From positions 62,001 to 126,000 of the forward strand of contig JAJDUT010000080.1 of assembly GCA_022826515.1 (NCBI GenBank): DNA of 64,000 nt, given 5' to 3'. Source of the DNA: Candidatus Latescibacterota bacterium (lineage in GTDB: Bacteria; Latescibacterota; UBA2968; UBA8231). This document shows, one piece after another, positions 1-64,000 of the stretch; positions within the stretch are counted from its first letter, which is position 1, and each line of letters starts with the position of its first letter. The translations under genes and the position numbers were made by a program. The notes beneath the pieces were generated by a model. The model was not told the origin of the DNA. It saw nothing but the letters and a program-made list of their open reading frames with translations, and searched no databases.

Positions 1-1386
1 CACGTAAACATTTTCGCTGCCCCAGTAGCGGCAATCCTCGTCGAGCACGCCTTCCTCTGGCGCGGTGGCGCAGCGCAGGGTACCTATGGCGTGGGAGAAG
101 GAATCAATCAAGTAGCGGTAGCGCAGCAGGCCGCCCGCTTGGCGCAATACGGCTTCTGCTTTGGCCAGCAGGTAATCACGGCGGCGACAGTCGGCGTCGC
201 TATAGGCGTGTTCGATCTGCACTAGTTCCATGCCGAAGATGTCCTGCTCGCTGGACAGGGACACGCGGTTTTCTTGCCTTGGATCGTCCTCGGCAATGCA
301 GAGCAAGTTCTGCATATAGCCAGTCAGCAGCCCGACGAGGGTCTTGAAGCCCCACGGGGCGTGGTGCCGGATGATGGGGGGAGCCGGCGTGTAGATGTCT
401 TGGATGACGCCCACGGCCGTGCCCAATTCCGCGCGCAGGTCTTCGTAGAAATCGGAAAAGCAGAGTTGTTTGTGGAAGACCTGTTGCGGGTTGGTGCGAA
501 AGGGAAAGATACAATTGGCAATCCCGTTGCAGTGGCGCATGAGAAAGCGCCCAATCAGGGGGTGGTCGAATCCCGAGCGAAGCATCAGGGCCGGGCTATT
601 GAGCGCCCCAGCGGCTAAGACCACCAAGTCGGCCGAGAGCGCGTGGGTTTGCCGGGAGGCGCTGTCCACGTATTCGACCTGCTCGACGCGTCCGCTCCGT
701 TGCACTAGCCGCCGTGCTACCGCGCCGACGATGATCTCTAGTCCGGCCGCCGAGGCAGCGGCTAGCAAGGTGGAAGCCATGTCGTTTTTGGCCTCCACCT
801 TGCAGGGGAATCCGTCGCAGGTGATGCAGCGCAGACAGAGGGGCCGGGTGCGGTCGGAAAAGTTGATCGCCAGTGGGATCTTGAACGGTCGCAGCCCCAG
901 AGCCGTCCCCGCTTGGTAAATGCGCTGGGCCGGCGCGCTCAGCTCAACGGCGCGGTGCGGATAGGCATCTACCCCCGGGGGCTGGTAGGGATCGGTGCCC
1001 ACCTCGCCGTGAACTCCGAGGAGTTGCTCGGCGCGGGCGTAGTACGGCGCTAGGTCTGCATAGGACAAGGGCCAGCGGGCAAAATCCGCCGGTCGCAGCC
1101 GCAGCGACGCCCCGCCGAAAAAAACCGAGTTGCCGCCTACTACCTCGTTGGGATAGGTGCGCTGGAAGGTGCGGCGTCCGTACTGCTTGACCAAAAGGGG
1201 CGAAGCCGAGCGGTAGCGCTTCTTCAATAAGATGGTGCGCTGGTCCCAGTCCGCGTCGTCGCGCTTGGCCCATTGGCCCCGCTCCAGCAGCGCGGTCTTC
1301 AGCCCGGCTTGCACCAGCGCGTGCGCCACCAGCGAGCCGCCGAACCCAGAGCCGATGACTACGGCGTCATAGTGCGCCGCGTTCAT
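1..1386 (-). CDS. GMC-family FAD-dependent oxidoreductase (C-terminus beyond window)
   Basis: Reading from ATG at 1386 on the minus strand, the frame is open for 462 codons and runs off the left edge. The N-terminus has an FAD-binding Rossmann start (AVVIGSGFGGSLVAHAL, about residues 8-24) followed by an acidic strand end (LLERG). A VVGGNSVFFGGASLR stretch near residue 85 matches the GMC family's second FAD contact. The last visible residues, GSENVYV, are the usual lead-in to the C-terminal FAD segment (VADGS...NP), so roughly 40-50 residues are missing. GMC enzymes oxidise alcohols, sugars or sterols; the substrate cannot be read. The start overlaps the end of the upstream membrane-protein gene by 20 bases, so the two are probably translationally coupled, and the dehydrogenase may be membrane-tethered by that partner (inference). 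Confidence 0.85.
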   Translation of the reverse strand, partial: MNAAHYDAVVIGSGFGGSLVAHALVQAGLKTALLERGQWAKRDDADWDQRTILLKKRYRSASPLLVKQYGRRTFQRTYPNEVVGGNSVFFGGASLRLRPADFARWPLSYADLAPYYARAEQLLGVHGEVGTDPYQPPGVDAYPHRAVELSAPAQRIYQAGTALGLRPFKIPLAINFSDRTRPLCLRCITCDGFPCKVEAKNDMASTLLAAASAAGLEIIVGAVARRLVQRSGRVEQVEYVDSASRQTHALSADLVVLAAGALNSPALMLRSGFDHPLIGRFLMRHCNGIANCIFPFRTNPQQVFHKQLCFSDFYEDLRAELGTAVGVIQDIYTPAPPIIRHHAPWGFKTLVGLLTGYMQNLLCIAEDDPRQENRVSLSSEQDIFGMELVQIEHAYSDADCRRRDYLLAKAEAVLRQAGGLLRYRYLIDSFSHAIGTLRCATAPEEGVLDEDCRYWGSENVYV

Positions 1387-2167
1387 GGGCGTAGAGCACG
1401 GCCAGCCCGGCGATAATCACCAAGGCCGCGTAGTGGAACTTCTCGCGGGTGTCCAATTCGCGCTGGATGCGGGGTAGGTTAGGTTGGAATTTCCCGGACA
1501 TATTGCGCTGGATATAAGTCTTGTAGTACTCGACGGTGAATCGCTCTAGCCCGCCGTTCATGTAGATGAGAAAACCCAACCCGACCGGGTGTTCGGGATT
1601 GCCGAGGAAGTAAAACAGCGGACTCAAGGCGGCCAAGACGACTCCAGAGCGCTGAAATTTGAGCCACTTGAACCCCTCGAAGGGCGCGTCCTTATAAGCA
1701 CCCCCCGAGGCCACAAGAAGTCCAGTGCAATACCCGGTTATCAGATAACCCCAGAAGCTCTCGATGGGCGCGGCGACGAGCAGGAAGGCGAAGACAATGG
1801 CGACGATGAGGACCCCCGCGCTGTGGCGGACGAGGTCGCTGGTGATCGGGCGGCCAAAGAAGGTAATGCGCGAGGGGACGAAGTACTTTTGCTGGTCTTC
1901 GGTGCGGAAGAAGCCCTTGTAGATTTCGGCGAGGAAGCGCTCTAGGCCCATGATAAGGAAGAACATTTGCACGAGCTCGAGCTGCTGGAATTGCGCGCTG
2001 AAATACGGAATGAAGTACAGCGGCAAAAAGATCGCGACGTGGAAGTACATGCTGCGCGGAAAGGTCTTGGGCTTGAAGCCCTCGTACGGAGCGTCTTTGA
2101 ACGCGCCCCACAGGCAGGTGTAGAGGCCGGAGACGAGGGCGGTGATAAACGAAAGGGCGAAGGTCAT
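1367..2167 (-). CDS. Membrane protein with two copies of a KDAPxEGFK...GLERF module
   Basis: A 266-residue integral membrane protein with about six hydrophobic segments. It is an internal duplication. Residues 20-84 (WGAFKDAPYEGFK, then RS, then GLERFLAEIYK) match residues 155-216 (GGAYKDAPFEGFK, then RS, then GLERFTVEYYK), with the same order and near-identical spacing. Each copy has a hydrophobic segment before the KDAP motif and another between the motif and GLERF. A final membrane segment lies near residues 243-260. I do not recognise a named family. The gene comes first in a two-gene minus-strand unit and overlaps the GMC oxidoreductase gene by 20 bases, so a role as membrane anchor or electron-transfer partner for that enzyme is plausible but unproven. 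Confidence 0.8.
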   Translation of the reverse strand: MTFALSFITALVSGLYTCLWGAFKDAPYEGFKPKTFPRSMYFHVAIFLPLYFIPYFSAQFQQLELVQMFFLIMGLERFLAEIYKGFFRTEDQQKYFVPSRITFFGRPITSDLVRHSAGVLIVAIVFAFLLVAAPIESFWGYLITGYCTGLLVASGGAYKDAPFEGFKWLKFQRSGVVLAALSPLFYFLGNPEHPVGLGFLIYMNGGLERFTVEYYKTYIQRNMSGKFQPNLPRIQRELDTREKFHYAALVIIAGLAVLYAHERGAL

Positions 2168-2330
2168 AGAGTTCGTTGGGAAGTTGTTGAAGTGGTCAAA
2201 GCATCAAATAGTAGGCCCCTCGCCTCGGTTCGGCAAACGGCTCGCGTGTTGACGTTACCTGTACCAATGGTCAGTTTTTGAGGCGATTCGGCCACTATTC
2301 ACTGCACAATTTCAACGAGGAGTTTTTCCT

Positions 2331-3194
2331 ATGCGGCTCGGCGTCGTCGGCATGTTGCCCCCGGACTTTCGCGAAATCAGCGACCAACACCTAGCGGCGA
2401 TCAAGGCGCTCAATCTCACGGGTACGGCCTTTCACGCCCCTGGGGAAAATCTGGCTGCCATCACGGTTGAAGAGTGCCACAAGGTGCGCGATACCATTGC
2501 AGCCGCGGGCATGGAGCTACCCCAATTCGGCATTGGCTTTTCCGAGTGCCTGTTCGATCCCGACCCTGCGGTGCGCGACCAAGTAGTAAGCAAGATCGAG
2601 CGCGGCATTGAAGTCGCCCGCGACTTGGCTGCCCACACCTGTCTAATCCGCACGGGTAGTCTCAATCCAGCCGGTTCTTACTCGCCGTCGCCGCTCAATC
2701 TCACGCCCGAGGCCCGCGCTCTGCTCGTCGAGACCCTCAAGCGCGTGGCTGCCAAGTCCGAGTCTGAAGCCGTCACCATAGTCATTGAGACGCATCTGCT
2801 CACTATCATGGGGTCGCCGGAAATAAACCGCGACGTGCTGCAAGCCGTTGGCTCCGAGCGGATGACGGTGGTGATGGACTACGTCAACCACTTCCAGAAC
2901 TTGGACCAGGTGTACAACAGCACTGAGCGCTTGCAGCACATATTTGAGATTATGAACCCCATCTCGGTCGTCGGGCATTGCAAGGATATCAAGCTGTCGC
3001 CTGGCTTGGTGCTCCACATTGACGAGGAAATACCCGGCGACGGCGAACTCGACCTCGTCACCGCGCTCAAGCTGTGGCACGACGCCCATCCCGACGGCTA
3101 CATGCTCCTCGAACACCTGCCCAACGAGAAATACCCCAGAGCCGCCGCCAATGTCCACCGCATCCTCGCCGAAGCTGGCATTCCCGTACATTAA
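2331..3194 (+). CDS. Sugar phosphate isomerase/epimerase-like TIM-barrel protein
   Basis: 287 residues, AP-endonuclease-2/xylose-isomerase-like TIM barrel. Metal-site-like positions typical of the family can be seen: Glu in VIETH (about residue 153), Asp in VVMDYVNHFQN (about 183), His in VGHCKDI (about 214) and Glu in LLEHLPNEKYP near the C-terminus. These proteins isomerise or epimerise sugars or keto-sugars, or open cyclic substrates; the substrate is not readable. A GAGGAG ribosome binding site precedes the ATG. The ATP sulfurylase gene follows after 26 bases on the same strand. The nearby sugar-acid dehydratases suggest carbohydrate catabolism (inference). Confidence 0.75.
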   Translation: MRLGVVGMLPPDFREISDQHLAAIKALNLTGTAFHAPGENLAAITVEECHKVRDTIAAAGMELPQFGIGFSECLFDPDPAVRDQVVSKIERGIEVARDLAAHTCLIRTGSLNPAGSYSPSPLNLTPEARALLVETLKRVAAKSESEAVTIVIETHLLTIMGSPEINRDVLQAVGSERMTVVMDYVNHFQNLDQVYNSTERLQHIFEIMNPISVVGHCKDIKLSPGLVLHIDEEIPGDGELDLVTALKLWHDAHPDGYMLLEHLPNEKYPRAAANVHRILAEAGIPVH

Positions 3195-3220
3195 ACGCAC
3201 ATCTAATCAAGGAGAATACT

Positions 3221-4417
3221 GTGATTAAGCCCCACGGCGCAGAAGAACTCAAACCACTTTACGTCGAAGACGATGCAGTGCGCGCCCAGTTGCTAGAAGA
3301 AGCCGCTGGCCTGCCCTCTGTAGTCGCCTCTTCGGCCGCTGCATCCTCAGCCGTCATGCTCGGCTCGGGTTACTTTACCCCACTTACAGGCTTTATGGAC
3401 GCGGCCGATGCCAAGAGTGTGGCGGCAAACATGTACATGGCCGACGGCCTGCTGTGGCCCACCCCGGTCGTCAATATGGTCCCCGGCGATCAGGTCCCGG
3501 AGGGCGTGGCCCCCGGCAGCCGCATCGCCCTGTTGGATCCGAATGTGGACGGCAATCCCGTTATTGCCATCCAGGAAGTGACTGCGGTCGAATTGCTCTC
3601 CGATGCGGAGCGCGCTGCTATCATTGAACAAGTCTTTGGCACGGACGACGACGCCCATCCCGGAGTCGCTGCTTTTAAGGCTGCGGGTGACACTCTCATC
3701 GCCGGACCCATCGAAGTGCTCAACTTCTCGTACTTCCCCGGCGACTTTCCCGCGACCTTCCGCACCGCGGTCGAGTTGCGCGCCGAGATCACCGAGCGCG
3801 GTTGGGACCGGGTCGTGGCCTTCCAGACTCGCAACCCCATGCACCGTGCCCACGAAGAGTTGTGCCGCATGGCGCAGCAGGCCGTTGAGGCCGATGGCAT
3901 CCTCATCCACATGCTGCTGGGCAAGCTCAAGGCCGGCGACATCCCCGCCGATGTGCGCGACGCCTCCATCCGCAAGATGGTCGAACTCTACTTCCCGGAA
4001 AACACCGTGATGATCGCCGGCTATGGCTTTGACATGCTCTACGCCGGTCCGCGCGAGGCCGTGCTGCACGCCATTTTCCGCCAGAATAGTGGCTGCACGC
4101 ATCTGATCGTGGGCCGCGACCACGCGGGCGTTGGCGATTACTACGGAGCGTTTGACGCGCAGACCATTTTTGACGGCATCGGCGACGCCCTTGAAATCGA
4201 AATTTTCCGCGGCGATCACACGGTCTGGTGCAAGAAGTGCAGCGCGGTGGTGATGATGCGCGACTGCCCGGACAGCGGCGACTCGTACCTGTTCCTGTCG
4301 GGAACCCAAGTCCGCGAGATGCTAGCCGCTGGCGAGGCTCTGCCACCGGAGTTTGCGCGGCCGGAAGTGGCCGAGATTCTCGCGGAATATTATCAGCGAG
4401 AAGCGGTGGGATCTTAG
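3221..4417 (+). CDS. sat: Sulfate adenylyltransferase (ATP sulfurylase)
   Basis: Forms adenosine 5'-phosphosulfate and pyrophosphate from ATP and sulfate. The GTG start at 3221 was chosen because AAGGAG lies just upstream; a longer in-frame reading from 3074 overlaps the previous gene and adds residues with no similarity to the family. The 398-residue product has the ATP-binding QTRNPMHRAHEE motif (about residues 203-214) and GRDHAGVGDYYG, both diagnostic of the Sat family. Length fits the single-domain bacterial and archaeal form without an APS-kinase extension. No APS reductase, cysNC or dsr genes lie nearby, so assimilatory and dissimilatory roles cannot be separated. The sulfatase gene at 41.3 kb could supply sulfate, but is far away. 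Confidence 0.93.
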   Translation: MIKPHGAEELKPLYVEDDAVRAQLLEEAAGLPSVVASSAAASSAVMLGSGYFTPLTGFMDAADAKSVAANMYMADGLLWPTPVVNMVPGDQVPEGVAPGSRIALLDPNVDGNPVIAIQEVTAVELLSDAERAAIIEQVFGTDDDAHPGVAAFKAAGDTLIAGPIEVLNFSYFPGDFPATFRTAVELRAEITERGWDRVVAFQTRNPMHRAHEELCRMAQQAVEADGILIHMLLGKLKAGDIPADVRDASIRKMVELYFPENTVMIAGYGFDMLYAGPREAVLHAIFRQNSGCTHLIVGRDHAGVGDYYGAFDAQTIFDGIGDALEIEIFRGDHTVWCKKCSAVVMMRDCPDSGDSYLFLSGTQVREMLAAGEALPPEFARPEVAEILAEYYQREAVGS

Positions 4418-4427
4418 GTGAAGTCGA

Positions 4428-4458
4428 GGGGAGCTGGGCTTCGAAAAGCTCAGCCCCC
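4428..4458. terminator. Hairpin after sat, possible terminator
   Basis: A 9-bp stem (4433-4441 with 4446-4454, one G-T pair) with a CGAA tetraloop, extended outward by GGGG/CCCC across a one-base bulge. It starts 10 bases after the sat stop codon. There is no T-run after it, so intrinsic termination is not certain. Confidence 0.4.
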
Positions 4459-4603
4459 AAGACAGGCATGAACCGCCTCAGAGTTTTAGGACATGCAAGA
4501 GGCACCTTGGGGAGTGGAGGAATTCACCATTCTTGACTTGGATGGAGACGGAATTACATTTTTTGAGCCGTTGTGAGCAGCGAAATCCCGGGCGGAGGAA
4601 AAG

Positions 4604-5434
4604 ATGGCAAACGTTAAAGAATTGCACTACCCCGATGATTTCATAGATCAATTTATCTGTGGCAATGCTACGGATGTTATGCAGCAAATACCTAGCGGTA
4701 GCGTTGATTTAGTTGTGACCTCGCCGCCCTATAATCTCAAGAATTCAACGGGCAATGGAATGAAAGACGGCAGGGGCGGCAAGTGGTCTGGTGCCGCATT
4801 AGTCGATGGCTATTCTCACTACGGCGACAACGTACCACACGAAGAGTACGTGCGCTGGCAAAGGGCGTGTTTAGAGGAAATGTTGCGCGTCATTCCCGAA
4901 GATGGTGCCATTTTTTACAACCACAAGTGGCGAGTACAAGCCGGCTTATTACAAGACAGGAACGACATTGTTGCTGATTTTCCCATTAGGCAAATCATTA
5001 TATGGAAGCGAAAAGGAGGTATAAACTTTAACCCGGGTTATTTTTTGCCGACGTATGAAGTGATATATATGATTGCCAAGCCAGAATTCAAATTGGCGGA
5101 AAAGGCAAATGCCCACGGCGATATATGGGAATTCGGGCAGGAGAGTAAAAATAGACACCCGGCTCCTTTCCCTGTCGCTTTGATAGAGCGTATCATTTCT
5201 TCTACAAGTGCTAAGGTCGTCCTCGATCCTTTCATGGGTTCAGGTACTACGGCTCTAGCAGCAAAGAATCTCGATAGAAACTTTATTGGTATAGATATTT
5301 CGCCTGAATACTGCGAGATGGCCCTACAAAGGCTTAATGATCCTCTATTTGCAGCAATAGATGAAAAAACACAGCAAGCTCCACTGTTCGACGAGAGGAG
5401 TGTAAAATGGAAACATAATGTTAGTAGAACCTAG
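4604..5434 (+). CDS. Orphan DNA methyltransferase (beta-class, SPPY type)
   Basis: 276 residues. Motif IV (TSPPYNL, about residues 39-45) comes before motif I (DPFMGSGTTALAA, about 208-220), the beta-class order with the target-recognition region between. The SPPY form of motif IV is commonest in N4-cytosine enzymes but also occurs in N6-adenine enzymes, so the methylated base is uncertain. A GGAGG ribosome binding site precedes the ATG. No restriction enzyme gene is adjacent: ATP sulfurylase lies upstream and an aldo/keto reductase downstream. The gene and its flanks (about 4540-5570) are visibly AT-richer than the neighbours, which suggests transfer. It may be a regulatory or phage-derived orphan, or the remnant of an R-M system. 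Confidence 0.88.
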   Translation: MANVKELHYPDDFIDQFICGNATDVMQQIPSGSVDLVVTSPPYNLKNSTGNGMKDGRGGKWSGAALVDGYSHYGDNVPHEEYVRWQRACLEEMLRVIPEDGAIFYNHKWRVQAGLLQDRNDIVADFPIRQIIIWKRKGGINFNPGYFLPTYEVIYMIAKPEFKLAEKANAHGDIWEFGQESKNRHPAPFPVALIERIISSTSAKVVLDPFMGSGTTALAAKNLDRNFIGIDISPEYCEMALQRLNDPLFAAIDEKTQQAPLFDERSVKWKHNVSRT

Positions 5435-5572
5435 AAAATTAACGGAATACTTCATTTTTATTATCAAGAAATTTTCGTACTAATTTATACGCAGAAGTCG
5501 AACAGTATTGATATAGCAATTATTCGTCCAGTTTGGCTAACCTTACCCAAAAGCAATCACGAGGAAAGAGCA

Positions 5573-6589
5573 ATGGAATATCGCAGAATGGGCCGCACCG
5601 GCCTCAAAGTATCGGAAGTTTGCCTCGGCACCATGACCTTTGGCCACAGCACGGACGAACGGGAGGCCAAGCGGATCGTCGATCTGGCGTTTGACGCGGG
5701 CATCAATTTCTTCGACACGGCTGATTCGTATGGCGGCGGCGAGTCCGAGGTCATCACCGGCAAGGCGCTCAAGGGCCGCCGTCGCGACGCGGTCATCGCC
5801 ACCAAGTTCTTCAATCCTATGGGACCTGGACCCAATGACTCGGGGATGTCGCGGGTGCGCATTATGAACGCTGTCGAAGACAGCCTCCAGCGGCTGCAGA
5901 CCGATTACATTGACCTCTACTACATTCACCACGTAGATACTCAGACTCCGTTGGAAGAGATGTTGCGCGCGCTCGATGATTTGGTCCGCCAAGGCAAGGT
6001 GCGCTATCTCGCCTGCTCCAACTATCAGGCGTGGCGCTTGATGGAGGCGTTGTGGATTTCAGACGCGAACGGGTTGGCGCGCTTTGAGTGCTATCAGCCG
6101 CAATACAGCTTGGTCGTGCGCGACATTGAGCAGGAACTGATTCCCGTCTGTCAGCTCAAGGGTCTCGGCGTGGTGGTGTGGAGTCCGCTCGGCGGCGGCT
6201 TTCTCTCGGGCAAGTACCAGCCCGGCGAGCGCACCTTGGAAGGCACGCGTTCCGCTGATGCTTGGGCCTACCCGCAAAGCTATTTTGCCGCCAATGCCGA
6301 CGAGACCTTGCAGACGCTGCTAGCAGTAGCCGATGAGATGGGCCGTTCGCCGGCGCAAGTTGCCCTGCGTTGGGTGTTGGAACAACCGGCCATCACCTCG
6401 GTCATCATTGGCGCGCGTACTGTCGAGCAGGCGAGGGACAATATGCTCGCTGGCAGCTTTTGTCTGCCGGACGAAGCTCTCGCCCGGCTCGACGAAGTCT
6501 CCCACCTCCCGCATCGCTATCCAGAGGCCATGGAAGCGAACATGCACGAGCGCCGCGACGACGCGGTCGAGATGCCGGCGCTGGAGTGA
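5573..6589 (+). CDS. Aldo/keto reductase
   Basis: 338 residues, NAD(P)H-dependent TIM-barrel oxidoreductase. The catalytic tetrad is intact: Asp48 and Tyr53 in FFDTADSYGGG, Lys78 in VIATKFF, His119 in YYIHHVD. The C-terminal cofactor region (TSVIIGARTVEQARDN) also matches the family. A GAGGAAAG ribosome binding site precedes the ATG. The GTG start of the adenosine-deaminase-like gene lies three bases after the stop, so the two are likely co-transcribed. Members reduce aldehydes and keto-sugars; sequence alone does not fix the substrate. Confidence 0.9.
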   Translation: MEYRRMGRTGLKVSEVCLGTMTFGHSTDEREAKRIVDLAFDAGINFFDTADSYGGGESEVITGKALKGRRRDAVIATKFFNPMGPGPNDSGMSRVRIMNAVEDSLQRLQTDYIDLYYIHHVDTQTPLEEMLRALDDLVRQGKVRYLACSNYQAWRLMEALWISDANGLARFECYQPQYSLVVRDIEQELIPVCQLKGLGVVVWSPLGGGFLSGKYQPGERTLEGTRSADAWAYPQSYFAANADETLQTLLAVADEMGRSPAQVALRWVLEQPAITSVIIGARTVEQARDNMLAGSFCLPDEALARLDEVSHLPHRYPEAMEANMHERRDDAVEMPALE

Positions 6590-6592
6590 CGG

Positions 6593-7945
6593 GTGACGGA
6601 GCACTCCCTCCAGGCTGCCAAGACCTGCGAGCTTCACGTCCACATCGGCGGCAGCCTTTTTGCCGCCGATCTCCTCGACTTGGCCCGCGACCACTACGAA
6701 AAGATCGACTGGTCGCTGTTTGTCGATAGCTTTGAACGCACATATCACCGGCGGCCCGATCCGGTTGCGCTGTTCCGCGAGGTGCTCCACAGCCAACGTC
6801 TCGACGCGCTCAAGGCGCACTGCGTGTACGGCGCGGAAGACGGCGGCGACTTTGCCCATTTCCAAGCCAAGTTCAACTTGGCGATCTGCATCTATCGCCA
6901 TTGGTGGAACGTCTTGGGCGAGCCAGAAGAAATTTTGCACCGCGTCTTTGCCCACCATCGCCGCGAAGGGCTGCGCTACGTCGAATACCGCGCCATGGCT
7001 CCCTACGACCACATCCAGCCCGAAGCCTTCGCGCAGTTTCACGAGCTGACTGCTCGCGCCATTGCCCAAGCCTGCACCTCGGACTTTACCGCTCGCTATC
7101 TCATCAGCCTGCCGCGCTGGGCACCGCTCGAATGCTACAAGTTGGTTCAACGCCTGCTCGACGAAAACGAGGATTTGATTCCCACGATCGTCGGCCTCGA
7201 TTTCTGTCACTTTGAGGAAGGCTATCCGCCCGCGAGCACCCGCGCCTTCTTCCGCCGCCTGCGCCGCGACAACCAACTGCGCCCGAAGCGCGCCCTCGAC
7301 GTGGCCTATCACGTCGGTGAGGTGTACTTCGATAAGTCGCTCGAAAGCGCGGTGCGCTGGTGCCACGAAGCCGCAGAGTTGGGGGCGCTGCGTTTGGGGC
7401 ACTGCACTGCGCTCGGGCTCGACCCGGAAGTTGCCGTAGCCCGCCGGCCCCAAGCCCACGAGAGGGAGCGGGTCAGCGAACGCTTGGCTCAGATTGCCTA
7501 CGATTTGCATCACAAGGCCGCATTGGAAGAATTCGGCGTTCCGGTCGATGACCAAGCCCTGATGCAGGAGCGCAGCAGCCTCTCGTCCCGTCCCGGCGAT
7601 GCGCTGGTTTGCCGCGCATACGATCCCCCGGGCCTCGAAGCAGTGCGCCAGCGGCAAGACTTTGTGCTCAGCCGCTTGGCTGCGCGCGGCATCGTAGTAG
7701 AGACCTGTCCGACCTCCAACTTGCGCATCGGTGCCGTGCCCGACGCTAAAGATCACCCGGTACACCGCTTCTTGGCCTCTGATGTCCGACTGGCTATCGG
7801 TGCCGACGATCCCGGTCTCTTCGACTGCACACTCGCCGACGAGGTCAACTGGGTCCAGCGCCACACTGGCATGACGCCTGACGCGCTACAAGCCCGCCTC
7901 GGCGATCCGCGCGACTACCGCTTCGGCCCGCGTCGCACCCGCTAG
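6593..7945 (+). CDS. Adenosine-deaminase-like metal-dependent hydrolase
   Basis: 450 residues from a GTG start directly after the aldo/keto reductase stop. Family landmarks are present: the metal-binding HxH near the N-terminus (CELHVHIGGS, His15/His17), a YHVGEVYFD stretch corresponding to the HAGE loop, LGHCTAL corresponding to the RIGHG motif, ETCPTSNL, and GADDPGLF corresponding to the metal/catalytic TDDP motif. The product is about 100 residues longer than ordinary adenosine deaminases (about 340), with extra sequence in the middle. A purine or nucleoside-like deaminase is the best guess. It could act on a different amine or lactone, as other amidohydrolases do. Confidence 0.78.
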   Translation: MTEHSLQAAKTCELHVHIGGSLFAADLLDLARDHYEKIDWSLFVDSFERTYHRRPDPVALFREVLHSQRLDALKAHCVYGAEDGGDFAHFQAKFNLAICIYRHWWNVLGEPEEILHRVFAHHRREGLRYVEYRAMAPYDHIQPEAFAQFHELTARAIAQACTSDFTARYLISLPRWAPLECYKLVQRLLDENEDLIPTIVGLDFCHFEEGYPPASTRAFFRRLRRDNQLRPKRALDVAYHVGEVYFDKSLESAVRWCHEAAELGALRLGHCTALGLDPEVAVARRPQAHERERVSERLAQIAYDLHHKAALEEFGVPVDDQALMQERSSLSSRPGDALVCRAYDPPGLEAVRQRQDFVLSRLAARGIVVETCPTSNLRIGAVPDAKDHPVHRFLASDVRLAIGADDPGLFDCTLADEVNWVQRHTGMTPDALQARLGDPRDYRFGPRRTR

Positions 7946-7951
7946 GAACCC

Positions 7952-9433
7952 ATGATTACCCCGCAAAAGATGTTCAAGGGGTTTTTCTATACCTTGGGCA
8001 CGGGCTATGCGGCGCGGCTGTGCAGCGTGGGACTGACGGTCCTGATCAAAAGGCAACTCGAGCCCAGCGTTTTTGCCGATGTGTTTTTGGGCGTGACGGT
8101 CTTTACCATGCTGTCCAGTCTGCGCGAATTCGGCCTAATGCACGCGCTGTTGCACTTCCAAGACCGGGTCGAGGAATTCGTCGGCACGCATTTTGCGCTG
8201 AATGTCTGTATTACCCTGCTGTCGTGTTTGTTGACTAGCGGGGTCGTCTTGGCCTTGACGTTGCTTTTCCCAGCGGATTTTTCTTGGACTTTCGCCCAAG
8301 TCGCGTGGGTGCTGACGGCGCTGCACTTTGTGCGCCAACTGAGCCTGACTTCAGAGGCTCTGCTGAGGATGGATTTTGAGTTTGGCCGGCTCTCCCTGTT
8401 GCACGGTCTAGGGACGCTGTTGGCCCTGGGCAGTGCGCTGTTGGCGGCCCGCGCCGGGTGGGAAGAGTGGAGTCTGATATTGGGGGGGTGGACTACGTAC
8501 TCGGTGCTCAGCGTGGTGTACGTGCTGTTTTTTTCTACTGCTACTTGGTGCAGCCGTCCCCTGCGTCGCGCCTCCTTGCACTTTGACTGGGTTTGGGCGC
8601 GCCGCTTGTTGGGCTATGGCGTGTGGATTTGGATTGGCTGGGTGTTGCAGATTTTTATTTGGTGGTACGACAAATTGGTCGTGCGCTTGGTAGTAGGCGA
8701 TACGGCGCTCGCGCTCTACGAGACGGCGTGGTGGCTGGTGCAGATTCCCACTGCGGTCATCGCGCATATCATCTTCAACTACAGTAGTGCCCTGTACTCG
8801 CGGTATCAACACGAGCGCGAGCGATTAGGCGAGTTGTTCTCCAAGATGATCAGCCTAGTGCTAAGAGTGTCGGCTCCGGTGTCGTTGATTTTGGTTTTTA
8901 ATGCCCGCGAAGTAGTCACCCTTTTAGGCGGCCAATGGGCTGGGTCGGCGCGCATCGTGGTTTGGCTGGCGGCGTATGCGCTGTTGCGCCCGCTGCTCAG
9001 CGATGGATTTAGCCTACTGTGGGCCGTAGGGGCGACGCGCCGGTCCGCGTGCATCGTGGGGATGCAGGGGGTAGTGGCTCTTTTTGCCGTCCCGGCGCTG
9101 GCCGTGTTGTGGGGTGCGGAGGGTGTGGCGTACAGCATGGGCGCGGTGGCTGGCGTGGGTTTTTTAGGACTGTGCGTTGGCCTGCGCTCCTATGTGCGCG
9201 TCAATTGGTTCAAGGTATTGGCTGCGCCGGCTGTGGGATTGTTGGCCGCCGCGGTATGTGGATGGTCGTACGACCGTTGGGCCTTGGATTATGTGGTGGG
9301 CGATTTTGTCTTGCGGAGTGGGATTATGGCGTTGGCGTACGGGATTGTTCTCGGAATACTAGAGCGCCGCACCATCGTCGAGGAGCTTGGGCACTTGCGC
9401 CGCATTATGCGCGGGAGCGAGGAGGAGGAATAG
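7952..9433 (+). CDS. Oligosaccharide flippase / polysaccharide biosynthesis membrane protein
   Basis: 493 residues with about 12-14 hydrophobic segments spread over the whole length, and an N-terminal amphipathic start (QKMFKGFFYTLGTGYAARL). This matches the Wzx/RfbX-like branch of the MOP exporter superfamily, which moves lipid-linked sugars across the inner membrane. It starts six bases after the previous stop codon, so it may be in the same transcript. Its end overlaps the end of convergent purN by 29 bases. No glycosyltransferases lie nearby to identify the glycan. Confidence 0.8.
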   Translation: MITPQKMFKGFFYTLGTGYAARLCSVGLTVLIKRQLEPSVFADVFLGVTVFTMLSSLREFGLMHALLHFQDRVEEFVGTHFALNVCITLLSCLLTSGVVLALTLLFPADFSWTFAQVAWVLTALHFVRQLSLTSEALLRMDFEFGRLSLLHGLGTLLALGSALLAARAGWEEWSLILGGWTTYSVLSVVYVLFFSTATWCSRPLRRASLHFDWVWARRLLGYGVWIWIGWVLQIFIWWYDKLVVRLVVGDTALALYETAWWLVQIPTAVIAHIIFNYSSALYSRYQHERERLGELFSKMISLVLRVSAPVSLILVFNAREVVTLLGGQWAGSARIVVWLAAYALLRPLLSDGFSLLWAVGATRRSACIVGMQGVVALFAVPALAVLWGAEGVAYSMGAVAGVGFLGLCVGLRSYVRVNWFKVLAAPAVGLLAAAVCGWSYDRWALDYVVGDFVLRSGIMALAYGIVLGILERRTIVEELGHLRRIMRGSEEEE

Positions 9434-10013
9434 GGATTTCGCCGGCCGCGATCTGCGCGAGCGTCGCCGCGTAGAGGTGGTGTTCCACTGCTAATACCCG
9501 CTTCTGTAACGTTTCGGGCGTGTCTTCTGCTTTCACTGGAACCTTCTCCTGTGCGAGTACCTTCCCGTGGTCGTATTCTTCATCCACCAAGTGGACTGTC
9601 GCTCCGCTCTCGCGCTCTCCAGCGGCCATCACGGCCTCGTGAACCCGCATCCCATACATGCCCTGTCCGCCGAACTTGGGCAACAGGGCGGGGTGGATGT
9701 TCAAAATCCGCCCTTCGTAGGCCGCCAAAACCTCCGTCCCCAGCTTCTTCATGTATCCGGCTAGGCAAATCACTTCGACCTCGTGTCGCTGCATGGCCGT
9801 CAGAATCGCCGCCCCCAGCGCCTCCCCGTGCGTCCGCTCGCTCAGGTGGTACGCCGCGATGTTCGCCTGCCGCGCTCGCGCCAGTGCGCCCGATTGCGAG
9901 TTGTTGCTAATCACCACGCGCGGTTCGGCCGCTAGCGTCCCCGCCTGACAAGCGTCGATGATAGCCTGCATGTTCGAGCCGGTGTGCGAGGCGAGAAACC
10001 CCAGTTTTAGCAT
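9405..10013 (-). CDS. purN: Phosphoribosylglycinamide formyltransferase
   Basis: 202 residues. Transfers a formyl group from 10-formyl-tetrahydrofolate to GAR in purine synthesis. Visible motifs are the phosphate-binding SHTGSN near residue 10, the catalytic LNIHPALLPKF (Asn and His), and ESGATVHLVDEEYDHG with the catalytic Asp. Length is normal for PurN. The ATG follows directly after the arsC stop codon (TAA then ATG), so the two genes are co-transcribed. The C-terminal 29 bases overlap the convergent flippase gene. Confidence 0.93.
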   Translation of the reverse strand: MLKLGFLASHTGSNMQAIIDACQAGTLAAEPRVVISNNSQSGALARARQANIAAYHLSERTHGEALGAAILTAMQRHEVEVICLAGYMKKLGTEVLAAYEGRILNIHPALLPKFGGQGMYGMRVHEAVMAAGERESGATVHLVDEEYDHGKVLAQEKVPVKAEDTPETLQKRVLAVEHHLYAATLAQIAAGEIPIPPPRSRA

Positions 10014-10361
10014 TTAGAAGATGTCCAGAACTTGCTCTGGCGGTCGCCCGAGACGCGCTTGATTTCCTTTGACCACGATGGGCCGCTCGATCAGGATGGG
10101 GTGTTCCACCATCGCCTGAATGAGTTGTGTGCGATCCGTCACCTCGGCCAACCCCAGCGCCGCGTATTCGTCCTCTTTGGTGCGCATCAGTTCCCGTGGT
10201 TCCAGTCCGAGCTTTTGCAAAAGTTCATCTAGGGTTTTGGCGTCCGGCGGCGTCTTTAGGTACTCGACGACGTCTGCCTCTATGCCTTGCTCAGACAACA
10301 AAGTCAACGTCTGCCGGCTTTTAGAGCATTGCGGGTTGTGGTACATCGTTACTTCGGCCAT
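10014..10361 (-). CDS. arsC: ArsC-family reductase (arsenate reductase, glutaredoxin-type)
   Basis: 115 residues, typical length for the glutaredoxin-coupled ArsC/Spx fold. The catalytic Cys12 lies in HNPQCSKSRQTL. The substrate-binding RPIVVKGNQARLGRPPE near the C-terminus matches the arsenate reductase signature. It lies directly upstream of purN with no gap and is divergent from a PhyH gene across a 55-base intergenic region that must hold both promoters. No other ars genes are visible, so it could also be a YfgD-like paralog of unproven substrate. Confidence 0.87.
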   Translation of the reverse strand: MAEVTMYHNPQCSKSRQTLTLLSEQGIEADVVEYLKTPPDAKTLDELLQKLGLEPRELMRTKEDEYAALGLAEVTDRTQLIQAMVEHPILIERPIVVKGNQARLGRPPEQVLDIF

Positions 10362-10416
10362 TTTCTACCCCTGTTGAGTGTTTGATTGCCACCGCAAAAA
10401 GTAAGGTCTTGCCCTC

Positions 10417-11217
10417 ATGCCTACAATAAGCCCGGCGACGCCAGCCGACGCCGAATTCTTTCAGCAAAACGGCTACATCCGTTACGAGCACTTCTTCTCG
10501 GCCGAGGAGATCGCCTCGCTGCGCCAAGCCATTGACCACGCCATTGACACGCATCGCGCCCGCATCAGAGGGGCCGAAAGGGATGGCCGCGTGTCGGAAG
10601 AGTACGAGCGCGTCTTCAATCAGATGGTCAATCTCTGGACCGACTATCCGGCCGCCAAGGAAATTGCCTTCCATCCGCGCTTGGCCGAGACCGCCCGCCG
10701 CCTAAGCGGCTGCCGCCACGTGCGCATCTACCACGACCATGCGATGATCAAACCCCCCGGCCAAACGAGTAAGGAGACGAACTGGCATCAGGACGCTCCC
10801 TATTGGCCGATGGACCCGGTCGGCGCGCTGTCGGCGTGGATCGCGGTAGATGACGTGACCGCAGATAACGGCTGCCTCCACTTTGTGCCCGGCTCGCACC
10901 AGTACGAGCGGCTCGAACCGATCAAGCTCGGCGTTGCTGGCGAGAGCATCGTCGCCAAAATGAAGGAACGGGGCTACGATGTGCCCGAGCCGGTGACCAT
11001 GGACATGCAAGCCGGCGGCGTTACCTTCCACCACGGCTGCACCTTCCACTACGCCGGTCCCAACCAGACCGCTGCACCGCGCCGCGCCTTCGCCATCATC
11101 TACATGCCCGACTATACCACGTTTACCGGGACGCACGACGCGGCTGGCGCGGCCGACGAGATGGAAGCCGGCGGCCCCTGGGACCATCCGCTGCATCCGA
11201 TTCTGGCGGGCGATTGA
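10417..11217 (+). CDS. Phytanoyl-CoA dioxygenase (PhyH) family protein
   Basis: 266 residues, Fe(II)/2-oxoglutarate-dependent oxygenase fold. The HxD iron motif is clear ([12 protein letters not shown], about residues 126-137), and the distal His is in [14 protein letters not shown] downstream Arg ([11 protein letters not shown]) is placed to bind 2-oxoglutarate. LHFVPGSH is the family's central strand signature. The stop codon overlaps the TTG start of the CE15-like esterase. With the dehydratase that follows, it forms a compact plus-strand operon, probably acting on a sugar-derived or natural-product substrate (inference). Confidence 0.88.
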
Positions 11218-12449
11218 GACTGCGTCCCATGCCCCCAAGCGAAGCCAATTACGACGAGGCCAAAGTTCCTTCGTACTCGTTGCCCGACCCGCTAACAATG
11301 GCCAGCGGCGAATCCGTGGCCGACGCGGCTGCTTGGACCGAAGTGCGCCGCCCAGAGATTCTCCAGCTCTTCAAAACGCACGTCTTCGGCGAAATGCCTG
11401 GGCCTCTGCCCGGCATCCGTTTCGTTACCACCGAAGAGGGCGAGGCTCTTTCAGGTCGTGTTCTGAGACGCCAAGTCCGCGTGTGCTTTACCGATGACCA
11501 TAACGGCCCGAGCATGGATATCCTCCTCTATCGCCCCGCCGATGCGTCTGGCCCGGTGCCGGTCTTCTTGGGTCTCAATTTCTTCGGCAATCACTCCATC
11601 CAACGCGATCCTAAGATCCACCTCAACACCCGCTGGATGCGCGCCGAGGCGCAAAGTGGCATCGTCAATCACCGCGCCACCTTCAACTCGCGCGGTTGCT
11701 TGGAAAGACGCTGGCCCGTCGCCAAGATCATCGAGCGCGGCTACGGCTTGGCTACTATCTACTGCGGCGACCTCGATCCCGACTACGACGATGGCTATCA
11801 AAACGGCGTCCATCCGCTGTTCTACCAAGAGGGGCAAAACCGGCCCGCCCCCGACGAGTGGGGTGCCATCGGTGCGTGGGCGTGGGGCTTGAGCCGGGCT
11901 GTGGATTATCTGGAAATCGACCCGGACTGCGACGACGAGCGGGTCGCCGTGCTCGGCCACTCGCGGCTGGGCAAGACTGCGCTGTGGGCTGGTGCCTGCG
12001 ATCTGCGTTTTGCCTTGGTCATTTCCAACGATTCCGGCTGCGGTGGGGCGGCCCTGTCGCGGCGGCGCTACGGCGAGACCGTCGCGCATATCAACCACGC
12101 GTTCCCGCACTGGTTCTGCGACAATTTCAGACGCTATAACGATGCCGAAGACGAATTGCCCGTAGATCAGCATCAGCTCTTGGCCCTTTGTGCGCCGCGT
12201 CCGCTCTACGTGGCCAGCGCCGTTGAGGACCGCTGGGCCGATCCGCGCGGCGAATTCCTCGCGGCCCTCGCCGCCGATCCCGTCTATCGCCTGCTCGGGA
12301 CCGACGGCCTGCCTGCCACGCAGATGCCCGCCGTTGATCAGCCGGTCATGGGCCAGATTGGCTACCACATCCGCAGCGGCGGCCACGACCTCGCCGAGTA
12401 CGATTGGGAGCAATACTTGGACTTTGCCGATCGCCATTTGGAGCGTTAG
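11214..12449 (+). CDS. Glucuronoyl-esterase-like (CE15-type) alpha/beta hydrolase
   Basis: 411 residues from TTG at 11214, whose TTG overlaps the preceding TGA; an ATG five codons on (11229) is an alternative start. The nucleophile motif [11 protein letters not shown] matches the G-x-S-R-x-G-K serine motif of CE15 4-O-methyl-glucuronoyl methylesterases. [14 protein letters not shown] and a late SGGHDL fit the catalytic His region. CE15 enzymes cut ester links between glucuronate side chains and lignin or other alcohols. No clear signal peptide is seen, so the enzyme may be cytoplasmic and act on imported fragments. The neighbours are a PhyH oxygenase and a sugar-acid dehydratase. Confidence 0.82.
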
Positions 12450-12451
12450 CC

Positions 12452-13612
12452 GTGCAAATACAATCCATCCGCGTCGTTGATCTCAAGATTCCACGCAATC
12501 CGCCCAAAACCGCGCCCCGCCGTCCCTCTTGGAACCAGAGTTCGCCGCGTTCGTTGCCGATTAACAAGTATCCAGAATTTTCGCGTCTTCCCGGCCAGAT
12601 GCCGGGCATGGGCGGTGGCCCCGTCTGGGTGCAGATCACGGCTGAAGATGGCACTTGGGGTTTGGGCAACTGCTCCTTTGGTGCGCCGGTTGCCGCCATC
12701 GTCGAGCAGGTTTTCGCGCCCCTGCTGACGGGCCGCGATTGTCTGGCCACGGAATTTCTCAACGACCTGATGTGGCGCGCCGCTCAGCGCCTCGGTCATG
12801 CTGGGACCGCAGCCGTTGCCCAAAGCGGGATCGATTTGGCGCTCTGGGACCTCAAGGGCAAGCTGCTGGGTCTGCCTGTGTATCGCTTGCTCGGCGGCCC
12901 CTGCCGCGACCATCTCGAACTCTACGCCACGGGCGACGATCTCGACTGGGGTCTCGAACTGGGGTTTAGCGCCTTCAAGGTTACCAATCCGGTTCACTAC
13001 CGCGAGGGCCAAGAAGGTCTCAATCGCCTTGAAGACAAAATCGCCCAAGCGCGCGAGACCATCGGCCCGGACTGCGAGCTGATGCTCAACGCGGTCATGT
13101 CCTACAACGTCGAATACGCCGTCCAAGTCGCCGAGCGGCTCAGGCCCTACCAGATGCGCTGGATTGAGGAACCGCTGATTCCCACGGATCTCGAAGGGCA
13201 CATCGCGCTCAAGCGGGCTGCTCCGTACGTGCCCATTGCCACCGGCGAGGACCACCACGGCCGTCAGGCCTTCCGCCAGCTAGTCGAACACCGCTGCGTC
13301 GATGTGCTGCAACCGGATATTAAGTGGTGCGGCGGGCTTTCCGAAGCGGTCAAGATCTACTACATCGCCGAAGCCGCCGGCCTTGTCACCATTCCTCACG
13401 GCGGTGCCAACAGTGCCTACGGCCAACACTTCGCCTTTGCCTTTCCCGAGTCTCCGATGGCCGAGTTCTGGCTCGGCTCGCCCCCGGGCATTCCCTTGGA
13501 TGAAGTTCACACCATACCGGGTACGGCCGTGCCCCAAGATGGTCGCTTGGTCCCTTCGGACGCGCCGGGTTTTGGCATGGAAATAGCAGACGAGTGGATC
13601 GCACCGCGCTAA
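12452..13612 (+). CDS. Enolase-superfamily dehydratase, L-rhamnonate-dehydratase-like
   Basis: 386 residues from GTG at 12452, two bases after the esterase stop. An in-frame ATG at 12404 lies inside the esterase gene and adds no family sequence. The closest remembered family is rhamnonate dehydratase: IDLALWDLKGK, VYRLLGG, YATG, RWIEEPL, GEDHHG, QPDIKWCGGL and IPHGG all fit. The catalytic Asp/His dyad (QPD and PHG) is kept. Two metal ligands are Glu239 and Glu266. The first, normally Asp (LMLDCWM in E. coli RhmD), is Asn213 here (LMLNAVM). It probably dehydrates an acid sugar, with the esterase and PhyH genes as operon partners. The Asn change makes substrate and activity uncertain. Confidence 0.85.
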   Translation: MQIQSIRVVDLKIPRNPPKTAPRRPSWNQSSPRSLPINKYPEFSRLPGQMPGMGGGPVWVQITAEDGTWGLGNCSFGAPVAAIVEQVFAPLLTGRDCLATEFLNDLMWRAAQRLGHAGTAAVAQSGIDLALWDLKGKLLGLPVYRLLGGPCRDHLELYATGDDLDWGLELGFSAFKVTNPVHYREGQEGLNRLEDKIAQARETIGPDCELMLNAVMSYNVEYAVQVAERLRPYQMRWIEEPLIPTDLEGHIALKRAAPYVPIATGEDHHGRQAFRQLVEHRCVDVLQPDIKWCGGLSEAVKIYYIAEAAGLVTIPHGGANSAYGQHFAFAFPESPMAEFWLGSPPGIPLDEVHTIPGTAVPQDGRLVPSDAPGFGMEIADEWIAPR

Positions 13613-13615
13613 GGC

Positions 13616-14044
13616 ATGGCTGAACAGTTCGACCTATCCACCAGCCCCGGCACCAGCCAGCGCCTAGTTTTTGCCCTATTGGGCATTAGCCAGTTGATAT
13701 TGAGCACCATCGCCTTCCAGCGCGGTGGCTTTGTGTATGGACTCGCGGTGCTCGGCGGCGGGATCGCGGCGTTCTGCGCGGCGGCGTTCTTCGTCCACCG
13801 CCTCCATCGGCGCTTGGTCTGGCTGGGACCGGAAGGCGTGACTGTCGAAGAGGGTTTGTTTGGCCGGCAGACGCTGGTGTGGGCCGAGGTCAAAAAGGTG
13901 AGCCTGTCGCCGGCCGCGACCGTATTCCACGCGGAGACAGGTGAGGATATAGTCCTCCACAACGCGGGCAATCAACCGTCGGATATTGACCCATTTTTAG
14001 CGCGGGTGCGCGCCTTGGTAGAAGAGTACGAGTTGAACGGTTAG
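13616..14044 (+). CDS. Small membrane protein with two TM segments and a PH-like tail
   Basis: 142 residues. Two hydrophobic segments (about 17-36 and 39-60) are followed by a short basic HRLHRRLVW stretch and a soluble beta-rich C-terminal half (EGVTVEEGLFGRQTLVWAEV) that resembles bacterial PH-like domains. It starts three bases after the dehydratase stop and is convergent with the thioredoxin-like gene, one base apart. No function is known. Confidence 0.6.
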   Translation: MAEQFDLSTSPGTSQRLVFALLGISQLILSTIAFQRGGFVYGLAVLGGGIAAFCAAAFFVHRLHRRLVWLGPEGVTVEEGLFGRQTLVWAEVKKVSLSPAATVFHAETGEDIVLHNAGNQPSDIDPFLARVRALVEEYELNG

Positions 14045-14045
14045 C

Positions 14046-14489
14046 CTACTCGGCAGACTCTTCCTGCTTGGCTTGGGCGGCAAGGTGGGTTTCGATTTTG
14101 CCGACGATCTCAGCGGCGGAGTTTTGCTTGGTCACTGTTTCCAGCAGGGTGTGGTCTTGGGCGTTGATGAGTAGGACGAGGCCGGTTTGGTTGTTGGCCT
14201 TGAAGTGGTCTTCTACGTCGAGGGCCGCGGCAAGCAGGCGGGCTTGGGATGTCAGCGTTGAGTCGGTGACGTCCAATTGGACGAAGAGGACCGGCTGTTC
14301 GGCCACCCCGGCCTGGACTTCTTCGAGGATGGGCACGAGGGCCGTGCAGGAGCCGCACCAATCGGCGTGGACTTTGACTACGTACAAGGCGGGGTCGCCT
14401 TCGCCTTCTACGGGGACGGTGCCAGCGAGGGTGGGGGCCGGGGCTAGCAAAAGGGCTAAGGCGGTGAGGGTGAGGACGTATTTCAGCAT
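14046..14489 (-). CDS. Exported thioredoxin-like protein
   Basis: 147 residues from ATG at 14489, preceded by GGGAGC; the longer in-frame reading from 14600 lacks a plausible start context. An N-terminal signal peptide (MLKYVLTLTALALLLAPAPTLAG) is followed by a thioredoxin domain with the redox motif HADWCGSCTAL. CGSC differs from the usual CGPC. It should act in the periplasm as a disulfide oxidoreductase. The C-terminal tail is charged. It converges with the preceding small membrane protein gene. Confidence 0.8.
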   Translation of the reverse strand: MLKYVLTLTALALLLAPAPTLAGTVPVEGEGDPALYVVKVHADWCGSCTALVPILEEVQAGVAEQPVLFVQLDVTDSTLTSQARLLAAALDVEDHFKANNQTGLVLLINAQDHTLLETVTKQNSAAEIVGKIETHLAAQAKQEESAE

Positions 14490-14701
14490 GATTTGCTCCC
14501 TATTTAAGAAGTTGTGGTGTGGTCGAGTTAGGTCAGTCCGTCGAAAGACGCCCTGACTTGCCAAGGGGTTCCTCGATCTTAGGGTAATTCTCGATTGCAT
14601 TCAACCGCAGCTAGGCAACGAGCTTACGCAAGTAGTCGCGGAATTCGACGGTGTCGGTGATATTGTTGCCGCCGAATTCCAATTCGAGCCTCCGTTATTT
14701 G

Positions 14702-16228
14702 TCAAGGCGCGTATATATTGCGCGACCGGTACTGAAAGAAGATCATCCGCCGATTCTGCTCCCCCGTCCACGGATACGCTCCGTGCGTCTGCGCCGATGC
14801 GAGGAACAGCAGCACGTCGCCCGCCTTCATGGCTACGTGTTTGACCAGCCCCATCTCGTTATCACAGGTGCGAATGCCGTCGGGCATGGGATAGGCAGTT
14901 TTGTGCGAGCCGGGCACGCAGACAAACCCCCCGTCGGCCGGCGTTACATCGCGCAATTGCCAAGCCACGTTGAGGTATTCGGCGTACACGCGGCCATTCT
15001 GCTGTCGGTAGTGATTGCCCACCTTGGCCGGCGTGCCGGCCGCGTGCAAAAAGTGCCCAGACGACCCTTTCCCGGATAGGAAGCCGCTGCACATCATGCA
15101 CTCAAAGCCGCTGCCCATGATCCAGTTCAGGCGTTGGACGAGCGCCGGATTGGCGATCATGCGCTGGAACGGCTCCCCATAAGGCGCAGGCAATGCCCAC
15201 GGGTTGCCCATGGACGAGCGGCCGACCCCAGTGCCGGCCAGTGGCGTTGAATCGCCAGCAGCCGAGCCGCCGTGGCTGATCCGGTCGGGATTATTGTCGA
15301 TGGCTTCGTTGGCCGCGGTCAGCCATTCCTCATCCATCACGCCGCGCAAAACGAGGTGGCCGCACAGATCCCAGTGGAAAAATTCCTGCTCGTCAATATC
15401 GGAATCTGGGTCGCGGATGTAGATCGAGGGATGGAAAACCCCCGGCTCCTCTGCCAGCCAAACCTTTTCACCGTCCGAATGCACCACCGGCGGCGGGTAC
15501 GGGCGGTTGGGATTGTGCAAGACGGCGCGCTCGATATCGGTCAGATCGTCGGCCCATTCGGGCAGCGCGCTGTCCTCGCCGTGGATTTCGGATGCTGCTC
15601 CCGGCCGCACGCCCGTGCTGATGTACCCGCATTCGAGCAGGCGTTGCGGCCCTGCGCCCTGCCAAGGCCGGACGCCGCGCATCAGCGAGTCGGTGCAGAG
15701 CAAAAGATCGCCCGCCTGCAAGACCGGCTGTTCGACGAGTCCCATCGGATCGGTTCCGTCCACTAGGTCTTGCGGGGCCGGCACGGTGCTGTTATGGCTG
15801 GCTGGCACTACGACCAAACCTCCGTCCTCTGCGCCTACGTCCGCCAGCGTCCAGAAGGCCCGCACTCCCTGGCAGAAGCGATGCCCGTTGTACTGGCGAT
15901 ACGCCCGCGACCAATCCACCCACTCGTCACCCCCCGACAGATCTGTCGCCTCGGTACATGACTCGACGAGGCACGGCGATTCGTCGAGCCGGACCCCTTC
16001 GCCGCAAATCTGCTCCAGGTACTGCATTAGCACGGGATGCTCGCGCAGGGCGCGCAGGGGATTGCAAACGGGCGATGTCCAGCGCAGCGGCCCGTTGTCA
16101 GACGCTAGTTGGTCCAGGGCCTGATTGCAGGCGTTTAGTTCGGCTGCCGTCAGGACGCCGGGGACGATCATATACCCCGCCACGTCGAAGCGGTAGTTTT
16201 CTTCGTTGGTCATCATCTTGTCGTCCAT
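14702..16228 (-). CDS. Tandem (two-domain) PhyH-like protein
   Basis: 508 residues from ATG at 16228, chosen for the strong GAGGAGG site upstream. Two PhyH-like halves can be seen. The first has DVAGYMIVPGVLT, GGLVVVPASHNS and QAGDLLLCTDSLMRGVRPW. The second has DLCGHLVLRGVMD, GGFVCVPGSHKT and KAGDVLLFLASAQTHGAYPW. The normal HxD iron motif is absent in both: the first half has no obvious equivalent, and the second has FLHAAGTP, like the LHGGG found in the PhyH gene at 61.7 kb. A distal His is present only in the second half. The first half may be structural. It diverges from the enolase-superfamily gene at 16354. Confidence 0.75.
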   Translation of the reverse strand: MDDKMMTNEENYRFDVAGYMIVPGVLTAAELNACNQALDQLASDNGPLRWTSPVCNPLRALREHPVLMQYLEQICGEGVRLDESPCLVESCTEATDLSGGDEWVDWSRAYRQYNGHRFCQGVRAFWTLADVGAEDGGLVVVPASHNSTVPAPQDLVDGTDPMGLVEQPVLQAGDLLLCTDSLMRGVRPWQGAGPQRLLECGYISTGVRPGAASEIHGEDSALPEWADDLTDIERAVLHNPNRPYPPPVVHSDGEKVWLAEEPGVFHPSIYIRDPDSDIDEQEFFHWDLCGHLVLRGVMDEEWLTAANEAIDNNPDRISHGGSAAGDSTPLAGTGVGRSSMGNPWALPAPYGEPFQRMIANPALVQRLNWIMGSGFECMMCSGFLSGKGSSGHFLHAAGTPAKVGNHYRQQNGRVYAEYLNVAWQLRDVTPADGGFVCVPGSHKTAYPMPDGIRTCDNEMGLVKHVAMKAGDVLLFLASAQTHGAYPWTGEQNRRMIFFQYRSRNIYAP

Positions 16229-16353
16229 GAGGTCCTCCTCGCGGTTCTCGGTGGAATTGACCGATCCCTTTGTGATCCTCCGGCAATTTGGTATCATTTT
16301 AGTCCTTGGACAAACGACGCGCAACGGAAACCTTATCGCAGAGGAGGCCCCCT

Positions 16354-17358
16354 GTGAAAATCACTCAAGTAGAGCTATACGAAGTCGAAATCCCGCCGAT
16401 CCCGGCGATTGCCCGCTACTATCCCAAGATTTACGACATCACTCTCTGTCGCGTGCAGACGGACGAGGGTCTAGAGGGTTGGGGCGAGTTCCTCAGCAAA
16501 AAGTCTGCTGGGCAGGAGCAAGCCGACGCTCTCGTGGGACAGGACCCGCTGGCTTTGGACCCGTACAACCGTCCAGACGCTTTTACCTGTGCGCTGCTCG
16601 ACATTGCGGGCCAAGCCTACGGCATTCCGCTGCACCGCTTCTTCGGGGCGCAGGTGCGCGACAAGGTGCCGGTGTCGTACTGGTCGTGCCCTATGACGCC
16701 AGAAGAGACTGCGGCCGAGGCGGAAATAGGGGCTGGGCTGGGCTTCAGCAACCACAAGCTCAAGGCTCGCTCGTGGAATATCGTCGAGACGGTGCGGCTG
16801 ATGAAAGAAGCGGCGGGGGCCAATTACACTGTTGGCGTTGATCCTAACACTGAATTCGCCCTGTTACCCAAGGCCGCGCGCTTGGCGAGCGAGTTGGAGC
16901 CTTTTGGCACGGTGTCGGTCTTTGAAGATCCCATGCTCAAAAACAATCTCGAATGGTACCGCATCCTGCGCGAGAAGACCCACATTCCCATTGCCCTGCA
17001 CTTGGGGGCACCGTCTGGCGTGCTGGCGGCGCTCAAGGCCGAGTGCATTGACTACGTGAATTTGAGCGGCTCGGCGATGGTGGTGCGGAAGGCGGCGGCG
17101 CTGGCGGAGGCTGCGGATGTGCCCTGCTGGATTCAGATGGGTGGGCTGTGTACTGGGGTGCTGGCGGCTTACTCGGTGCATTTACAGGCGACGCTGCCGA
17201 ACGCTACGTTGCCCTGCGACGAGTTGCCTTTTACGCGGGAGGCTGATGTTGTGGCTGAGGGGTTGGCGCTGGAGAAGGGGCACTTTGCCGTGCCGACAGG
17301 GTCGGGGTTGGGGATTAAGGTGGATATGGAGGTGGTGGAGCGCTATCGCGTCGCTTGA
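16354..17358 (+). CDS. Enolase-superfamily enzyme, mandelate racemase/muconate lactonizing type
   Basis: 334 residues from GTG at 16354, preceded by GAGGAGG at 16341-16347. An alternative upstream reading from 16306 lacks a ribosome binding site. Family features: a small capping domain, the KxK base motif (HKLKARSW), first metal ligand in VGVDPNTEF and second in SVFEDPM. The third ligand, usually Asp or Glu, would fall in ALHLGAPSG, where no acid is present. The C-terminal loop PTGSGLGIKVDMEVVERY is typical. It could be a racemase, epimerase or cycloisomerase of acid sugars or dipeptides. A 57-base piece homologous to codons in the middle of this gene is found at 21513-21569. Confidence 0.82.
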   Translation: MKITQVELYEVEIPPIPAIARYYPKIYDITLCRVQTDEGLEGWGEFLSKKSAGQEQADALVGQDPLALDPYNRPDAFTCALLDIAGQAYGIPLHRFFGAQVRDKVPVSYWSCPMTPEETAAEAEIGAGLGFSNHKLKARSWNIVETVRLMKEAAGANYTVGVDPNTEFALLPKAARLASELEPFGTVSVFEDPMLKNNLEWYRILREKTHIPIALHLGAPSGVLAALKAECIDYVNLSGSAMVVRKAAALAEAADVPCWIQMGGLCTGVLAAYSVHLQATLPNATLPCDELPFTREADVVAEGLALEKGHFAVPTGSGLGIKVDMEVVERYRVA

Positions 17359-17556
17359 GATGGGCTGTCTGTAGGCATTATGGTCTTCGCACCACCGTAT
17401 ATCGGAAATTTTAATTCGTTCTATCTCATTATATTACAACATGTTATGTGTAATATTGCAGCTTCGCGATATTAGTTTGCGACTGTTTACACGGATACGT
17501 ACCTTCGGGTCAGATAAGGGCGATTATCCGAACCAATTGTTCGAGAATAAGACACC

Positions 17557-18372
17557 ATGCACCGACTTCACAGTGAAGAGACTTTGTCGATTCGGCCTCA
17601 TTTTGACACTCCCAACCTCTGCCTCGTTGTAGATAGCATTATTGATGGCAAAACCCCCGCTAGAGTCTGGGCAGACGACCTGGCTGCGCCGAGGACCGTG
17701 TTAGCTTGGGAAGGCCGGTGTATCTATCTCGTAGGAGACTTTGAAGGTGCCGAAGTCAACAAGGGGCTGCGAGAGGTCTTCTCGACTGAAATCCAGCCAG
17801 AGGGTCGGTCGAGAGAACTCGGGTTCTTCAAGCTCTACCATTCACCAGATGCTTGGAGCCTCCGGTTGGAGGAGATTTTCGGCTCGCTTTTGGACAATGA
17901 CGTGGGAAGACGGATTTACTGCTCTGTTCGGGACAGTTCAGCGAGAATTGCCGTCCCATCGCCCCCTCTGGAGCTCAGGCAGATCGACGCCCAATTGCTC
18001 CAAAGTGACTTTGCGCACATTGGCTTGGTCAAAGATGAGATCTTGGGGGGCTGGCCATCCTTTGAAACATTCCTTGACCAGGGATTCGGGTTCACCATGC
18101 TCGATGGGACTTCGGTTGTCTGTTGGTGTACAGCAGAATACGTGAGCGAAGGCAAGTGCGGCATAGGTATCGAGACGATTGAGGCATACCAGAAAAGGGG
18201 CATTGCTACTGTGGTGGCTGGAGAGTTTGTCAGGCACGCCCTCGCTTCAGGAGTGAATCCCCACTGGGACTGTTGGACACGCAACACACCATCGGTCAGG
18301 GTGGCAGAAAAGGTGGGGTTTGCCGACAAGTACGACTACAAGGTTGCAATTGGCACATTCGGCGATGGATAG
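17557..18372 (+). CDS. GNAT-family N-acetyltransferase
   Basis: 271 residues. The C-terminal half is a GNAT domain: a beta strand (GKCGIGIETIEAYQ), the acetyl-CoA-binding RGIATVVAGEFV (R/Q-x-x-G-x-A position, about residues 212-223) and a final strand with NTPSVRVAEKVGF. The N-terminal half (about 130 residues) is not recognised and resembles the variable front of the FR47/GNAT_acetyltr_2 group. No strong ribosome binding site is seen before the ATG. This is the first of a series of unrelated single genes on the plus strand. Substrate unknown. Confidence 0.8.
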   Translation: MHRLHSEETLSIRPHFDTPNLCLVVDSIIDGKTPARVWADDLAAPRTVLAWEGRCIYLVGDFEGAEVNKGLREVFSTEIQPEGRSRELGFFKLYHSPDAWSLRLEEIFGSLLDNDVGRRIYCSVRDSSARIAVPSPPLELRQIDAQLLQSDFAHIGLVKDEILGGWPSFETFLDQGFGFTMLDGTSVVCWCTAEYVSEGKCGIGIETIEAYQKRGIATVVAGEFVRHALASGVNPHWDCWTRNTPSVRVAEKVGFADKYDYKVAIGTFGDG

Positions 18373-18522
18373 AGGTAGCACGACATCTAACACGACGTGC
18401 GCGGTGGACTTCGACCCAAACTACTGTGCAGGTTCGTGCACTGCGGGAACGTCGGGCGCAACGGTACGATTTTTCATTGACTTTTTGATTCTGATGGGTT
18501 GAATAGATCGGAGACTCAAGTA

Positions 18523-19064
18523 ATGCATGAGCGCTTCTCTGTTGTTTGTTTTGTGGACCAAAAGGTAAACCGTCTCGTGGAGGGACTTCGCAGGGAAATC
18601 CCACCTCGCGTCGCCGTAATGCCGGCCCATGTGACAGTCAAGGGTTCCTTTGTTGAGCCGGTCTCAATACCCGAAATTCAGACCTGCATAGAGCGTGAGA
18701 CCGTGCGAACGGGATCTATCGAACTACAGGTACAGAGATTATTTACGGGCGACAGAACTATAGGCCTTTCGCTACTTCCTACTGCTGAACTCATGACTTT
18801 GCACAATGGCCTATTTTACGCCTTAGAGCCACTTGTCAAAGACGTGTATGGTGATAGGCCCAATGACCAGTATCGACACCACATCTTACCATATTCTACG
18901 GCCTGAGCCCTGAAGAGAGAAAGCACGCTGTTGATTTGCTGGAACCTCTTGAGCGACTTCAGTCAGTCCATCTACAGGATGTGAACTTGATGGGTCGTAC
19001 TGGTGGAGCAAAAGATGGGACTTGGGAAGTGATCCATACTTGGCCACTGGGCACACAGGAATGA
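18523..19064 (+). pseudogene. 2H phosphoesterase (2'-5' RNA ligase family), frameshifted
   Basis: The first frame (ATG 18523 to stop 18906) gives 127 residues with the first HxT motif in PAHVTVKGSF. It then ends abruptly after YRHHILPYSTA. Continuing in another frame from about 18879 gives PHLTIFYGL, which supplies the second HxT motif, followed by SPEERKHAVDLLEPLERL and a normal C-terminus (EVIHTWPLG) ending at 19064. Removing two bases (CA) in CGACACCAC at 18877-18880 restores one 180-residue protein. The enzyme family hydrolyses or ligates RNA 2'-5' or cyclic phosphates. This is either a true pseudogene or a sequencing error. Confidence 0.8.
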
Positions 19065-19079
19065 CTGAGCCCTAGTGCC

Positions 19080-19142
19080 TAACACATCCATGCCTGGGCT
19101 TCGGGCTACGTCCTTCGCAGTTCCGGTCGTGGGGAGATGTTA
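19080..19142. other. TAAC...GTTA bracketed spacer, attC-like in size
   Basis: The spacer after the 2H gene starts GCCTAACACATC and ends GATGTTA. The ends pair (TAAC with GTTA, ATC with GAT, two bases bulged), and the inside holds a GGGCTTCGGGC-type short fold. The 63-base length is in the range of integron attC sites. The right core (GTTACGA) does not fit the GTTRRRY consensus, and no integrase is in the window, so this is only a candidate. Confidence 0.25.
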
Positions 19143-19227
19143 CGAGAAATTAAAAAACCAATAACAATTGCTATTCCTCCTCACCAAGCAAAGAGATTCA
19201 TTACTCAAGCATGTTGATAGGTTTCAT

Positions 19228-19653
19228 ATGGAAATTAGGATTGCTGAAGTAGATTCAGAGTTAGAACTAGTTGGTAGTTTGTTGATTCAACTCAGACCTA
19301 GCTATGACCTACGCACTATAATCTCTCAGGTTAAGGCCCAGCAAAAGAGAGGTTACACAATCGCTTATATCAAGGATGATGGTCAGGCGATTTGTGCGGC
19401 GGCATTTGTAATTGAGACCGGATTGGCTTGGGGAAAATACATGTACATTGAAGATTTAGTCACAGAGGCACACCGGCGTTCCTCGGGCCTAGGCAAAATC
19501 ATGCTAGATTGGCTTAAATCTTATGCGCAAAAAAACGACTGCGAGCAGATTCATTTGGATTCAGGCGTTCAGAATTTTTCTGCACATAGATTCTATCTGC
19601 GCGAGGGGTTTAATATCGCAAGTCATCATTTTTCGATTGTGAATATCAAATGA
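19228..19653 (+). CDS. GNAT-family N-acetyltransferase
   Basis: 141 residues from ATG at 19228; an upstream in-frame start at 19168 is possible but adds unconserved sequence. Single GNAT domain. MYIEDLVTEAHRR leads to the acetyl-CoA loop RSSGLGKIMLDWL (about residues 85-97), and the final HLDSGVQNFSAHRFYLREGF has the Asn/Tyr features of the fold's last strand and helix. The gene is AT-richer than its neighbours. It lies between attC-like spacers. Substrate unknown. Confidence 0.82.
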   Translation: MEIRIAEVDSELELVGSLLIQLRPSYDLRTIISQVKAQQKRGYTIAYIKDDGQAICAAAFVIETGLAWGKYMYIEDLVTEAHRRSSGLGKIMLDWLKSYAQKNDCEQIHLDSGVQNFSAHRFYLREGFNIASHHFSIVNIK

Positions 19654-19721
19654 CTGTATAAAAGATTGAACCTTTCATAAACTACGAGAAATACTTTAAG
19701 AGACGAGTAGGAATTTCAGGT

Positions 19722-20447
19722 TTGAGACCAGTTCTTCTGTTTGACCTTGGCGACACTCTTGTCCAGTACTATCGCAGGGAAGAGTTTCCTCCTTTGCTGC
19801 GGGCAGGAATTCACGCAGCCAAAGAAGCACTGGAGCGTTTGGGACACGATTTGCCTGCGGATTCTGAGATCGAGCGCGGTGTCGCGGCTGAGAACTACGA
19901 AGCCAAAAACAGTCGCGTTCGTCCACTCCACAAGAGGCTTGGTCGTATCTTTGCGGTCGCACCTTGCGTTTCGGAGGAAGAGTGGCTGCCGATCTGTCGT
20001 GCCTTCCTCGCGCCCATCTTTTCTATTGCCAAGATCTATGAAGACACCCTTCCGGCTCTGGATGCGTATCTGGAGGATGGCTACCGTATAGGAATCCTGT
20101 CGAACTGTCCCTGGGGTTCACCGAGTGAGCCTTGGTTTGAAGAATTGCGGCGACATGGCCTTTCGACGCGATGCGAAGTGGCTATCTTTTGTTCGGATGT
20201 GGGTTGGCGGAAGCCCGCCCAACCTATGTTTCGCCGCGCATTGGATCATTTCGGATGCAAACCAGAGGAGTGCCTGTTTGTCGGAGATAATCCAAGGTGG
20301 GACACTGTGGGCGCGAGACGAGCGAAAATGATTCCCGTGCTCATCGACCGAATGGGCCACGTGGATGTGAGTTCGGAATTGGTTATCCGATCCTTACTTG
20401 ATCTAAAGCCTGTTCTCAAACAATTAGATTGGACGCATTTCTCTTAA
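19722..20447 (+). CDS. HAD-family hydrolase
   Basis: 241 residues from a TTG start (LRPVLLFDLGDTL). HAD motifs: motif I FDLGDT (nucleophile Asp about residue 8), motif II ILSNCP, motif III Lys in WRKPAQPMF, and motif IV FVGDNPRWDTVGA. A helical cap lies between motifs I and II. It is probably a small-molecule phosphatase or dehalogenase-like enzyme. The stop codon TAA is also the first part of a TAAC...GTTA hairpin, as is usual for cassette genes. Confidence 0.83.
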   Translation: MRPVLLFDLGDTLVQYYRREEFPPLLRAGIHAAKEALERLGHDLPADSEIERGVAAENYEAKNSRVRPLHKRLGRIFAVAPCVSEEEWLPICRAFLAPIFSIAKIYEDTLPALDAYLEDGYRIGILSNCPWGSPSEPWFEELRRHGLSTRCEVAIFCSDVGWRKPAQPMFRRALDHFGCKPEECLFVGDNPRWDTVGARRAKMIPVLIDRMGHVDVSSELVIRSLLDLKPVLKQLDWTHFS

Positions 20448-20482
20448 CAAGACTGTGCCGACTTCGGCACGGCAAAACGTTA
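20445..20482. other. Hairpin spacer with TAAC/GTTA ends after the HAD gene
   Basis: A perfect 6-bp stem (GTGCCG at 20455-20460 with CGGCAC at 20465-20470, loop ACTT) sits inside TAAC (20445-20448) and GTTA (20479-20482). The element overlaps the HAD stop codon. It could be a terminator, although no T-run follows, or a degenerate recombination site. Its right end is part of a 15-base sequence repeated on the other strand at 38630-38644. Confidence 0.35.
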
Positions 20483-20531
20483 TCTGACATGGAGAAATGG
20501 GAACGGGTGCTCCCACAGCAGGGCGTTGATA

Positions 20532-21509
20532 ATGAATAAATCAGAAAGTTCCAGGCCCAGCCCCAAGCCGAGCATGCTGCTGTCACCGGCCCAGTTGGAC
20601 GAGTTCAAAGCAGAGGGGGTGCTTGCGATTCCGGGCTTGGTACCTCCTGATGTGCTTGACGGGTGGCAGGACCAGATGCGCGCCGTTTGCTCTGGCGGCG
20701 TGGACTTGGACGACCCCAACACTTGGCCTGCCGGGCGGTACACACCCGAGGATGGTTGGCCCGAACTCAGCCCTAACCTGTACGATTTACCGAGCCTACA
20801 GTCCATTGTGGAGCAGATCGGTGGCGGTGCTTTGGCTCCCACCCACCCGGCGGGGCAGCCGTGGACGCCGCAGATTCCAATGACCCGGGTGATCTTGCCG
20901 AGCGCTCCGGGCACGGAGTGGACACCTCCTAGCGACGGTCACCTCGATGGGTATGCGACAGGCTGGGGTGGTGGATTCATGGCGTTCTTCGTCGTGCTGT
21001 TCTGGGATGTCAGCAGCCCCATGGGCGGAGGCACGGCCTATTGGCCGAGGTCGCACCTAGCGAACCACCGATACTTTCTTGAGCATCCCGAGCAAATCGA
21101 TGGCTCGTACCTCTTCACAGAGCCCGTGAAGAGCGGCGGGCACCGGGCGATTTTGGAGGGGGATCCTAGTGTGGGCGAGGTGGTATGTATGACGGGGCGA
21201 GCTGGCGACGCAATGCTGCTCCATGGCCTCACTACGCACGTCGGCTCGGCTAACGCGGCGGGGTCACGACAACCGAGGGTGGCGCAGTTTGCACGGTACT
21301 CCCATAGGGAAATGCGCGAGCAGGCACCCATGGTCATGTTCCCCGACAAGGACGGCACGCCATGGTCGCCCCCGAAGCCGTCACCGCCCGAGCACGTAGG
21401 CAACACCCCGACAGGCTTTCTACCGCCGGGGCATCCAGGCCGAAGGCTCTTGCGATACGACGTACCGCGGAACCTCTGGAAATATTGGGGGCCTGCTCTC
21501 AATACCTAA
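20532..21509 (+). CDS. Phytanoyl-CoA dioxygenase (PhyH) family protein
   Basis: 325 residues from ATG at 20532; TTG at 20526 is in frame two codons earlier. The iron-binding HxD is in SDGHLDGYATG (about residue 138). The distal His is in MLLHGLTTHVGSAN, and the Arg that binds 2-oxoglutarate is probably in RQPRVAQFARY. The Pro-rich ends are variable. It is related to, but clearly different from, the other PhyH genes in the window. It lies in the accessory block with no operon partner. Substrate unknown. Confidence 0.85.
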   Translation: MNKSESSRPSPKPSMLLSPAQLDEFKAEGVLAIPGLVPPDVLDGWQDQMRAVCSGGVDLDDPNTWPAGRYTPEDGWPELSPNLYDLPSLQSIVEQIGGGALAPTHPAGQPWTPQIPMTRVILPSAPGTEWTPPSDGHLDGYATGWGGGFMAFFVVLFWDVSSPMGGGTAYWPRSHLANHRYFLEHPEQIDGSYLFTEPVKSGGHRAILEGDPSVGEVVCMTGRAGDAMLLHGLTTHVGSANAAGSRQPRVAQFARYSHREMREQAPMVMFPDKDGTPWSPPKPSPPEHVGNTPTGFLPPGHPGRRLLRYDVPRNLWKYWGPALNT

Positions 21510-21512
21510 TGC

Positions 21513-21569
21513 GCCTTGTTGCCCACTGGTGCGCGCTTGGCGAGCGAATTGGAGCCTTTTGGCACGGTA
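21513..21569 (+). pseudogene. Fragment of an enolase-superfamily gene
   Basis: These 57 bases translate as ALLPTGARLASELEPFGTV. They match codons ALLPKAARLASELEPFGTV of the gene at 16354 (bases 16858-16914), with 49 of 57 bases the same. The flanks on both sides do not match. The piece lies between the PhyH stop and the MBL-like gene and is not part of any intact gene. It reads as the remnant of a lost paralog or a scrap from a rearrangement. Confidence 0.7.
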
Positions 21570-21613
21570 CTTGAGACAATTATCTGACGTGAACAGTATT
21601 TGTAGGAGAAGGC

Positions 21614-22360
21614 ATGGAATACGTTATCAGACATGGCACCGGCTTTTCTGTAGAAGTCGGCTCCCCAGAAGAGCCTGAAATCACGCGGTGGACTTCATGG
21701 GGAAACGGCGACTTACAGCAGTCTTTTATGTTGCATACGCCTGAAGGTACGCTTATCACAGACCCAGTGCTCCCACAGCAGGGCGAAGCGCTCAAGATAC
21801 TCAAGCAGCGTGCCGGTAGGGTAGCTGCCATTCTCAGTCTCTCTCCTTTACACGAGCGGCATATTTCTGAAGCCGCTAGGCGCTACAGAGCACCGGTATA
21901 TGGTCCTCCCTCGGCTAAGAAAACCACGAAGTATGGTCGTAAGCTCAATGTACGCTATGGTGCAGACCAACCACTACCTGGTGGGATACAGACCATCGAA
22001 TCAGGTGATGAGAACGGCGAAATATGGTTGTATTGGCAGACTCCCAAAGGCAAGAAAGTACTAATCAATGCCGACACCATTTATGGCCAGAATGAGCGAG
22101 GTGGTATGGGGGGACGCAATGTTTCGTACTGGATGCAGGAAAAGGGTATCCGCCTACGAGCTACAGGCACGCCATCACGCACTGAACTGCGCCGTAGGTA
22201 CGAACGACTCGACGCACTCGATATAGACCTTATTCTCAACGGTCATAATCCACTCCCCCTGACTAACCCCAAGGCGGCAATCAACGAAGTCCTTTCTAAA
22301 GGTACATTTGAGGTACACCCCAGCGGTGTATGTACTTTTATGTATCTAGACTTCAAATGA
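21614..22360 (+). CDS. Metallo-beta-lactamase-fold-like protein with altered metal site
   Basis: 248 residues. The overall pattern fits the MBL fold: an early beta-strand region (SFMLHTPEGTLITDPVL), an Asp in VLINADTIYG and a late His in LILNGHNPLP. The usual HxHxDH metal motif is replaced by LSPLHERHISEA (about residues 76-87), so at most part of the metal site is kept. A ribosome binding site (GTAGGAG) precedes the ATG. The gene contains at 21767-21785 a 19-base string also found at 20507-20525. It may be a hydrolase with an unusual metal site or a non-catalytic relative. Confidence 0.6.
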   Translation: MEYVIRHGTGFSVEVGSPEEPEITRWTSWGNGDLQQSFMLHTPEGTLITDPVLPQQGEALKILKQRAGRVAAILSLSPLHERHISEAARRYRAPVYGPPSAKKTTKYGRKLNVRYGADQPLPGGIQTIESGDENGEIWLYWQTPKGKKVLINADTIYGQNERGGMGGRNVSYWMQEKGIRLRATGTPSRTELRRRYERLDALDIDLILNGHNPLPLTNPKAAINEVLSKGTFEVHPSGVCTFMYLDFK

Positions 22361-22400
22361 GCAATGCTCAAGACTATCCATTTGTAGGAGTTGAAAAAAT

Positions 22401-23327
22401 ATGAAGCTGTTGACTAGTGACTCATTCGAGAAAGCAAGGACTTTCGTGATGGAGCAGGGCCGGGAATTAGAAAGACGGCTTCTATCTTATTATTTCGATG
22501 ATGGAACTCCAGCCGCGGTCCTAAACGAACTTGCTAGCTATCAGAATCAGGATGGCGGTTTCGGCAATGGCCTCGAACCCGATATCCAAATGCCCGATTC
22601 ATCCGTTATCACGACGACCATTGCGCTGCGCATCCTCAGAGAGGTCAAAGCGACTAGTGATGATGAGATCGTCCAGAAGGCAATCCAGTATTTGCTGGCC
22701 GCATACGATTCGACCCAGAGCAGATGGCCCATCGTCCCGCAAGCGGTGGATGAATACCCCCATGCGCCGTGGTGGAATTTTGAGAATACGGCGGATACTT
22801 TTGGCAATTTCCTGGCCAACCCTCGTGCAGAAGTTGTGGGCTATCTACATGAATATCACGAGTTGGCACCTACAGACCTGACTAAACAGCTCACGATAGA
22901 GGTCATAGAGCATATAAAGACATTACCAGATAAGATGGACATGTACGATTTTATCTGCTGTGTTCATCTGGTTGAGACAGCTAACCTGCCCCAATCCGCG
23001 AAAGATACGTTGGCGGAAATAGTAATTCAGAGAGCGCACTCCGTCGTCGTTCATACGCCGGAAGAATTGATGCAACCCTCTGCCAGACCGCTCTGGTTAG
23101 CTCATACGCCCACCTCGTTGCTGGCAGAGACATTGAAAAGCGAAGTAGATATGAATTTGGATTTTGATATTGAGCATCAAAATTCAGATGGCTCTTGGTC
23201 GCCTACTTGGACTTGGTATGGCCAGTATCCAGAATCTTGGGAGCAAGCCGAACACCATTGGAAGAGTTGTTTGACCGTTGAGATACTAAAAGCGTTAAAA
23301 GAATTTGGGCGGATTGAAGGTCTTTAG
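22401..23327 (+). CDS. Alpha/alpha-toroid (prenyltransferase/squalene-cyclase-like) protein
   Basis: 308 residues. Two QW-like repeats can be seen: YQNQDGGFGNGLEPD (about residues 47-61) and QNSDGSWSPTWTWYG near residue 255. The rest is predicted helical. Such repeats occur in terpene cyclases, prenyltransferases and many uncharacterised toroid proteins. The DxDD or DCTAE catalytic motifs of squalene cyclases are not seen, so enzymatic function cannot be assigned. GTAGGAG precedes the ATG at proper spacing. The following decarboxylase gene begins 34 bases later. Confidence 0.6.
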   Translation: MKLLTSDSFEKARTFVMEQGRELERRLLSYYFDDGTPAAVLNELASYQNQDGGFGNGLEPDIQMPDSSVITTTIALRILREVKATSDDEIVQKAIQYLLAAYDSTQSRWPIVPQAVDEYPHAPWWNFENTADTFGNFLANPRAEVVGYLHEYHELAPTDLTKQLTIEVIEHIKTLPDKMDMYDFICCVHLVETANLPQSAKDTLAEIVIQRAHSVVVHTPEELMQPSARPLWLAHTPTSLLAETLKSEVDMNLDFDIEHQNSDGSWSPTWTWYGQYPESWEQAEHHWKSCLTVEILKALKEFGRIEGL

Positions 23328-23361
23328 GGTCGATACTGTCAATCTCACCTCAGACCGTCTT

Positions 23362-24774
23362 ATGAAACGAGAAGACTACTTTCGCTGGGCTGAGCGAGCT
23401 GCCCAATGGGGTGCCGAATACCTGGACACGCTCGAAGAGCGGCCCGTGCGGGCGCAGACCGCACCGGGTGAGATCGCTGCTATGCTGCCGTTAGCGCCGC
23501 CGGAAGAGCCGGTAGATATGGAGACGATCTTCGCCGACTTTGAGCGCATCGTACCCGACGGCATGACGCACTGGCAACACCGGCGTTTCTTTGCGTACTT
23601 CAGCGCCAATGCCGCGCCGGTTTCGATGATCGCCGAAAATTTGACGGCGGTCATGGCGGCCCAGTGCATGCTCTGGCAGACCTCGCCTGCCGCTACGGAG
23701 ATTGAGACCCGGATGGTCGATTGGATGCGCCAGGCGCTCGGGCTACCGGAAGGGTTTCAGGGGGTTATCCAAGAGTCGGCAACGTCGGCAAATGTCTGCG
23801 CCGTACTGACGATGCGCGAGCGCGCACTCGGCTGGCGCGGGATCGATTCTGGCATGGTGGGAGAGCAACAGGTCCGGGTCTATGCCTCGCCGGAGACCCA
23901 CTCGTCGGTTGACAAGGCGATCCGAATCGTCGGTATTGGCCAACAGCATCTCGTCAAAGTCCCGACCGATGGTTCCTGGGCGCTCGATCCAGAGGCGCTC
24001 CGCCGGGCGATCGACGCGGACCGCGCGGCGGGTTTCCTCCCGGCCGGTGTCGTCCTTTGTGTTGGGGGCACGTCGATTGGTGCATCCGACTGCGTGCGCC
24101 AGACCATTGAAGTGGCACGCGAGCACGATCTCTACGTCCACGTCGACGCTGCGTGGGCTGGTTCCGCGATGATCTGTCCCGAGCTACGGACGTTGTGGGA
24201 GGGCGTCGAGGGAGCCGACAGCATCGCCTTCAATCCCCACAAGTGGCTCGGGGCGCAGTTCGACTGCTCGATCCAGTTCCTTGCGGACCCGGAACCGCAG
24301 GTTCGCACCCTCGGCGTCCGTCCGGATTACCTGCAAACCCTCGGCCAAACCGAGATCACCAATTACAGCGAGTGGACGATCCCCTTGGGACGCCGATTCC
24401 GCGCTCTCAAGCTCTGGTTCCTGCTGCGCGCGCACGGCCTTGAAGACCTCCGCCAGCGCATCCGGAACCACATTGCCTGGGCTGAGGAGGCCGCCGCGGC
24501 GATTGCATCGCTGGACGGCTTTCGCCTGACGACGGATTGCCATCTTTCGCTCTTCACGTTCCAGTATGCCCCCGATGGCGAGAATGCCGACGACGCCACC
24601 GAGCGCCTGCTGCGCGCGGTCAACGACGACGGCCGGATCTACCTGACGCAGACAATCCACGAAGGACAGTTCGTCATCCGCTTCCAGGTCGGACAGTTCG
24701 ACTGTAGAAGGGAAGACGTGCTTATGGCGGTCGATGTGCTGCGGGAACTAGCCCACGCGGTCCAATTGGAATAA
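23362..24774 (+). CDS. Pyridoxal-dependent decarboxylase (aromatic-L-amino-acid decarboxylase-like)
   Basis: 470 residues from ATG at 23362. Group II decarboxylase family: the PLP Lys is in AFNPHKWLGAQFDCS (about residue 296), the cofactor His in HSSVDKA, and the substrate or phosphate contacts in ESATSANVCAVLTMRER and HVDAAWAGSA. Length and motif order match plant and bacterial tyrosine/DOPA/tryptophan decarboxylases. The gene is distinctly more GC-rich than the one before it, suggesting separate origin. Product amine unknown. No transporter or modifying enzyme is adjacent. Confidence 0.9.
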   Translation: MKREDYFRWAERAAQWGAEYLDTLEERPVRAQTAPGEIAAMLPLAPPEEPVDMETIFADFERIVPDGMTHWQHRRFFAYFSANAAPVSMIAENLTAVMAAQCMLWQTSPAATEIETRMVDWMRQALGLPEGFQGVIQESATSANVCAVLTMRERALGWRGIDSGMVGEQQVRVYASPETHSSVDKAIRIVGIGQQHLVKVPTDGSWALDPEALRRAIDADRAAGFLPAGVVLCVGGTSIGASDCVRQTIEVAREHDLYVHVDAAWAGSAMICPELRTLWEGVEGADSIAFNPHKWLGAQFDCSIQFLADPEPQVRTLGVRPDYLQTLGQTEITNYSEWTIPLGRRFRALKLWFLLRAHGLEDLRQRIRNHIAWAEEAAAAIASLDGFRLTTDCHLSLFTFQYAPDGENADDATERLLRAVNDDGRIYLTQTIHEGQFVIRFQVGQFDCRREDVLMAVDVLRELAHAVQLE

Positions 24775-24788
24775 CATGACAGGAATAG

Positions 24789-24926
24789 ATGCATCTTGAT
24801 CGGCTACCCGACTTTTTATGGCCTGATCAGAAAGCACTATTGGAGCGTCATCAAGAGGATATTGCTCGCGAGATTAAAGCGATATCTGACGTGAATGAAA
24901 GAAAATCTACATCTCTAACAGAGTAG
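24789..24926 (+). CDS. Possible small protein of 45 residues
   Basis: An ATG-started reading frame after the decarboxylase: MHLDRLPDFLWPDQK, a charged helical middle, then KSTSLTE. The composition looks protein-like (amphipathic, charged), but no family is recognised and there is no clear ribosome binding site. The stretch TATCTGACGTGAA inside it is shared with 21581-21593. It may be a fragment of a longer gene. It occupies most of the 216-base gap before the GH99-like gene. Confidence 0.25.
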   Translation: MHLDRLPDFLWPDQKALLERHQEDIAREIKAISDVNERKSTSLTE

Positions 24927-24990
24927 GAGAAGCCAACCTCAATGGAGAAGCTGACTCTCTTGTATCGGGACAAATGGATTGAGCGTACCC

Positions 24991-26133
24991 ATGTTTTCTA
25001 GTAGGCTACTTCCTCTGATTGTTTTATGCAGCGTCTTCCTCGTGTTTCCCAGCGCATGTAACGGCGAAGATCCTATGAGTAGTCCAGATAAGGACCAAGT
25101 GGATTCACCCTATACCGTAGGCGTCTATTATTACCCTTGGTACAGCGGCGATTTTCACGGTGGCCGCTATATGCGCAAAGAGTTGATACCGCCGCAGTTG
25201 CCGATGCTGGGCGAGTACGACGACCGCAATCCCTCGGTGATCGCCCAACATCTCAAGTGGAGCCGACAGGCCAATATATCGCTGTGGGTAGCGAGTTGGT
25301 GGGGTCCCAATTCTCGCGAAGATCAGACGCTGCTACAGCGCATTCTGCCGCACGATGAATTAGGTGAGATGCAGATTGCGCTGTTTTATGAGACTACCGG
25401 GCGCACAAGGGAGTTTTCAGCGTTCGACAATGTCGCACCGGACATCGCCTATATTGCCGAACGCTATTTCGACCATCCCAACTATCTGCGGATCGATGGA
25501 CGTCCGGTGCTCTTTATCTATTTGACACGGGTACTCTCGCACAATGGGACGCTGGCCGAGGTGGTGGAGGCGATGCGTGCAACGGCTAGAGAGGCGGGAC
25601 ACGATATATATCTCGTCGGCGATGAGGTTTTTGGACAACCGCCGCCGTCTTCTGAGGCTATTGGGCTACTGGATGCTGTGACGAATTACGACGTGTACGG
25701 CAGCATGGGAGCGAAGGGTTATGCCGGACAGGCGGCAGTGGATCGGTATTATGCAGCGCAGGCGGGTTGGCGAGAGTTGGCTCATGCTGAAGGGGCCGCG
25801 TTTATACCCGCTACGACGCCGGGATTTAACGACAAAGGTGTGCGCGATGGACATGCGGCGGTCTCGCGGAAGTTGAGTGAAGAAGCCGAATTTGGATCGC
25901 TATTTCGGGCGATGCTGGCGCAGGCTGTAGAGTACACGGATGAATCAACGGGGCGAATGCTGATGGTTACTTCGTGGAATGAGTGGCATGAGGATACGCA
26001 GATTGAGCCGGTTGCAGAGGGGGAAGTGACTCGGTTGGATGGCAGCGAGACGGGAGAGGCGTTTAGTGAAGGATTGGATTATGAGGGATATGGGGAGCGG
26101 TATTTGGATATATTAAGGGAGGGGACGGAGTAG
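24991..26133 (+). CDS. Exported GH99/WbsX-like glycoside-hydrolase-family protein
   Basis: 380 residues from ATG at 24991; a TTG four codons upstream is possible. The N-terminal signal sequence (RLLPLIVLCSVFLVFPSAC) ends in a Cys that may be lipidated, although the lipobox is imperfect. The mature part begins VGVYYYPWYSGDFHG, the typical start of GH99 endo-mannanase-like and WbsX-like TIM barrels. WVASWWGP, RPVLFIYL, FIPATTPGFND and MVTSWNEWHEDTQIEP are also family hallmarks, the last holding the likely catalytic Glu. It probably acts on mannose-type or other polysaccharides outside the cytoplasm. Confidence 0.8.
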   Translation: MFSSRLLPLIVLCSVFLVFPSACNGEDPMSSPDKDQVDSPYTVGVYYYPWYSGDFHGGRYMRKELIPPQLPMLGEYDDRNPSVIAQHLKWSRQANISLWVASWWGPNSREDQTLLQRILPHDELGEMQIALFYETTGRTREFSAFDNVAPDIAYIAERYFDHPNYLRIDGRPVLFIYLTRVLSHNGTLAEVVEAMRATAREAGHDIYLVGDEVFGQPPPSSEAIGLLDAVTNYDVYGSMGAKGYAGQAAVDRYYAAQAGWRELAHAEGAAFIPATTPGFNDKGVRDGHAAVSRKLSEEAEFGSLFRAMLAQAVEYTDESTGRMLMVTSWNEWHEDTQIEPVAEGEVTRLDGSETGEAFSEGLDYEGYGERYLDILREGTE

Positions 26134-26164
26134 ATATGGACCACCGATGCCATATTGAAATCCT

Positions 26165-26740
26165 ATGGATACCAATCGCGAACTAGGGAAAATCATCCTC
26201 ATCAACGGCGCGTCGAGTTCGGGGAAGTCAACGCTTGCACGCCAGCTACAGCAGACGCTACCAATTCCATTCTGGCACTTTTCGTTTGATCATCTCCGCG
26301 ATTCCAATGCCCTGCCGATGGCACGCGTTCGCAGCGGTGAATTTGATTGGTCCGCTATGAGGCCTGCCGTCTTCGATGGGTTTCATCGGTGTTTGCCAGT
26401 TTTAGCTGAGGCGGGCAACAATCTCATCGTCGATCACATTATTGAAAATGAAATGTGGATGTCGGATTTGGTGAAATTACTCACCGGCTTGGACGTATTT
26501 TTTGTCGGAGTGCATTGTCCGCTTCCCGAGCTTGAGCGCAGAGAGCGCGAAAGAGGCAACCGGCAAATTGGGGAGGCACGAACGGACTATCAAGTAGTAC
26601 ACGGTTTCGCTGAATACGATCTGGAAATTGACTCGATGCAGCCGTGCCAGACCAATGTGAACACGCTAATCGATGCTTGGGAATCCCGCCAACCTCCTAG
26701 CGCATTTGAGCGAATGGCTGCGAGAAAAGGCACTAAATGA
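26165..26740 (+). CDS. Chloramphenicol phosphotransferase-like kinase
   Basis: 191 residues. The Walker A motif GASSSGKST near residue 16 and the overall plan (FDHLRDSNALPM, VDHIIENEMWM, FVGVHCPLPELERRERERGNR, VHGFAEYDLEID) match the streptomycete chloramphenicol 3-O-phosphotransferase family of P-loop kinases. The catalytic Asp of the family lies in the FDHL region. It may modify an antibiotic or another small molecule. Its stop overlaps the ATG of the next gene (ATGA), so the two are coupled. Confidence 0.82.
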   Translation: MDTNRELGKIILINGASSSGKSTLARQLQQTLPIPFWHFSFDHLRDSNALPMARVRSGEFDWSAMRPAVFDGFHRCLPVLAEAGNNLIVDHIIENEMWMSDLVKLLTGLDVFFVGVHCPLPELERRERERGNRQIGEARTDYQVVHGFAEYDLEIDSMQPCQTNVNTLIDAWESRQPPSAFERMAARKGTK

Positions 26741-27510
26741 AACGCAACCACCGCCTCCGGATTCTCGCCTACCTGACTATCACCTTCTGGGCGGTCATTT
26801 TCCTGCAGGCACCCATTCCGCAAGACCCGGCCTATCACCAGTTTGCCGATCAGCGCACCCTGTTGGGCATCCCCCATTGCCTGGACGTGATCTCCAACCT
26901 GCCCTTTCTGTTGGTGGGGCTGTGGGGATTCAGCGTCGTGTTCCGTCTTGCCACAGATCCCGAGCAGCAGGCATTCGTGCGCCCGGCCGATTCGCTGGCG
27001 TATCAGATTCTTTTCCTCGCGGTGGCGCTGGTCGGCCTCGGCTCCACCTACTACCACTTGGCTCCTAGCAACGAAACGCTTCTGTGGGATCGCCTGCCGA
27101 TGAGCATTGCCTTTATGGCGTTTCTCGCGACGGCGATTACCGAGCGCTTGGACCGGCGCGCTGGCATTATCACCTTGCTGCCGCTGATCGCCTTCGGCGT
27201 TTTCAGCGTGTTGTACTGGCATTATACCGAGCAGGCCGGGGCTGGTGATCTCCGTTATTACATCGTCGCCCAAGCCTACCCGATTCTGTTCGTGCCTCTC
27301 ATGGTTCGCCTGCTGCCGTCGCCGTACACGCGCGGGTCTGACCTCTACATCGCTGTCCTGTTTTATCTGCTTGCGAAGGTCGCCGAGGTATTTGACCAAG
27401 CCCTGTACGCGGTTGGGGGAGTCATCAGCGGTCATACTTGCAAGCATTTGTTCGCTGCCTTGGGAGCCTATTGGGTGTTGCGGATGATTCGGCTACGGCG
27501 GCTACACTGA
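26737..27510 (+). CDS. Ceramidase-like (CREST superfamily) membrane protein
   Basis: 257 residues with about seven membrane segments. The metal-site motifs of alkaline ceramidase-like hydrolases are visible: GLGSTYYHLAPSNETLLWDRLPM supplies Ser, His and Asp, and SGHTCKHLFAALGAYWV supplies the two late His residues. The family hydrolyses lipid amides in membranes, but most bacterial members are untested. It overlaps the kinase-like gene by four bases. Confidence 0.78.
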   Translation: MKRNHRLRILAYLTITFWAVIFLQAPIPQDPAYHQFADQRTLLGIPHCLDVISNLPFLLVGLWGFSVVFRLATDPEQQAFVRPADSLAYQILFLAVALVGLGSTYYHLAPSNETLLWDRLPMSIAFMAFLATAITERLDRRAGIITLLPLIAFGVFSVLYWHYTEQAGAGDLRYYIVAQAYPILFVPLMVRLLPSPYTRGSDLYIAVLFYLLAKVAEVFDQALYAVGGVISGHTCKHLFAALGAYWVLRMIRLRRLH

Positions 27511-27533
27511 TTGATTAATTTGTCAAGGATACT

Positions 27534-28625
27534 ATGGAAACTATTCGCCCCATCCGCGAGTCGGAACTCGACGAACTCATCGACCTGCTCTGCGCCGTGC
27601 ACAACCCCGAGGGCCACGAGCGCTACCGAGGCTATATGGAAGGCGATCCGACTTGGTGCCCGTCGCAGACGCCGGTCATCGTCGTCGAAGGCCGCATTGT
27701 ATCGACGCTGCGCATCTGGGACCGGTGGGTCCACCTCGGTGCCACGCCCGTCCGCATGGGTGGCATCGGCGGCGTCACCACGCATCCCGACTACCGAGGT
27801 CGCGGCATAGCGACGCGGCTCATGGAGCATGCGGCCGAGTACATGCGCGACGATGGCTACGACTTAGGTCTGCTGTTCACGATGATTCCGGCGGGCTTCT
27901 ACCGGCGTCTCGGCTGGAATTGTGTGCCGCTTAGGGGATTTCACGCTAGGCTGAGTCGTCCTCCGCAGCCGGAGCGGTCCGCGCTTGAGGTGTTGCCGTT
28001 TGACGAGAGCCGCGACTTGGAGGAGACGGTAGCGCTTTACCAACGCTACAACGCTGGTCGCAGCGGCAGCCTGTTGCGTCCGCGTCCGTATTGGGACTAC
28101 GCCCCCTCCCGCGTGCGGGGTGTGCTGCCCACCGCCGTCGTTCGCGGTCCGTCGGGACTCAGCGGGTATATCAACTGGGAGAGCGATGACGACGGCGTTG
28201 AGGTGTATGAAGTTGCTTACGAGAGCGGACCGGACCTTGATGCCCTCGTGCGGTACCTGCTCGACGAGTGTGCGGCGGCTGGGGTGACGGAGATCCACGG
28301 TGAGATCCCCTACACCCACCCTTTTGTCGATGCCCTAGTTGCTACTGCTGACGCCGATCTGGAGCTCACGGGCGATAGCTCGATGATGGCCCTCCCTTTC
28401 GACCTCGGTGCGCTGATCGCCAAGGCTGTACCCGAAGCGGTGGAGTCGGTCCGCGAACTGCCGGACGATCTGATGTGTCGGCTCCTGTTTGGCGAGTCCT
28501 CTGGCCGTGACTTGGAACCCGTTCTCCGCGCTCGTGGGATCTCGCTGGAGGCTGGGGAAGTTCGTCAACTTGAGGAGTGGTTTCCGCGCCGCGAGGTCAT
28601 CTTCTGGGAGCCCGACCACTTCTGA
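27534..28625 (+). CDS. Eis-like multi-domain GNAT acetyltransferase
   Basis: 363 residues. The N-terminal GNAT domain has the acetyl-CoA motif GIGGVTTHPDYRGRGIATRL (about residues 77-96) and FYRRLGW further on. A second GNAT-like half and a sterol-carrier-like C-terminus (LRARGISLEAGEVRQLEEWF) fit the Eis family plan. Eis proteins acetylate amines, including aminoglycosides and peptides. The TGA stop overlaps the ATG of the heparinase-like gene (TGATG). Confidence 0.83.
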   Translation: METIRPIRESELDELIDLLCAVHNPEGHERYRGYMEGDPTWCPSQTPVIVVEGRIVSTLRIWDRWVHLGATPVRMGGIGGVTTHPDYRGRGIATRLMEHAAEYMRDDGYDLGLLFTMIPAGFYRRLGWNCVPLRGFHARLSRPPQPERSALEVLPFDESRDLEETVALYQRYNAGRSGSLLRPRPYWDYAPSRVRGVLPTAVVRGPSGLSGYINWESDDDGVEVYEVAYESGPDLDALVRYLLDECAAAGVTEIHGEIPYTHPFVDALVATADADLELTGDSSMMALPFDLGALIAKAVPEAVESVRELPDDLMCRLLFGESSGRDLEPVLRARGISLEAGEVRQLEEWFPRREVIFWEPDHF

Positions 28626-31135
28626 TGCCCGCACGTCCGGCCAACTCGCCGAAACAGGCCCCGCTCCCGGTCATCCGCCAAGAGCGGCCCCGACTGCTGC
28701 GGCCCTTCGACGATCCCCACTTCCGCTTTGAGCCGCCGACCGATCCCGTGCGTCGGCGCATCCTCGCCAATCTTCTAGACGACTGTGAGTTGTATGCTGG
28801 ACAGCGGCCGTGGACGCGGATTCCGCGGCGGCCGGACAGTCTTCACCCGTACCACCAGCTCTATTTGACTTTTTACACCGCCATGCAGGCCACGGCTTTG
28901 ATCGAAAACTACGCCTTTGCTTGGCGGTTGACCGGCGATCGGCGCTGGCTCGACCGGACCCGCGCTTGGCTGCGGGCGGCGGCTGGTTGGGACCACGACG
29001 ACCGAGTGGAGGAACATTTCTACACGGCAAATCGCTACATGCAGGCTTTTGCTTTGGCCCTCGACCTGCTGGACGGAGAGTTGACGGCCAATGAGAAGCG
29101 TCAGGTCCGCGTCTGTCTCGTGCGGCAGTTGGAGCGCTGGTGGCCGGATGTGGAGGAGCAACGCCACTCGGAGGAAGGTGGGCACCACGCCGTTGTCGAT
29201 AATGGGCACTTTGGCGTGGCCGCTCTGCACCTGCTGGGTGAGCACCCCAAGGCGGAGGTATGGGTACAGGCGGTCATCGATCGCTTCCGCGCCGCCATCC
29301 TGCCCCACGGCTGCGGCCCCGCTGGCGAGCCAGTGGACGGCCCTTCTTTCTGGCCTTGGGAGAATCTCTGGCTGCTGCAGTTTGCCGACGCGCTGTGCAA
29401 TGTCACTGGCATTGATCTCGGCCGCGAGGTTCCAACCCGGCTACGGCGGTCGCTGACTTGGTTCCGTGCCCATTGGGCAGCGCCGCGCAAAATTCCCGAC
29501 CTGCTCTACTACCCTGCCAACGCCAATGTGCTCGGCACCCAAATCAACGCTTGCTCTCCCGCTCTCCTGCGGCTGGCCCAAGAGGCTGGCGACGAGATGC
29601 TGCGCGATGCCGCTCTCGCCGACCCGCGCCTGGGCCGGATCTACCGCTTCGGTGGTGGCGTCAAAGGCTCGACCGCGGAGTGCATGATCTCCTACGGGCC
29701 CTACGCCTACTGCTTTTACGATCCCGACTTCCGGGCGGCCAAGCAACGCCGGCCGGCTCCGCTGTCACGTCGTTTTGCGGCGCGCGGCGGTCGTTCTGCT
29801 GTGATGCGCACTAGCCACGGACCCGACGCGGCGATCCTTTGCGTTAGTGGGTACGACGGCGATGTGGCCCACGGCTTTATGAACTTGCATGTGCAGTGGG
29901 GGGGGCATCCTGTGCTGCGCGCGATCAGTGCGGCCGAGGCCCAGCCGGTGAGTTGCGGTAGCTTGCCTTGCGTGGGCGGCCAGAACGAGACCGTCGCTGT
30001 GCCGGGTGGTCTGGAGAGCACGCAGGACTGGCAGCGGCTGCGCGTCTCTGCCCGGCGCACCGAGCAAGAATACTGGCTGTTGACCGGGGAGCACCCGGTT
30101 GTTCTCGTGGCGTTGCGACGTCGGTCGCGCGGTCTTCAACTCGTTGATGGCATCGTCCGGCTGAGCGGGGGCGACGCCTTGCAGTACGAGGCCCGGCCTT
30201 GGTTCTGTCCCAATGGAGGACGTCTGCGCTTGCGCTTCCGATTGCGGGGGGACGAAGGTGGCCCTCGGGTGTTGTTCAATACGGGGAACGGCGTCGGTGG
30301 GATCGGTGGGACGAGAGTTAATACCTTTGCCCTCGTCGTCGAGGCGGACGGTAGGATGCGCTTCAGCGTGCAGAGTCAGAACGGCCACGAAGTTACCATG
30401 TGTGCATCGAGTAGAGTGGACGTTGGAGTTTGGCACGAGGTCGAGATTGGGTGGGGTGGATTCAACCGGCGTGCGGGTAGGCCGTGGATGGAGGTCGCTG
30501 TCGATGGTGAGGCTCGGCGTATCGACGATCCGGCTACCTTCGGCGAGGTGGGCCGCGACTCGCAGGGACTCGACTCGCGGGAGGAACCGCGCACCTTTTA
30601 CGTGTGGCCTCACTCCACTCTCGCCTTTGGCGGTGCCGTGCAGACGCCCGGCGTCTCCCCGAACTGCGATATAGCTCTCATTGACCTCCGCTGTCCGGGC
30701 CGTCGGCGGCTGACCGTGGATCCTGCTAGGGGCCTGGGACCGGAGATGGGTGGTGGTGAGTTGGCTTATAAGCTGAATCCGGTGGATCTGCGCGGTCTGA
30801 GTAGGAGTCGCGCCCGTCTTGGCGCTGGGCCGCGCGTGGTGGAGGTGATGACGGCGTTCGGAAAGAATCTTCGCCTGCGGACGGAGGAGGTGCCCTTCGC
30901 GCCTTCTGGACTGGCTGCCGGTAGCCTCGTCAGTTTTCTTCCGGGTGCTGCTGAGGCGTCAATGCGTATAGTGGCGGGCACGGATGACGACGTTCTCGTC
31001 CTCGCCTTTTGCAGTCGTTCGGCGAAGGCTCGGGTCGCACGGGAGGGCGATCGGTTCTGGCTGCGTGCTGGCGACCGGGAGTTTTCCTTCGACGTGTCTC
31101 GTCGGGGCGGTGCCATTCTGCGCCCCTTCCGCTAA
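28625..31135 (+). CDS. Heparinase II/III-like polysaccharide lyase family protein
   Basis: 836 residues from ATG at 28625, coupled to the GNAT gene; an earlier in-frame codon at 28577 lies within that gene. An N-terminal alpha/alpha-toroid (about residues 50-330: TFYTAMQATALIENYAF, HHAVVDNGHFGVAALHLLG, WPWENLWLLQFADAL) is followed by a beta-sandwich region (about 380-520) with SAVMRTSHGPDAAILCVSGYDG, typical of heparinase II/III. Next comes a concanavalin/LamG-like segment (about 530-700). No signal peptide is visible, which is unusual for this family. Polysaccharide substrate unknown; acidic glycans are usual. The last bases overlap the convergent methyltransferase gene. Confidence 0.75.
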   Translation: MPARPANSPKQAPLPVIRQERPRLLRPFDDPHFRFEPPTDPVRRRILANLLDDCELYAGQRPWTRIPRRPDSLHPYHQLYLTFYTAMQATALIENYAFAWRLTGDRRWLDRTRAWLRAAAGWDHDDRVEEHFYTANRYMQAFALALDLLDGELTANEKRQVRVCLVRQLERWWPDVEEQRHSEEGGHHAVVDNGHFGVAALHLLGEHPKAEVWVQAVIDRFRAAILPHGCGPAGEPVDGPSFWPWENLWLLQFADALCNVTGIDLGREVPTRLRRSLTWFRAHWAAPRKIPDLLYYPANANVLGTQINACSPALLRLAQEAGDEMLRDAALADPRLGRIYRFGGGVKGSTAECMISYGPYAYCFYDPDFRAAKQRRPAPLSRRFAARGGRSAVMRTSHGPDAAILCVSGYDGDVAHGFMNLHVQWGGHPVLRAISAAEAQPVSCGSLPCVGGQNETVAVPGGLESTQDWQRLRVSARRTEQEYWLLTGEHPVVLVALRRRSRGLQLVDGIVRLSGGDALQYEARPWFCPNGGRLRLRFRLRGDEGGPRVLFNTGNGVGGIGGTRVNTFALVVEADGRMRFSVQSQNGHEVTMCASSRVDVGVWHEVEIGWGGFNRRAGRPWMEVAVDGEARRIDDPATFGEVGRDSQGLDSREEPRTFYVWPHSTLAFGGAVQTPGVSPNCDIALIDLRCPGRRRLTVDPARGLGPEMGGGELAYKLNPVDLRGLSRSRARLGAGPRVVEVMTAFGKNLRLRTEEVPFAPSGLAAGSLVSFLPGAAEASMRIVAGTDDDVLVLAFCSRSAKARVAREGDRFWLRAGDREFSFDVSRRGGAILRPFR

Positions 31136-31818
31136 TGCGTCAAACGCAGCATTTGCGAATCGCCAGACCGAAATTCGAAAGACAGTGGAACAAGCTCAAC
31201 GCGTGTTGACGCTCGCAGTGCCTGAATGGTGTCCTCCAAATGCGCGGAAGGGTTGCCATCCATGTCGAGCAATGGAAATACGCGAACCTCTCTGCCTACG
31301 CGAAGCAATTCCCGTAGGAAAGAGAGGTGGGTTTCTGCGTCGAATTCGGCAGAGTAGAGAAATAGTAGATGAGAACAAAGTACAAGATCGAAAGATTGCG
31401 ACAGGAAAGGCAATTCCGGTAGGCAGGCAGATACGTAGCGGCCCCTCCGAGTCGCCGACTGAAAATCGGCAATGAAGGCAGTGAGGACGTCGCGTCGGCA
31501 TTGGACGACATCTTCCGGGCTACCATAGTAATCCCACTTGAACCTGTCCCGCGCCTTCTGCATTCCCGTGAGCATCTGTGCCGCTGTGAGATCGAAGTCG
31601 GCTAGGAAATCCCTGGTAGAGAACCGATACATGGGGTCAGCGGCGACGACGTATCGTCCATTTCTACTCCATTCCGCAGCGAACGACGACGGTCCACCCC
31701 CGCAGTCCAATATGCGCGCAGATGGCGGAACGTCAGATAATGCGAAGAACGCTTCGTATTCGGCGGCGCTACGGCCCCACGGGGGGACGGCTCCGCCAAA
31801 ATCAAAATCGTTTGACAT
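31132..31818 (-). CDS. Class I SAM-dependent methyltransferase
   Basis: 228 residues. Motif I is ILDCGGGPSSFAAEW (about residues 36-50), followed by the acidic end of strand 2 (VVAADPMYRF) and LPFLSQSFDLVLCSHLLFLY as motifs II/III. The end (ELVPLSFEFRSGDSQMLRLTH) has the usual last strands. It is convergent with the heparinase-like gene (4-base overlap) and lies 12 bases downstream of the TlpA-like gene, so the two minus-strand genes are probably one transcript. Substrate unknown. Confidence 0.82.
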   Translation of the reverse strand: MSNDFDFGGAVPPWGRSAAEYEAFFALSDVPPSARILDCGGGPSSFAAEWSRNGRYVVAADPMYRFSTRDFLADFDLTAAQMLTGMQKARDRFKWDYYGSPEDVVQCRRDVLTAFIADFQSATRRGRYVSACLPELPFLSQSFDLVLCSHLLFLYSAEFDAETHLSFLRELLRVGREVRVFPLLDMDGNPSAHLEDTIQALRASTRVELVPLSFEFRSGDSQMLRLTH

Positions 31819-31830
31819 GAGTTCTACTGG

Positions 31831-32943
31831 TCAGGAAGCCCTGATAGCGGCATCCGCCATGCGCAGAATCACTATTTCTACTTCGCGTACCGCCGACTCG
31901 ACTTTGATGCCGTACTCCTCTTCTAAAGCTCGCCGTGTCTGATCAAAGGCTCTAACCGGCAATACAAAGTCATATTTCCCTGCCAAGTGTGTTTCGTTGA
32001 AAAATATGCACTTCATCGAACTCTCAAGGTAATCGGCAAGCTGATCTATCGTGAGATTGGAGCCGGTAAACTTATTATTGAACCCGCCTGTGGACATGCC
32101 GCCGCCCAAGTCAGACACATCCGTCAATTGAGGGTTAGAACAGGTTAGCGTCCATCCTTCCTGTTGTTCCACAACACGACAAATCGCGATGCCAAACATA
32201 TCGCACAGCACGTCTACCGCTCTTTCTCTTGCCGCCTTTACTTGCAGGGGATGGAAAGAACGCAACTCAACGTCCAACAGCTCTTCTGGATCTTTCCCTT
32301 CAATCCGTATCCGGGAGTGGGGAATATCCAATAGCGAGCAAATCACATCGACTACTCGAAACCCGTAAAATTCTGCCTCGAATTGCTCGTCGCCAATACT
32401 CAAACTGCCCTCTCTGCGATCGGACGCATTTCGATCAATTTTTAGAAAAAACAGGGTGTCTGGAGTGACCACTGGCACGGTTTCTGAAGAGGTGGTTGGT
32501 TCGGCTACTTTAGGCACGTTGTCCGTCTGGAGAAAATCCTCTAACAATTCCTCAGTAAAAAAAGCTGGATGACCGTGCCAACGAAGTAGACCTTGTGAGT
32601 CTATGAGAAAGGTATGAGGGATACTTTGTATGCCATAGGCATCGAACGTCGTGCCCTCTCGATCTGTGGCGACCCCGCCTTTTATCGGCCTTTTTTCCAA
32701 GAAGCGTTCTATGATGTGGGGCTCTTCACGGGTCAACGAGACAAAAAGGGTGTCCTTATTGCCATACGTGGCGACGAGTTCATTGAGATGGGGAATGGCG
32801 GCGATACACGGTCCACAATGAGTGCCCCAGAACTCAAGGATTACATTCTTGCCAGAAAATCCATTTTCCTTTTCTGGCGTACCGCTAATCCATTCACTGA
32901 CCTCAATCGCGGGGGCCGGTTGGTCAATTGCGGGATAACCCAT
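31831..32943 (-). CDS. TlpA-like thioredoxin fused to a DUF3738-like domain
   Basis: 370 residues. Residues 1-150 form a TlpA/redoxin domain with the redox motif EFWGTHCGPCIAAIPHLNEL (Cys-Gly-Pro-Cys) and the cis-Pro loop SIPHTFLID. Residues 180-370 resemble DUF3738 as known from acidobacterial and planctomycete proteins: LTIDQLADYLES, ETHLAGKYDFVLPV and the final strand. No signal peptide is seen (start MGYPAIDQPAP), although most TlpA-type proteins are exported, so the true start or the location is uncertain. It may be a redox protein of the envelope. An inverted repeat lies 41 bases before the start. Confidence 0.75.
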   Translation of the reverse strand: MGYPAIDQPAPAIEVSEWISGTPEKENGFSGKNVILEFWGTHCGPCIAAIPHLNELVATYGNKDTLFVSLTREEPHIIERFLEKRPIKGGVATDREGTTFDAYGIQSIPHTFLIDSQGLLRWHGHPAFFTEELLEDFLQTDNVPKVAEPTTSSETVPVVTPDTLFFLKIDRNASDRREGSLSIGDEQFEAEFYGFRVVDVICSLLDIPHSRIRIEGKDPEELLDVELRSFHPLQVKAARERAVDVLCDMFGIAICRVVEQQEGWTLTCSNPQLTDVSDLGGGMSTGGFNNKFTGSNLTIDQLADYLESSMKCIFFNETHLAGKYDFVLPVRAFDQTRRALEEEYGIKVESAVREVEIVILRMADAAIRAS

Positions 32944-32984
32944 TCTGAATCCCTTTCTTTTTGCTGCTTTCAGTTAACTGCTTA

Positions 32985-33007
32985 TATCCGAATAGTTAGT
33001 TCGGATA
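32985..33007. promoter_or_regulatory. Inverted repeat TATCCGAA-7-TTCGGATA
   Basis: Perfect 8-bp arms with a 7-base spacer (TAGTTAG) in the 203-base gap between the minus-strand TlpA-like gene and the polysaccharide deacetylase gene end. It lies upstream of the TlpA-like start. It may be an operator or a hairpin. The remainder of the gap holds nothing I recognise. Confidence 0.4.
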
Positions 33008-33146
33008 ACGATGTTATGTTATTAGAAAGTGAAGGTACGTCTCTTGGTAGCACAGTCGCAATCGCAACGAGCGGTCAGATCTTTATATGCGGCGGACTGC
33101 GCGGTGGAAGGATGGCGCAGGTACGCACGGAGAGTAGAGAAATCGG

Positions 33147-34151
33147 TCAAGGGCGCGGCGTGGCCCGAACCTCGACTTGGGTCCCGTCGCGCACCGGCGT
33201 CGTCACTCGCAGCACGCCGGGTCGCACGACTTCCGTCGCCAGTTCCTGTCCGTCTACTACTACTCGGGGGTCGCGGCACCAAGCCGCTGGTACGCTGGCT
33301 TCCAGCGTCAGGCTGCGGTACGGTACCTGATCAGGCAACTCCGGCAGGCCGATGAGAAAGCGTTGCGTTTCGTCATTGCCGTCCACGGTCTCGATCTGAG
33401 CGTGACGCCGCATTAGATGGTAGCTGAGCGCCTCTTCGGGTACTGCACACCAGACGGCATCGCCCCCCTCGGACAGCACCGTCTCAAAGCGCTGCCGTAG
33501 CTGGGCCTCGGAGCAATCCTTATTGGGATGCACGGCTGTTTCCAGCGGGCAGTGGCAATAGTCGATGAGCCAGCCCTGCACGGCTTGGGCTTGGCGGATG
33601 TTGCGGTATGGGTCGTAGGCGCTGTAGAACGGCTCGTAGTAGTGGTCGTGCAGCGCTGTGCGGTTGATCCAGAACAGCTCGTCTTCGGGCCGATTGAGCG
33701 CGTCTGTCAGGCTCATGGCGCCTAGGTAGCCGTAGCGGCGGCAAGCTTCGAGGACGTGGTCGGCCATGTTCGTGTTGTTGCCGGGAGAGCAGTAGAGGAT
33801 TATCGGTTCGCCGAGGGCTTCTTCCAGCACTTGCTTGGCGTGGCCGATTTCCTGGTCCACCATTTCTGGCGTGATGATTTCGTGGGTCCACGAGTGGTTG
33901 CCCACGCCCCAGCCGCGGGCGAGCAGGTCGCGTAATTCGTCTGCGTTCATGTGGCGGTAGCCGTTGTAGCTGGAGTTGCCGGCTTTGCGGATCTCGCCCA
34001 TTTGGCCGACGAGCAGTTCCACGTGGCCGGGGATGCTGTACTCCTCGTGCATGGGGATGGCGAAGCGGTGCAGGTCGGCAAGGGCTTCGTCGTAGGTGAT
34101 CGAGTAAACCCAGCGCTTGCCGTACTTCCACGGACAGATGCTCAAGCTCAT
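33147..34151 (-). CDS. Polysaccharide deacetylase-like (NodB-homology) protein
   Basis: 334 residues. NodB-type features: Asp in SITYDEALADL (about residue 20), the HxxxH zinc motif in VGNHSWTHEI (about residues 83-92), and the carbohydrate esterase family 4 helix pattern after it. The C-terminal part (about 250-334) is a small beta-rich extension (VVVDGQELATEVVRPGVLRV). Start and stop context: its ATG overlaps the isochorismatase-like stop by 4 bases, and it is the last gene of a three-gene operon. Likely removes acetyl groups from a glycan or acts on amide bonds. Confidence 0.8.
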   Translation of the reverse strand: MSLSICPWKYGKRWVYSITYDEALADLHRFAIPMHEEYSIPGHVELLVGQMGEIRKAGNSSYNGYRHMNADELRDLLARGWGVGNHSWTHEIITPEMVDQEIGHAKQVLEEALGEPIILYCSPGNNTNMADHVLEACRRYGYLGAMSLTDALNRPEDELFWINRTALHDHYYEPFYSAYDPYRNIRQAQAVQGWLIDYCHCPLETAVHPNKDCSEAQLRQRFETVLSEGGDAVWCAVPEEALSYHLMRRHAQIETVDGNDETQRFLIGLPELPDQVPYRSLTLEASVPAAWCRDPRVVVDGQELATEVVRPGVLRVTTPVRDGTQVEVRATPRP

Positions 34152-34924
34152 GGCTGCTCACCTTTCATCTGATAGATGGCCTGTTGGAATTGCGCGAAGG
34201 TGCAGCCGAAGCCCAAGGTCCACTCGAAGATGTGGAGGGCGTAGTTAGTCGATAACCGCTGCGGGAACGACGCTGGCGTCTCCACCCCAACGGTCGCATC
34301 GCGGATCACTACGCAGCGATAGCCGCGAGCCAGCATGGGCCGCGCTCCCCCCTCGGCGCCGAGCAGGCACATGTCGGCTGCGAACCCCATGTAGATGAGT
34401 GTATCCACGCCGCGACTGCGCAGGTATTCGTCCAGCACGTCGGAGTAGAAAAAGAGGGGCTCGTCTCCAACTGGGGAGACGATTTCGGCGCGCCGCATCT
34501 GCGCTAGCGGCGAGCGCTCCATATAGCCGACGCCGTGGGCTCGTTCGAGCATTTCCTGTTGGTGTGGGTGTACGGATCCCGACTCTCCCGAACGCCGCGA
34601 CTCGATGTGGGGATACTGGTGGTCCATCCAGTCCGTCTCGACGTGGCAGACTGGCATCCTAATTGCGCGGGCCGCGTCCATGGCCGGGCGGATGATCTCG
34701 GCCATGATGCGCCCGGCCTCCTCTGTTGACTGGGGCCAGCCCATGCCGACGCAGTAGTTGACGTCCACGGGTGGCCCGTCGGGGCAGCCGATGTTCCAGC
34801 AGTGCATGCCTACTAAGGCTGTCTTGTCCACTGGCAGCGACAGGGTGACCTGTTCGTATCCCGGACGGTCAATCGGCAAGGCCCGGTAGTAACGGGCGGC
34901 GAGTTGTAGGGCGTTCTCTGTCAT
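34148..34924 (-). CDS. Isochorismatase-like cysteine hydrolase family protein
   Basis: 258 residues with the isochorismatase-like fold: start strand TALVGMHCWNIG, and the nucleophile Cys in YMGFAADMCLLGAEGGAR, followed by the typical RGYRCVVIRDATVG. Of the Asp-Lys-Cys triad only Cys is recognised; the Asp position is His41, and no Lys is placed at the middle position. The N-terminus is extended. It could be a hydrolase with a changed mechanism. It is translationally coupled on both sides, to the DegT gene (4-base overlap) and the deacetylase. Confidence 0.7.
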   Translation of the reverse strand: MTENALQLAARYYRALPIDRPGYEQVTLSLPVDKTALVGMHCWNIGCPDGPPVDVNYCVGMGWPQSTEEAGRIMAEIIRPAMDAARAIRMPVCHVETDWMDHQYPHIESRRSGESGSVHPHQQEMLERAHGVGYMERSPLAQMRRAEIVSPVGDEPLFFYSDVLDEYLRSRGVDTLIYMGFAADMCLLGAEGGARPMLARGYRCVVIRDATVGVETPASFPQRLSTNYALHIFEWTLGFGCTFAQFQQAIYQMKGEQP

Positions 34925-36180
34925 AGCCGGTACTCGTCGGCGACGCGGCGCACGATCGCGGCCACCTGTTCACAGTGATGGGGCTCGTACTTATCGCAGA
35001 AGGTGCTCCAGCGGATGAAGCGCTCCAGCAGCTCGTGCGCGTTTGGACAGCACGTTGCGTCGTAGCGGTAGGTGCGCGACGCTGGCGGCTGCGAGTACGG
35101 GAAGCGCTGTCGCTCGGCTGCTTCCGTGAGGTAGGGCAGGGCCGCTGGCAGCAGATAGTAGCGCGCTTGGCTCGCTCCTAAGATGCCAGCGGCTGCTACC
35201 TGCGCGCCGAACTCCTCGGCGTCGCATCGGAATTGATCGAGGTCGATAGTGAACCCTGCCATCCAGCAGGAGTACACCTCAGTCTCCGGTGGGATCGGCA
35301 ATGCCGATACGCCTGGGATTTCATTGAGGAGTGCGCTCAACAGACGGATCATGCGATCGCGTTTTTCTACCTGCGGCTGGATGATCTCTAGCTGGGCTAG
35401 ACAGATCGCTGCAGTGGACTGGGTCATGCGGTGGGCGAAGCCGTTGACCGTGTGTACGCGCCCGAAGTGCTCGACCATTTCTCCACCGCGACTCTGGCCG
35501 ACGAAGCGCGCCCGCTCGGCCAACTCGTCGTCGTTGGTGAGGATGCAGCCGCCCACGTCGGAGCCCATGGTTTTCTCCGAGTCGAAGGAAAAAGCCCCTG
35601 CCGTTGATAGGGTGCCGGTGTAGCGGCCTTTGTAGCGCCCAAAGACTGCTTGGCAGGCGTCCTCATAGACCACTAGGCCGTGGCGCGCGGCGACTTCGTT
35701 GATGGCGTCCATGTCGCAGATCAGGCCGGTCAGATGCACGACGAGGATCGCCCGCGTACGCTCGGAGACGCACGCCTCAATGGTCTCGGCACTGACGTTG
35801 ATGGTGCCGGGTGCGGCGTCGGCGAACACGGGGATGTAACCGGCGCTGATCAGGCCCTGCACGGTGCCGTAGTCGCTGACCGAGCTGACTACGATTTCGT
35901 CGCCGGGCTCAAAGCCGAAGGCTGCGGCTAGCACAGCTAGGGCTGGCGTGCATCCCGGCGTGGCGATGCAGTGTGCGACGCCGTGGGCCTCGGCGAAGGC
36001 TTGCTCGAACCGGCCCACCATGTCGCAGGTGAGACCGGAATCGACGACCTCGGCTAGGTACTCCATGGCTCGCGGGCCGATCTCGCGGGGAAAAGGCTGA
36101 GGCAGCGGTCCGTCGAACTCCTGCTGGGTTGCGGCCCCGTAGCGCGCGTGCTCGCGGACGGTAGCGGGGTTAGATGTCAT
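34921..36180 (-). CDS. DegT/DnrJ/EryC1/StrS-family PLP aminotransferase
   Basis: 419 residues. The sugar aminotransferase-like fold shows GCTPALAVLAAAFGFEPGDEIVVSS (cofactor phosphate loop), EDACQAVFGRYKGRYTGT (Asp that binds the PLP ring) and FSFDSEKTMGSDVGGCILTND with the PLP Lys. Members usually aminate 3- or 4-keto sugars in glycan or antibiotic biosynthesis. First gene of a three-gene minus-strand operon with isochorismatase-like and deacetylase-like genes; stop and start overlap. No nucleotide-sugar dehydratase is nearby. Confidence 0.87.
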   Translation of the reverse strand: MTSNPATVREHARYGAATQQEFDGPLPQPFPREIGPRAMEYLAEVVDSGLTCDMVGRFEQAFAEAHGVAHCIATPGCTPALAVLAAAFGFEPGDEIVVSSVSDYGTVQGLISAGYIPVFADAAPGTINVSAETIEACVSERTRAILVVHLTGLICDMDAINEVAARHGLVVYEDACQAVFGRYKGRYTGTLSTAGAFSFDSEKTMGSDVGGCILTNDDELAERARFVGQSRGGEMVEHFGRVHTVNGFAHRMTQSTAAICLAQLEIIQPQVEKRDRMIRLLSALLNEIPGVSALPIPPETEVYSCWMAGFTIDLDQFRCDAEEFGAQVAAAGILGASQARYYLLPAALPYLTEAAERQRFPYSQPPASRTYRYDATCCPNAHELLERFIRWSTFCDKYEPHHCEQVAAIVRRVADEYRL

Positions 36181-36241
36181 GGGCGGCTCCGGTTTGCGGA
36201 AAATAGGTTTGATGCAATATAGCAGGTATTAAGCTATAGAA

Positions 36242-37213
36242 CTACAGGGACGGAGCAATGCGATTCAGCCAATCCCAACCCGCGATTTTCCGTAGCAACT
36301 CCATTCTCTCCGGGATGTGATAGTTCAATAGCAGGCGTCGCAGCACAGTTACTGTTAGAAACCACCGGAGGACGCCGTCTTCCCCAATGGGTTCGGGCTT
36401 GTCTGTTGCTGCTATATACGCCTCGACAAATTGCTTGGCAAGGTCCAGCGATACTTCGGGGAAGAGACATTCCCGACCTCCGAATTGGAGCGACGCGAAT
36501 GCCACATCGTAGAGCGAGTAGTCAATGACGGCCATGTCGAAGTCCCACACTGTGGCGATCTTCGACTCCCATATCCTCAAGTTCGCAGGGCGGTAGTCTT
36601 GGTGCGTGATCGACAGCATTCCCCGCTCATCGCACAGTGACTTTATAGCGGCGGCGTTGGACTGTATGAAGTGGAGTTGAGATCGAAGGAATGCTGCGTC
36701 ATCCTCACGTAGCTTGTTCCAATGGAAAGCGCCAGCAATTTTTGGCGACAATTCAGCCCATCTGGTCGAAGGTACGTAGTACCAACCCAAGTTCTCTCTT
36801 TCCGATTCGGCTCGGAGTTCATCCCCGTATTTGCGACCTGCTGAGTGCAATGCCGCTAGCGTCTGCGCTGACTCAACAATCAGATCACGGGAGTCCCACG
36901 GAGGATGCTCGTCGGATGGCATGTAGGGGTTCAACACCCACCAGTCTTCCCCTCTCCAGTAGCAGTACCTTCCATTTAGCGTCTGAATCGGCAATGCAAC
37001 TTGTCTAAAGCCGTTGCACTTGAGGACTTCCACTAGCTGGAACTGATAGCTCTTTACCATTCTGTCTGCTTGGAACGGAGAGCAGGATAGGACGAATTGT
37101 CCCTGAGACGATTCTATGAAGAAGTGAGTGCTGAAATGCGCTCGCGATTCAGTCAAACGCAGATCAGAGAGACCGTAAACGGCAGTGGCGATGTCGTTCC
37201 AGCGATTGTCCAT
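36242..37213 (-). CDS. Aminoglycoside-phosphotransferase-like (APH/choline kinase fold) kinase
   Basis: 323 residues. Kinase signature LSITHQDYRPANLRIWES (catalytic Asp of HxDxxxxN, about residues 193-210) and WDFDMAVIDYSLYDVAFAS (metal-binding Asp). The N-lobe YCYWRGEDWWVLNPYMPSDE resembles spectinomycin phosphotransferase and HopA-like kinases. AT-richer than neighbours. It stands alone: 61 bases from the DegT start and 68 from the PhyH gene. Target may be an antibiotic or a metabolite such as homoserine or choline. Confidence 0.82.
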   Translation of the reverse strand: MDNRWNDIATAVYGLSDLRLTESRAHFSTHFFIESSQGQFVLSCSPFQADRMVKSYQFQLVEVLKCNGFRQVALPIQTLNGRYCYWRGEDWWVLNPYMPSDEHPPWDSRDLIVESAQTLAALHSAGRKYGDELRAESERENLGWYYVPSTRWAELSPKIAGAFHWNKLREDDAAFLRSQLHFIQSNAAAIKSLCDERGMLSITHQDYRPANLRIWESKIATVWDFDMAVIDYSLYDVAFASLQFGGRECLFPEVSLDLAKQFVEAYIAATDKPEPIGEDGVLRWFLTVTVLRRLLLNYHIPERMELLRKIAGWDWLNRIAPSL

Positions 37214-37281
37214 GTGGACTTGGAGAGCGCTTGACGTTTTGGTTTCTGTAACCCCGAATAACGCGCCTGTGTATCCTGCGA

Positions 37282-38094
37282 TCAGGTCGGCGGCTGTTCG
37301 ATGCCGTCGAGGATGATGTCGAGCTGGTCTTCGGGTGCGTAGTACGCACCGGGTGCGCTATTAGGGCCGATGTCGCCCATCAGGCGTCGCTGGCGCGGCG
37401 TCATACGCGCCAGCACTTCGGGCGGTGCCTTCTCGTAGTCCCACGGCCGCGACCATAGCTGTCCGTAGCGAAAGGTAACGCTGCGCCGGATGTCCTCGCC
37501 CTCATTCGGGGCCACGCCGTGCCACAGGCCGTAGGTGAAGATGAAGGCGTCGCCGGCTTCGGCGACTAGCTGGACGCCGCCCTCCGGCCATGCTCCCTTG
37601 GCGAAACCCTCCTCGGGAAAATCTCGGCGATGGCTGCCGGGCACGAAGCAGAAGTTGGCCCGGTTATCTGCGGGGATGTCGGTCAGGAAATACTGGATCT
37701 TGAAGTTGAGCGGGCGGCTGTCCGGCGCGACGCGGAACTCGCGCAATGAGGCTCCCCCGTCGGTATGCCAGCCGAAGGGCATGTCCCCACTCGGATAGCG
37801 GACGTAAATCACCGTGCCCATGATCTGGAGATAGGGGCCCATCAAATCGACGATGACGCCGAAGGTGTTGGGATGGTCGATCAGTGAATCGAAATTTGGA
37901 GACCGCTCGACTGTTTGGATGATGTTGAGGGCGTCCTGCTCGCGGGCCTCGGGGTGGGTCTCGCGGTATTTGGCGATTACCTCGTCGGTAGCGGATAGAT
38001 AGCCTGCGACTTGGTCGCGGGTAAGGGCACCCTTGAGCAGGAGATAGCCCTTTTCCACCCAGTCGCGTCTCATGTCGTCGGTCAAGCGTCGCAC
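37282..38094 (-). CDS. Phytanoyl-CoA dioxygenase (PhyH) family protein
   Basis: 270 residues from GTG at 38094; ATG at 38073 (eighth codon) is an alternative that would avoid the 13-base overlap with the methyltransferase end. The HxD iron motif is in MPFGWHTDGGASL (about residues 109-121). Distal His in YGLWHGVAPNEGEDIRRSVTFRYG also shows the Arg for 2-oxoglutarate. The protein ends with a typical variable C-terminus. It may hydroxylate a small molecule; nothing nearby suggests which. Confidence 0.87.
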   Translation of the reverse strand: MRRLTDDMRRDWVEKGYLLLKGALTRDQVAGYLSATDEVIAKYRETHPEAREQDALNIIQTVERSPNFDSLIDHPNTFGVIVDLMGPYLQIMGTVIYVRYPSGDMPFGWHTDGGASLREFRVAPDSRPLNFKIQYFLTDIPADNRANFCFVPGSHRRDFPEEGFAKGAWPEGGVQLVAEAGDAFIFTYGLWHGVAPNEGEDIRRSVTFRYGQLWSRPWDYEKAPPEVLARMTPRQRRLMGDIGPNSAPGAYYAPEDQLDIILDGIEQPPT

Positions 38095-38624
38095 GGTAGT
38101 CTCGGTTTGTTTAGGAGAAGGAGCAAGTCTTCTGTGTAGGAGGGAATGTAGAAGTTTAGGAGCAGACGTCCACCCGGCTGCAAACAGTCATGGACTCGCC
38201 GCAGACAGGTGATCTGGTCCTGCTGCGTCGATAGCATCATGATGGAACTGGCAGGTATGAGCACTGCTTCGAACGGGTGATCGTAGCTGAAGTCAACGAG
38301 ATCCTGTTGTGTGATTCGCGAATCTATATCTGAAAGGCCCAATCCTGCCGCCTTGCGTCTGAGTACCTCCAGCATGGGTAGCGAGGCATCAAACCCGAAG
38401 ATATCAAACCCATTCAGCAGCAAAGGCAACATAATGGAACCAGTTCCACAGGCGGCCTCCAACATAGCACCGCACGTGTCCTGCAGATGTTCGCGATAAA
38501 AGTGTAGCTCGCGTTCGTGCTGTTCAGAGCGCCCGCCGGTCTCGTTCCATCGGTCGTAGATCAGCGCCCACCAGTGGCTATCGTAGTTGCTTCCAGTCTC
38601 CGGCAAGAGTTGTCTAAACATCAT
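38082..38624 (-). CDS. Class I SAM-dependent methyltransferase, C-terminally short
   Basis: 180 residues. The SAM-binding half is complete: MLEAACGTGSIMLPLL (motif I, about 54-69), FGFDASLPML, and FEAVLIPASSIMML, then the CLQPGGRLLLNFYIPS helix-strand. It stops about 60-80 residues earlier than relatives such as the neighbouring gene at 38697-39485 (262 residues). The missing part usually forms the last strands and substrate lid. Its end runs into the PhyH start. Probably truncated by a recombination event, function doubtful. Confidence 0.7.
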   Translation of the reverse strand: MMFRQLLPETGSNYDSHWWALIYDRWNETGGRSEQHERELHFYREHLQDTCGAMLEAACGTGSIMLPLLLNGFDIFGFDASLPMLEVLRRKAAGLGLSDIDSRITQQDLVDFSYDHPFEAVLIPASSIMMLSTQQDQITCLRRVHDCLQPGGRLLLNFYIPSYTEDLLLLLNKPRLPCDA

Positions 38625-38629
38625 TCTAG

Positions 38630-38644
38630 GTCAGATAACGTTTT
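38630..38644 (-). repeat. 15-base sequence shared with 20474-20488
   Basis: On the minus strand the bases read AAAACGTTATCTGAC, identical to plus-strand 20474-20488. Both copies lie in short spacers before a gene (methyltransferase here, PhyH there), and in opposite orientation relative to the window. The core TATCTGAC also occurs at 21581 and 24883. Confidence 0.6.
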
Positions 38645-38696
38645 CCGGTTTGCGAACCTAGTGCAGCGGGCTGCCGAAGGCCAAGGCGCGAAAAGA

Positions 38697-39485
38697 CTAT
38701 TGCCGACGCTTTAGCAGGAATATCATTTCGGGTGCTTCGGGCCCGATTGGTTGCCGATCAAATGATCCGAATTCTCCGACGCTCTCAAGACCGGCAGCGC
38801 AGAAAAGCAATTTGAGGTGAGGGTACGTATAGAAGCTCATCTTCAACGGCTGTACTTCCTCAGACAGAACTTTATCACCCTCACACAATCGGAAGATGAA
38901 CCTGCCCGAGAAGTTCAGATTGATTAGGTCAATCTCGTCCTTTACAAAGTACCGTCGGACTGTCCGATCCGTCCCATCTTGTGCAGGCCATTCTAGGTCC
39001 AAGTATTCTTCGCCGACGCCCGTTAGAATTTTGTCGAAATTGGGATTGAATACGTCAAACGCGAGGATACCACCATCTGCCAAGTGTCTCCTGGCGTTTT
39101 GCAGGGCCGCCAGTTGATCTTCCGTGGTGTACATGTGCTGCATGGGTCTGAACGGAATTACTACCAAGGAAAATTGACCTCCTAAATAATGGGTGCGAAA
39201 ATCTCCCTCTATAACTCGCGTTCTCCGGCTTACGCTTTCACTTTCTTTGGCGAGCTTGGCGCGCAAGACCTTCAGCATGGAATGAGAAGCATCCATCCCC
39301 GTGACGTCGATGCCTTGTCGCGCCAGCGGCAAGGCAATTCTCCCAGTGCCGCAGCCAAACTCGAGGACAGGGCCACCATACTCATTGGCTAGATCGAGGT
39401 AGAAATCCCTGTCCACCAGATCGTCTTTGACGCTGTATGCCGCGTCGTAATGCTTTGCTCCCGAACTGTAGGAATCATCAATCAT
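38697..39485 (-). CDS. Class I SAM-dependent methyltransferase
   Basis: 262 residues. Motif I is VLEFGCGTGRIALPLA (about 40-55), followed by VTGMDASHSML and FSLVVIPFRPMQHM, then HLADGGILAFDVFNPNF. C-terminal antiparallel strands (KMSFYTYPHLKLLFCAAGLESVGEFGSFD) are complete. It is similar in plan to its downstream neighbour, perhaps a distant paralog. No gene nearby indicates the methyl acceptor. Confidence 0.85.
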   Translation of the reverse strand: MIDDSYSSGAKHYDAAYSVKDDLVDRDFYLDLANEYGGPVLEFGCGTGRIALPLARQGIDVTGMDASHSMLKVLRAKLAKESESVSRRTRVIEGDFRTHYLGGQFSLVVIPFRPMQHMYTTEDQLAALQNARRHLADGGILAFDVFNPNFDKILTGVGEEYLDLEWPAQDGTDRTVRRYFVKDEIDLINLNFSGRFIFRLCEGDKVLSEEVQPLKMSFYTYPHLKLLFCAAGLESVGEFGSFDRQPIGPEAPEMIFLLKRRQ

Positions 39486-39506
39486 GGTTTGTTGCCCATT
39501 GTACTG

Positions 39507-40103
39507 TTATCGTGCAGTGAAAAACTGGACATCTCTTATCTGATCAAAATGCAACTTCCAGAACGTAGCTTGAATTGACTTTTTACTGAAAGGGTCTGAA
39601 ATCTCTTCTTCAGCCCAATCAAGGTCAAATATACGATCCCAACTATCCTCTATACGTTGATGGTATGCGCGAACTGGTAGAGGCTTCATTTCGAAAAAAG
39701 ACAGATTGTGCTCAGATAACTCGGCCTCAAATGCTTCTCCATCGGCCACGGTTCGAGGCAGATACCAGTAATTGAGGACATAATGCCATAGATCAAAATC
39801 GGACAATAAAACTTCTTTGTCTGATTGCTCGAATTCGATTCGTACACCGCGTTGGCCTTTGGGTAAATGAGCACTGCTGCGTAAATCGGGTTTATGTCTT
39901 TTGGCATTATCCCATTGATACCAGGCCCATAAAGGTAAAGACGTATTCTCGGGCCTAGGTTCTATTCGGCACTCCATTTGCTCTGACATCCACCTGTAAG
40001 CATCGAGAAACAGATCCTCTGAATATCTCTGATCGGAGAAAAGCACTTGTTCCCGCTGCAAGGTCTTCCAGGCAGCAATAGATTGAATCGTCCAAAGCGT
40101 CAT
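39507..40103 (-). CDS. DUF3841 family protein
   Basis: 198 residues. The start MTLWTIQSIAAWKTLQ and WAWYQWDN, SDFDLWHYVLN and the ESWDRIFDL region match the DUF3841 family, which is a small soluble protein of unknown role common in Firmicutes and accessory islands. The gene is AT-rich compared with the flanking metabolic genes. Its spacers are 21 bases to the downstream methyltransferase gene and 35 bases from the antitoxin gene. No catalytic role is suggested. Confidence 0.65.
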   Translation of the reverse strand: MTLWTIQSIAAWKTLQREQVLFSDQRYSEDLFLDAYRWMSEQMECRIEPRPENTSLPLWAWYQWDNAKRHKPDLRSSAHLPKGQRGVRIEFEQSDKEVLLSDFDLWHYVLNYWYLPRTVADGEAFEAELSEHNLSFFEMKPLPVRAYHQRIEDSWDRIFDLDWAEEEISDPFSKKSIQATFWKLHFDQIRDVQFFTAR

Positions 40104-40138
40104 AATTTGCTAATTCCACACAACACCTCTGCGGTTGC

Positions 40139-40429
40139 TTAAGCGCTCAACGACTGCGCCACCGTTTCGGGATTCTCCGCAGCGATCTTCAGCAAGGCCC
40201 GAGCAGGCCCCTCGGGGCGACGGCGTCCCTGCTCCCAATTCTGCAAAGTAGAGACGCTGACACCAATCATCAGGGCGAATTCAGATTGCGATTTATCCAG
40301 TTTCTTGCGGATCATCTTGATATCGGCGGGGTCCATCTGGATTCTGCGTCCTGGCTTCATCTTGCCGCGCTTGATCGCTCCGGCTTGCTTGACGCTGACT
40401 ACAAGTTGGTCAAAGTCGCGCTCATTCAT
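40139..40429 (-). CDS. higA2: HigA2-type antitoxin
   Basis: 96 residues. A basic N-terminal part is followed by an XRE helix-turn-helix: LDKSQSEFALMIGVSVSTLQNWEQGRRRPEG (about residues 50-80). It is close to HigA2 of Vibrio cholerae in organisation, and it follows its toxin gene as usual for higBA. Its ATG overlaps the toxin stop by four bases. It should bind the toxin and repress the promoter between it and the DCC gene. Confidence 0.85.
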   Translation of the reverse strand: MNERDFDQLVVSVKQAGAIKRGKMKPGRRIQMDPADIKMIRKKLDKSQSEFALMIGVSVSTLQNWEQGRRRPEGPARALLKIAAENPETVAQSLSA

Positions 40430-40743
40430 GCTAGATACTCCTTTACGAGTTTACTAAGCAGCTTGCTTTGTCGAGGAGTAAGATCTTCCTGCCGGCTCTT
40501 GCGATACACCCACAGCATATAAAGGACCTCGGACGGCTTGTCCCAGTAGTAGATCACACGGAGACCGCCCCGTTGGCCAGCATGCGGTAGTTTCCATCTC
40601 AATTTTCGCAATCCACCACTACCCGGAATTATCTCTCCTGATTCCGGGCGGAATAGGAGCGCGAGCTGCATTGCCCGGTAGCCCTCATCGGATAGTAGTG
40701 TCAAGAGCTCCTTTGTGAAGATAGGGGTTTCGATGAAGACCAT
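40426..40743 (-). CDS. higB2: HigB2-type (RelE superfamily) mRNA interferase toxin
   Basis: 105 residues from ATG at 40743; a longer reading to 40797 adds an unconserved N-terminus. Similar to HigB2: FIETPIFTKELLTLLSDEGYRAMQ, GGLRKLRWKLPHAGQRGGLRVIYY and the end YRKSRQEDLTPRQ. The RelE-type ribonucleases cut mRNA on the ribosome. The reading frame is intact, in contrast to the other higB-like gene at 49910. Ends overlapping the antitoxin. Confidence 0.86.
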   Translation of the reverse strand: MVFIETPIFTKELLTLLSDEGYRAMQLALLFRPESGEIIPGSGGLRKLRWKLPHAGQRGGLRVIYYWDKPSEVLYMLWVYRKSRQEDLTPRQSKLLSKLVKEYLA

Positions 40744-40828
40744 ATACCTAAGTATGCGCCAATGACGTATAGTACGCAAGGTCTTTGCATCGGCCACATG
40801 CCTCTAACTGCTTAACTCAGCCTCCACA

Positions 40829-40848
40829 TAACGCGTCTGTTGGCGTTA
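40829..40848. promoter_or_regulatory. Inverted repeat TAACGC-8-GCGTTA before higB2
   Basis: A perfect 6-bp inverted repeat in the divergent region between the toxin gene (minus) and the DCC gene (plus). The same TAACGC/GCGTTA core occurs in the longer palindrome before the other higBA-like locus at 49866. It may be the antitoxin operator or a remnant of a cassette junction. Confidence 0.4.
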
Positions 40849-40901
40849 GCGCTTCTGTTGTATACTCATGGTACTTGCAATGCAGAGGGAATCTTAGAGA
40901 T

Positions 40902-41318
40902 ATGAGTGAAACCCGTCCCGTAATCGTGTACGACGGCGAATGCCGCTTCTGTCTGTGGAGCGTCGGCCGCATTCGCCGCTTTGACCGCAATGGCCGCTTC
41001 GAGTACTTGCCGCGCCAAACGGACGGCATTGAAGAGCGGTTTCCCATCCTCTCCAGTTCTGACTTTAACACCGGCCTGCGCCTTATTCACGCTGGCGGTC
41101 AGATTGATGTTGGAGCGGATGCCGTGTACCAGATTTATCGTCGGCTTCCTCCTTGGAACCTGTTCACCGGGGTGTACCGCATTCCGGGACTGAAGCAGCT
41201 ATTTCGCGCTGGCTACGATCTCGTCGCGCGCAATCGGCATCGGTTTGGCAGGGTCGAATGCGTTGATGAGGCGTGCGAAATTCCGTACGGCGAGCGGCAC
41301 AAGGGCACCTCGGCCTGA
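40902..41318 (+). CDS. DCC-family thiol-disulfide oxidoreductase (DUF393)
   Basis: 138 residues from ATG at 40902; the longer reading from 40785 adds an unrelated N-terminus. The family motif is at the start: VIVYDGECRFCLWSVG, with the DGxCxxC element (Cys14, Cys17 approx.). A thioredoxin-like fold follows, with ADAVYQIYRRLPPWNL. The DCC group is uncharacterised, some members fused to HTTM-type proteins. Its stop is 7 bases from the sulfatase ATG, so the two are one operon. Confidence 0.85.
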   Translation: MSETRPVIVYDGECRFCLWSVGRIRRFDRNGRFEYLPRQTDGIEERFPILSSSDFNTGLRLIHAGGQIDVGADAVYQIYRRLPPWNLFTGVYRIPGLKQLFRAGYDLVARNRHRFGRVECVDEACEIPYGERHKGTSA

Positions 41319-41325
41319 TTGCCCT

Positions 41326-42663
41326 ATGACCACTCAGCGCAACGTCCTATTTCTCATTGCCGACGACTGGAGCCGCATTGCCGATTGCTACGGCAATAGC
41401 GTCGTCCGCACGCCGCGCATTGACTCGTTTGCCCGCGAGGGGGCAGTCTTCGAGCAAGCCTTCTGCACCAGCCCTTCGTGTGCGGTCAGCCGCGCCTGCA
41501 TCCTCACGGGATACCACAGCCACACCCACGGCCAGTACGGTCACTGCCACGGCATCCACGGCTTCTCCACGCACCCCCACATTACCTCGATACTCTCCAG
41601 CCTCAAGGAACATGGCTACGCCACAGCCTGCATCGGCAAAAAGCACGTAGAACCGCCCAGCGTGTACCCCTTTGACTTTGAGCCTGAAGTCAATGCCAGA
41701 AATGGCGTCGAATTGGCCCGCGCCGCGCGCGATTTTTGGGCCGCTAATCCCGACCAGCCGTTCTACATGCACGTGGGGTTTACCGATCCCCACCGCGCGG
41801 GTCGGGGTTTTGGCAATGAGCGCCCCTACTCCGACGTGCCGGAAACCCAGTACAGCCCCGACGCCGTGGTGGTGCCGCCCTATTTGCCCGATGTGCCCGA
41901 TGTGCGCGCCGATCTCGCCGAGTACTATCAGGCGGTTTCCCGCTTCGACTTTGGCGTGGGCTGTCTGCTCGACGCACTGGAGGAATCGGGCCGGGCCGAC
42001 GAAACCTTGGTCATCGTCACCACCGACCACGCCATGCCCTTCCCCGGGGCCAAGGCATCTTTCTTCGACAGCGGCCACCACTGCCCCTTTATCCTGCGAG
42101 CACCGGGCATCACTGCCCCCGGCACCCGTAGTCAGTCCCTCATCAATTGGACCGATATCCGTCCCACGTTGCACGACTGGTGCGGAGTACCTGCTCCAGA
42201 GGATTTGCCCGGTCGTTCCCTCCTGCCGGGCCTAGCCGATCCGTCCGTCCCCGATTGGGAGTACACGTTCTTTTCGCACTGCTTTCACGAGGTAGTCGAT
42301 TACAATCCCTATCGGGTATTGCGCGGACGGCGCTACAAATTCGTGCGCAACTTGGCCGCTGGTCTCACCACCATGCTGCCCACGGATCTATTCCGCTCGA
42401 CCACGTGGACGGCGGTGCGGCGCGACGCGATTCCCTCCATGGGCGAGCGCCCCACTCGCCACGTGATCACGCGGGAGCCCGAGGAGTTATACGATCTGGA
42501 GGCCGACCCCACCGAGAGCGTCAATCGGATCGACGATCCTCACTTGCAGGAGTTGGCCGCTCAGATGCGCGCCCAACTCTACCAGTTCCGCCGCGACACG
42601 GCCGATCCTTGGCTGGAAGTGGATTTCCAGGAAGGGCGCATCGAGCACCTTGACCCTAAATGA
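41326..42663 (+). CDS. Sulfatase (arylsulfatase/N-sulfoglucosamine sulfohydrolase type)
   Basis: 445 residues from ATG at 41326. The start VLFLIADDWSRI gives the Asp pair of the metal site. The formylglycine motif region is SPSCAVSRACILTG: Cys52 and Arg56 are present, but position 3 is Val rather than Pro or Ala. GKKHVEPP, THDAMPFPGAKASFFDSGHHCP (Asp-His near 236-239) and the final domain fit S1 sulfatases such as heparan N-sulfatase. No signal peptide is visible. Removes sulfate from glycans or small esters. It forms a pair with the DCC gene. Confidence 0.85.
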   Translation: MTTQRNVLFLIADDWSRIADCYGNSVVRTPRIDSFAREGAVFEQAFCTSPSCAVSRACILTGYHSHTHGQYGHCHGIHGFSTHPHITSILSSLKEHGYATACIGKKHVEPPSVYPFDFEPEVNARNGVELARAARDFWAANPDQPFYMHVGFTDPHRAGRGFGNERPYSDVPETQYSPDAVVVPPYLPDVPDVRADLAEYYQAVSRFDFGVGCLLDALEESGRADETLVIVTTDHAMPFPGAKASFFDSGHHCPFILRAPGITAPGTRSQSLINWTDIRPTLHDWCGVPAPEDLPGRSLLPGLADPSVPDWEYTFFSHCFHEVVDYNPYRVLRGRRYKFVRNLAAGLTTMLPTDLFRSTTWTAVRRDAIPSMGERPTRHVITREPEELYDLEADPTESVNRIDDPHLQELAAQMRAQLYQFRRDTADPWLEVDFQEGRIEHLDPK

Positions 42664-42717
42664 CCACTTATTTAGCCTCGCCCACTTGAGTACTACTCAT
42701 TCCAGAGAGGTGTCCCA

Positions 42718-45126
42718 ATGAAAGTGTGCTGTAGCTTCACGGCATTGGTCTTCTTGCTGGGAGCCGTAGCTGTTTCGGCCCAACAAGATGCGTCCACAGC
42801 CGACAGGACCCTAGCTCCTTTCTTCTTCGTCGATACCGATGATCCGTCCGTGGACCAACTGCCGCTCAAGTCGGTGGCCGCCCAGGTCCACATTGCCGGG
42901 GTCATCGCCGACGTGACCATTGAGCAGGTGTACCGCAACGAAGGCACCCGACCGCTCGAAGCTATTTACATATTTCCAGCCTCGACCCGAGCCGCAGTGT
43001 ACGGCATGGTGATGCACACCGGCGATCGCGAAATCATCGCCGAAATCCGCGAGCGCGAGCAGGCCCGGCGGGAATACGAAGAGGCACGCGAACTGGGGCA
43101 GACCGCTTCCCTTCTTGAGCAGGAACGTACCAACGTTTTCAAGATGAACGTGGCCAATATCCTGCCGGGCGACTCCATCGCCGTGCGCCTGTCTTATACG
43201 GAATTATTGGTGCCCACGGAAAAACAGTACGAATTCGTCCTTCCTACCGTGGTTGGCCCGCGCTATTCCCCCGAGGCGGTCAATGAAATTCTGGGGTCAG
43301 GCGGTGGAGAGCGCATTCCCCACCTGCACGAGGGCGAAGATCCCAACTACACCTATGCGATCGAGATGACTCTGGCCGCCGGCTTGCCCATCCAAGCCTA
43401 CGACTGCCCCACCCACGAAGTAATCATCGAGAAGGACACCTCGGATGAATTGCGCCTGACTCTGGATCCAGCGGGCGGTTTTGGCGGCAACCGCGATTTC
43501 ATTTTGCGCTATCAGCTAGCCGGCCAACAAGTCGAGTCGGGTCTGCTGTTATACGAGGGGGAAAAAGAGAATTTCTTTTTGCTCATGGCGCAGCCGCCCG
43601 CCCGTCCAGAGCTGAGCCAGATCCCGCCGCGCGAGTACATCTTTTTGGTCGATGTATCCGGCTCCATGGACGGCTTCCCTCTCTCAGTATCAAAGAGCCT
43701 GATGAAAAATCTGCTCGGCCAGTTGCGTCCTGAGGATCGCTTTAACATCGTGCTTTTCGCCGGCAGAGCTGCGGTCTTGAGCGACCGCTCGCTGCCGGCC
43801 ACTCAGGAGAATCTCGACCAGGCTTGGGCCCTCGTTGACGGACAACAGGGCGCCGGTAGTACCGAGTTGCTCGTCGGGCTCAACCGGGCTTTTGGTCTGC
43901 CTTTGGTCGGCGAGGGCTATGCCCGCATCGTCGCGGTGCTCACCGATGGTTTCATAGATTTTGAAGCAGACGCCTTTAAGCTGGTGCGCCAGCGCTTGGG
44001 CCAAGCCAGTTTATTTGCCTTTGGCATTGGTTCGTCGGTCAACCGCTTCGCCATTGAGGGCCTCGCCCGGGCCGGCCAAGGCGAGCCTTTTGTGGTACTG
44101 GAAGAGGGGCAGGCCCCCGACGAAGCCGCCCGCTTCCAGACCTATATCAGCACTCCCATTCTCACCCAAGTAGAGGCGGGCTTCGAAGGCTTTGACGCGT
44201 ATGAAGTGGAGCCGGCCTTCATCCCCGATATGCTGGCTGATCGGCCGATCGTCGTCTTTGGCAAGTGGCGCGGCGCGGCTGCCGGCACGGTGTTGTTGGG
44301 GGGCCGCACCGGGGACCAAGCGTACGATGCCCAATTCGACGTATCTACCGTCCAAGCCAAGCCCACCAACAGAGCCCTGCGCTATTTGTGGGCACGCCAC
44401 CGCATTGACCAATTGAGCTACGATGAACAGCTCAGTTACAGCGATGCCCTGCGTCCCCAGATCACACAGCTAGGCTTGGACTACAACCTGCTCACCAAGT
44501 ACACCTCCTTTGTCGCCATCGACCGCCGCATCCGCAACGAGGACGGTCTGGAGACCGTGTCGGTGCCCTTGCCTCTGCCCGAAGGCGTCGAGGACTCGGC
44601 TGTGGGAGGTGGGTTCGGTACTACTGCGGTGGAGGACGAATTTGAAATGGCGACTTGGCTCGACCGATCTTTTTACCGTCAAGACGCCTTGTGGATTGAT
44701 ACAGCGTTCCAGTTGGGCATGCCCATTGTCGAGGTCGGTTTCGGTGCTTTAGGCCCGGATGCGTTGGCACCTTTTGTTGGGTTGGGTCTGGATATGTTGG
44801 TGGTGATTGAGGGGCAAGCGTACCGGTTACACGCCGAGGCTGCCCGCCCGGCTATGCAGCAGAACATGCCCAACCCCTTCAATGCCTCCACGATAATCTC
44901 CTTCCAAATCCCCGCCAACATGGCCGGTCCTACGCGCTTGGTCATCTACAACCTAACCGGCCAGATCGTGCGCGTGTTGACCGATGGCCATCTTGCGGCT
45001 GGGGCGCATGTACTAGCTTGGGACGGCAGGGACGAGAGTGGTCAAGAGGCGGCCAGCGGCGTTTATATCTACCGCCTAGAAGGCACGTCCTTCGCCATCA
45101 CTCGCCGCATGATGTTGCTGCGGTAA
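42718..45126 (+). CDS. Exported VIT-VWA protein with FlgD-like C-terminal sorting tail
   Basis: 802 residues. A signal peptide (MKVCCSFTALVFLLGAVAVSAQ) is followed by a VIT domain (about 35-185) and a von Willebrand A domain (about 300-470) with MIDAS DVSGSMDGF. The C-terminal about 80 residues (NMPNPFNASTIISFQI, then GQIVRVLTDG and GVYIYRLEG) resemble FlgD-like Ig/T9SS type A sorting domains of FCB bacteria. It may be a secreted or cell-surface metal-dependent adhesin similar to inter-alpha-inhibitor proteins. RBS AGAGAGGTG precedes the ATG. Confidence 0.88.
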   Translation: MKVCCSFTALVFLLGAVAVSAQQDASTADRTLAPFFFVDTDDPSVDQLPLKSVAAQVHIAGVIADVTIEQVYRNEGTRPLEAIYIFPASTRAAVYGMVMHTGDREIIAEIREREQARREYEEARELGQTASLLEQERTNVFKMNVANILPGDSIAVRLSYTELLVPTEKQYEFVLPTVVGPRYSPEAVNEILGSGGGERIPHLHEGEDPNYTYAIEMTLAAGLPIQAYDCPTHEVIIEKDTSDELRLTLDPAGGFGGNRDFILRYQLAGQQVESGLLLYEGEKENFFLLMAQPPARPELSQIPPREYIFLVDVSGSMDGFPLSVSKSLMKNLLGQLRPEDRFNIVLFAGRAAVLSDRSLPATQENLDQAWALVDGQQGAGSTELLVGLNRAFGLPLVGEGYARIVAVLTDGFIDFEADAFKLVRQRLGQASLFAFGIGSSVNRFAIEGLARAGQGEPFVVLEEGQAPDEAARFQTYISTPILTQVEAGFEGFDAYEVEPAFIPDMLADRPIVVFGKWRGAAAGTVLLGGRTGDQAYDAQFDVSTVQAKPTNRALRYLWARHRIDQLSYDEQLSYSDALRPQITQLGLDYNLLTKYTSFVAIDRRIRNEDGLETVSVPLPLPEGVEDSAVGGGFGTTAVEDEFEMATWLDRSFYRQDALWIDTAFQLGMPIVEVGFGALGPDALAPFVGLGLDMLVVIEGQAYRLHAEAARPAMQQNMPNPFNASTIISFQIPANMAGPTRLVIYNLTGQIVRVLTDGHLAAGAHVLAWDGRDESGQEAASGVYIYRLEGTSFAITRRMMLLR

Positions 45127-45143
45127 AATTAGCACTGGAAGGA

Positions 45144-45181
45144 GCCGCCTGCGACTGAAGGTACATCCAGTCGCGGGCGGC
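45144..45181. terminator. Strong hairpin after the VIT-VWA gene
   Basis: A 14-bp stem (45144-45157 with 45168-45181, one wobble pair) with a 10-base loop, 18 bases after the stop codon. No T-run follows. Likely an mRNA end or stabilising structure. Confidence 0.55.
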
Positions 45182-45382
45182 CTATCGTTGATACCTCTGC
45201 ATACCCGTAGAACCGCGAGACTCCTCCATCGGTTACGACATCTTCGAAGGCCCAAACGAAAAAGCTCGTCTTGTGCAATTATCGCCGAGATTGACCGCCT
45301 CTGGGCAGGTATCTATTATTGCAACTTCTCAAGTATTGAAACGACAGAAGATGTACTCTGCAAACGAAGAAAGCTGGCCACA

Positions 45383-47227
45383 ATGCTGCTTAATTTCATC
45401 CCCCTCCGATCCCTCTATCGAATAGGTTGCCTCATGGTCATTTCCGCCGGACTTACCGCGGCCGACACCTTGCCCGACGGGCCGAGCCTGCTCCTCGAAG
45501 ACCGCGACGGACGAGCCTATGTCGCTGTCCTCGGCTCCGAGGGGATCGTCGCCCGCAACGCCCCTGATGACGCCGACACTTGGGAGGTCGTCGCCGAAGG
45601 GCGCGTCCAAGGTCTGCAAATTGCTCCCGACGGGGATGTGTGGATAGCCCGCGACGACGAGGTTCTGCGCTACCCGCGTCAGGGGGGCGAGCCGGTTTCT
45701 CGGACGCCTTCCTTCCTGGTCCAAGGGTCGCCGGGACCGTTGCTGGCGACGCGGTGGGGCGATGTTTGGTGTGCCGGGTGCGGTGCTGTGCGTCGGGGTG
45801 ATGCCATGTTTGAGGCCGCGCCGATCGCCCCAACCGGGTGGAAGATCACGCCAGTGTGCGACGATCCTTTCGGCAATGTGTGGGCTATTGCTGACGATGG
45901 CCAGCGGCGGGATGTCGCCGTTCTGACGGACCAACGTCCCCACGGCTGGCAGCGACTCGACCTGCCTGCGGATCAACTCGCCGGCTCTTGGCGGGGGGCT
46001 GTTACCGACGACGCTGGCTTTGTCTGGGTGGCCTTGGAGGCTTCCGTCCTGCGCGTCGATCCTCGCTCGGCTGGGCCTCATCGCTCCTTTGCCAACCCCG
46101 TCGATGCCCGCATCACCGCGATTGCGCGTGGCGGCGATCAGGTCGTAGTTGGCTTTGCCGATGGCAGCTTGCGCGAACTGGCTGTGAACGCCGACGGTCC
46201 GCCGACTTGGCGGGAGATTCAGAAGAGCGGGGATGGTCCGGTGCAGGCGCTGCTGCACGCTCGCTCTGGCAGTCTTTGGGTGTTGAGGGCGGGGAAAGTC
46301 CAGCGTCTCGCAGATCTTGAGCAGGCTTGGCACGAGCACTGGGACGAGCAGCCGAGGATGCCAGCGGGCAACCACGACCACATCTTTGCCCGCATCGGCG
46401 ACCGCCTGTACACCGCCGGGGGCAAGACCTTCTTCGGTTGGCCCGCGGCGGAGTGGGTAAATCTCGACCACGTGTGGTCCTATCACATTCCCTCGGGCAC
46501 GTGGCGCGTGGAGCCGCCCATGCTGGAACCGGGCAAGGCTTACTCCGGCATCGCCGCCCTCGACGACGAGCTATGGCTCTTGGGAGGTCTCTTCCGCGCT
46601 GGCGGTGGGACGCGGGCGACGGAGACCGTCGAAATTTTTGATCCCCGCACGCGGAGCTATCGCCTCGGCCCGCCGCTACCGCGCAAAGCAGGGCAAGTGG
46701 TGGCCCTCACCGTCAACGACCGGTTGTACGCCGTGGGCGGTGCCGACGACGAAAGCCCGACGACAGAGGTACTGAGCATTGGAGTTGGGGAGACAAGTTG
46801 GCGGGTTGATGCCCCCGCGCCCGGCCCGGTGTTTCAGGCGAGCGGCTGTGTGCTAAATGGCAAAATCTACATTGCCGCCGGCCCCGCGTCCCAATGTACG
46901 GGCCTGTTCGTCTATGACCCCGAACAGGATAGTTGGGGCCAAATCGAGCATCCGTCGCGTCCTCCCGGCGCTCCGCTATGCACGGCCTTCAACGGCAGCG
47001 TCTGGGTCATGGGTGGACGAGGGGCCAAAAGCGGCCAGACAGCGAGTTTTGCCTACACACCGGCTACCGGCCAGTGGTATCGCGGTCCCGACTTGCCCTC
47101 GCCGGTTAGCTGGGCTGCGGCTGCTGTTGTCAACGGCCGCCTGTTGATCGCCGGTGGTGCGTACCGCGACGAGCGGGTCGGCGATTTCTTCAACACCGAC
47201 CGCGTGTTCCTGCTGCGCGATAGGTAA
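45383..47227 (+). CDS. Exported beta-propeller (kelch-repeat) protein
   Basis: 614 residues from ATG at 45383, chosen because it begins a signal peptide (LLNFIPLRSLYRIGCLMVISAGLTAA); an in-frame codon at 45188 would add a non-secretory N-terminus. The N-terminal half has repeated strands resembling ligand-binding propellers (GDVWIARDDEVLRYP, GNVWAIADDGQ). Residues about 330-610 are kelch repeats, e.g. DRLYAVGGADDESPTTEV, NGKIYIAAG and NGRLLIAGGAYRDE. Likely periplasmic or surface protein; binding partner unknown. It precedes the TonB receptor gene. Confidence 0.78.
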   Translation: MLLNFIPLRSLYRIGCLMVISAGLTAADTLPDGPSLLLEDRDGRAYVAVLGSEGIVARNAPDDADTWEVVAEGRVQGLQIAPDGDVWIARDDEVLRYPRQGGEPVSRTPSFLVQGSPGPLLATRWGDVWCAGCGAVRRGDAMFEAAPIAPTGWKITPVCDDPFGNVWAIADDGQRRDVAVLTDQRPHGWQRLDLPADQLAGSWRGAVTDDAGFVWVALEASVLRVDPRSAGPHRSFANPVDARITAIARGGDQVVVGFADGSLRELAVNADGPPTWREIQKSGDGPVQALLHARSGSLWVLRAGKVQRLADLEQAWHEHWDEQPRMPAGNHDHIFARIGDRLYTAGGKTFFGWPAAEWVNLDHVWSYHIPSGTWRVEPPMLEPGKAYSGIAALDDELWLLGGLFRAGGGTRATETVEIFDPRTRSYRLGPPLPRKAGQVVALTVNDRLYAVGGADDESPTTEVLSIGVGETSWRVDAPAPGPVFQASGCVLNGKIYIAAGPASQCTGLFVYDPEQDSWGQIEHPSRPPGAPLCTAFNGSVWVMGGRGAKSGQTASFAYTPATGQWYRGPDLPSPVSWAAAAVVNGRLLIAGGAYRDERVGDFFNTDRVFLLRDR

Positions 47228-47436
47228 TCCTCAAAGCTACGGCAACCGCTTTTCGACGCCGACGTTAGGCGTCAAACTAAGTTGGACTCCATCCGGTGCA
47301 ACGCCGCCCGTCCTTTTGATTTTTTTTCTCATAATGACGATTTTTGCGTTTAAGGCGGTCCCCTTAGGCTATCCCCAGAATATGAGCGGCCTGAAGGTCG
47401 TTACCTCCCGGTAAATCCGATAAGGAGAAGTAGATA

Positions 47437-49812
47437 ATGCGCAGTATGGTCTATTTGTCGATGCTAGCGACTTTGCTAGTCGTCCATCCTATAACAGCCC
47501 AGCCAGCAGCCCAGCTAAGTGGCAAGATAACCGATGCGGCCACCGGCGAGCCGCTGCCCGGAGCCAACATTCGCCTCGTCGATACCCTGCTGGGGGCGGT
47601 CACGGATTTGGAAGGTCAGTTCGTATTGCCGGCCGTGCCTGCGGGCACTCACCAAGTGGAAATCAGTATGATCGGTTATGCCGCTCGCACCGAGACCTTG
47701 CAGGTGGCTTCTGGCGAGCAAGCTCGCTTGACCGCGGCCCTGACTCCCAGCCCCGTACACATGGGCGAAATGCTGATCCAAGCCGACCGGGCCTTTTCCG
47801 CGGCCTCCTCGCGGGCGGTGCGCCAATTTGACTTGCAAACCCGGCCCAATCGCACGGCCCATCAGATGCTGCAATTGACCCCCGGCCTCATCATCGCCCA
47901 ACACGCTGGCGGCGGCAAAGCCGAACAGATTTTTCTGCGCGGTTTTGACGCCGACCACGGCACGGACGTGGCCATTTCGGTGGATGGGGTGCCCGTGAAT
48001 ATGGTCTCCCACGGCCACGGGCAAGGCTACGCCGACCTGCACTTCCTCATTCCCGAAGTCGTCGAGCGACTGGACGTCAAGAAAGGGCCGTACTTTGCCG
48101 AATTCGGCAATTTGGCTACGGCCGGGGCTATCGCCTACCGCACCCGCGATCACCTCGACGGCAACGCCATTCACCTCGAAGGGGGTGGGTTCAATACGGC
48201 CGAGTACACCATGCTCTATCAGATTCCGCTGGCCGATACCGAGCAAAGTGCCTATTTCGCGGGCAAGTACTACCACACCGATGGCCCGGTCAATCGGCCC
48301 CAGGGCCTGCAGCGCCTCAATCTCTTCGGCAAGTACCACAACCACCTCTCCGACCGCTCCACCCTTACCTTGACCACCAGCGGGTTTAGTTCGGCTTGGG
48401 ACGCCTCCGGGCAGATCCCACAACGGGCCATAGAACAGGGCCTCATTGACCGCTGGGGTGCTATTGATGATCTGGAAGGAGGTACCACCGGCCGCCAAGA
48501 TTTCCACGTCAATTTCCACGTTCAAGAGGCCGGCACAAGCACCTTTGATCTGCAGGCCTACTTGGTTAGCTATCAGTTTAAGCTGTTTTCCAACTTCACC
48601 TTCTTCCTCGACGACCCCGAGCGCGGCGACACCATCGAACAGACCGATGATCGCCAAGTTACCGGGATCAACAGCCGGTATTCCTTCTTCCACAACTGGG
48701 GGCCGTACTTGGCTCATACCTCGATAGGGGGCGGTCTGCGCGCAGATAATGCGGCCGTGGGTTTGTGGAAAAGCCCCGACCGCCAACGCCTAGCGTCGCT
48801 GGTCAATGCCGATGTGGTGGAGCGCAACCTGTTCCTGTGGGTCCAAGAGGAACTTGCCCTCACCCCGCGCTTGAAAATGATCCTAGGGCTGCGCGGCGAT
48901 TATTTCACCTTCAATGTTGACGACCACCGCGAAGGGTTTCCCAGCGAGTTGCCCCACGCTTCGGGCTTTGCCCAAGCCTCCATACTCAGCCCGAAAGCAA
49001 CCTTGGTGTATAGCCCCAGCCGCGTCGTGGATCTTTTTGCCAATGTCGGCACTGGCTTCCATTCCAACGACGCCCGCAACAACGTCATCGACGCCCGGGC
49101 CTCGCAAATCCGTCGGGTCATGCGGCGCGATGGGCACAGCGAGGCCGACGTTGCCGTTGAGTTAGCGGGACGCTACATCGATCCGGGCCACCTTGAAGAA
49201 GGGACCTTGCCGCGGGCGGTGGGGGCCGAAACCGGCCTGCGGACTCGGTTGTTTGAGCGGCTGAACGTGGGAGCGGCTCTGTGGTGGCTGGATCTAGAGA
49301 GCGAATTCGTTTTTGTCGGCGATGCCGGCACTACCGAGGCCAGCGGAAGAACTCGGCGGGCAGGGCTGGATCTGGAAGCCCGTCTGCAACTGCATCCGTG
49401 GCTGTGGGCCGATGTGGACCTCAATCTCGCTCGGGGTGAGGCCGTGGACGAACCCAACGACGCCAATGAGATCCCGCTGGCCCCCCAACGTACCTCTACC
49501 GGAGGCTTGACTTGGTACCATCCCAATGGCGTAGAAGGCGGCTTGCGCTACCGCCACATCGGCGACCGGCCCGCCAACGAGGACGGCAGTATCACGGCCG
49601 AAGGCTACACTGTCGTCGATTTCAACGGAGCCTATCGCCTCGGGGCTTGGCGGTTCAATTTGGGCGTAGAGAACGTGCTGAATACAACGTGGAACGAGGC
49701 CCAATTCGACACTGAATCGCGGCTGCGGGACGAAGAGGAACCTGTTTCGGAGATCCACTTCACCCCAGGGAATCCCATCAATTTGTGGCTGGGGGCGAGT
49801 TTTTCGTTCTAA
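47437..49812 (+). CDS. TonB-dependent outer membrane receptor
   Basis: 791 residues. Signal peptide (ends ITAQ), then a carboxypeptidase regulatory-like domain (about residues 27-105, GKITDAATGEPLPGANIRL), plug domain (about 120-240: QIFLRGFDADHGTDVAISVDG, VKKGPYFAEFGN) and a 22-strand barrel ending in Phe (LGASFSF). RBS AAGGAG. Imports siderophores, sugars or cobalamin with TonB-ExbBD energy. The preceding 209-base gap has an 8-base T-run near 47322 but no clear hairpin. The substrate is not indicated by neighbours. Confidence 0.9.
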   Translation: MRSMVYLSMLATLLVVHPITAQPAAQLSGKITDAATGEPLPGANIRLVDTLLGAVTDLEGQFVLPAVPAGTHQVEISMIGYAARTETLQVASGEQARLTAALTPSPVHMGEMLIQADRAFSAASSRAVRQFDLQTRPNRTAHQMLQLTPGLIIAQHAGGGKAEQIFLRGFDADHGTDVAISVDGVPVNMVSHGHGQGYADLHFLIPEVVERLDVKKGPYFAEFGNLATAGAIAYRTRDHLDGNAIHLEGGGFNTAEYTMLYQIPLADTEQSAYFAGKYYHTDGPVNRPQGLQRLNLFGKYHNHLSDRSTLTLTTSGFSSAWDASGQIPQRAIEQGLIDRWGAIDDLEGGTTGRQDFHVNFHVQEAGTSTFDLQAYLVSYQFKLFSNFTFFLDDPERGDTIEQTDDRQVTGINSRYSFFHNWGPYLAHTSIGGGLRADNAAVGLWKSPDRQRLASLVNADVVERNLFLWVQEELALTPRLKMILGLRGDYFTFNVDDHREGFPSELPHASGFAQASILSPKATLVYSPSRVVDLFANVGTGFHSNDARNNVIDARASQIRRVMRRDGHSEADVAVELAGRYIDPGHLEEGTLPRAVGAETGLRTRLFERLNVGAALWWLDLESEFVFVGDAGTTEASGRTRRAGLDLEARLQLHPWLWADVDLNLARGEAVDEPNDANEIPLAPQRTSTGGLTWYHPNGVEGGLRYRHIGDRPANEDGSITAEGYTVVDFNGAYRLGAWRFNLGVENVLNTTWNEAQFDTESRLRDEEEPVSEIHFTPGNPINLWLGASFSF

Positions 49813-49865
49813 GTGCGGAATCCCGTAGGTTCGGGCGTACTTCGATTAGGCTATATTTTTGTCCG

Positions 49866-49900
49866 GTATAACGCTTGTCGTTCAACGACAAGCGTTATAC
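49866..49900. promoter_or_regulatory. Perfect 16-bp inverted repeat, likely higBA operator
   Basis: Arms GTATAACGCTTGTCGT and its exact complement, separated by three bases (TCA), ending 9 bases before the ATG of the higB-like gene. Long palindromes at this position are bound by HigA-type antitoxins, and the right arm holds a TATAC that could be a -10 element. A transcript would form a very stable hairpin. Confidence 0.7.
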
Positions 49901-49909
49901 ATTGTACGC

Positions 49910-50190
49910 ATGATACGATCCTTCAGAGATCGAGAAACCGAACGGATATTCCAGCGCATCCGATCGGGGAAGCTGCCCAGCGATATTCAGCGGACCGCCG
50001 TTCGCAAGCTTCGCATGCTCAATCGTTCCGTTACACTAGCTGATCTTCGAGTGCCACCAGCCAATCGCCTTGAAAAACTCCGCGGCGTCGGGCCGGCCAG
50101 TACAGTATCCGAATCAATGATCAATGGCGTATCTGTTTCACTTGGCGCAATGGCGATGCCTACAAAGTTGAGATTGTGGACTATCACTAG
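49910..50190 (+). pseudogene. higB: higB-type toxin gene, inactivated by a 1-base deletion
   Basis: The first frame from ATG 49910 encodes MIRSFRDRETERIF, RKLRMLNRSVTLADL and PANRLEKLRG, the HigB (RelE superfamily) front. It then loses similarity. The frame one base over (from about 50091) reads GQYSIRINDQWRICFTWRNG and AYKVEIVDYH, stopping at 50190, which is the normal HigB end with the catalytic-region residues. Adding one base between 50087 and 50088 (GGCG-TCGGG) restores a 94-residue toxin. The antitoxin gene 12 bases downstream is intact. Either the toxin is dead or the base is a sequencing error. Confidence 0.85.
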
Positions 50191-50202
50191 GGAGATAGAC
50201 GT

Positions 50203-50508
50203 ATGTGTGCTCAGAAATTGGCTCCTGTTCATCCGGGGGAAGTCTTGTTGGAAGAGTTCCTCAAGCCGATGAATCTCAGTCAGAACCACCTCGCGCTTTC
50301 CATCGGCGTACCACCCCGACGTATCAATGAGATCGTGTTAGGGAAAAGAGGCATTACTGCTGATACCGCTCTGAGACTCGCTCGCTACTTCAACATGTCC
50401 CCCCAATTCTGGATGGGCATTCAGATGGACTATGCACTGGATGTAGCAGAAGACGAACTAGCGGACCGCTTGGAGCGAGAGGTGCGGCCGCGCCTAGAGA
50501 GAGGATAG
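50203..50508 (+). CDS. higA: HigA-type antitoxin
   Basis: 101 residues. VHPGEVLLEEFLKPMNLSQ starts a HigA (XRE) helix-turn-helix with the recognition part SIGVPPRRINEIVLGKRGIT, followed by LRLARYFNMSPQFWMGIQMDYAL. It is in the normal HigB-HigA order and spacing. It should repress the promoter at the 16-bp palindrome upstream. Its toxin is frameshifted, so the antitoxin may act as an orphan regulator or protect against related toxins. Confidence 0.9.
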   Translation: MCAQKLAPVHPGEVLLEEFLKPMNLSQNHLALSIGVPPRRINEIVLGKRGITADTALRLARYFNMSPQFWMGIQMDYALDVAEDELADRLEREVRPRLERG

Positions 50509-50528
50509 GGCTATAATAGGGGGGTATT

Positions 50529-51161
50529 ATGAGCAAGATCAACACAGCGGTGATAACCGGACAACATGCCTTTGATGTGCCGGGATTTCACGGGTTGTTC
50601 AGGAGCATTCCCGAGATTGATTTTTATCTCCAGGATTTGGAGAACTTTGCGGCAGATGCCGGCAAAGTCCGGGAGCAATACGACGTCCTCGTATTCTACA
50701 ACTTTCATCGGCAGACGCCCGACGAGGGAAGAGTCCGGGAAGCCATTGAACAACTGGGTGAAAATCAGGCGGGTATATTGGTGTTGCACCATGCCATCCT
50801 TGCGTTTCCGCAGTGGCAACTGTGGTCGGATCTGTGCGGCATTCAAGATCGCAGTTTCGATTTCAAGGTTGGGCAAAACCTGCATGTTGACATCGCAGAT
50901 CCGCAGCATCCGATTCTCCGGGGATTGGCTCCGTGGGAAATGGTGGATGAGACTTATATCATGGCGGATCCGGGGGATGATAGTAATCTGTTGTTGACTA
51001 CCGATCACCCTGAGAGTATGAAAGTTTTAGCGTGGGCTCGGCAGTACAAGAACGCCCGCGTGTTTTGTTGTCAGTCAGGTCACGACAATCAGGTGTTTGC
51101 TGACCCAAATTTTCGCACGGTTATTGCTCGGGGAATTCAGTGGCTGGCGGGAAGAATCTAG
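50529..51161 (+). CDS. ThuA-like domain protein
   Basis: 210 residues, class I glutamine amidotransferase-like fold of the ThuA (trehalose utilisation) family: AVITGQHAFDVPGF, DVLVFYNFHRQTP, ILVLHHAILAFPQW, QNLHVDIADPQHPILRGL and the end FCCQSGHDNQVFADPNFRTVIARGIQWLAG. The catalytic Cys of amidotransferases is absent in the family (LHHA here). Starts 20 bases after higA and 7 bases before the next start, so it is in one operon with the MDR dehydrogenase. Sugar-related role. Confidence 0.85.
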   Translation: MSKINTAVITGQHAFDVPGFHGLFRSIPEIDFYLQDLENFAADAGKVREQYDVLVFYNFHRQTPDEGRVREAIEQLGENQAGILVLHHAILAFPQWQLWSDLCGIQDRSFDFKVGQNLHVDIADPQHPILRGLAPWEMVDETYIMADPGDDSNLLLTTDHPESMKVLAWARQYKNARVFCCQSGHDNQVFADPNFRTVIARGIQWLAGRI

Positions 51162-51168
51162 GGGCGGA

Positions 51169-52119
51169 ATGCGGACGTTGAGTATTCAAGGCCTACCTGA
51201 CAAGAGAAGGCAGAAAGTCCTCGTCCACGATTGGCCTGAGCCGGAGGGACCAACCGGCAACGAAGTCAAGACCGAGACGATCTACTCCGGGATAACAAAC
51301 GGCACCGAACGCAATCAACTGATTGGCGGCAACTACGCTCCCAAAGATGAACAACTGCCCACCGGCGGCAACGGCTACCAAAATGTGGGACGGGTGATCG
51401 AGGTGGGGCCCGACGTCAGCGAACTACAAATTGGGGATGTGCTGTATATGAGTGCCGTTCACGCAGAGTACGTCGTGATGTCAGAAGATGGCTTGCTCAT
51501 CAAGCTGCCCGACTCGACCGACCGCAAGGAGGCGGCGCTTTTCGGGATGACTAGTGTCGCCATGCGCACCTGCCGCAACGCCGAGTTGCAGGTGGGAGAA
51601 CGGGTGTTGATCGTGGGGGCTGGCATCATCGGTCAGGTCGCCGCACAGATTGCTACTGGCATGGGAGCGCGCGTCGCGCTTTGCGACATCAATGCCGACC
51701 GTCTGGAGCTTGCCGAGCAGATTGGTGCGGCTGAAACCGTGCTGAATGTTGCAGGGGACGGATGGGGAAAAGAGATCGCCGACGGGACGTTCGATGCGGT
51801 GATTGACTTTGCCGGCGTGCCGGGCATGGAGGATCAGCTTATCAGTGCTGTGCGCCAGCGCGGCAGGGTGGTGTTCATCGCGGGAAGGGATAAAGTGACC
51901 TATACCTTTAATCTCGGTCAGGGACGCGAGATTGAGCTAAAACAAAACAGTCATTTTGATCGCAATGACCTGCAGAATCTGTGTCGTCTGGTCGATCGAG
52001 GGTTGGTGAAGATTGCGCCCTTAATCCGCGATGTCGTCCCGGTGAGCGAAGCCAAGCGCATATATGACACGCTGCGGGATACGCCCGATAAATTGTTGGG
52101 GACGGTGTTTGTATGGTGA
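51169..52119 (+). CDS. Medium-chain (zinc-type) alcohol dehydrogenase-like protein
   Basis: 316 residues from ATG at 51169; an upstream in-frame start at 51097 lies in the ThuA gene. The MDR fold: GroES-like front (EGPTGNEVKTETIYSGITNGTE), QVGERVLIVGAGIIGQVAAQIATGMGARVAL as the nucleotide-binding Rossmann, and RGRVVFIAGR. The structural zinc cysteines are not seen and the catalytic zinc ligands are not obvious. Relatives oxidise sugars such as inositol or sorbitol; together with ThuA this hints at cyclitol or disaccharide metabolism. Convergent with the Fic gene. Confidence 0.83.
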   Translation: MRTLSIQGLPDKRRQKVLVHDWPEPEGPTGNEVKTETIYSGITNGTERNQLIGGNYAPKDEQLPTGGNGYQNVGRVIEVGPDVSELQIGDVLYMSAVHAEYVVMSEDGLLIKLPDSTDRKEAALFGMTSVAMRTCRNAELQVGERVLIVGAGIIGQVAAQIATGMGARVALCDINADRLELAEQIGAAETVLNVAGDGWGKEIADGTFDAVIDFAGVPGMEDQLISAVRQRGRVVFIAGRDKVTYTFNLGQGREIELKQNSHFDRNDLQNLCRLVDRGLVKIAPLIRDVVPVSEAKRIYDTLRDTPDKLLGTVFVW

Positions 52120-52176
52120 GGGGGGGGTTGGTCGTCGGCTACTGGACTTGCCCGAGGCGGCAAGGGCTATGACTCG

Positions 52177-53526
52177 TCAGGGCGCGACGACCTGCTTGAG
52201 TCGATCTTCGAAGTTGTCGCTTATCCTGTATATCCATTTACGCCCACCCGTGTACTTGACGATTAATCCCATTTTGTCAAGAGCACGGAGGTCGGTGCGT
52301 GCCGTCTCGTATGTGACGTTGTGGGATCGCCGGTGCCCATCTATGGTGTACGAGGCGTCGGGGTGCTTCAGCATGTGCCCCAGCAGGGCCACTTGGCGAT
52401 GGTTTAGCACCAAGGCCGCATCAGAACCGCGCAGCATGGACTCCAATCTGCTCGTCTCTTTGGTCTTGCGCGCCAAGTACGCGTGCAAGAGGCGGATCGA
52501 GTCTAGGATCACCCGCAGTTTATAGTCTAGGAAATACGTGACGTCGTTGTCGTCGATCTCGGAGAACACGTACGCGCGAACGTACTGAGCGGGTGCCTTC
52601 TGAATGACCGCCGAAATGGAGAGGAACTCGGTCAGCCAGTACCCCGATCTCGCCATAGACCAGTAGAACAGTGCTCTTGCGGTCCGTCCGTTTCCATCTA
52701 CAAACGGATGGTCGTAGCCGACCATGAAGTGAAGGAGGATGGCTTTGATGACCGGATGCAGGAATTGATCGTCCTCGGTGCGTCCATTGGCGAAATCCAA
52801 GAGCAGTTCGACGCGGTCGCTGAGCTTACTGGCGTCCGGGGGCGTGTGAACGACCTCGCCGTCGCGCTGGTCCACCACAGCTACCATGTCGGTCGAGCGC
52901 CGGAGCCGCCCGACCGCATCCGGGTCGAGCGTCCCTTCCGTCAGTGTCCTTTGCAGGTCCATGAGCATGGGGGCTGTCAGTTCTTCGCCGATGTTCTCGC
53001 GTAGGAACTCCATTCCCGAGTAGTTGTTGACGATCATCCGTTCGCTGTTGTCGCGTGGCGGGCGGCCTGATCTCAGCATCTCCTTGGCGACCCGGCGGGT
53101 CGTGACGGCACCCTCTAGCTGGCTTGACGTGATCGCCTCTTCGATTAGAGAGGTCATTAGATACTGTTCGCGGGAGCCGTTCTTGACTGGATCGACGTGG
53201 GGGACCTCGATTCTTCCGCTCGCGTCCCGGTCCACCTGATGGAGCCGACTGTACAGGTTCCCCGTGTCGCTGAATGAGAACGGCCTACCGCGAGTGTCCT
53301 TGAATGGCAACTCGTGCCGCGAAACCATGCGCTTAAACTTGACGGCAGTCCACCAATCAAGGCTCGTAAACCCTTCCGGCGGGGGCAGGTGACGAAGCTG
53401 GTCCCAATGCAGGTACCTATCCTTGGGCAGGCTGCCAATGTCCGACCTTAGCAGCCTGACCAAATCATTTGGTTCGTATGACGAGACCAACTTGTCGAAA
53501 GGCTTCGGGTTTCTGGGCATTCTCAT
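52177..53526 (-). CDS. Fic-domain protein with N-terminal inhibitory helix
   Basis: 449 residues. Core Fic motif HPFVDGNGRTARALFYW (about residues 265-281). The (S/T)xxxE(G/N) inhibitory motif is SSQLEGAVT near residue 136, in front of the Fic core, so class II auto-inhibited AMPylator. A C-terminal winged helix (ALLGHMLKHPDASYTIDGHR, TYETARTDLRALDKMGLI) is present. It transfers AMP or another nucleotide to protein hydroxyls. It may be autonomous or toxin-like. Upstream is an AT-rich palindrome. Confidence 0.9.
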   Translation of the reverse strand: MRMPRNPKPFDKLVSSYEPNDLVRLLRSDIGSLPKDRYLHWDQLRHLPPPEGFTSLDWWTAVKFKRMVSRHELPFKDTRGRPFSFSDTGNLYSRLHQVDRDASGRIEVPHVDPVKNGSREQYLMTSLIEEAITSSQLEGAVTTRRVAKEMLRSGRPPRDNSERMIVNNYSGMEFLRENIGEELTAPMLMDLQRTLTEGTLDPDAVGRLRRSTDMVAVVDQRDGEVVHTPPDASKLSDRVELLLDFANGRTEDDQFLHPVIKAILLHFMVGYDHPFVDGNGRTARALFYWSMARSGYWLTEFLSISAVIQKAPAQYVRAYVFSEIDDNDVTYFLDYKLRVILDSIRLLHAYLARKTKETSRLESMLRGSDAALVLNHRQVALLGHMLKHPDASYTIDGHRRSHNVTYETARTDLRALDKMGLIVKYTGGRKWIYRISDNFEDRLKQVVAP

Positions 53527-53607
53527 GGTTGAAGTCGCGCTTCTATCTGATAGGGATCGGCGGCGAAAGGGCGTGAGTTGCTACTTCAGAATGACGAAAT
53601 ACTAATT

Positions 53608-53636
53608 AATTACTAATTTGGTCAAAATTAGTAATT
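53608..53636. promoter_or_regulatory. AT-rich inverted repeat upstream of the Fic gene
   Basis: Perfect 12-bp arms AATTACTAATTT and AAATTAGTAATT with a 5-base loop, in the 265-base divergent gap between the Fic gene (minus) and the creatininase-like gene (plus). CTAATT repeats flank it. Position fits an operator for the Fic winged-helix domain or another regulator. The remainder of the gap holds nothing I recognise. Confidence 0.5.
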
Positions 53637-53791
53637 AGCACAAGCGACGGTGCTGTGCGAACGCATCGTGTCGGGTGAGGCGTTGGAGTTGCCTAGGTTA
53701 CTCAAAGAGCGTAAGGATCAAGCCACAGAGCCAAACGGCATGACACGCTGGACGCACCTGTAGTGCATAAGATGAATGCGAAGGAGCCAAC

Positions 53792-54532
53792 ATGAAGTCG
53801 CATAAATTCGTTGACTATACATATCTGGAGATCAAGTCGCTTATTGACGCTGGATGTTCGGCGATCGTACCCACTGGATGCACGGAGCAGCAAGGGCCAC
53901 ATTTGGCGGTGGATTTCGACACTTGGTTTGCGGAGACGGTTGCCTTGGAAGCTGCGGAGTATATGGCACGCTGTTATAACGTCCGCGCTTTGGTTTTGCC
54001 GGCTATGCCATTTGGACCCACGCCCGAACATCGGGGCTTCGGCTCAGGCTATGTCAACATCCCGCACTCGGTTCACGAACAGTGCGTCTATTTCGTCCTT
54101 GAATCACTTGCAGAGCAGGGCTTCGATACTATCATCGTCTGGCGCGGCTGCGGCGAGCATCGACTTCAGGAGGCAGTGGACAGGTTCAACGCAAAATTCC
54201 GCCCTTCATGCTTGGCCTATCTTCCCCCTCTGCCGTACCATGACATTTGGTGCCGTGTAGCTGATCCAAGTATCTTGGGGGGACACGCCGATAGCTTCAC
54301 GACCTCAATCGCCCTGTATCGGCGTCCAAACACGGTCCGACTCGACAAGATCCCGTCAACTAGCTCAAGGGAAGTGGATTGGAACGATCCGCATCTCGAT
54401 TTCACGAAATATTCAGACACCGGTGTCATAGGCGACGCGAGCCAAGCGAGTGCCGAGTTGGGGCGCAGACTGTGGCAAGAAGTGGTATCGACCACGGCAG
54501 CGATATTCAGAGATTGTGGCTTGGACAGATGA
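53792..54532 (+). CDS. Creatininase-family amidohydrolase-like protein with altered metal site
   Basis: 246 residues. The front metal motif is VPTGCTEQQGPHLAVDFDTW (Glu32, His37, Asp41 or Asp43), as in creatininase (Glu, His, Asp). The usual NGHGGN segment with a metal His is WRGCGEHRLQEAV here (His to Cys), and the second conserved GHAGExETS appears as GGHADSFTTS. Family members hydrolyse cyclic amides or act in riboflavin and mycofactocin pathways. One metal site may be lost. It is alone on the plus strand. Confidence 0.72.
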   Translation: MKSHKFVDYTYLEIKSLIDAGCSAIVPTGCTEQQGPHLAVDFDTWFAETVALEAAEYMARCYNVRALVLPAMPFGPTPEHRGFGSGYVNIPHSVHEQCVYFVLESLAEQGFDTIIVWRGCGEHRLQEAVDRFNAKFRPSCLAYLPPLPYHDIWCRVADPSILGGHADSFTTSIALYRRPNTVRLDKIPSTSSREVDWNDPHLDFTKYSDTGVIGDASQASAELGRRLWQEVVSTTAAIFRDCGLDR

Positions 54533-54662
54533 GTCAATAGCTCTTTGTGGAGAATCGCACACCGCCTAATAGCACAGTTTGCGCTACGTCGATGCGCTCC
54601 TTAGCCCTGTTGGGCACCTGCGCTATTTCGGCGAATTCAAAGCCTACAGAGGCATGTCCAAC

Positions 54663-56021
54663 TCACCCCACCCCCACCAAAGCCTCGCCCAACACCCGCA
54701 CCTGCTCCTCGTCCTCGGCATTGACCGTAAACAGACACCCGTCGCACCCGTGCCCGGCCACTGCCGCACCCAAAGCCCGTACCAACTCAGGAGCCGCTCC
54801 CGCTGAAAGAGGCGGATACAACGGCACCGCCCCACTGGTCTGCGCTTTTAAGCGAGCCACTTCCCGCTCGTACAGGGCGGCGATGGGCAAAGGCCCTTCC
54901 GCCACCCCCGCCGCAGTCTCTGGCAAATCCAAATCCTCCACCCCGAACATGCGCCACACCAGCGCCAACACCTCCCTCTCGTCCAGCCCTTGAGCGTGCC
55001 GACACAAAGCCGCAGTCCACTCCCGCGCCAAGTTGGTCGCCCCAGTCGCCCAACCCACCACGCCTCCGTGCGAACTCCCTCCCGTGAGAAAATCCGTCGC
55101 CTCCTCCCACTTGCCGTACCAATGCCCACCCAACAGCCCTGTGGAGGCGGGAAATACATCGCTGCCAAAGACCTTATCGCGCCCCCCGGCCTCCTGCACG
55201 GCGGCGCGAAATTCCCCCATGCGCTCGGCCAGTATATGGGCGCGAAACTGCACCCAATCGAGCACGGCTCCATCTTGGGCCAATAAGCCCAGAAAGTCCA
55301 TCAAACTCGGACGTCCCGCCGCCAAGGCCCGCACCTCGGCCAAAGTCAAACGCTCTAAGCGCTGGCGCAGAGCCAGTACGCCGCGCCGCATAGCCGCAAA
55401 ATCGTAGCCCAAGCGCACGGCTTCCTCCTCGCAGCTAGCACAGCCACAAGCCATCAGGCTATGCACGTTAGCCGGAGCCGGATAGCGGGCGTGATCCACG
55501 TCGAAGCCGTCGATGGCATAGCGCTGAATCGCTTCGACTAAGCAGTCGCGCGTCCACTCGTTGACCGCCTTGTGGCTCGGACACAGGCCAATGCCCCACT
55601 CCTCATAGCGCCGGTCCAATGGCCGTCCCTCTAGATCGCGCAGGGCATATTCGGGATAGACTTCGCCGCCATAGCTCCACAGGCCGATGTGCCCCCACAC
55701 CTCAATCCCCGTACTTTTGCACGCCTCGATGACGCGCTGCAAAGGCGTATCGTCAAAGCCGCTGATAATCCCGGCCACTGGCGGGTAGATACCCTCCACG
55801 CCGCGCGGCCAAGCGTCGAGACGCTCGCGCCAGTCCTCAAAAGGCCCGCGCTGGGCCAACTCCGCCGAGGCGCTGAATCCCGAGGTATGGCACACCGGAC
55901 TTTCGGGCATAATCGTCGTCAGGCCGACGGCGTCCTTGAGCTTTTGCAGGGACTCGGGATGCTGGGCCACGTACTCCGTCTGGCAGAACCAGATGCGGCG
56001 GGATTTATGCGTGGGCGTCAT
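54663..56021 (-). CDS. Glycoside-hydrolase-like TIM-barrel protein
   Basis: 452 residues from ATG at 56021, which overlaps the Nudix stop by four bases (ATGA). The front half resembles GHL10/DUF4015-like barrel enzymes: WFCQTEYVAQHPESLQKL, IEVWGHIGLWSYGG, AIDGFDVDHARYPAP. A CxCxxC-like cluster (ACGCASCEE, about residue 185) is of the type seen in putative deacetylase or hydrolases of this fold. Positions of catalytic acids are not certain (Asp in FDVDHARY may be one). Last gene of a minus-strand operon. Confidence 0.6.
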   Translation of the reverse strand: MTPTHKSRRIWFCQTEYVAQHPESLQKLKDAVGLTTIMPESPVCHTSGFSASAELAQRGPFEDWRERLDAWPRGVEGIYPPVAGIISGFDDTPLQRVIEACKSTGIEVWGHIGLWSYGGEVYPEYALRDLEGRPLDRRYEEWGIGLCPSHKAVNEWTRDCLVEAIQRYAIDGFDVDHARYPAPANVHSLMACGCASCEEEAVRLGYDFAAMRRGVLALRQRLERLTLAEVRALAAGRPSLMDFLGLLAQDGAVLDWVQFRAHILAERMGEFRAAVQEAGGRDKVFGSDVFPASTGLLGGHWYGKWEEATDFLTGGSSHGGVVGWATGATNLAREWTAALCRHAQGLDEREVLALVWRMFGVEDLDLPETAAGVAEGPLPIAALYEREVARLKAQTSGAVPLYPPLSAGAAPELVRALGAAVAGHGCDGCLFTVNAEDEEQVRVLGEALVGVG

Positions 56022-56617
56022 ACGTTGTCTGGCTCCATCCAGGCGACCAACTGGTGCACGATGCGAAAGGTTAGCCCCCACAACAGCGGGCGGTTCGGCC
56101 CCAACAGGTCGAGCGCTGGAAATACTTGCTCTTCGCCGCGACGTTGCAGCCGGTACTGAGTCCGCTTACTGGGATCGCGCAATTGGTCGGCCCCCGCCCA
56201 GAAGGCCGATTCGATCTCGTGGTTGAGGGTCAAGGCCGCTGGCGTCTCCAACCGATAGACGAAACCAGATACCACCACCGGCAACATGTGTCCGGTCAAG
56301 TCATCGACCCGGCCCCAATACTCAGCCGTGGACAGATCGAGCCCGACCTCCTCCAAGGTCTCGCGCTCGGCCGCAGCTCGCGGCGATGGGTCGTTCTCTT
56401 CAATGCGCCCGCCGGGAAAGGCGATGTGCCCCGACCAAGGATCGTCTGGGTGCTGGGCGCGTTCGATAAAGAGCAACTGCAAGCCCCCCAGCGTCGGCCC
56501 CAAGACCACGGCCACCGCGGCCCGCGTCTTGTCCGTAGGGCCGACCAAGTGAGGCTGGTGCTGGGCGAGCCCCACCTGCACCGCAGCCCAAGCGCCTAGA
56601 TCCACGACCGCTTCCAA
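56018..56617 (-). CDS. Nudix hydrolase, CoA-pyrophosphatase-like
   Basis: 199 residues from a TTG start at 56617, three bases after the M81 gene stop. The Nudix box is GGRIEENDPSPRAAAERETLEEVGL (given here in part: REtlEEvGL with the glycine and Glu positions kept), about residues 69-93, preceded by SGHIAFP as in CoA-diphosphohydrolases. Substrate class is probably CoA or related dinucleotides. Overlaps the next gene by four bases, in the same operon as M81 and YggU. Confidence 0.86.
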   Translation of the reverse strand: MEAVVDLGAWAAVQVGLAQHQPHLVGPTDKTRAAVAVVLGPTLGGLQLLFIERAQHPDDPWSGHIAFPGGRIEENDPSPRAAAERETLEEVGLDLSTAEYWGRVDDLTGHMLPVVVSGFVYRLETPAALTLNHEIESAFWAGADQLRDPSKRTQYRLQRRGEEQVFPALDLLGPNRPLLWGLTFRIVHQLVAWMEPDNV

Positions 56618-56620
56618 TCG

Positions 56621-58084
56621 CTAAATGTCGTCAAAGGGATAGAGTCTGCGGCCCAGCCGCTTAAAGGCCAAGTTGGCATCGGCCGGAGCGTGTACCGATG
56701 GTTCGGAGATCACTTGGATCTGGCCGGCCCACGGCTCAAAACCAGCGCGGAAATGGGCCGCAGACTTGACGCCGACATAGCGCATCTGCTTTGGGTCCAA
56801 ACCCAAGGTGCGGGAAAACGCCGTGCAGAAGGGTTGCTCGCGCTTGTTTACCAATAGCACGTGTACTCCGCCTTGGCGGATGTGGGCCGAGGGGCCCATG
56901 GTGCCGTCTAGGCCGGCGTACATCGGCCCGTCGTAGCGAAAGCGGCCGTCGCTCAAGGCCACTACTTCGGCCCGCATAGAGCAAGGCTCACCTTGCAACG
57001 AGGACGCCTTGCCGCCCACCTCTAAATCGAGCACCGCACCGACGCCTGCTTGGTGGCAAGCGGCCACGGCTGCGGGATCGACGATGTACAGGACGCAGGC
57101 GTCTTGCAGGTCGGCTGCTAAAAAAGTCCGCAATAGCCCGGTGCTGTCGCCGGGCGAACCGCCGCCGGTATTGTCGTTGCGGTCGGCCAAGACCACGGGA
57201 TAATGCCCCTGTTTGTCGGCCTCTTGCAGTGCCTCTGCGGTAGAAGGCATGGGTGCCTGCCAATCGGCTCGACGCTCCCAGATCCAAGCAGCTAATTCGT
57301 CGGCGCAGGATTGGGCTAGGGTGGGGTCGTTGTCGGTGGCGACGTACACGGAAGCGCCCATATCGGGGATGTCGGCTAGGGGGAAGCAGGTGGCGATGGA
57401 ACCGCAGATCACGCCGGGCCGCGCCTCAATTTGGTGCAGGTATTCGATGGCTTGGCGCATGGGTGGATGGGCCGTCACTTGGTTCATGCCCCAGACTAAG
57501 GGCAGTTGGTGCAAGGCCATGGTCGGCCGCACGCCTTCCCGCACCATGCTCACTAGCACGTCGGCGCACTCGCGGCCCCTCGGTGCCATATCGACCTCTG
57601 GATAGGTCTCCCGCCCGATCAGGACATCGGCGGTTTCGATCATGGCGTGGGAGACATTGGAGTGGATGTCCAGTTGCCCGACGATGGGCATATCCGGGCC
57701 GACCAAACGGCGCACTGCGGCGAGGATATGTCCTTCGGCGTCGTCAATGCCCTCGGCCACCATGGCTCCGTGCAATTCCAATAAAACCCCGTCGATAGTC
57801 CCCGCTGCCTCGATGCCGTCGAGGAGTTCGCCTACGAGCCTGTCGAAAATGGGGCGGGGCGTTGGGGCGCTGGGATGGGCCTCGGCTAACATCGTTGGCA
57901 CTGCTTCAAAGCCGTGCGCCTCGGCCCCTTCGATGAAACCGCCGATGGGCGTATTGACCCCGGTAAAGCGCTCGACGATTGCCGCTCCGTGGAGATAGCT
58001 GCGCTCCCGGAAACTGTCCAATGTGGTGGCTACATTTGTGAAGGTGCTGCTCTCGTGGGAAATGCCTCCTATGGCTACGCGCAT
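56621..58084 (-). CDS. M81-family metallopeptidase (MlrC-like)
   Basis: 487 residues from ATG at 58084, preceded by AAAGGAG; an upstream in-frame start at 58117 would overlap yggU. The start MRVAIGGISHESSTFTN is diagnostic for the MlrC family. LHGAMVAEGIDDAEGHIL, VGQLDIHSNVS and YPEVDMAPRG carry the zinc ligands (Asp, His, His expected). The C-terminal MlrC domain (ILADRNDNTGGGSPGDSTGLL, VGVKSAAHFRAGFEPWA) is complete. MlrC is known from linearised microcystin degradation, but most members are of unknown role. Confidence 0.9.
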   Translation of the reverse strand: MRVAIGGISHESSTFTNVATTLDSFRERSYLHGAAIVERFTGVNTPIGGFIEGAEAHGFEAVPTMLAEAHPSAPTPRPIFDRLVGELLDGIEAAGTIDGVLLELHGAMVAEGIDDAEGHILAAVRRLVGPDMPIVGQLDIHSNVSHAMIETADVLIGRETYPEVDMAPRGRECADVLVSMVREGVRPTMALHQLPLVWGMNQVTAHPPMRQAIEYLHQIEARPGVICGSIATCFPLADIPDMGASVYVATDNDPTLAQSCADELAAWIWERRADWQAPMPSTAEALQEADKQGHYPVVLADRNDNTGGGSPGDSTGLLRTFLAADLQDACVLYIVDPAAVAACHQAGVGAVLDLEVGGKASSLQGEPCSMRAEVVALSDGRFRYDGPMYAGLDGTMGPSAHIRQGGVHVLLVNKREQPFCTAFSRTLGLDPKQMRYVGVKSAAHFRAGFEPWAGQIQVISEPSVHAPADANLAFKRLGRRLYPFDDI

Positions 58085-58113
58085 CTGCTGCTCCTTTCCG
58101 TTTTTTGCCTTTG

Positions 58114-58374
58114 TCACTTCGACTCCGACAGGCGGGCGAAAACTTCGCCTGCCGTCATGTCCTCAATGCACAGCCGCTTGTTCCGCGCCTTGTGCCCCCG
58201 GACAATATGCACCTTGCCCTTGGCGACCTTGAGCCGCTTCGCCAGCAGTGCCACTACTGCGTCGTTGGCCTTGCCGCCTTCCGGGGCCGCTGTTACTCGC
58301 GCTGTTATTTTGTCGCCGTTGACTTCGACGCTGTTGCGCCCGGCCTTCGGCTGCACTCTGATGTTGAATTCCAT
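58114..58374 (-). CDS. yggU: YggU/DUF167 family protein
   Basis: 86 residues: FNIRVQPKAGRNSVEV, TAAPEGGKANDAVVALLAKRL, HIVRGHKARNKRLCIE are typical of the UPF0235/YggU family, small alpha/beta proteins of unknown role. The complete copy; its first codons lie in the 125-bp direct repeat, of which the second copy is at 60749-60873. It is the first gene of the minus-strand operon with M81, Nudix and the barrel protein. Confidence 0.9.
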   Translation of the reverse strand: MEFNIRVQPKAGRNSVEVNGDKITARVTAAPEGGKANDAVVALLAKRLKVAKGKVHIVRGHKARNKRLCIEDMTAGEVFARLSESK

Positions 58375-58422
58375 GCGAAGCGGTTGCTAAATCGACGCGA
58401 ACCAGTCCTTGTCCACTTCCAC
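58298..58422 (+). repeat. 125-bp direct repeat, copy 1 (flank of R-M module)
   Basis: Matches 60749-60873 with about 11 mismatches. The last 41 bases are identical. It includes the yggU start codon and first 26 codons (functional here) and, beyond them, the last 11 codons of mrr (ending DWFASI), here a remnant detached from the gene. Most mismatches lie in the yggU part, many at third codon positions. Confidence 0.9.
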
Positions 58423-59735
58423 TAGGGCTGACGGAACCAAGTATTTACCATTTCATATAACTCACTTGGACTGTCATTCGACGCGAATAGCGAGAAATCA
58501 CGTATAGCGTTGTGTTCGGATTTTGGAGTACTCTGTGCGTGAGAAGTATCTTCGCCAAGTGAATCGAATAGCGTCTGTTGGCTATAATTACCTTGGCGAC
58601 GTGCATCTTTGTTTACGAAATCGCCCATAGCCTGAAGTCCGCTATCAAAGCGCTTTAGTGTCGTCTTTATCGATTCAATGCTGTTATCTGCACCTATCCA
58701 ATTACGTTGCATTTCGTCCGCAACAGCCAGGGTTGTCCCAGAACCGGCAAAACAATCAAGCACCATATCACCGGGATTAGAAGAAGCAGCAATAATTCTT
58801 CTGATTAGTCCTGGATTCTTTTCAGTTGGGTAGCCAGTAATTTTTATATTCTGATTATGTGCATCACGGAACTCCAACCATATGTCCTGAACACCAACTC
58901 CTGGATGTTCATCAAGATAAACCTTTCTTCTTGGATTTCCGTTCTTTGACCAGAATATTTCTCCGCGCGCGTCCATTTCATCTAGCCTCTTAGGCGTGTA
59001 CTGCCAGTGTTTGCCCGGAGGAGGCATTTTTCCCCTCCATGGTTTACCAGTTTCCCCCTTGCGTGTTCCCGGAGCATGAATAGGGACTTTCATATACTTT
59101 CGTCCAGTACCCTCTTCAACGTACTGATATTCTTTTTTTCTTTCTTCAGATAAAGGAACAGTTTGTTTATTCCATATATACTTATCTGTTTTGGTGTAAA
59201 AAAGTACGAAATCTGCGATATTGCCGTATGTTTTTCGCGTATAGTTTTTAGGATTACATTTCTTCCGAACGATCATATTTCTATAGTTTTCTGGTCCAAA
59301 TACTTCATCCAAGATGAGTTTCATTTCGAAAATCATTTTTTCATCTAGGTGTAGGTAAATCGATCCTTTACTCGACAACAATTTATGAAGCAAAACAATT
59401 CTTTTACGTAAAAATTCAACGAACGGAGCACCACTCAAGGTGTCTTCATATGCTCGTGACTGTTTTCGAGAAACAAATTGACTTTGAGTTGCAAATGGAG
59501 GGTCTATGTATATGAGATTTACCTTTCCGCATATATCAAGATCTGTCACAAGGATGCGAAGGACATCGAGATTATCGCCAAAATACAATCGCTTATGAGA
59601 TGAATTGGAATGGAGCTTATCAAAAGGGATTATGGAATCATTGAATATTTCTTCCTCAGTTGATTTACCTCTATAATCGAGATGCACTTCACTATCTAAG
59701 AGAGTATTATTTTTTTTAGGAATACCGATTGCCAT
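58422..59735 (-). CDS. Type II/III N6-adenine DNA methyltransferase (mod)
   Basis: 437 residues. Beta-class order: motif IV IYIDPPFAT (about residues 76-84) precedes motif I DCFAGSGTTLAVA (about 320-332). DPPF is typical for N6-adenine enzymes of the type III Mod and beta-class type II groups. The region between holds the target-recognition domain. A large drop in GC content relative to the flanks is visible. It forms a pair with the putative restriction gene 17 bases upstream, both on the minus strand, the pair being inserted between direct repeats. RBS AAAGGAAAGGG. Confidence 0.9.
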   Translation of the reverse strand: MAIGIPKKNNTLLDSEVHLDYRGKSTEEEIFNDSIIPFDKLHSNSSHKRLYFGDNLDVLRILVTDLDICGKVNLIYIDPPFATQSQFVSRKQSRAYEDTLSGAPFVEFLRKRIVLLHKLLSSKGSIYLHLDEKMIFEMKLILDEVFGPENYRNMIVRKKCNPKNYTRKTYGNIADFVLFYTKTDKYIWNKQTVPLSEERKKEYQYVEEGTGRKYMKVPIHAPGTRKGETGKPWRGKMPPPGKHWQYTPKRLDEMDARGEIFWSKNGNPRRKVYLDEHPGVGVQDIWLEFRDAHNQNIKITGYPTEKNPGLIRRIIAASSNPGDMVLDCFAGSGTTLAVADEMQRNWIGADNSIESIKTTLKRFDSGLQAMGDFVNKDARRQGNYSQQTLFDSLGEDTSHAQSTPKSEHNAIRDFSLFASNDSPSELYEMVNTWFRQP

Positions 59736-59752
59736 ATCTAATACCCTTTCCT

Positions 59753-60628
59753 TTAGGAGTGTAACCAGTCCATAGTGATACGTTCAGAGAACATTCTGAG
59801 TGTTACGACTTTAATTTTTCCATGCCATGAATTTTCAATATGAGCGTAATCACTCCACATTGAGCCAAGAAGTAACCCTGGGCCATCGTTTAAGAATATC
59901 ACTTTCACGTCTATACCTTTTGATTTAGCATACCCAAGAATTTCGCTTGCACAATCTCTATACTGACCCGTTCTATCGTCTTCTTGTGCGCCACCTCTAT
60001 CAGAATCATAACGGGCCAAACCTATGGCGATTGGGGTACCATCACTGAGTAACACAAAATCGACTGGTCGCTTCGGGTTGGGATAATCTTCAAAAATTTC
60101 GCCAAGGTTCACATCTTTTCCGGCACGTTCAGGCCCAATAATCTCAAGTTCAGAATATCTCTCTCGGATGATTGTGAATAAACGCTCTGTCAGATCATAT
60201 CCCTTTCTACCACGATCCTTATATTCCCAAAGAACAGCGCATAATGCCTCATCGGGCATGGGGCGAGATTGGAATGCCGACTGGACTTCATTGATTGCGC
60301 GAAATCCTTTGCCAAACTGATCGCATATATCTTGAGCAGCAGATTTTTTCTTCAGCATTTCTACTGGAGTTTCTGGACTTACATATTTCCTAAATACCCG
60401 GCATAGCTGTATTCGCATCCATTGCGGCGTGGTTTCAGCTATTGCAAGAAAGAGATCAGTTGAAGAATGTGAAGATTTCAACAAATACTCAAATGTAATC
60501 AATACAGGCTCATATAGCTTACACGCGAGCGGCAGTATATTAGGGTAATACTCGCCGGTTGATAACGTGATCCATAGATGACCATCCTCTTGATAGTCGG
60601 CGAATGATAACTCTCTTCGTTTCGTCAA
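59753..60628 (-). CDS. Putative restriction endonuclease of the R-M module
   Basis: 291 residues from a TTG start with AGAGAGGG upstream. No named family is certain. A PD-(D/E)xK-like arrangement may be RPVDFVLLSDGTPIAIGLARYDS (Asp, then a hydrophobic strand, but with Leu-Ala-Arg in place of ExK). GLLLGSMWSDYAHIENSWHGKI ends the core. Assigned by position next to the methyltransferase, matching AT-richness and size. If the active site is really altered it may be inactive. Role: cleave unmethylated DNA at the site protected by the partner. Confidence 0.6.
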   Translation of the reverse strand: MTKRRELSFADYQEDGHLWITLSTGEYYPNILPLACKLYEPVLITFEYLLKSSHSSTDLFLAIAETTPQWMRIQLCRVFRKYVSPETPVEMLKKKSAAQDICDQFGKGFRAINEVQSAFQSRPMPDEALCAVLWEYKDRGRKGYDLTERLFTIIRERYSELEIIGPERAGKDVNLGEIFEDYPNPKRPVDFVLLSDGTPIAIGLARYDSDRGGAQEDDRTGQYRDCASEILGYAKSKGIDVKVIFLNDGPGLLLGSMWSDYAHIENSWHGKIKVVTLRMFSERITMDWLHS

Positions 60629-60702
60629 TTTTCCCTCTCTTCTTAAAAAATATCCAATTGAGCAGTAGGGGAGTCAAATATGCCTCTATACATAGGCAAA
60701 GC

Positions 60703-60825
60703 CTACGTATGGGCGAGGCCCCTACGCCCCAACTGCGCCGCAGCGACCCGTGCTGTTACCCTGTCGCCATTGACCTCAACGCTGTTGCGCCCAGCCTTCG
60801 GCTGTACTCTGATGTTGAATTCCAT
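60703..60825 (-). pseudogene. Duplicated 5' fragment of yggU
   Basis: A second ATG at 60825 begins MEFNIRVQPKAGRNSVEVNG, identical to intact YggU for 21 residues, then RVTARVAAA with conservative changes, and then unrelated codons to a stop at 60703. It is the yggU part of repeat copy 2, truncated by the R-M module. The remaining bases to 60628 hold only small inverted repeats (TGCCT/AGGCA near 60680) before the restriction gene start. Confidence 0.85.
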
Positions 60826-60873
60826 GTGAAGCGCTTGCTAAATCGACGCGAACCAGTCCTTGTCCACTTCCAC
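60749..60873 (+). repeat. 125-bp direct repeat, copy 2 (flank of R-M module)
   Basis: Partner of 58298-58422. Here the mrr end is continuous with the mrr gene body, whereas the yggU start is cut off after about 27 codons. The two copies thus show the original order mrr then yggU, with the module 58423-60748 placed between. Confidence 0.9.
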
Positions 60874-61688
60874 GACCTCGACCATCTTCGCGGCCACGCC
60901 GAGTTTGAGTTCCTTCATTTTGTCCATTAGCAATTCGCCGTCAATCAGGTCTATCGGCGTCGCGCCATCCCGCGTGGCTTCTCGTTGCGCCTCTATTGTG
61001 AAGCGACCCGTCGTCAAGATAAGGCCCTTTTCCGCTCGTCCCACCATCGCGCCGCGAAAGTCCCTGACTACGCTCGCGCCAACGCTGCCGCTGTAGCGCT
61101 TGCACTGGAACAGCACGGGAAAGCTAATCAACCCCGCGAGGCGGATTATTCCGTGTCCGTCGATTCCGCCGTCGCTCGATTTTCCCGTGACCTCAACCTC
61201 GATAAAGCCCGATTCCCGCAAAAGCCTTTGGCACAAGCGTTCGAATGCGTCGGGAGGGATGTTGCGGAGGGTGTCGAGCAAATCCTCGCGCCAAGAAGCG
61301 GTTTCATCTGCGGGGTCTTCGGCTGAATTTTCGATTTCTCGGTCAGAGGGGCTTCTTTCTTAGTTTGGGCTTGTTTACGAGCTTCTCTCTGTTGACGGAG
61401 CAATCTCTCAATTTCTTTGGGATCAACATGTTGTGTCTCCCACCCTTTAGCAGTAAGAGACCATACGCCTCTCTCCGAATTATCAATAAAACCTAACCGT
61501 TTGAGTCTGCTTATCGAAAAACCTACGTTGTATTTTGTCTGATCAGGGGGCAGTCTCATGTTTTCAATCACCTTATTTTTGAGTTCACCCCTAGAAGCAC
61601 TACCTCCAAGCTCGTGGAGCGCAGCAAGTATCGGATCTAGAAAATCATCACGTCTTAGAACGCCATCTATATTGACATTCTCAGTCAT
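60838..61688 (-). pseudogene. mrr: mrr-type restriction endonuclease gene, frameshifted
   Basis: From ATG 61688 (RBS AAAGGAG) the N-terminal winged-helix Mrr_N domain reads DDFLDPILAALHELGGSASR, RLPPDQTKYNVGFSISRLKRLGFIDN and GVWSLTAKGWE. After KSKIQPKTP the frame leaves homology. In the next frame NSAEDPADETASWREDLLDT leads into the catalytic domain: AFERLCQRLLRESGF, SSDGGIDGHG (Asp), FQCKRYSG (QxK) and the end DWFASI. An added A in the run at 61328-61331 (AAAA to AAAAA) joins the frames to about 283 residues. Mrr cuts methylated DNA. Homopolymer position allows sequencing error or ribosomal slippage. Confidence 0.85.
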
Positions 61689-61721
61689 CACAAAAACTCC
61701 TTTTAGGTTGTCCACGTCGCC

Positions 61722-62510
61722 TTACCGCCTAATGTGCGGTGCTTCCATCACGGCCCGCTCCTCCTCGGTCATGTCTTCGATGTACTCGGAATACGCCGTT
61801 TGGTGTGCGCCCGAGCCATAGGACAGGGTGCCTGGGCTGAACTTGTACAGCAGCGCCCGCCGCTCGTGTGCGGCCGTCCACGGCAACGTGCCGTGCGTCA
61901 AGGTCTCGGTGAAGATCACTGCGTCGCCGGCCTTGCCGTTTACTTCGAGCACGTGCTCTTGGTGTTTTTCCCACTTAATCATGCTCTTTGGACAGGCGAG
62001 GTTGGCCTTGTGGCTGCCCGGTATCACGGCTACGCCCCCGTCGCCCGGTCCCTCGTCGGCCAGTAGATACTCGACCACGGTCAGCCCGGTGAAAATGCGG
62101 TCGTTTTTAAAGAAGTACACTTCCGATATATCCCCGCGCTCTACCCCACCGCCGTGCAAAAGCCCGCCCTCGCAGCCTGTGTCCATGGCGATCAGCCCCG
62201 GCCCGTGGTCGAGGCGATACCCCCGGCCCAAAATTTCTTCGAGATAGGGCTTGATACGAGGGTGGACTAACAACTTGCGAAATGGCTCGCAATAGGGCCG
62301 ATCCCAGGCGAGCATACCGCCTAAGTCCTTGCGCCGCGAGGTGCCTTGCATCGTCTTCGAATCGCCGGACAGCGGGCGATCGATTTCGCTCATAAGGTCG
62401 CGGTGGCGGTCGATGCCGGCGTTGAGCTGGGCTACCTCCTCGGCGGTCAGCACGTCTTTGAGGACCAAATAGCCCGTCAGGTCAAAGAGATATCTGTCGT
62501 CTGCGTTCAT
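61722..62510 (-). CDS. Phytanoyl-CoA dioxygenase (PhyH) family protein, LHGGG variant
   Basis: 262 residues from ATG at 62510, preceded by AAAGGAG; an in-frame start at 62552 is less likely. YLFDLTGYLVLKDVLTAEEV is the usual PhyH front. The HxD position reads GGLLHGGGVERG. The strand signature is VAVIPGSHKAN, and the distal His is in FTETLTHGTLPWTAAHERRALLYKF, with Arg for 2-oxoglutarate. The missing Asp also occurs in the second half of the tandem PhyH gene at 14.7 kb, suggesting one subgroup. Confidence 0.85.
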   Translation of the reverse strand: MNADDRYLFDLTGYLVLKDVLTAEEVAQLNAGIDRHRDLMSEIDRPLSGDSKTMQGTSRRKDLGGMLAWDRPYCEPFRKLLVHPRIKPYLEEILGRGYRLDHGPGLIAMDTGCEGGLLHGGGVERGDISEVYFFKNDRIFTGLTVVEYLLADEGPGDGGVAVIPGSHKANLACPKSMIKWEKHQEHVLEVNGKAGDAVIFTETLTHGTLPWTAAHERRALLYKFSPGTLSYGSGAHQTAYSEYIEDMTEEERAVMEAPHIRR

Positions 62511-62605
62511 GGGGTGGCTCCTTTGGAGAAAGGTAGGCTGAGAAGATGGCAAATTAGTGCGCGGCAGAGTAGCCCATAATCGCTAATTTTCCGTAATTAT
62601 TGCTT

Positions 62606-64000
<1,395 letters not shown>

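Follow-up and report, generated by a model that had tools for sequence, protein, structure and literature searches.

How restriction-modification (R-M) genes move between genomes without a transposase is an old and open question, for which insertion with a long target duplication is the main clue. The question is raised again by a locus in a window of 64,000 nucleotides (the whole stretch of DNA that was analysed), which falls within a sponge-associated clade of Latescibacterota. Here an R-M pair lies between two long direct repeats that differ from each other. Are the two copies siblings, made when the target was duplicated, or are they alleles of two species? This one clade has both filled and empty sites, spread over several species, and five independent duplications whose copies can be dated by their silent changes, so that the question becomes testable.

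Architecture of the insertion

The genes of this locus are on the minus strand. The intact downstream neighbor of the R-M pair is yggU (DUF167; 58114..58374; PF02594, E = 2.2e-22), whose end is overlapped by the gene of an M81 metallopeptidase (56621..58117; PF07364 and PF07171), the anchor used for finding relatives. The upstream neighbor is mrr (60838..61715), with the domains Mrr_N and Mrr_cat (PF14338 and PF04471). Repeat copy 1 (58298..58422, minus strand) consists of the intact yggU start, a spacer and a detached 48-bp mrr tail, and the homology to empty relatives stops at 58422. Repeat copy 2 (60746..60873, minus strand) consists of the mrr end, the spacer and ~26 codons from the start of a cut yggU. 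The initial annotation had described the contents of the two copies in this way, and had put the differences between them at about 11. The gapless alignment of 58298-58422 with 60749-60873 gives exactly 11 mismatches in 125 bp. A repeat search extends the direct pair to 137 nt with 89% identity (58286-58422 and 60737-60873), whereas the duplicated stretch is 126-128 bp when measured against the empty relatives G003 and G004.

The inserted segment (58423..60745) contains two genes and is missing from G003 and G004. Its GC content is 41.4% compared to 57.8% for the window, and the GC3 values of the two R-M genes are 34.0 and 36.6% compared to 72.5-77.5% in six neighbors. The AT-rich composition had been read as a sign of acquisition, and these values, well below those of the neighbors, uphold that reading. 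A GC-rich end piece (60691..60745, 67.3% GC) separates the AT-rich part from repeat copy 2; it is also found in G001 and is mostly deleted in G008. A GC-rich motif near 60711 has three matches, and 9 of 100 shuffles reach as many. The 109-nt junction piece has only weak matches outside the locus in the genomes of the eight relatives. The insert does not look like a transposon or an insertion sequence: Pfam annotates only the two R-M genes and no transposase in it, and the duplication is not short. Among the 25 repeat pairs listed, out of 29, no inverted pair joins the two ends of the insert.

The module is real, but two details of the first description need correction. The TAG stop codon of the methyltransferase gene (58422-58424) coincides with the insertion junction, and mrr is not one open frame, being split in the window by a 1-nt frameshift near 61335. 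The gene is open in G001, G003, G004 and G008. A loss of Mrr imposed by the R-M system is ruled out by the open mrr of the module carriers G001 and G008; thus the frameshift in the window is separate from the R-M system, or is a sequencing error. The part of the window that encodes the N-terminal region of Mrr (61340-61715) is AT-rich (43.6% GC) and represents an allele unlike those of G003, G004 and G008. The N-terminal domain of Mrr seems to have been swapped between species.

The restriction and modification genes

The gene of the type II restriction endonuclease (REase; 59753..60628) has a TTG start and encodes 291 amino acids. The protein matches no Pfam, NCBIfam or PADLOC family. Its homolog is BstEII (PDB 9ibq; E = 4.6e-84, residues 8-290), and the alignment of the two takes in the run ARYDSDRGGAQEDDRTG. 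The adjacent gene (58422..59735) encodes an N6/N4 DNA methyltransferase of 437 amino acids (PF01555, E = 4.9e-45; PADLOC MTase_II, E = 4.1e-135). An REase homologous over its length and an adjoining PF01555 amino-methyltransferase agree with a BstEII-type system. The window's system is chromosomal, unlike BstEII, and belongs to a clade in which a junction common to several species marks the insertion.

The REase has matches in four plasmid records and none among phage records. A plasmid protein of Geobacillus stearothermophilus, which is 50.4% identical to the REase, also adjoins a site-specific DNA-methyltransferase. Matches were found in 3 of the 64 genomes of the phylum and, among the eight relatives, in G001 and G008 only. 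A BstEII-like pair in another genome of the same phylum (G057, locus L241) lies on a 6.2-kb contig without flanking repeats. The window contains 4 copies of GGTNACC, which we take to be the recognition sequence of BstEII, against 14.9 expected; this scarcity says nothing about the module, because relatives without the module are also low (0.49-0.64 of the expected number).

The five homologs of the methyltransferase that come next after the ten closest (P0131-P0135, ~655 amino acids) possess a C-terminal HhH-GPD DNA glycosylase domain. The window methyltransferase ends before the position of this domain, at the insertion junction. Loss of the domain at the junction would be one reading, but P0136 and P0138-P0142, among other homologs, are without it too.

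Filled and empty junctions

The M81-anchored search returned 80 loci. In seven of them (L001-L006 and L008) the M81 protein is 92-97% identical to that of the window over most of its length, and in L012 it is partial and 94% identical. The bins of these close relatives are labeled Latescibacterota, Latescibacteria or Gemmatimonadetes/Gemmatimonadota. L001 (genome G001) is collinear with the window over the whole module and has both repeats. L002 has the left repeat and part of the methyltransferase gene, up to the contig end. L003 (G003) and L004 (G004) have mrr, a single repeat copy and yggU, which is the empty junction, and is also the normal mrr-yggU junction that the initial annotation had expected on removal of the module and one repeat. 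L005 and L006 have no mrr at the locus and L008 retains only an mrr tail. A further contig of G008, the genome of L012, runs from mrr through a degenerate right repeat into the REase start, where the contig ends. In this repeat copy 2 (L082, ~1288-1460) a stretch with a long GC-rich palindrome interrupts the sequence, and the junction side is missing. Thus, of the nine genomes (the window and G001-G008), four have the module, two of these in part because of contig ends, two are empty, and the remaining three lack an intact mrr at the locus.

Misassembly is ruled out because L001, from a separate assembly and another species, has identical junctions. With the same junctions in a second species and single-copy empty sites in two others, the module is a real insertion with long target duplication, as had been proposed from the window alone.

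In a five-gene tree of the window and the eight relatives (supports 64-99) the module carriers are scattered. The window and G001 are 92.1% identical in the REase gene and 93.5% in the methyltransferase gene at the nucleotide level, and 90.0-94.9% identical in seven flanking genes, including the catalytic part of mrr. The R-M genes have therefore diverged about as much as their flanks, and nothing points to a recent transfer of the module itself. The distribution of carriers fits either an old presence followed by several losses or an old exchange; precise loss of the module between direct repeats would be easy. Purifying selection has maintained both R-M genes, judged on the window-G001 pair, in which pS is 0.167 and pN is 0.038 for the methyltransferase, and 0.272 and 0.027, respectively, for the REase.

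Other cassettes with the same architecture

The window was compared to 140-347 kb around the locus in five relatives (G001, G003, G004, G006 and G007), and gaps of at least 300 bp opposite less than 60 bp in the empty genome were kept. This yielded 77 gap clusters, some of which represent one event seen in two genomes. Five independent insertions overlap by at least 64 bp in the empty genome in a sliding scan, and all of them are at the end or start of a gene. One is the R-M module, with an overlap of 126-128 bp. The second is a TonB-dependent receptor gene of G006, which overlaps by 64-69 bp in the scan and has repeats of 83 bp with 85.5% identity by direct comparison. It is positioned between yggU and the M81 gene (L006, ~7379-10010) and is a further event affecting yggU, at its opposite end. 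The third is a thioesterase-like gene of G006 (72 bp in the scan; 69 bp, 84.1% by direct comparison). The fourth comprises the genes of a TIR/TPR protein and an SMC-like ATPase, possibly a defense pair, in G004 (L151, 1059-7272; G004:C52:311059-317272), between 115-bp repeats of an SGNH hydrolase gene start (88.7% identity). This site is empty in G007, and among the 25 genomes of the family a second, partial SGNH match is listed for G004 only. The fifth is a MazF/PemK-type toxin gene of G006 (L155, ~8400-9400) between 140-bp repeats of the start of an enolase-family gene (84.3% identity), for which the window provides the empty site (12420-12559).

The length of the duplication varies by place (69, 83, 115, 126 and 140 bp). 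The repeats of the four cassettes without R-M genes are 69-140 bp long, 84-89% identical and at gene ends, in the stretches compared. Shorter repeats (18-45 bp) are found around some other inserts, such as HigBA-like and VapBC-like pairs, named from sequence. The suggestion that long target duplication is a route of mobility for R-M genes holds for the module of the window, but not as a specialty of R-M genes, because the four other cassettes of the clade have the same anatomy.

Divergence of the repeat copies

The comparison for each event was between the stranded gene fragment and the functional gene of the same genome. Over 26 codons, the yggU fragment of the window differs at 10 positions, by 8 silent and 2 replacement changes (pS 0.46, pN 0.033). 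The third-position bias noticed at the outset is confirmed, as 8 of the 10 differences in these first 26 codons are at third positions. The silent bias has a probability of 0.00017 if both copies are neutral and 0.0045 if only the fragment is. There are 7 silent and 4 replacement differences for the yggU fragment of G001, 8 and 5 for the SGNH fragment, 7.5 and 6.5 for the enolase-family fragment of the MazF locus, and 2 and 2 for the yggU tail fragment of the TonB locus. The fragment of the thioesterase locus has 3 silent and 8 replacement differences and a stop codon; this fragment and that of G008 look like plain decay. The pool of five events leaves out the G001 pair, and therefore the R-M event is counted once. 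It contains 28.5 silent differences in 98.8 sites and 23.5 replacement differences in 321.2 sites (pS 0.288, pN 0.073). The corresponding P value is 2.3e-6 under full neutrality, 0.0076 if only the fragment is neutral, and 0.00037 without the thioesterase locus.

The fragments might be constrained. If the yggU fragment were still translated, for instance as a leader peptide before the REase gene, it would evolve like a gene without any exchange. The cut yggU start of copy 2 is indeed open for ~40 codons in both the window and G001 (a 44-amino acid open frame in the latter), and the two fragments differ from each other by 8 silent and 3 replacement changes. However, the unrelated SGNH hydrolase and enolase-family fragments show the same pattern, and the fragment of G008, next to an REase start that is open, is interrupted and has lost part of its sequence. 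We regard such constraint as very improbable.

The states of the fragments are informative as well. Four comparisons together have 45 differing sites, and at 36 of them the state of the fragment recurs in another species' functional gene; held-out orthologs give shared fractions of 0.73-0.81. Random mutation would produce a mean of 7.9 such sites and third-position mutation a mean of 14.4 (P < 1/2000). The strictest null, with a 15-fold weight on variable sites, raises the mean for the pooled comparisons to 24.1, and 36 is reached in 0 of 4000, whereas the single pairs give P values of 0.33 (window), 0.18 (SGNH), 0.012 (G001) and 0.0018 (MazF locus).

The simplest reading of the anatomy is that the recipient's own DNA was duplicated over a long stretch and the unused parts then drifted neutrally, with no exchange between species. 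A repeat divergence of 11-16% is within reach of drift, given an interspecies silent divergence of M81 of 0.20-0.26; this range comes from 4 of 15 pairs, as a fixed offset had shifted the other 11 out of register, like two pairs of yggU with G006, and these were not used. The decayed appearance of the thioesterase and G008 fragments agrees with drift, and AU tests on the short alignments do not reject the grouping of any fragment with its own functional copy. Drift is opposed by the silent bias, which persists in the window and in the pool even when the fragment alone is neutral, and by the pooled shared states. Furthermore, the copies are not near-identical in any of the five long duplications, although drift would lead one to expect insertions of all ages. 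We regard drift of an own-DNA duplicate as rather doubtful. The initial annotation had offered duplication followed by drift, or entry together with a donor allele; the silent bias disfavors the former and the latter fits better, within AU tests that reject no grouping. The two repeat copies resemble versions from different species more closely than they do a recent duplicate, and from the pooled silent bias and shared states we judge an interspecies exchange of alleles to be likelier than drift.

Proposed capture and spread of the module

We propose that a BstEII-like R-M pair was captured at the mrr-yggU junction in a Latescibacterota lineage, with no recognizable transposon and with a duplication of ~126 bp, and that the filled loci were then exchanged between species by homologous recombination. 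We hold this to be somewhat better than an even chance. The filled and empty relatives show that ~126 bp of the junction was left on either side of the insert, so that neither mrr nor yggU was cut; selection would presumably retain those insertions whose duplication spares both genes. At the four further places the clade has likewise acquired single genes or small cassettes at gene junctions. Because ordinary homologous DNA flanks each filled locus, the locus could then travel between sympatric related species, and the stranded fragment would be exchanged in the process. The repeat copies would consequently differ like alleles of two species, as the pooled silent bias and shared states suggest. 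The proposal is weakened by the single-pair values for the window and SGNH under the strictest null, by the AU tests, by the two fragments that resemble plain decay, by the flank-like divergence of the module between the window and G001, and by the BstEII-like locus of G057, which has no flanking repeat.

The original junction and its long duplication may have been made by template switching, a staggered break or one-sided homologous joining. As the main route, Ku-dependent end joining is unlikely because Ku (PF02735) was found in none of the eight close relatives G001-G008; although the bins may not be complete, G006 and G007 each consist of one chromosome. Ku is present in 7 of the 25 genomes of the family.

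The duplication could also have arisen in one step by homology-facilitated illegitimate recombination, if a donor fragment carrying the module beside the donor's yggU start recombined homologously at mrr and illegitimately at its opposite end. In this way a foreign fragment would appear together with working native genes, and a ComEC-type Competence domain is present in 6 of the 8 relatives. The process shares with the locus of the window the joining of foreign DNA beside homologous DNA and the lack of a transposase. However, its usual product, according to the portion of PMC3240628 consulted, is a deletion of similar size at the illegitimate end, whereas the window has a duplication. It also needs a donor yggU cut by the module, and no such genome was seen. 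We consider this route unlikely, and continue to favor capture followed by exchange between species.

Relation to known systems and significance

Insertion with long target duplication is an already known kind of event, and the module of the window adds a member to it. The pattern was described in Helicobacter pylori, often with R-M genes (Nobusato et al. 2000, as related in the part of PMC1643837 consulted), and R-M insertions of this kind (Nobusato et al. 2000; Furuta et al. 2010) are covered in PMC3031569, PMC1643837, PMC3874152 and PMC4978471, the last of which includes an R-M cluster with a flanking direct repeat. As far as these sources go, the known cases share with the window an R-M unit, long direct repeats of which the empty relative has only one, the lack of a transposase, and a long duplication of variable length. 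The window differs in belonging to another phylum, in allowing a comparison between species, in its silent-biased repeats with a divergence of 11-14%, and in the four cassettes without R-M genes that have the same anatomy. R-M and toxin-antitoxin genes of sponge-associated Latescibacterota are mentioned in the portion of PMC12993501 consulted; a limited literature search, partial in its sources, found no account of long target duplication in Latescibacterota.

A broader reading can be put forward only tentatively. Gene junctions may be docking places in this sponge-associated clade, where any cassette enters with a long duplication that leaves both neighbors intact and the filled junction spreads from species to species by homologous recombination, the diverged duplication being the alleles of two species. 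If this is true, insertion with long target duplication, which has been thought of as an R-M trick, would be in part the footprint of gene exchange between species.
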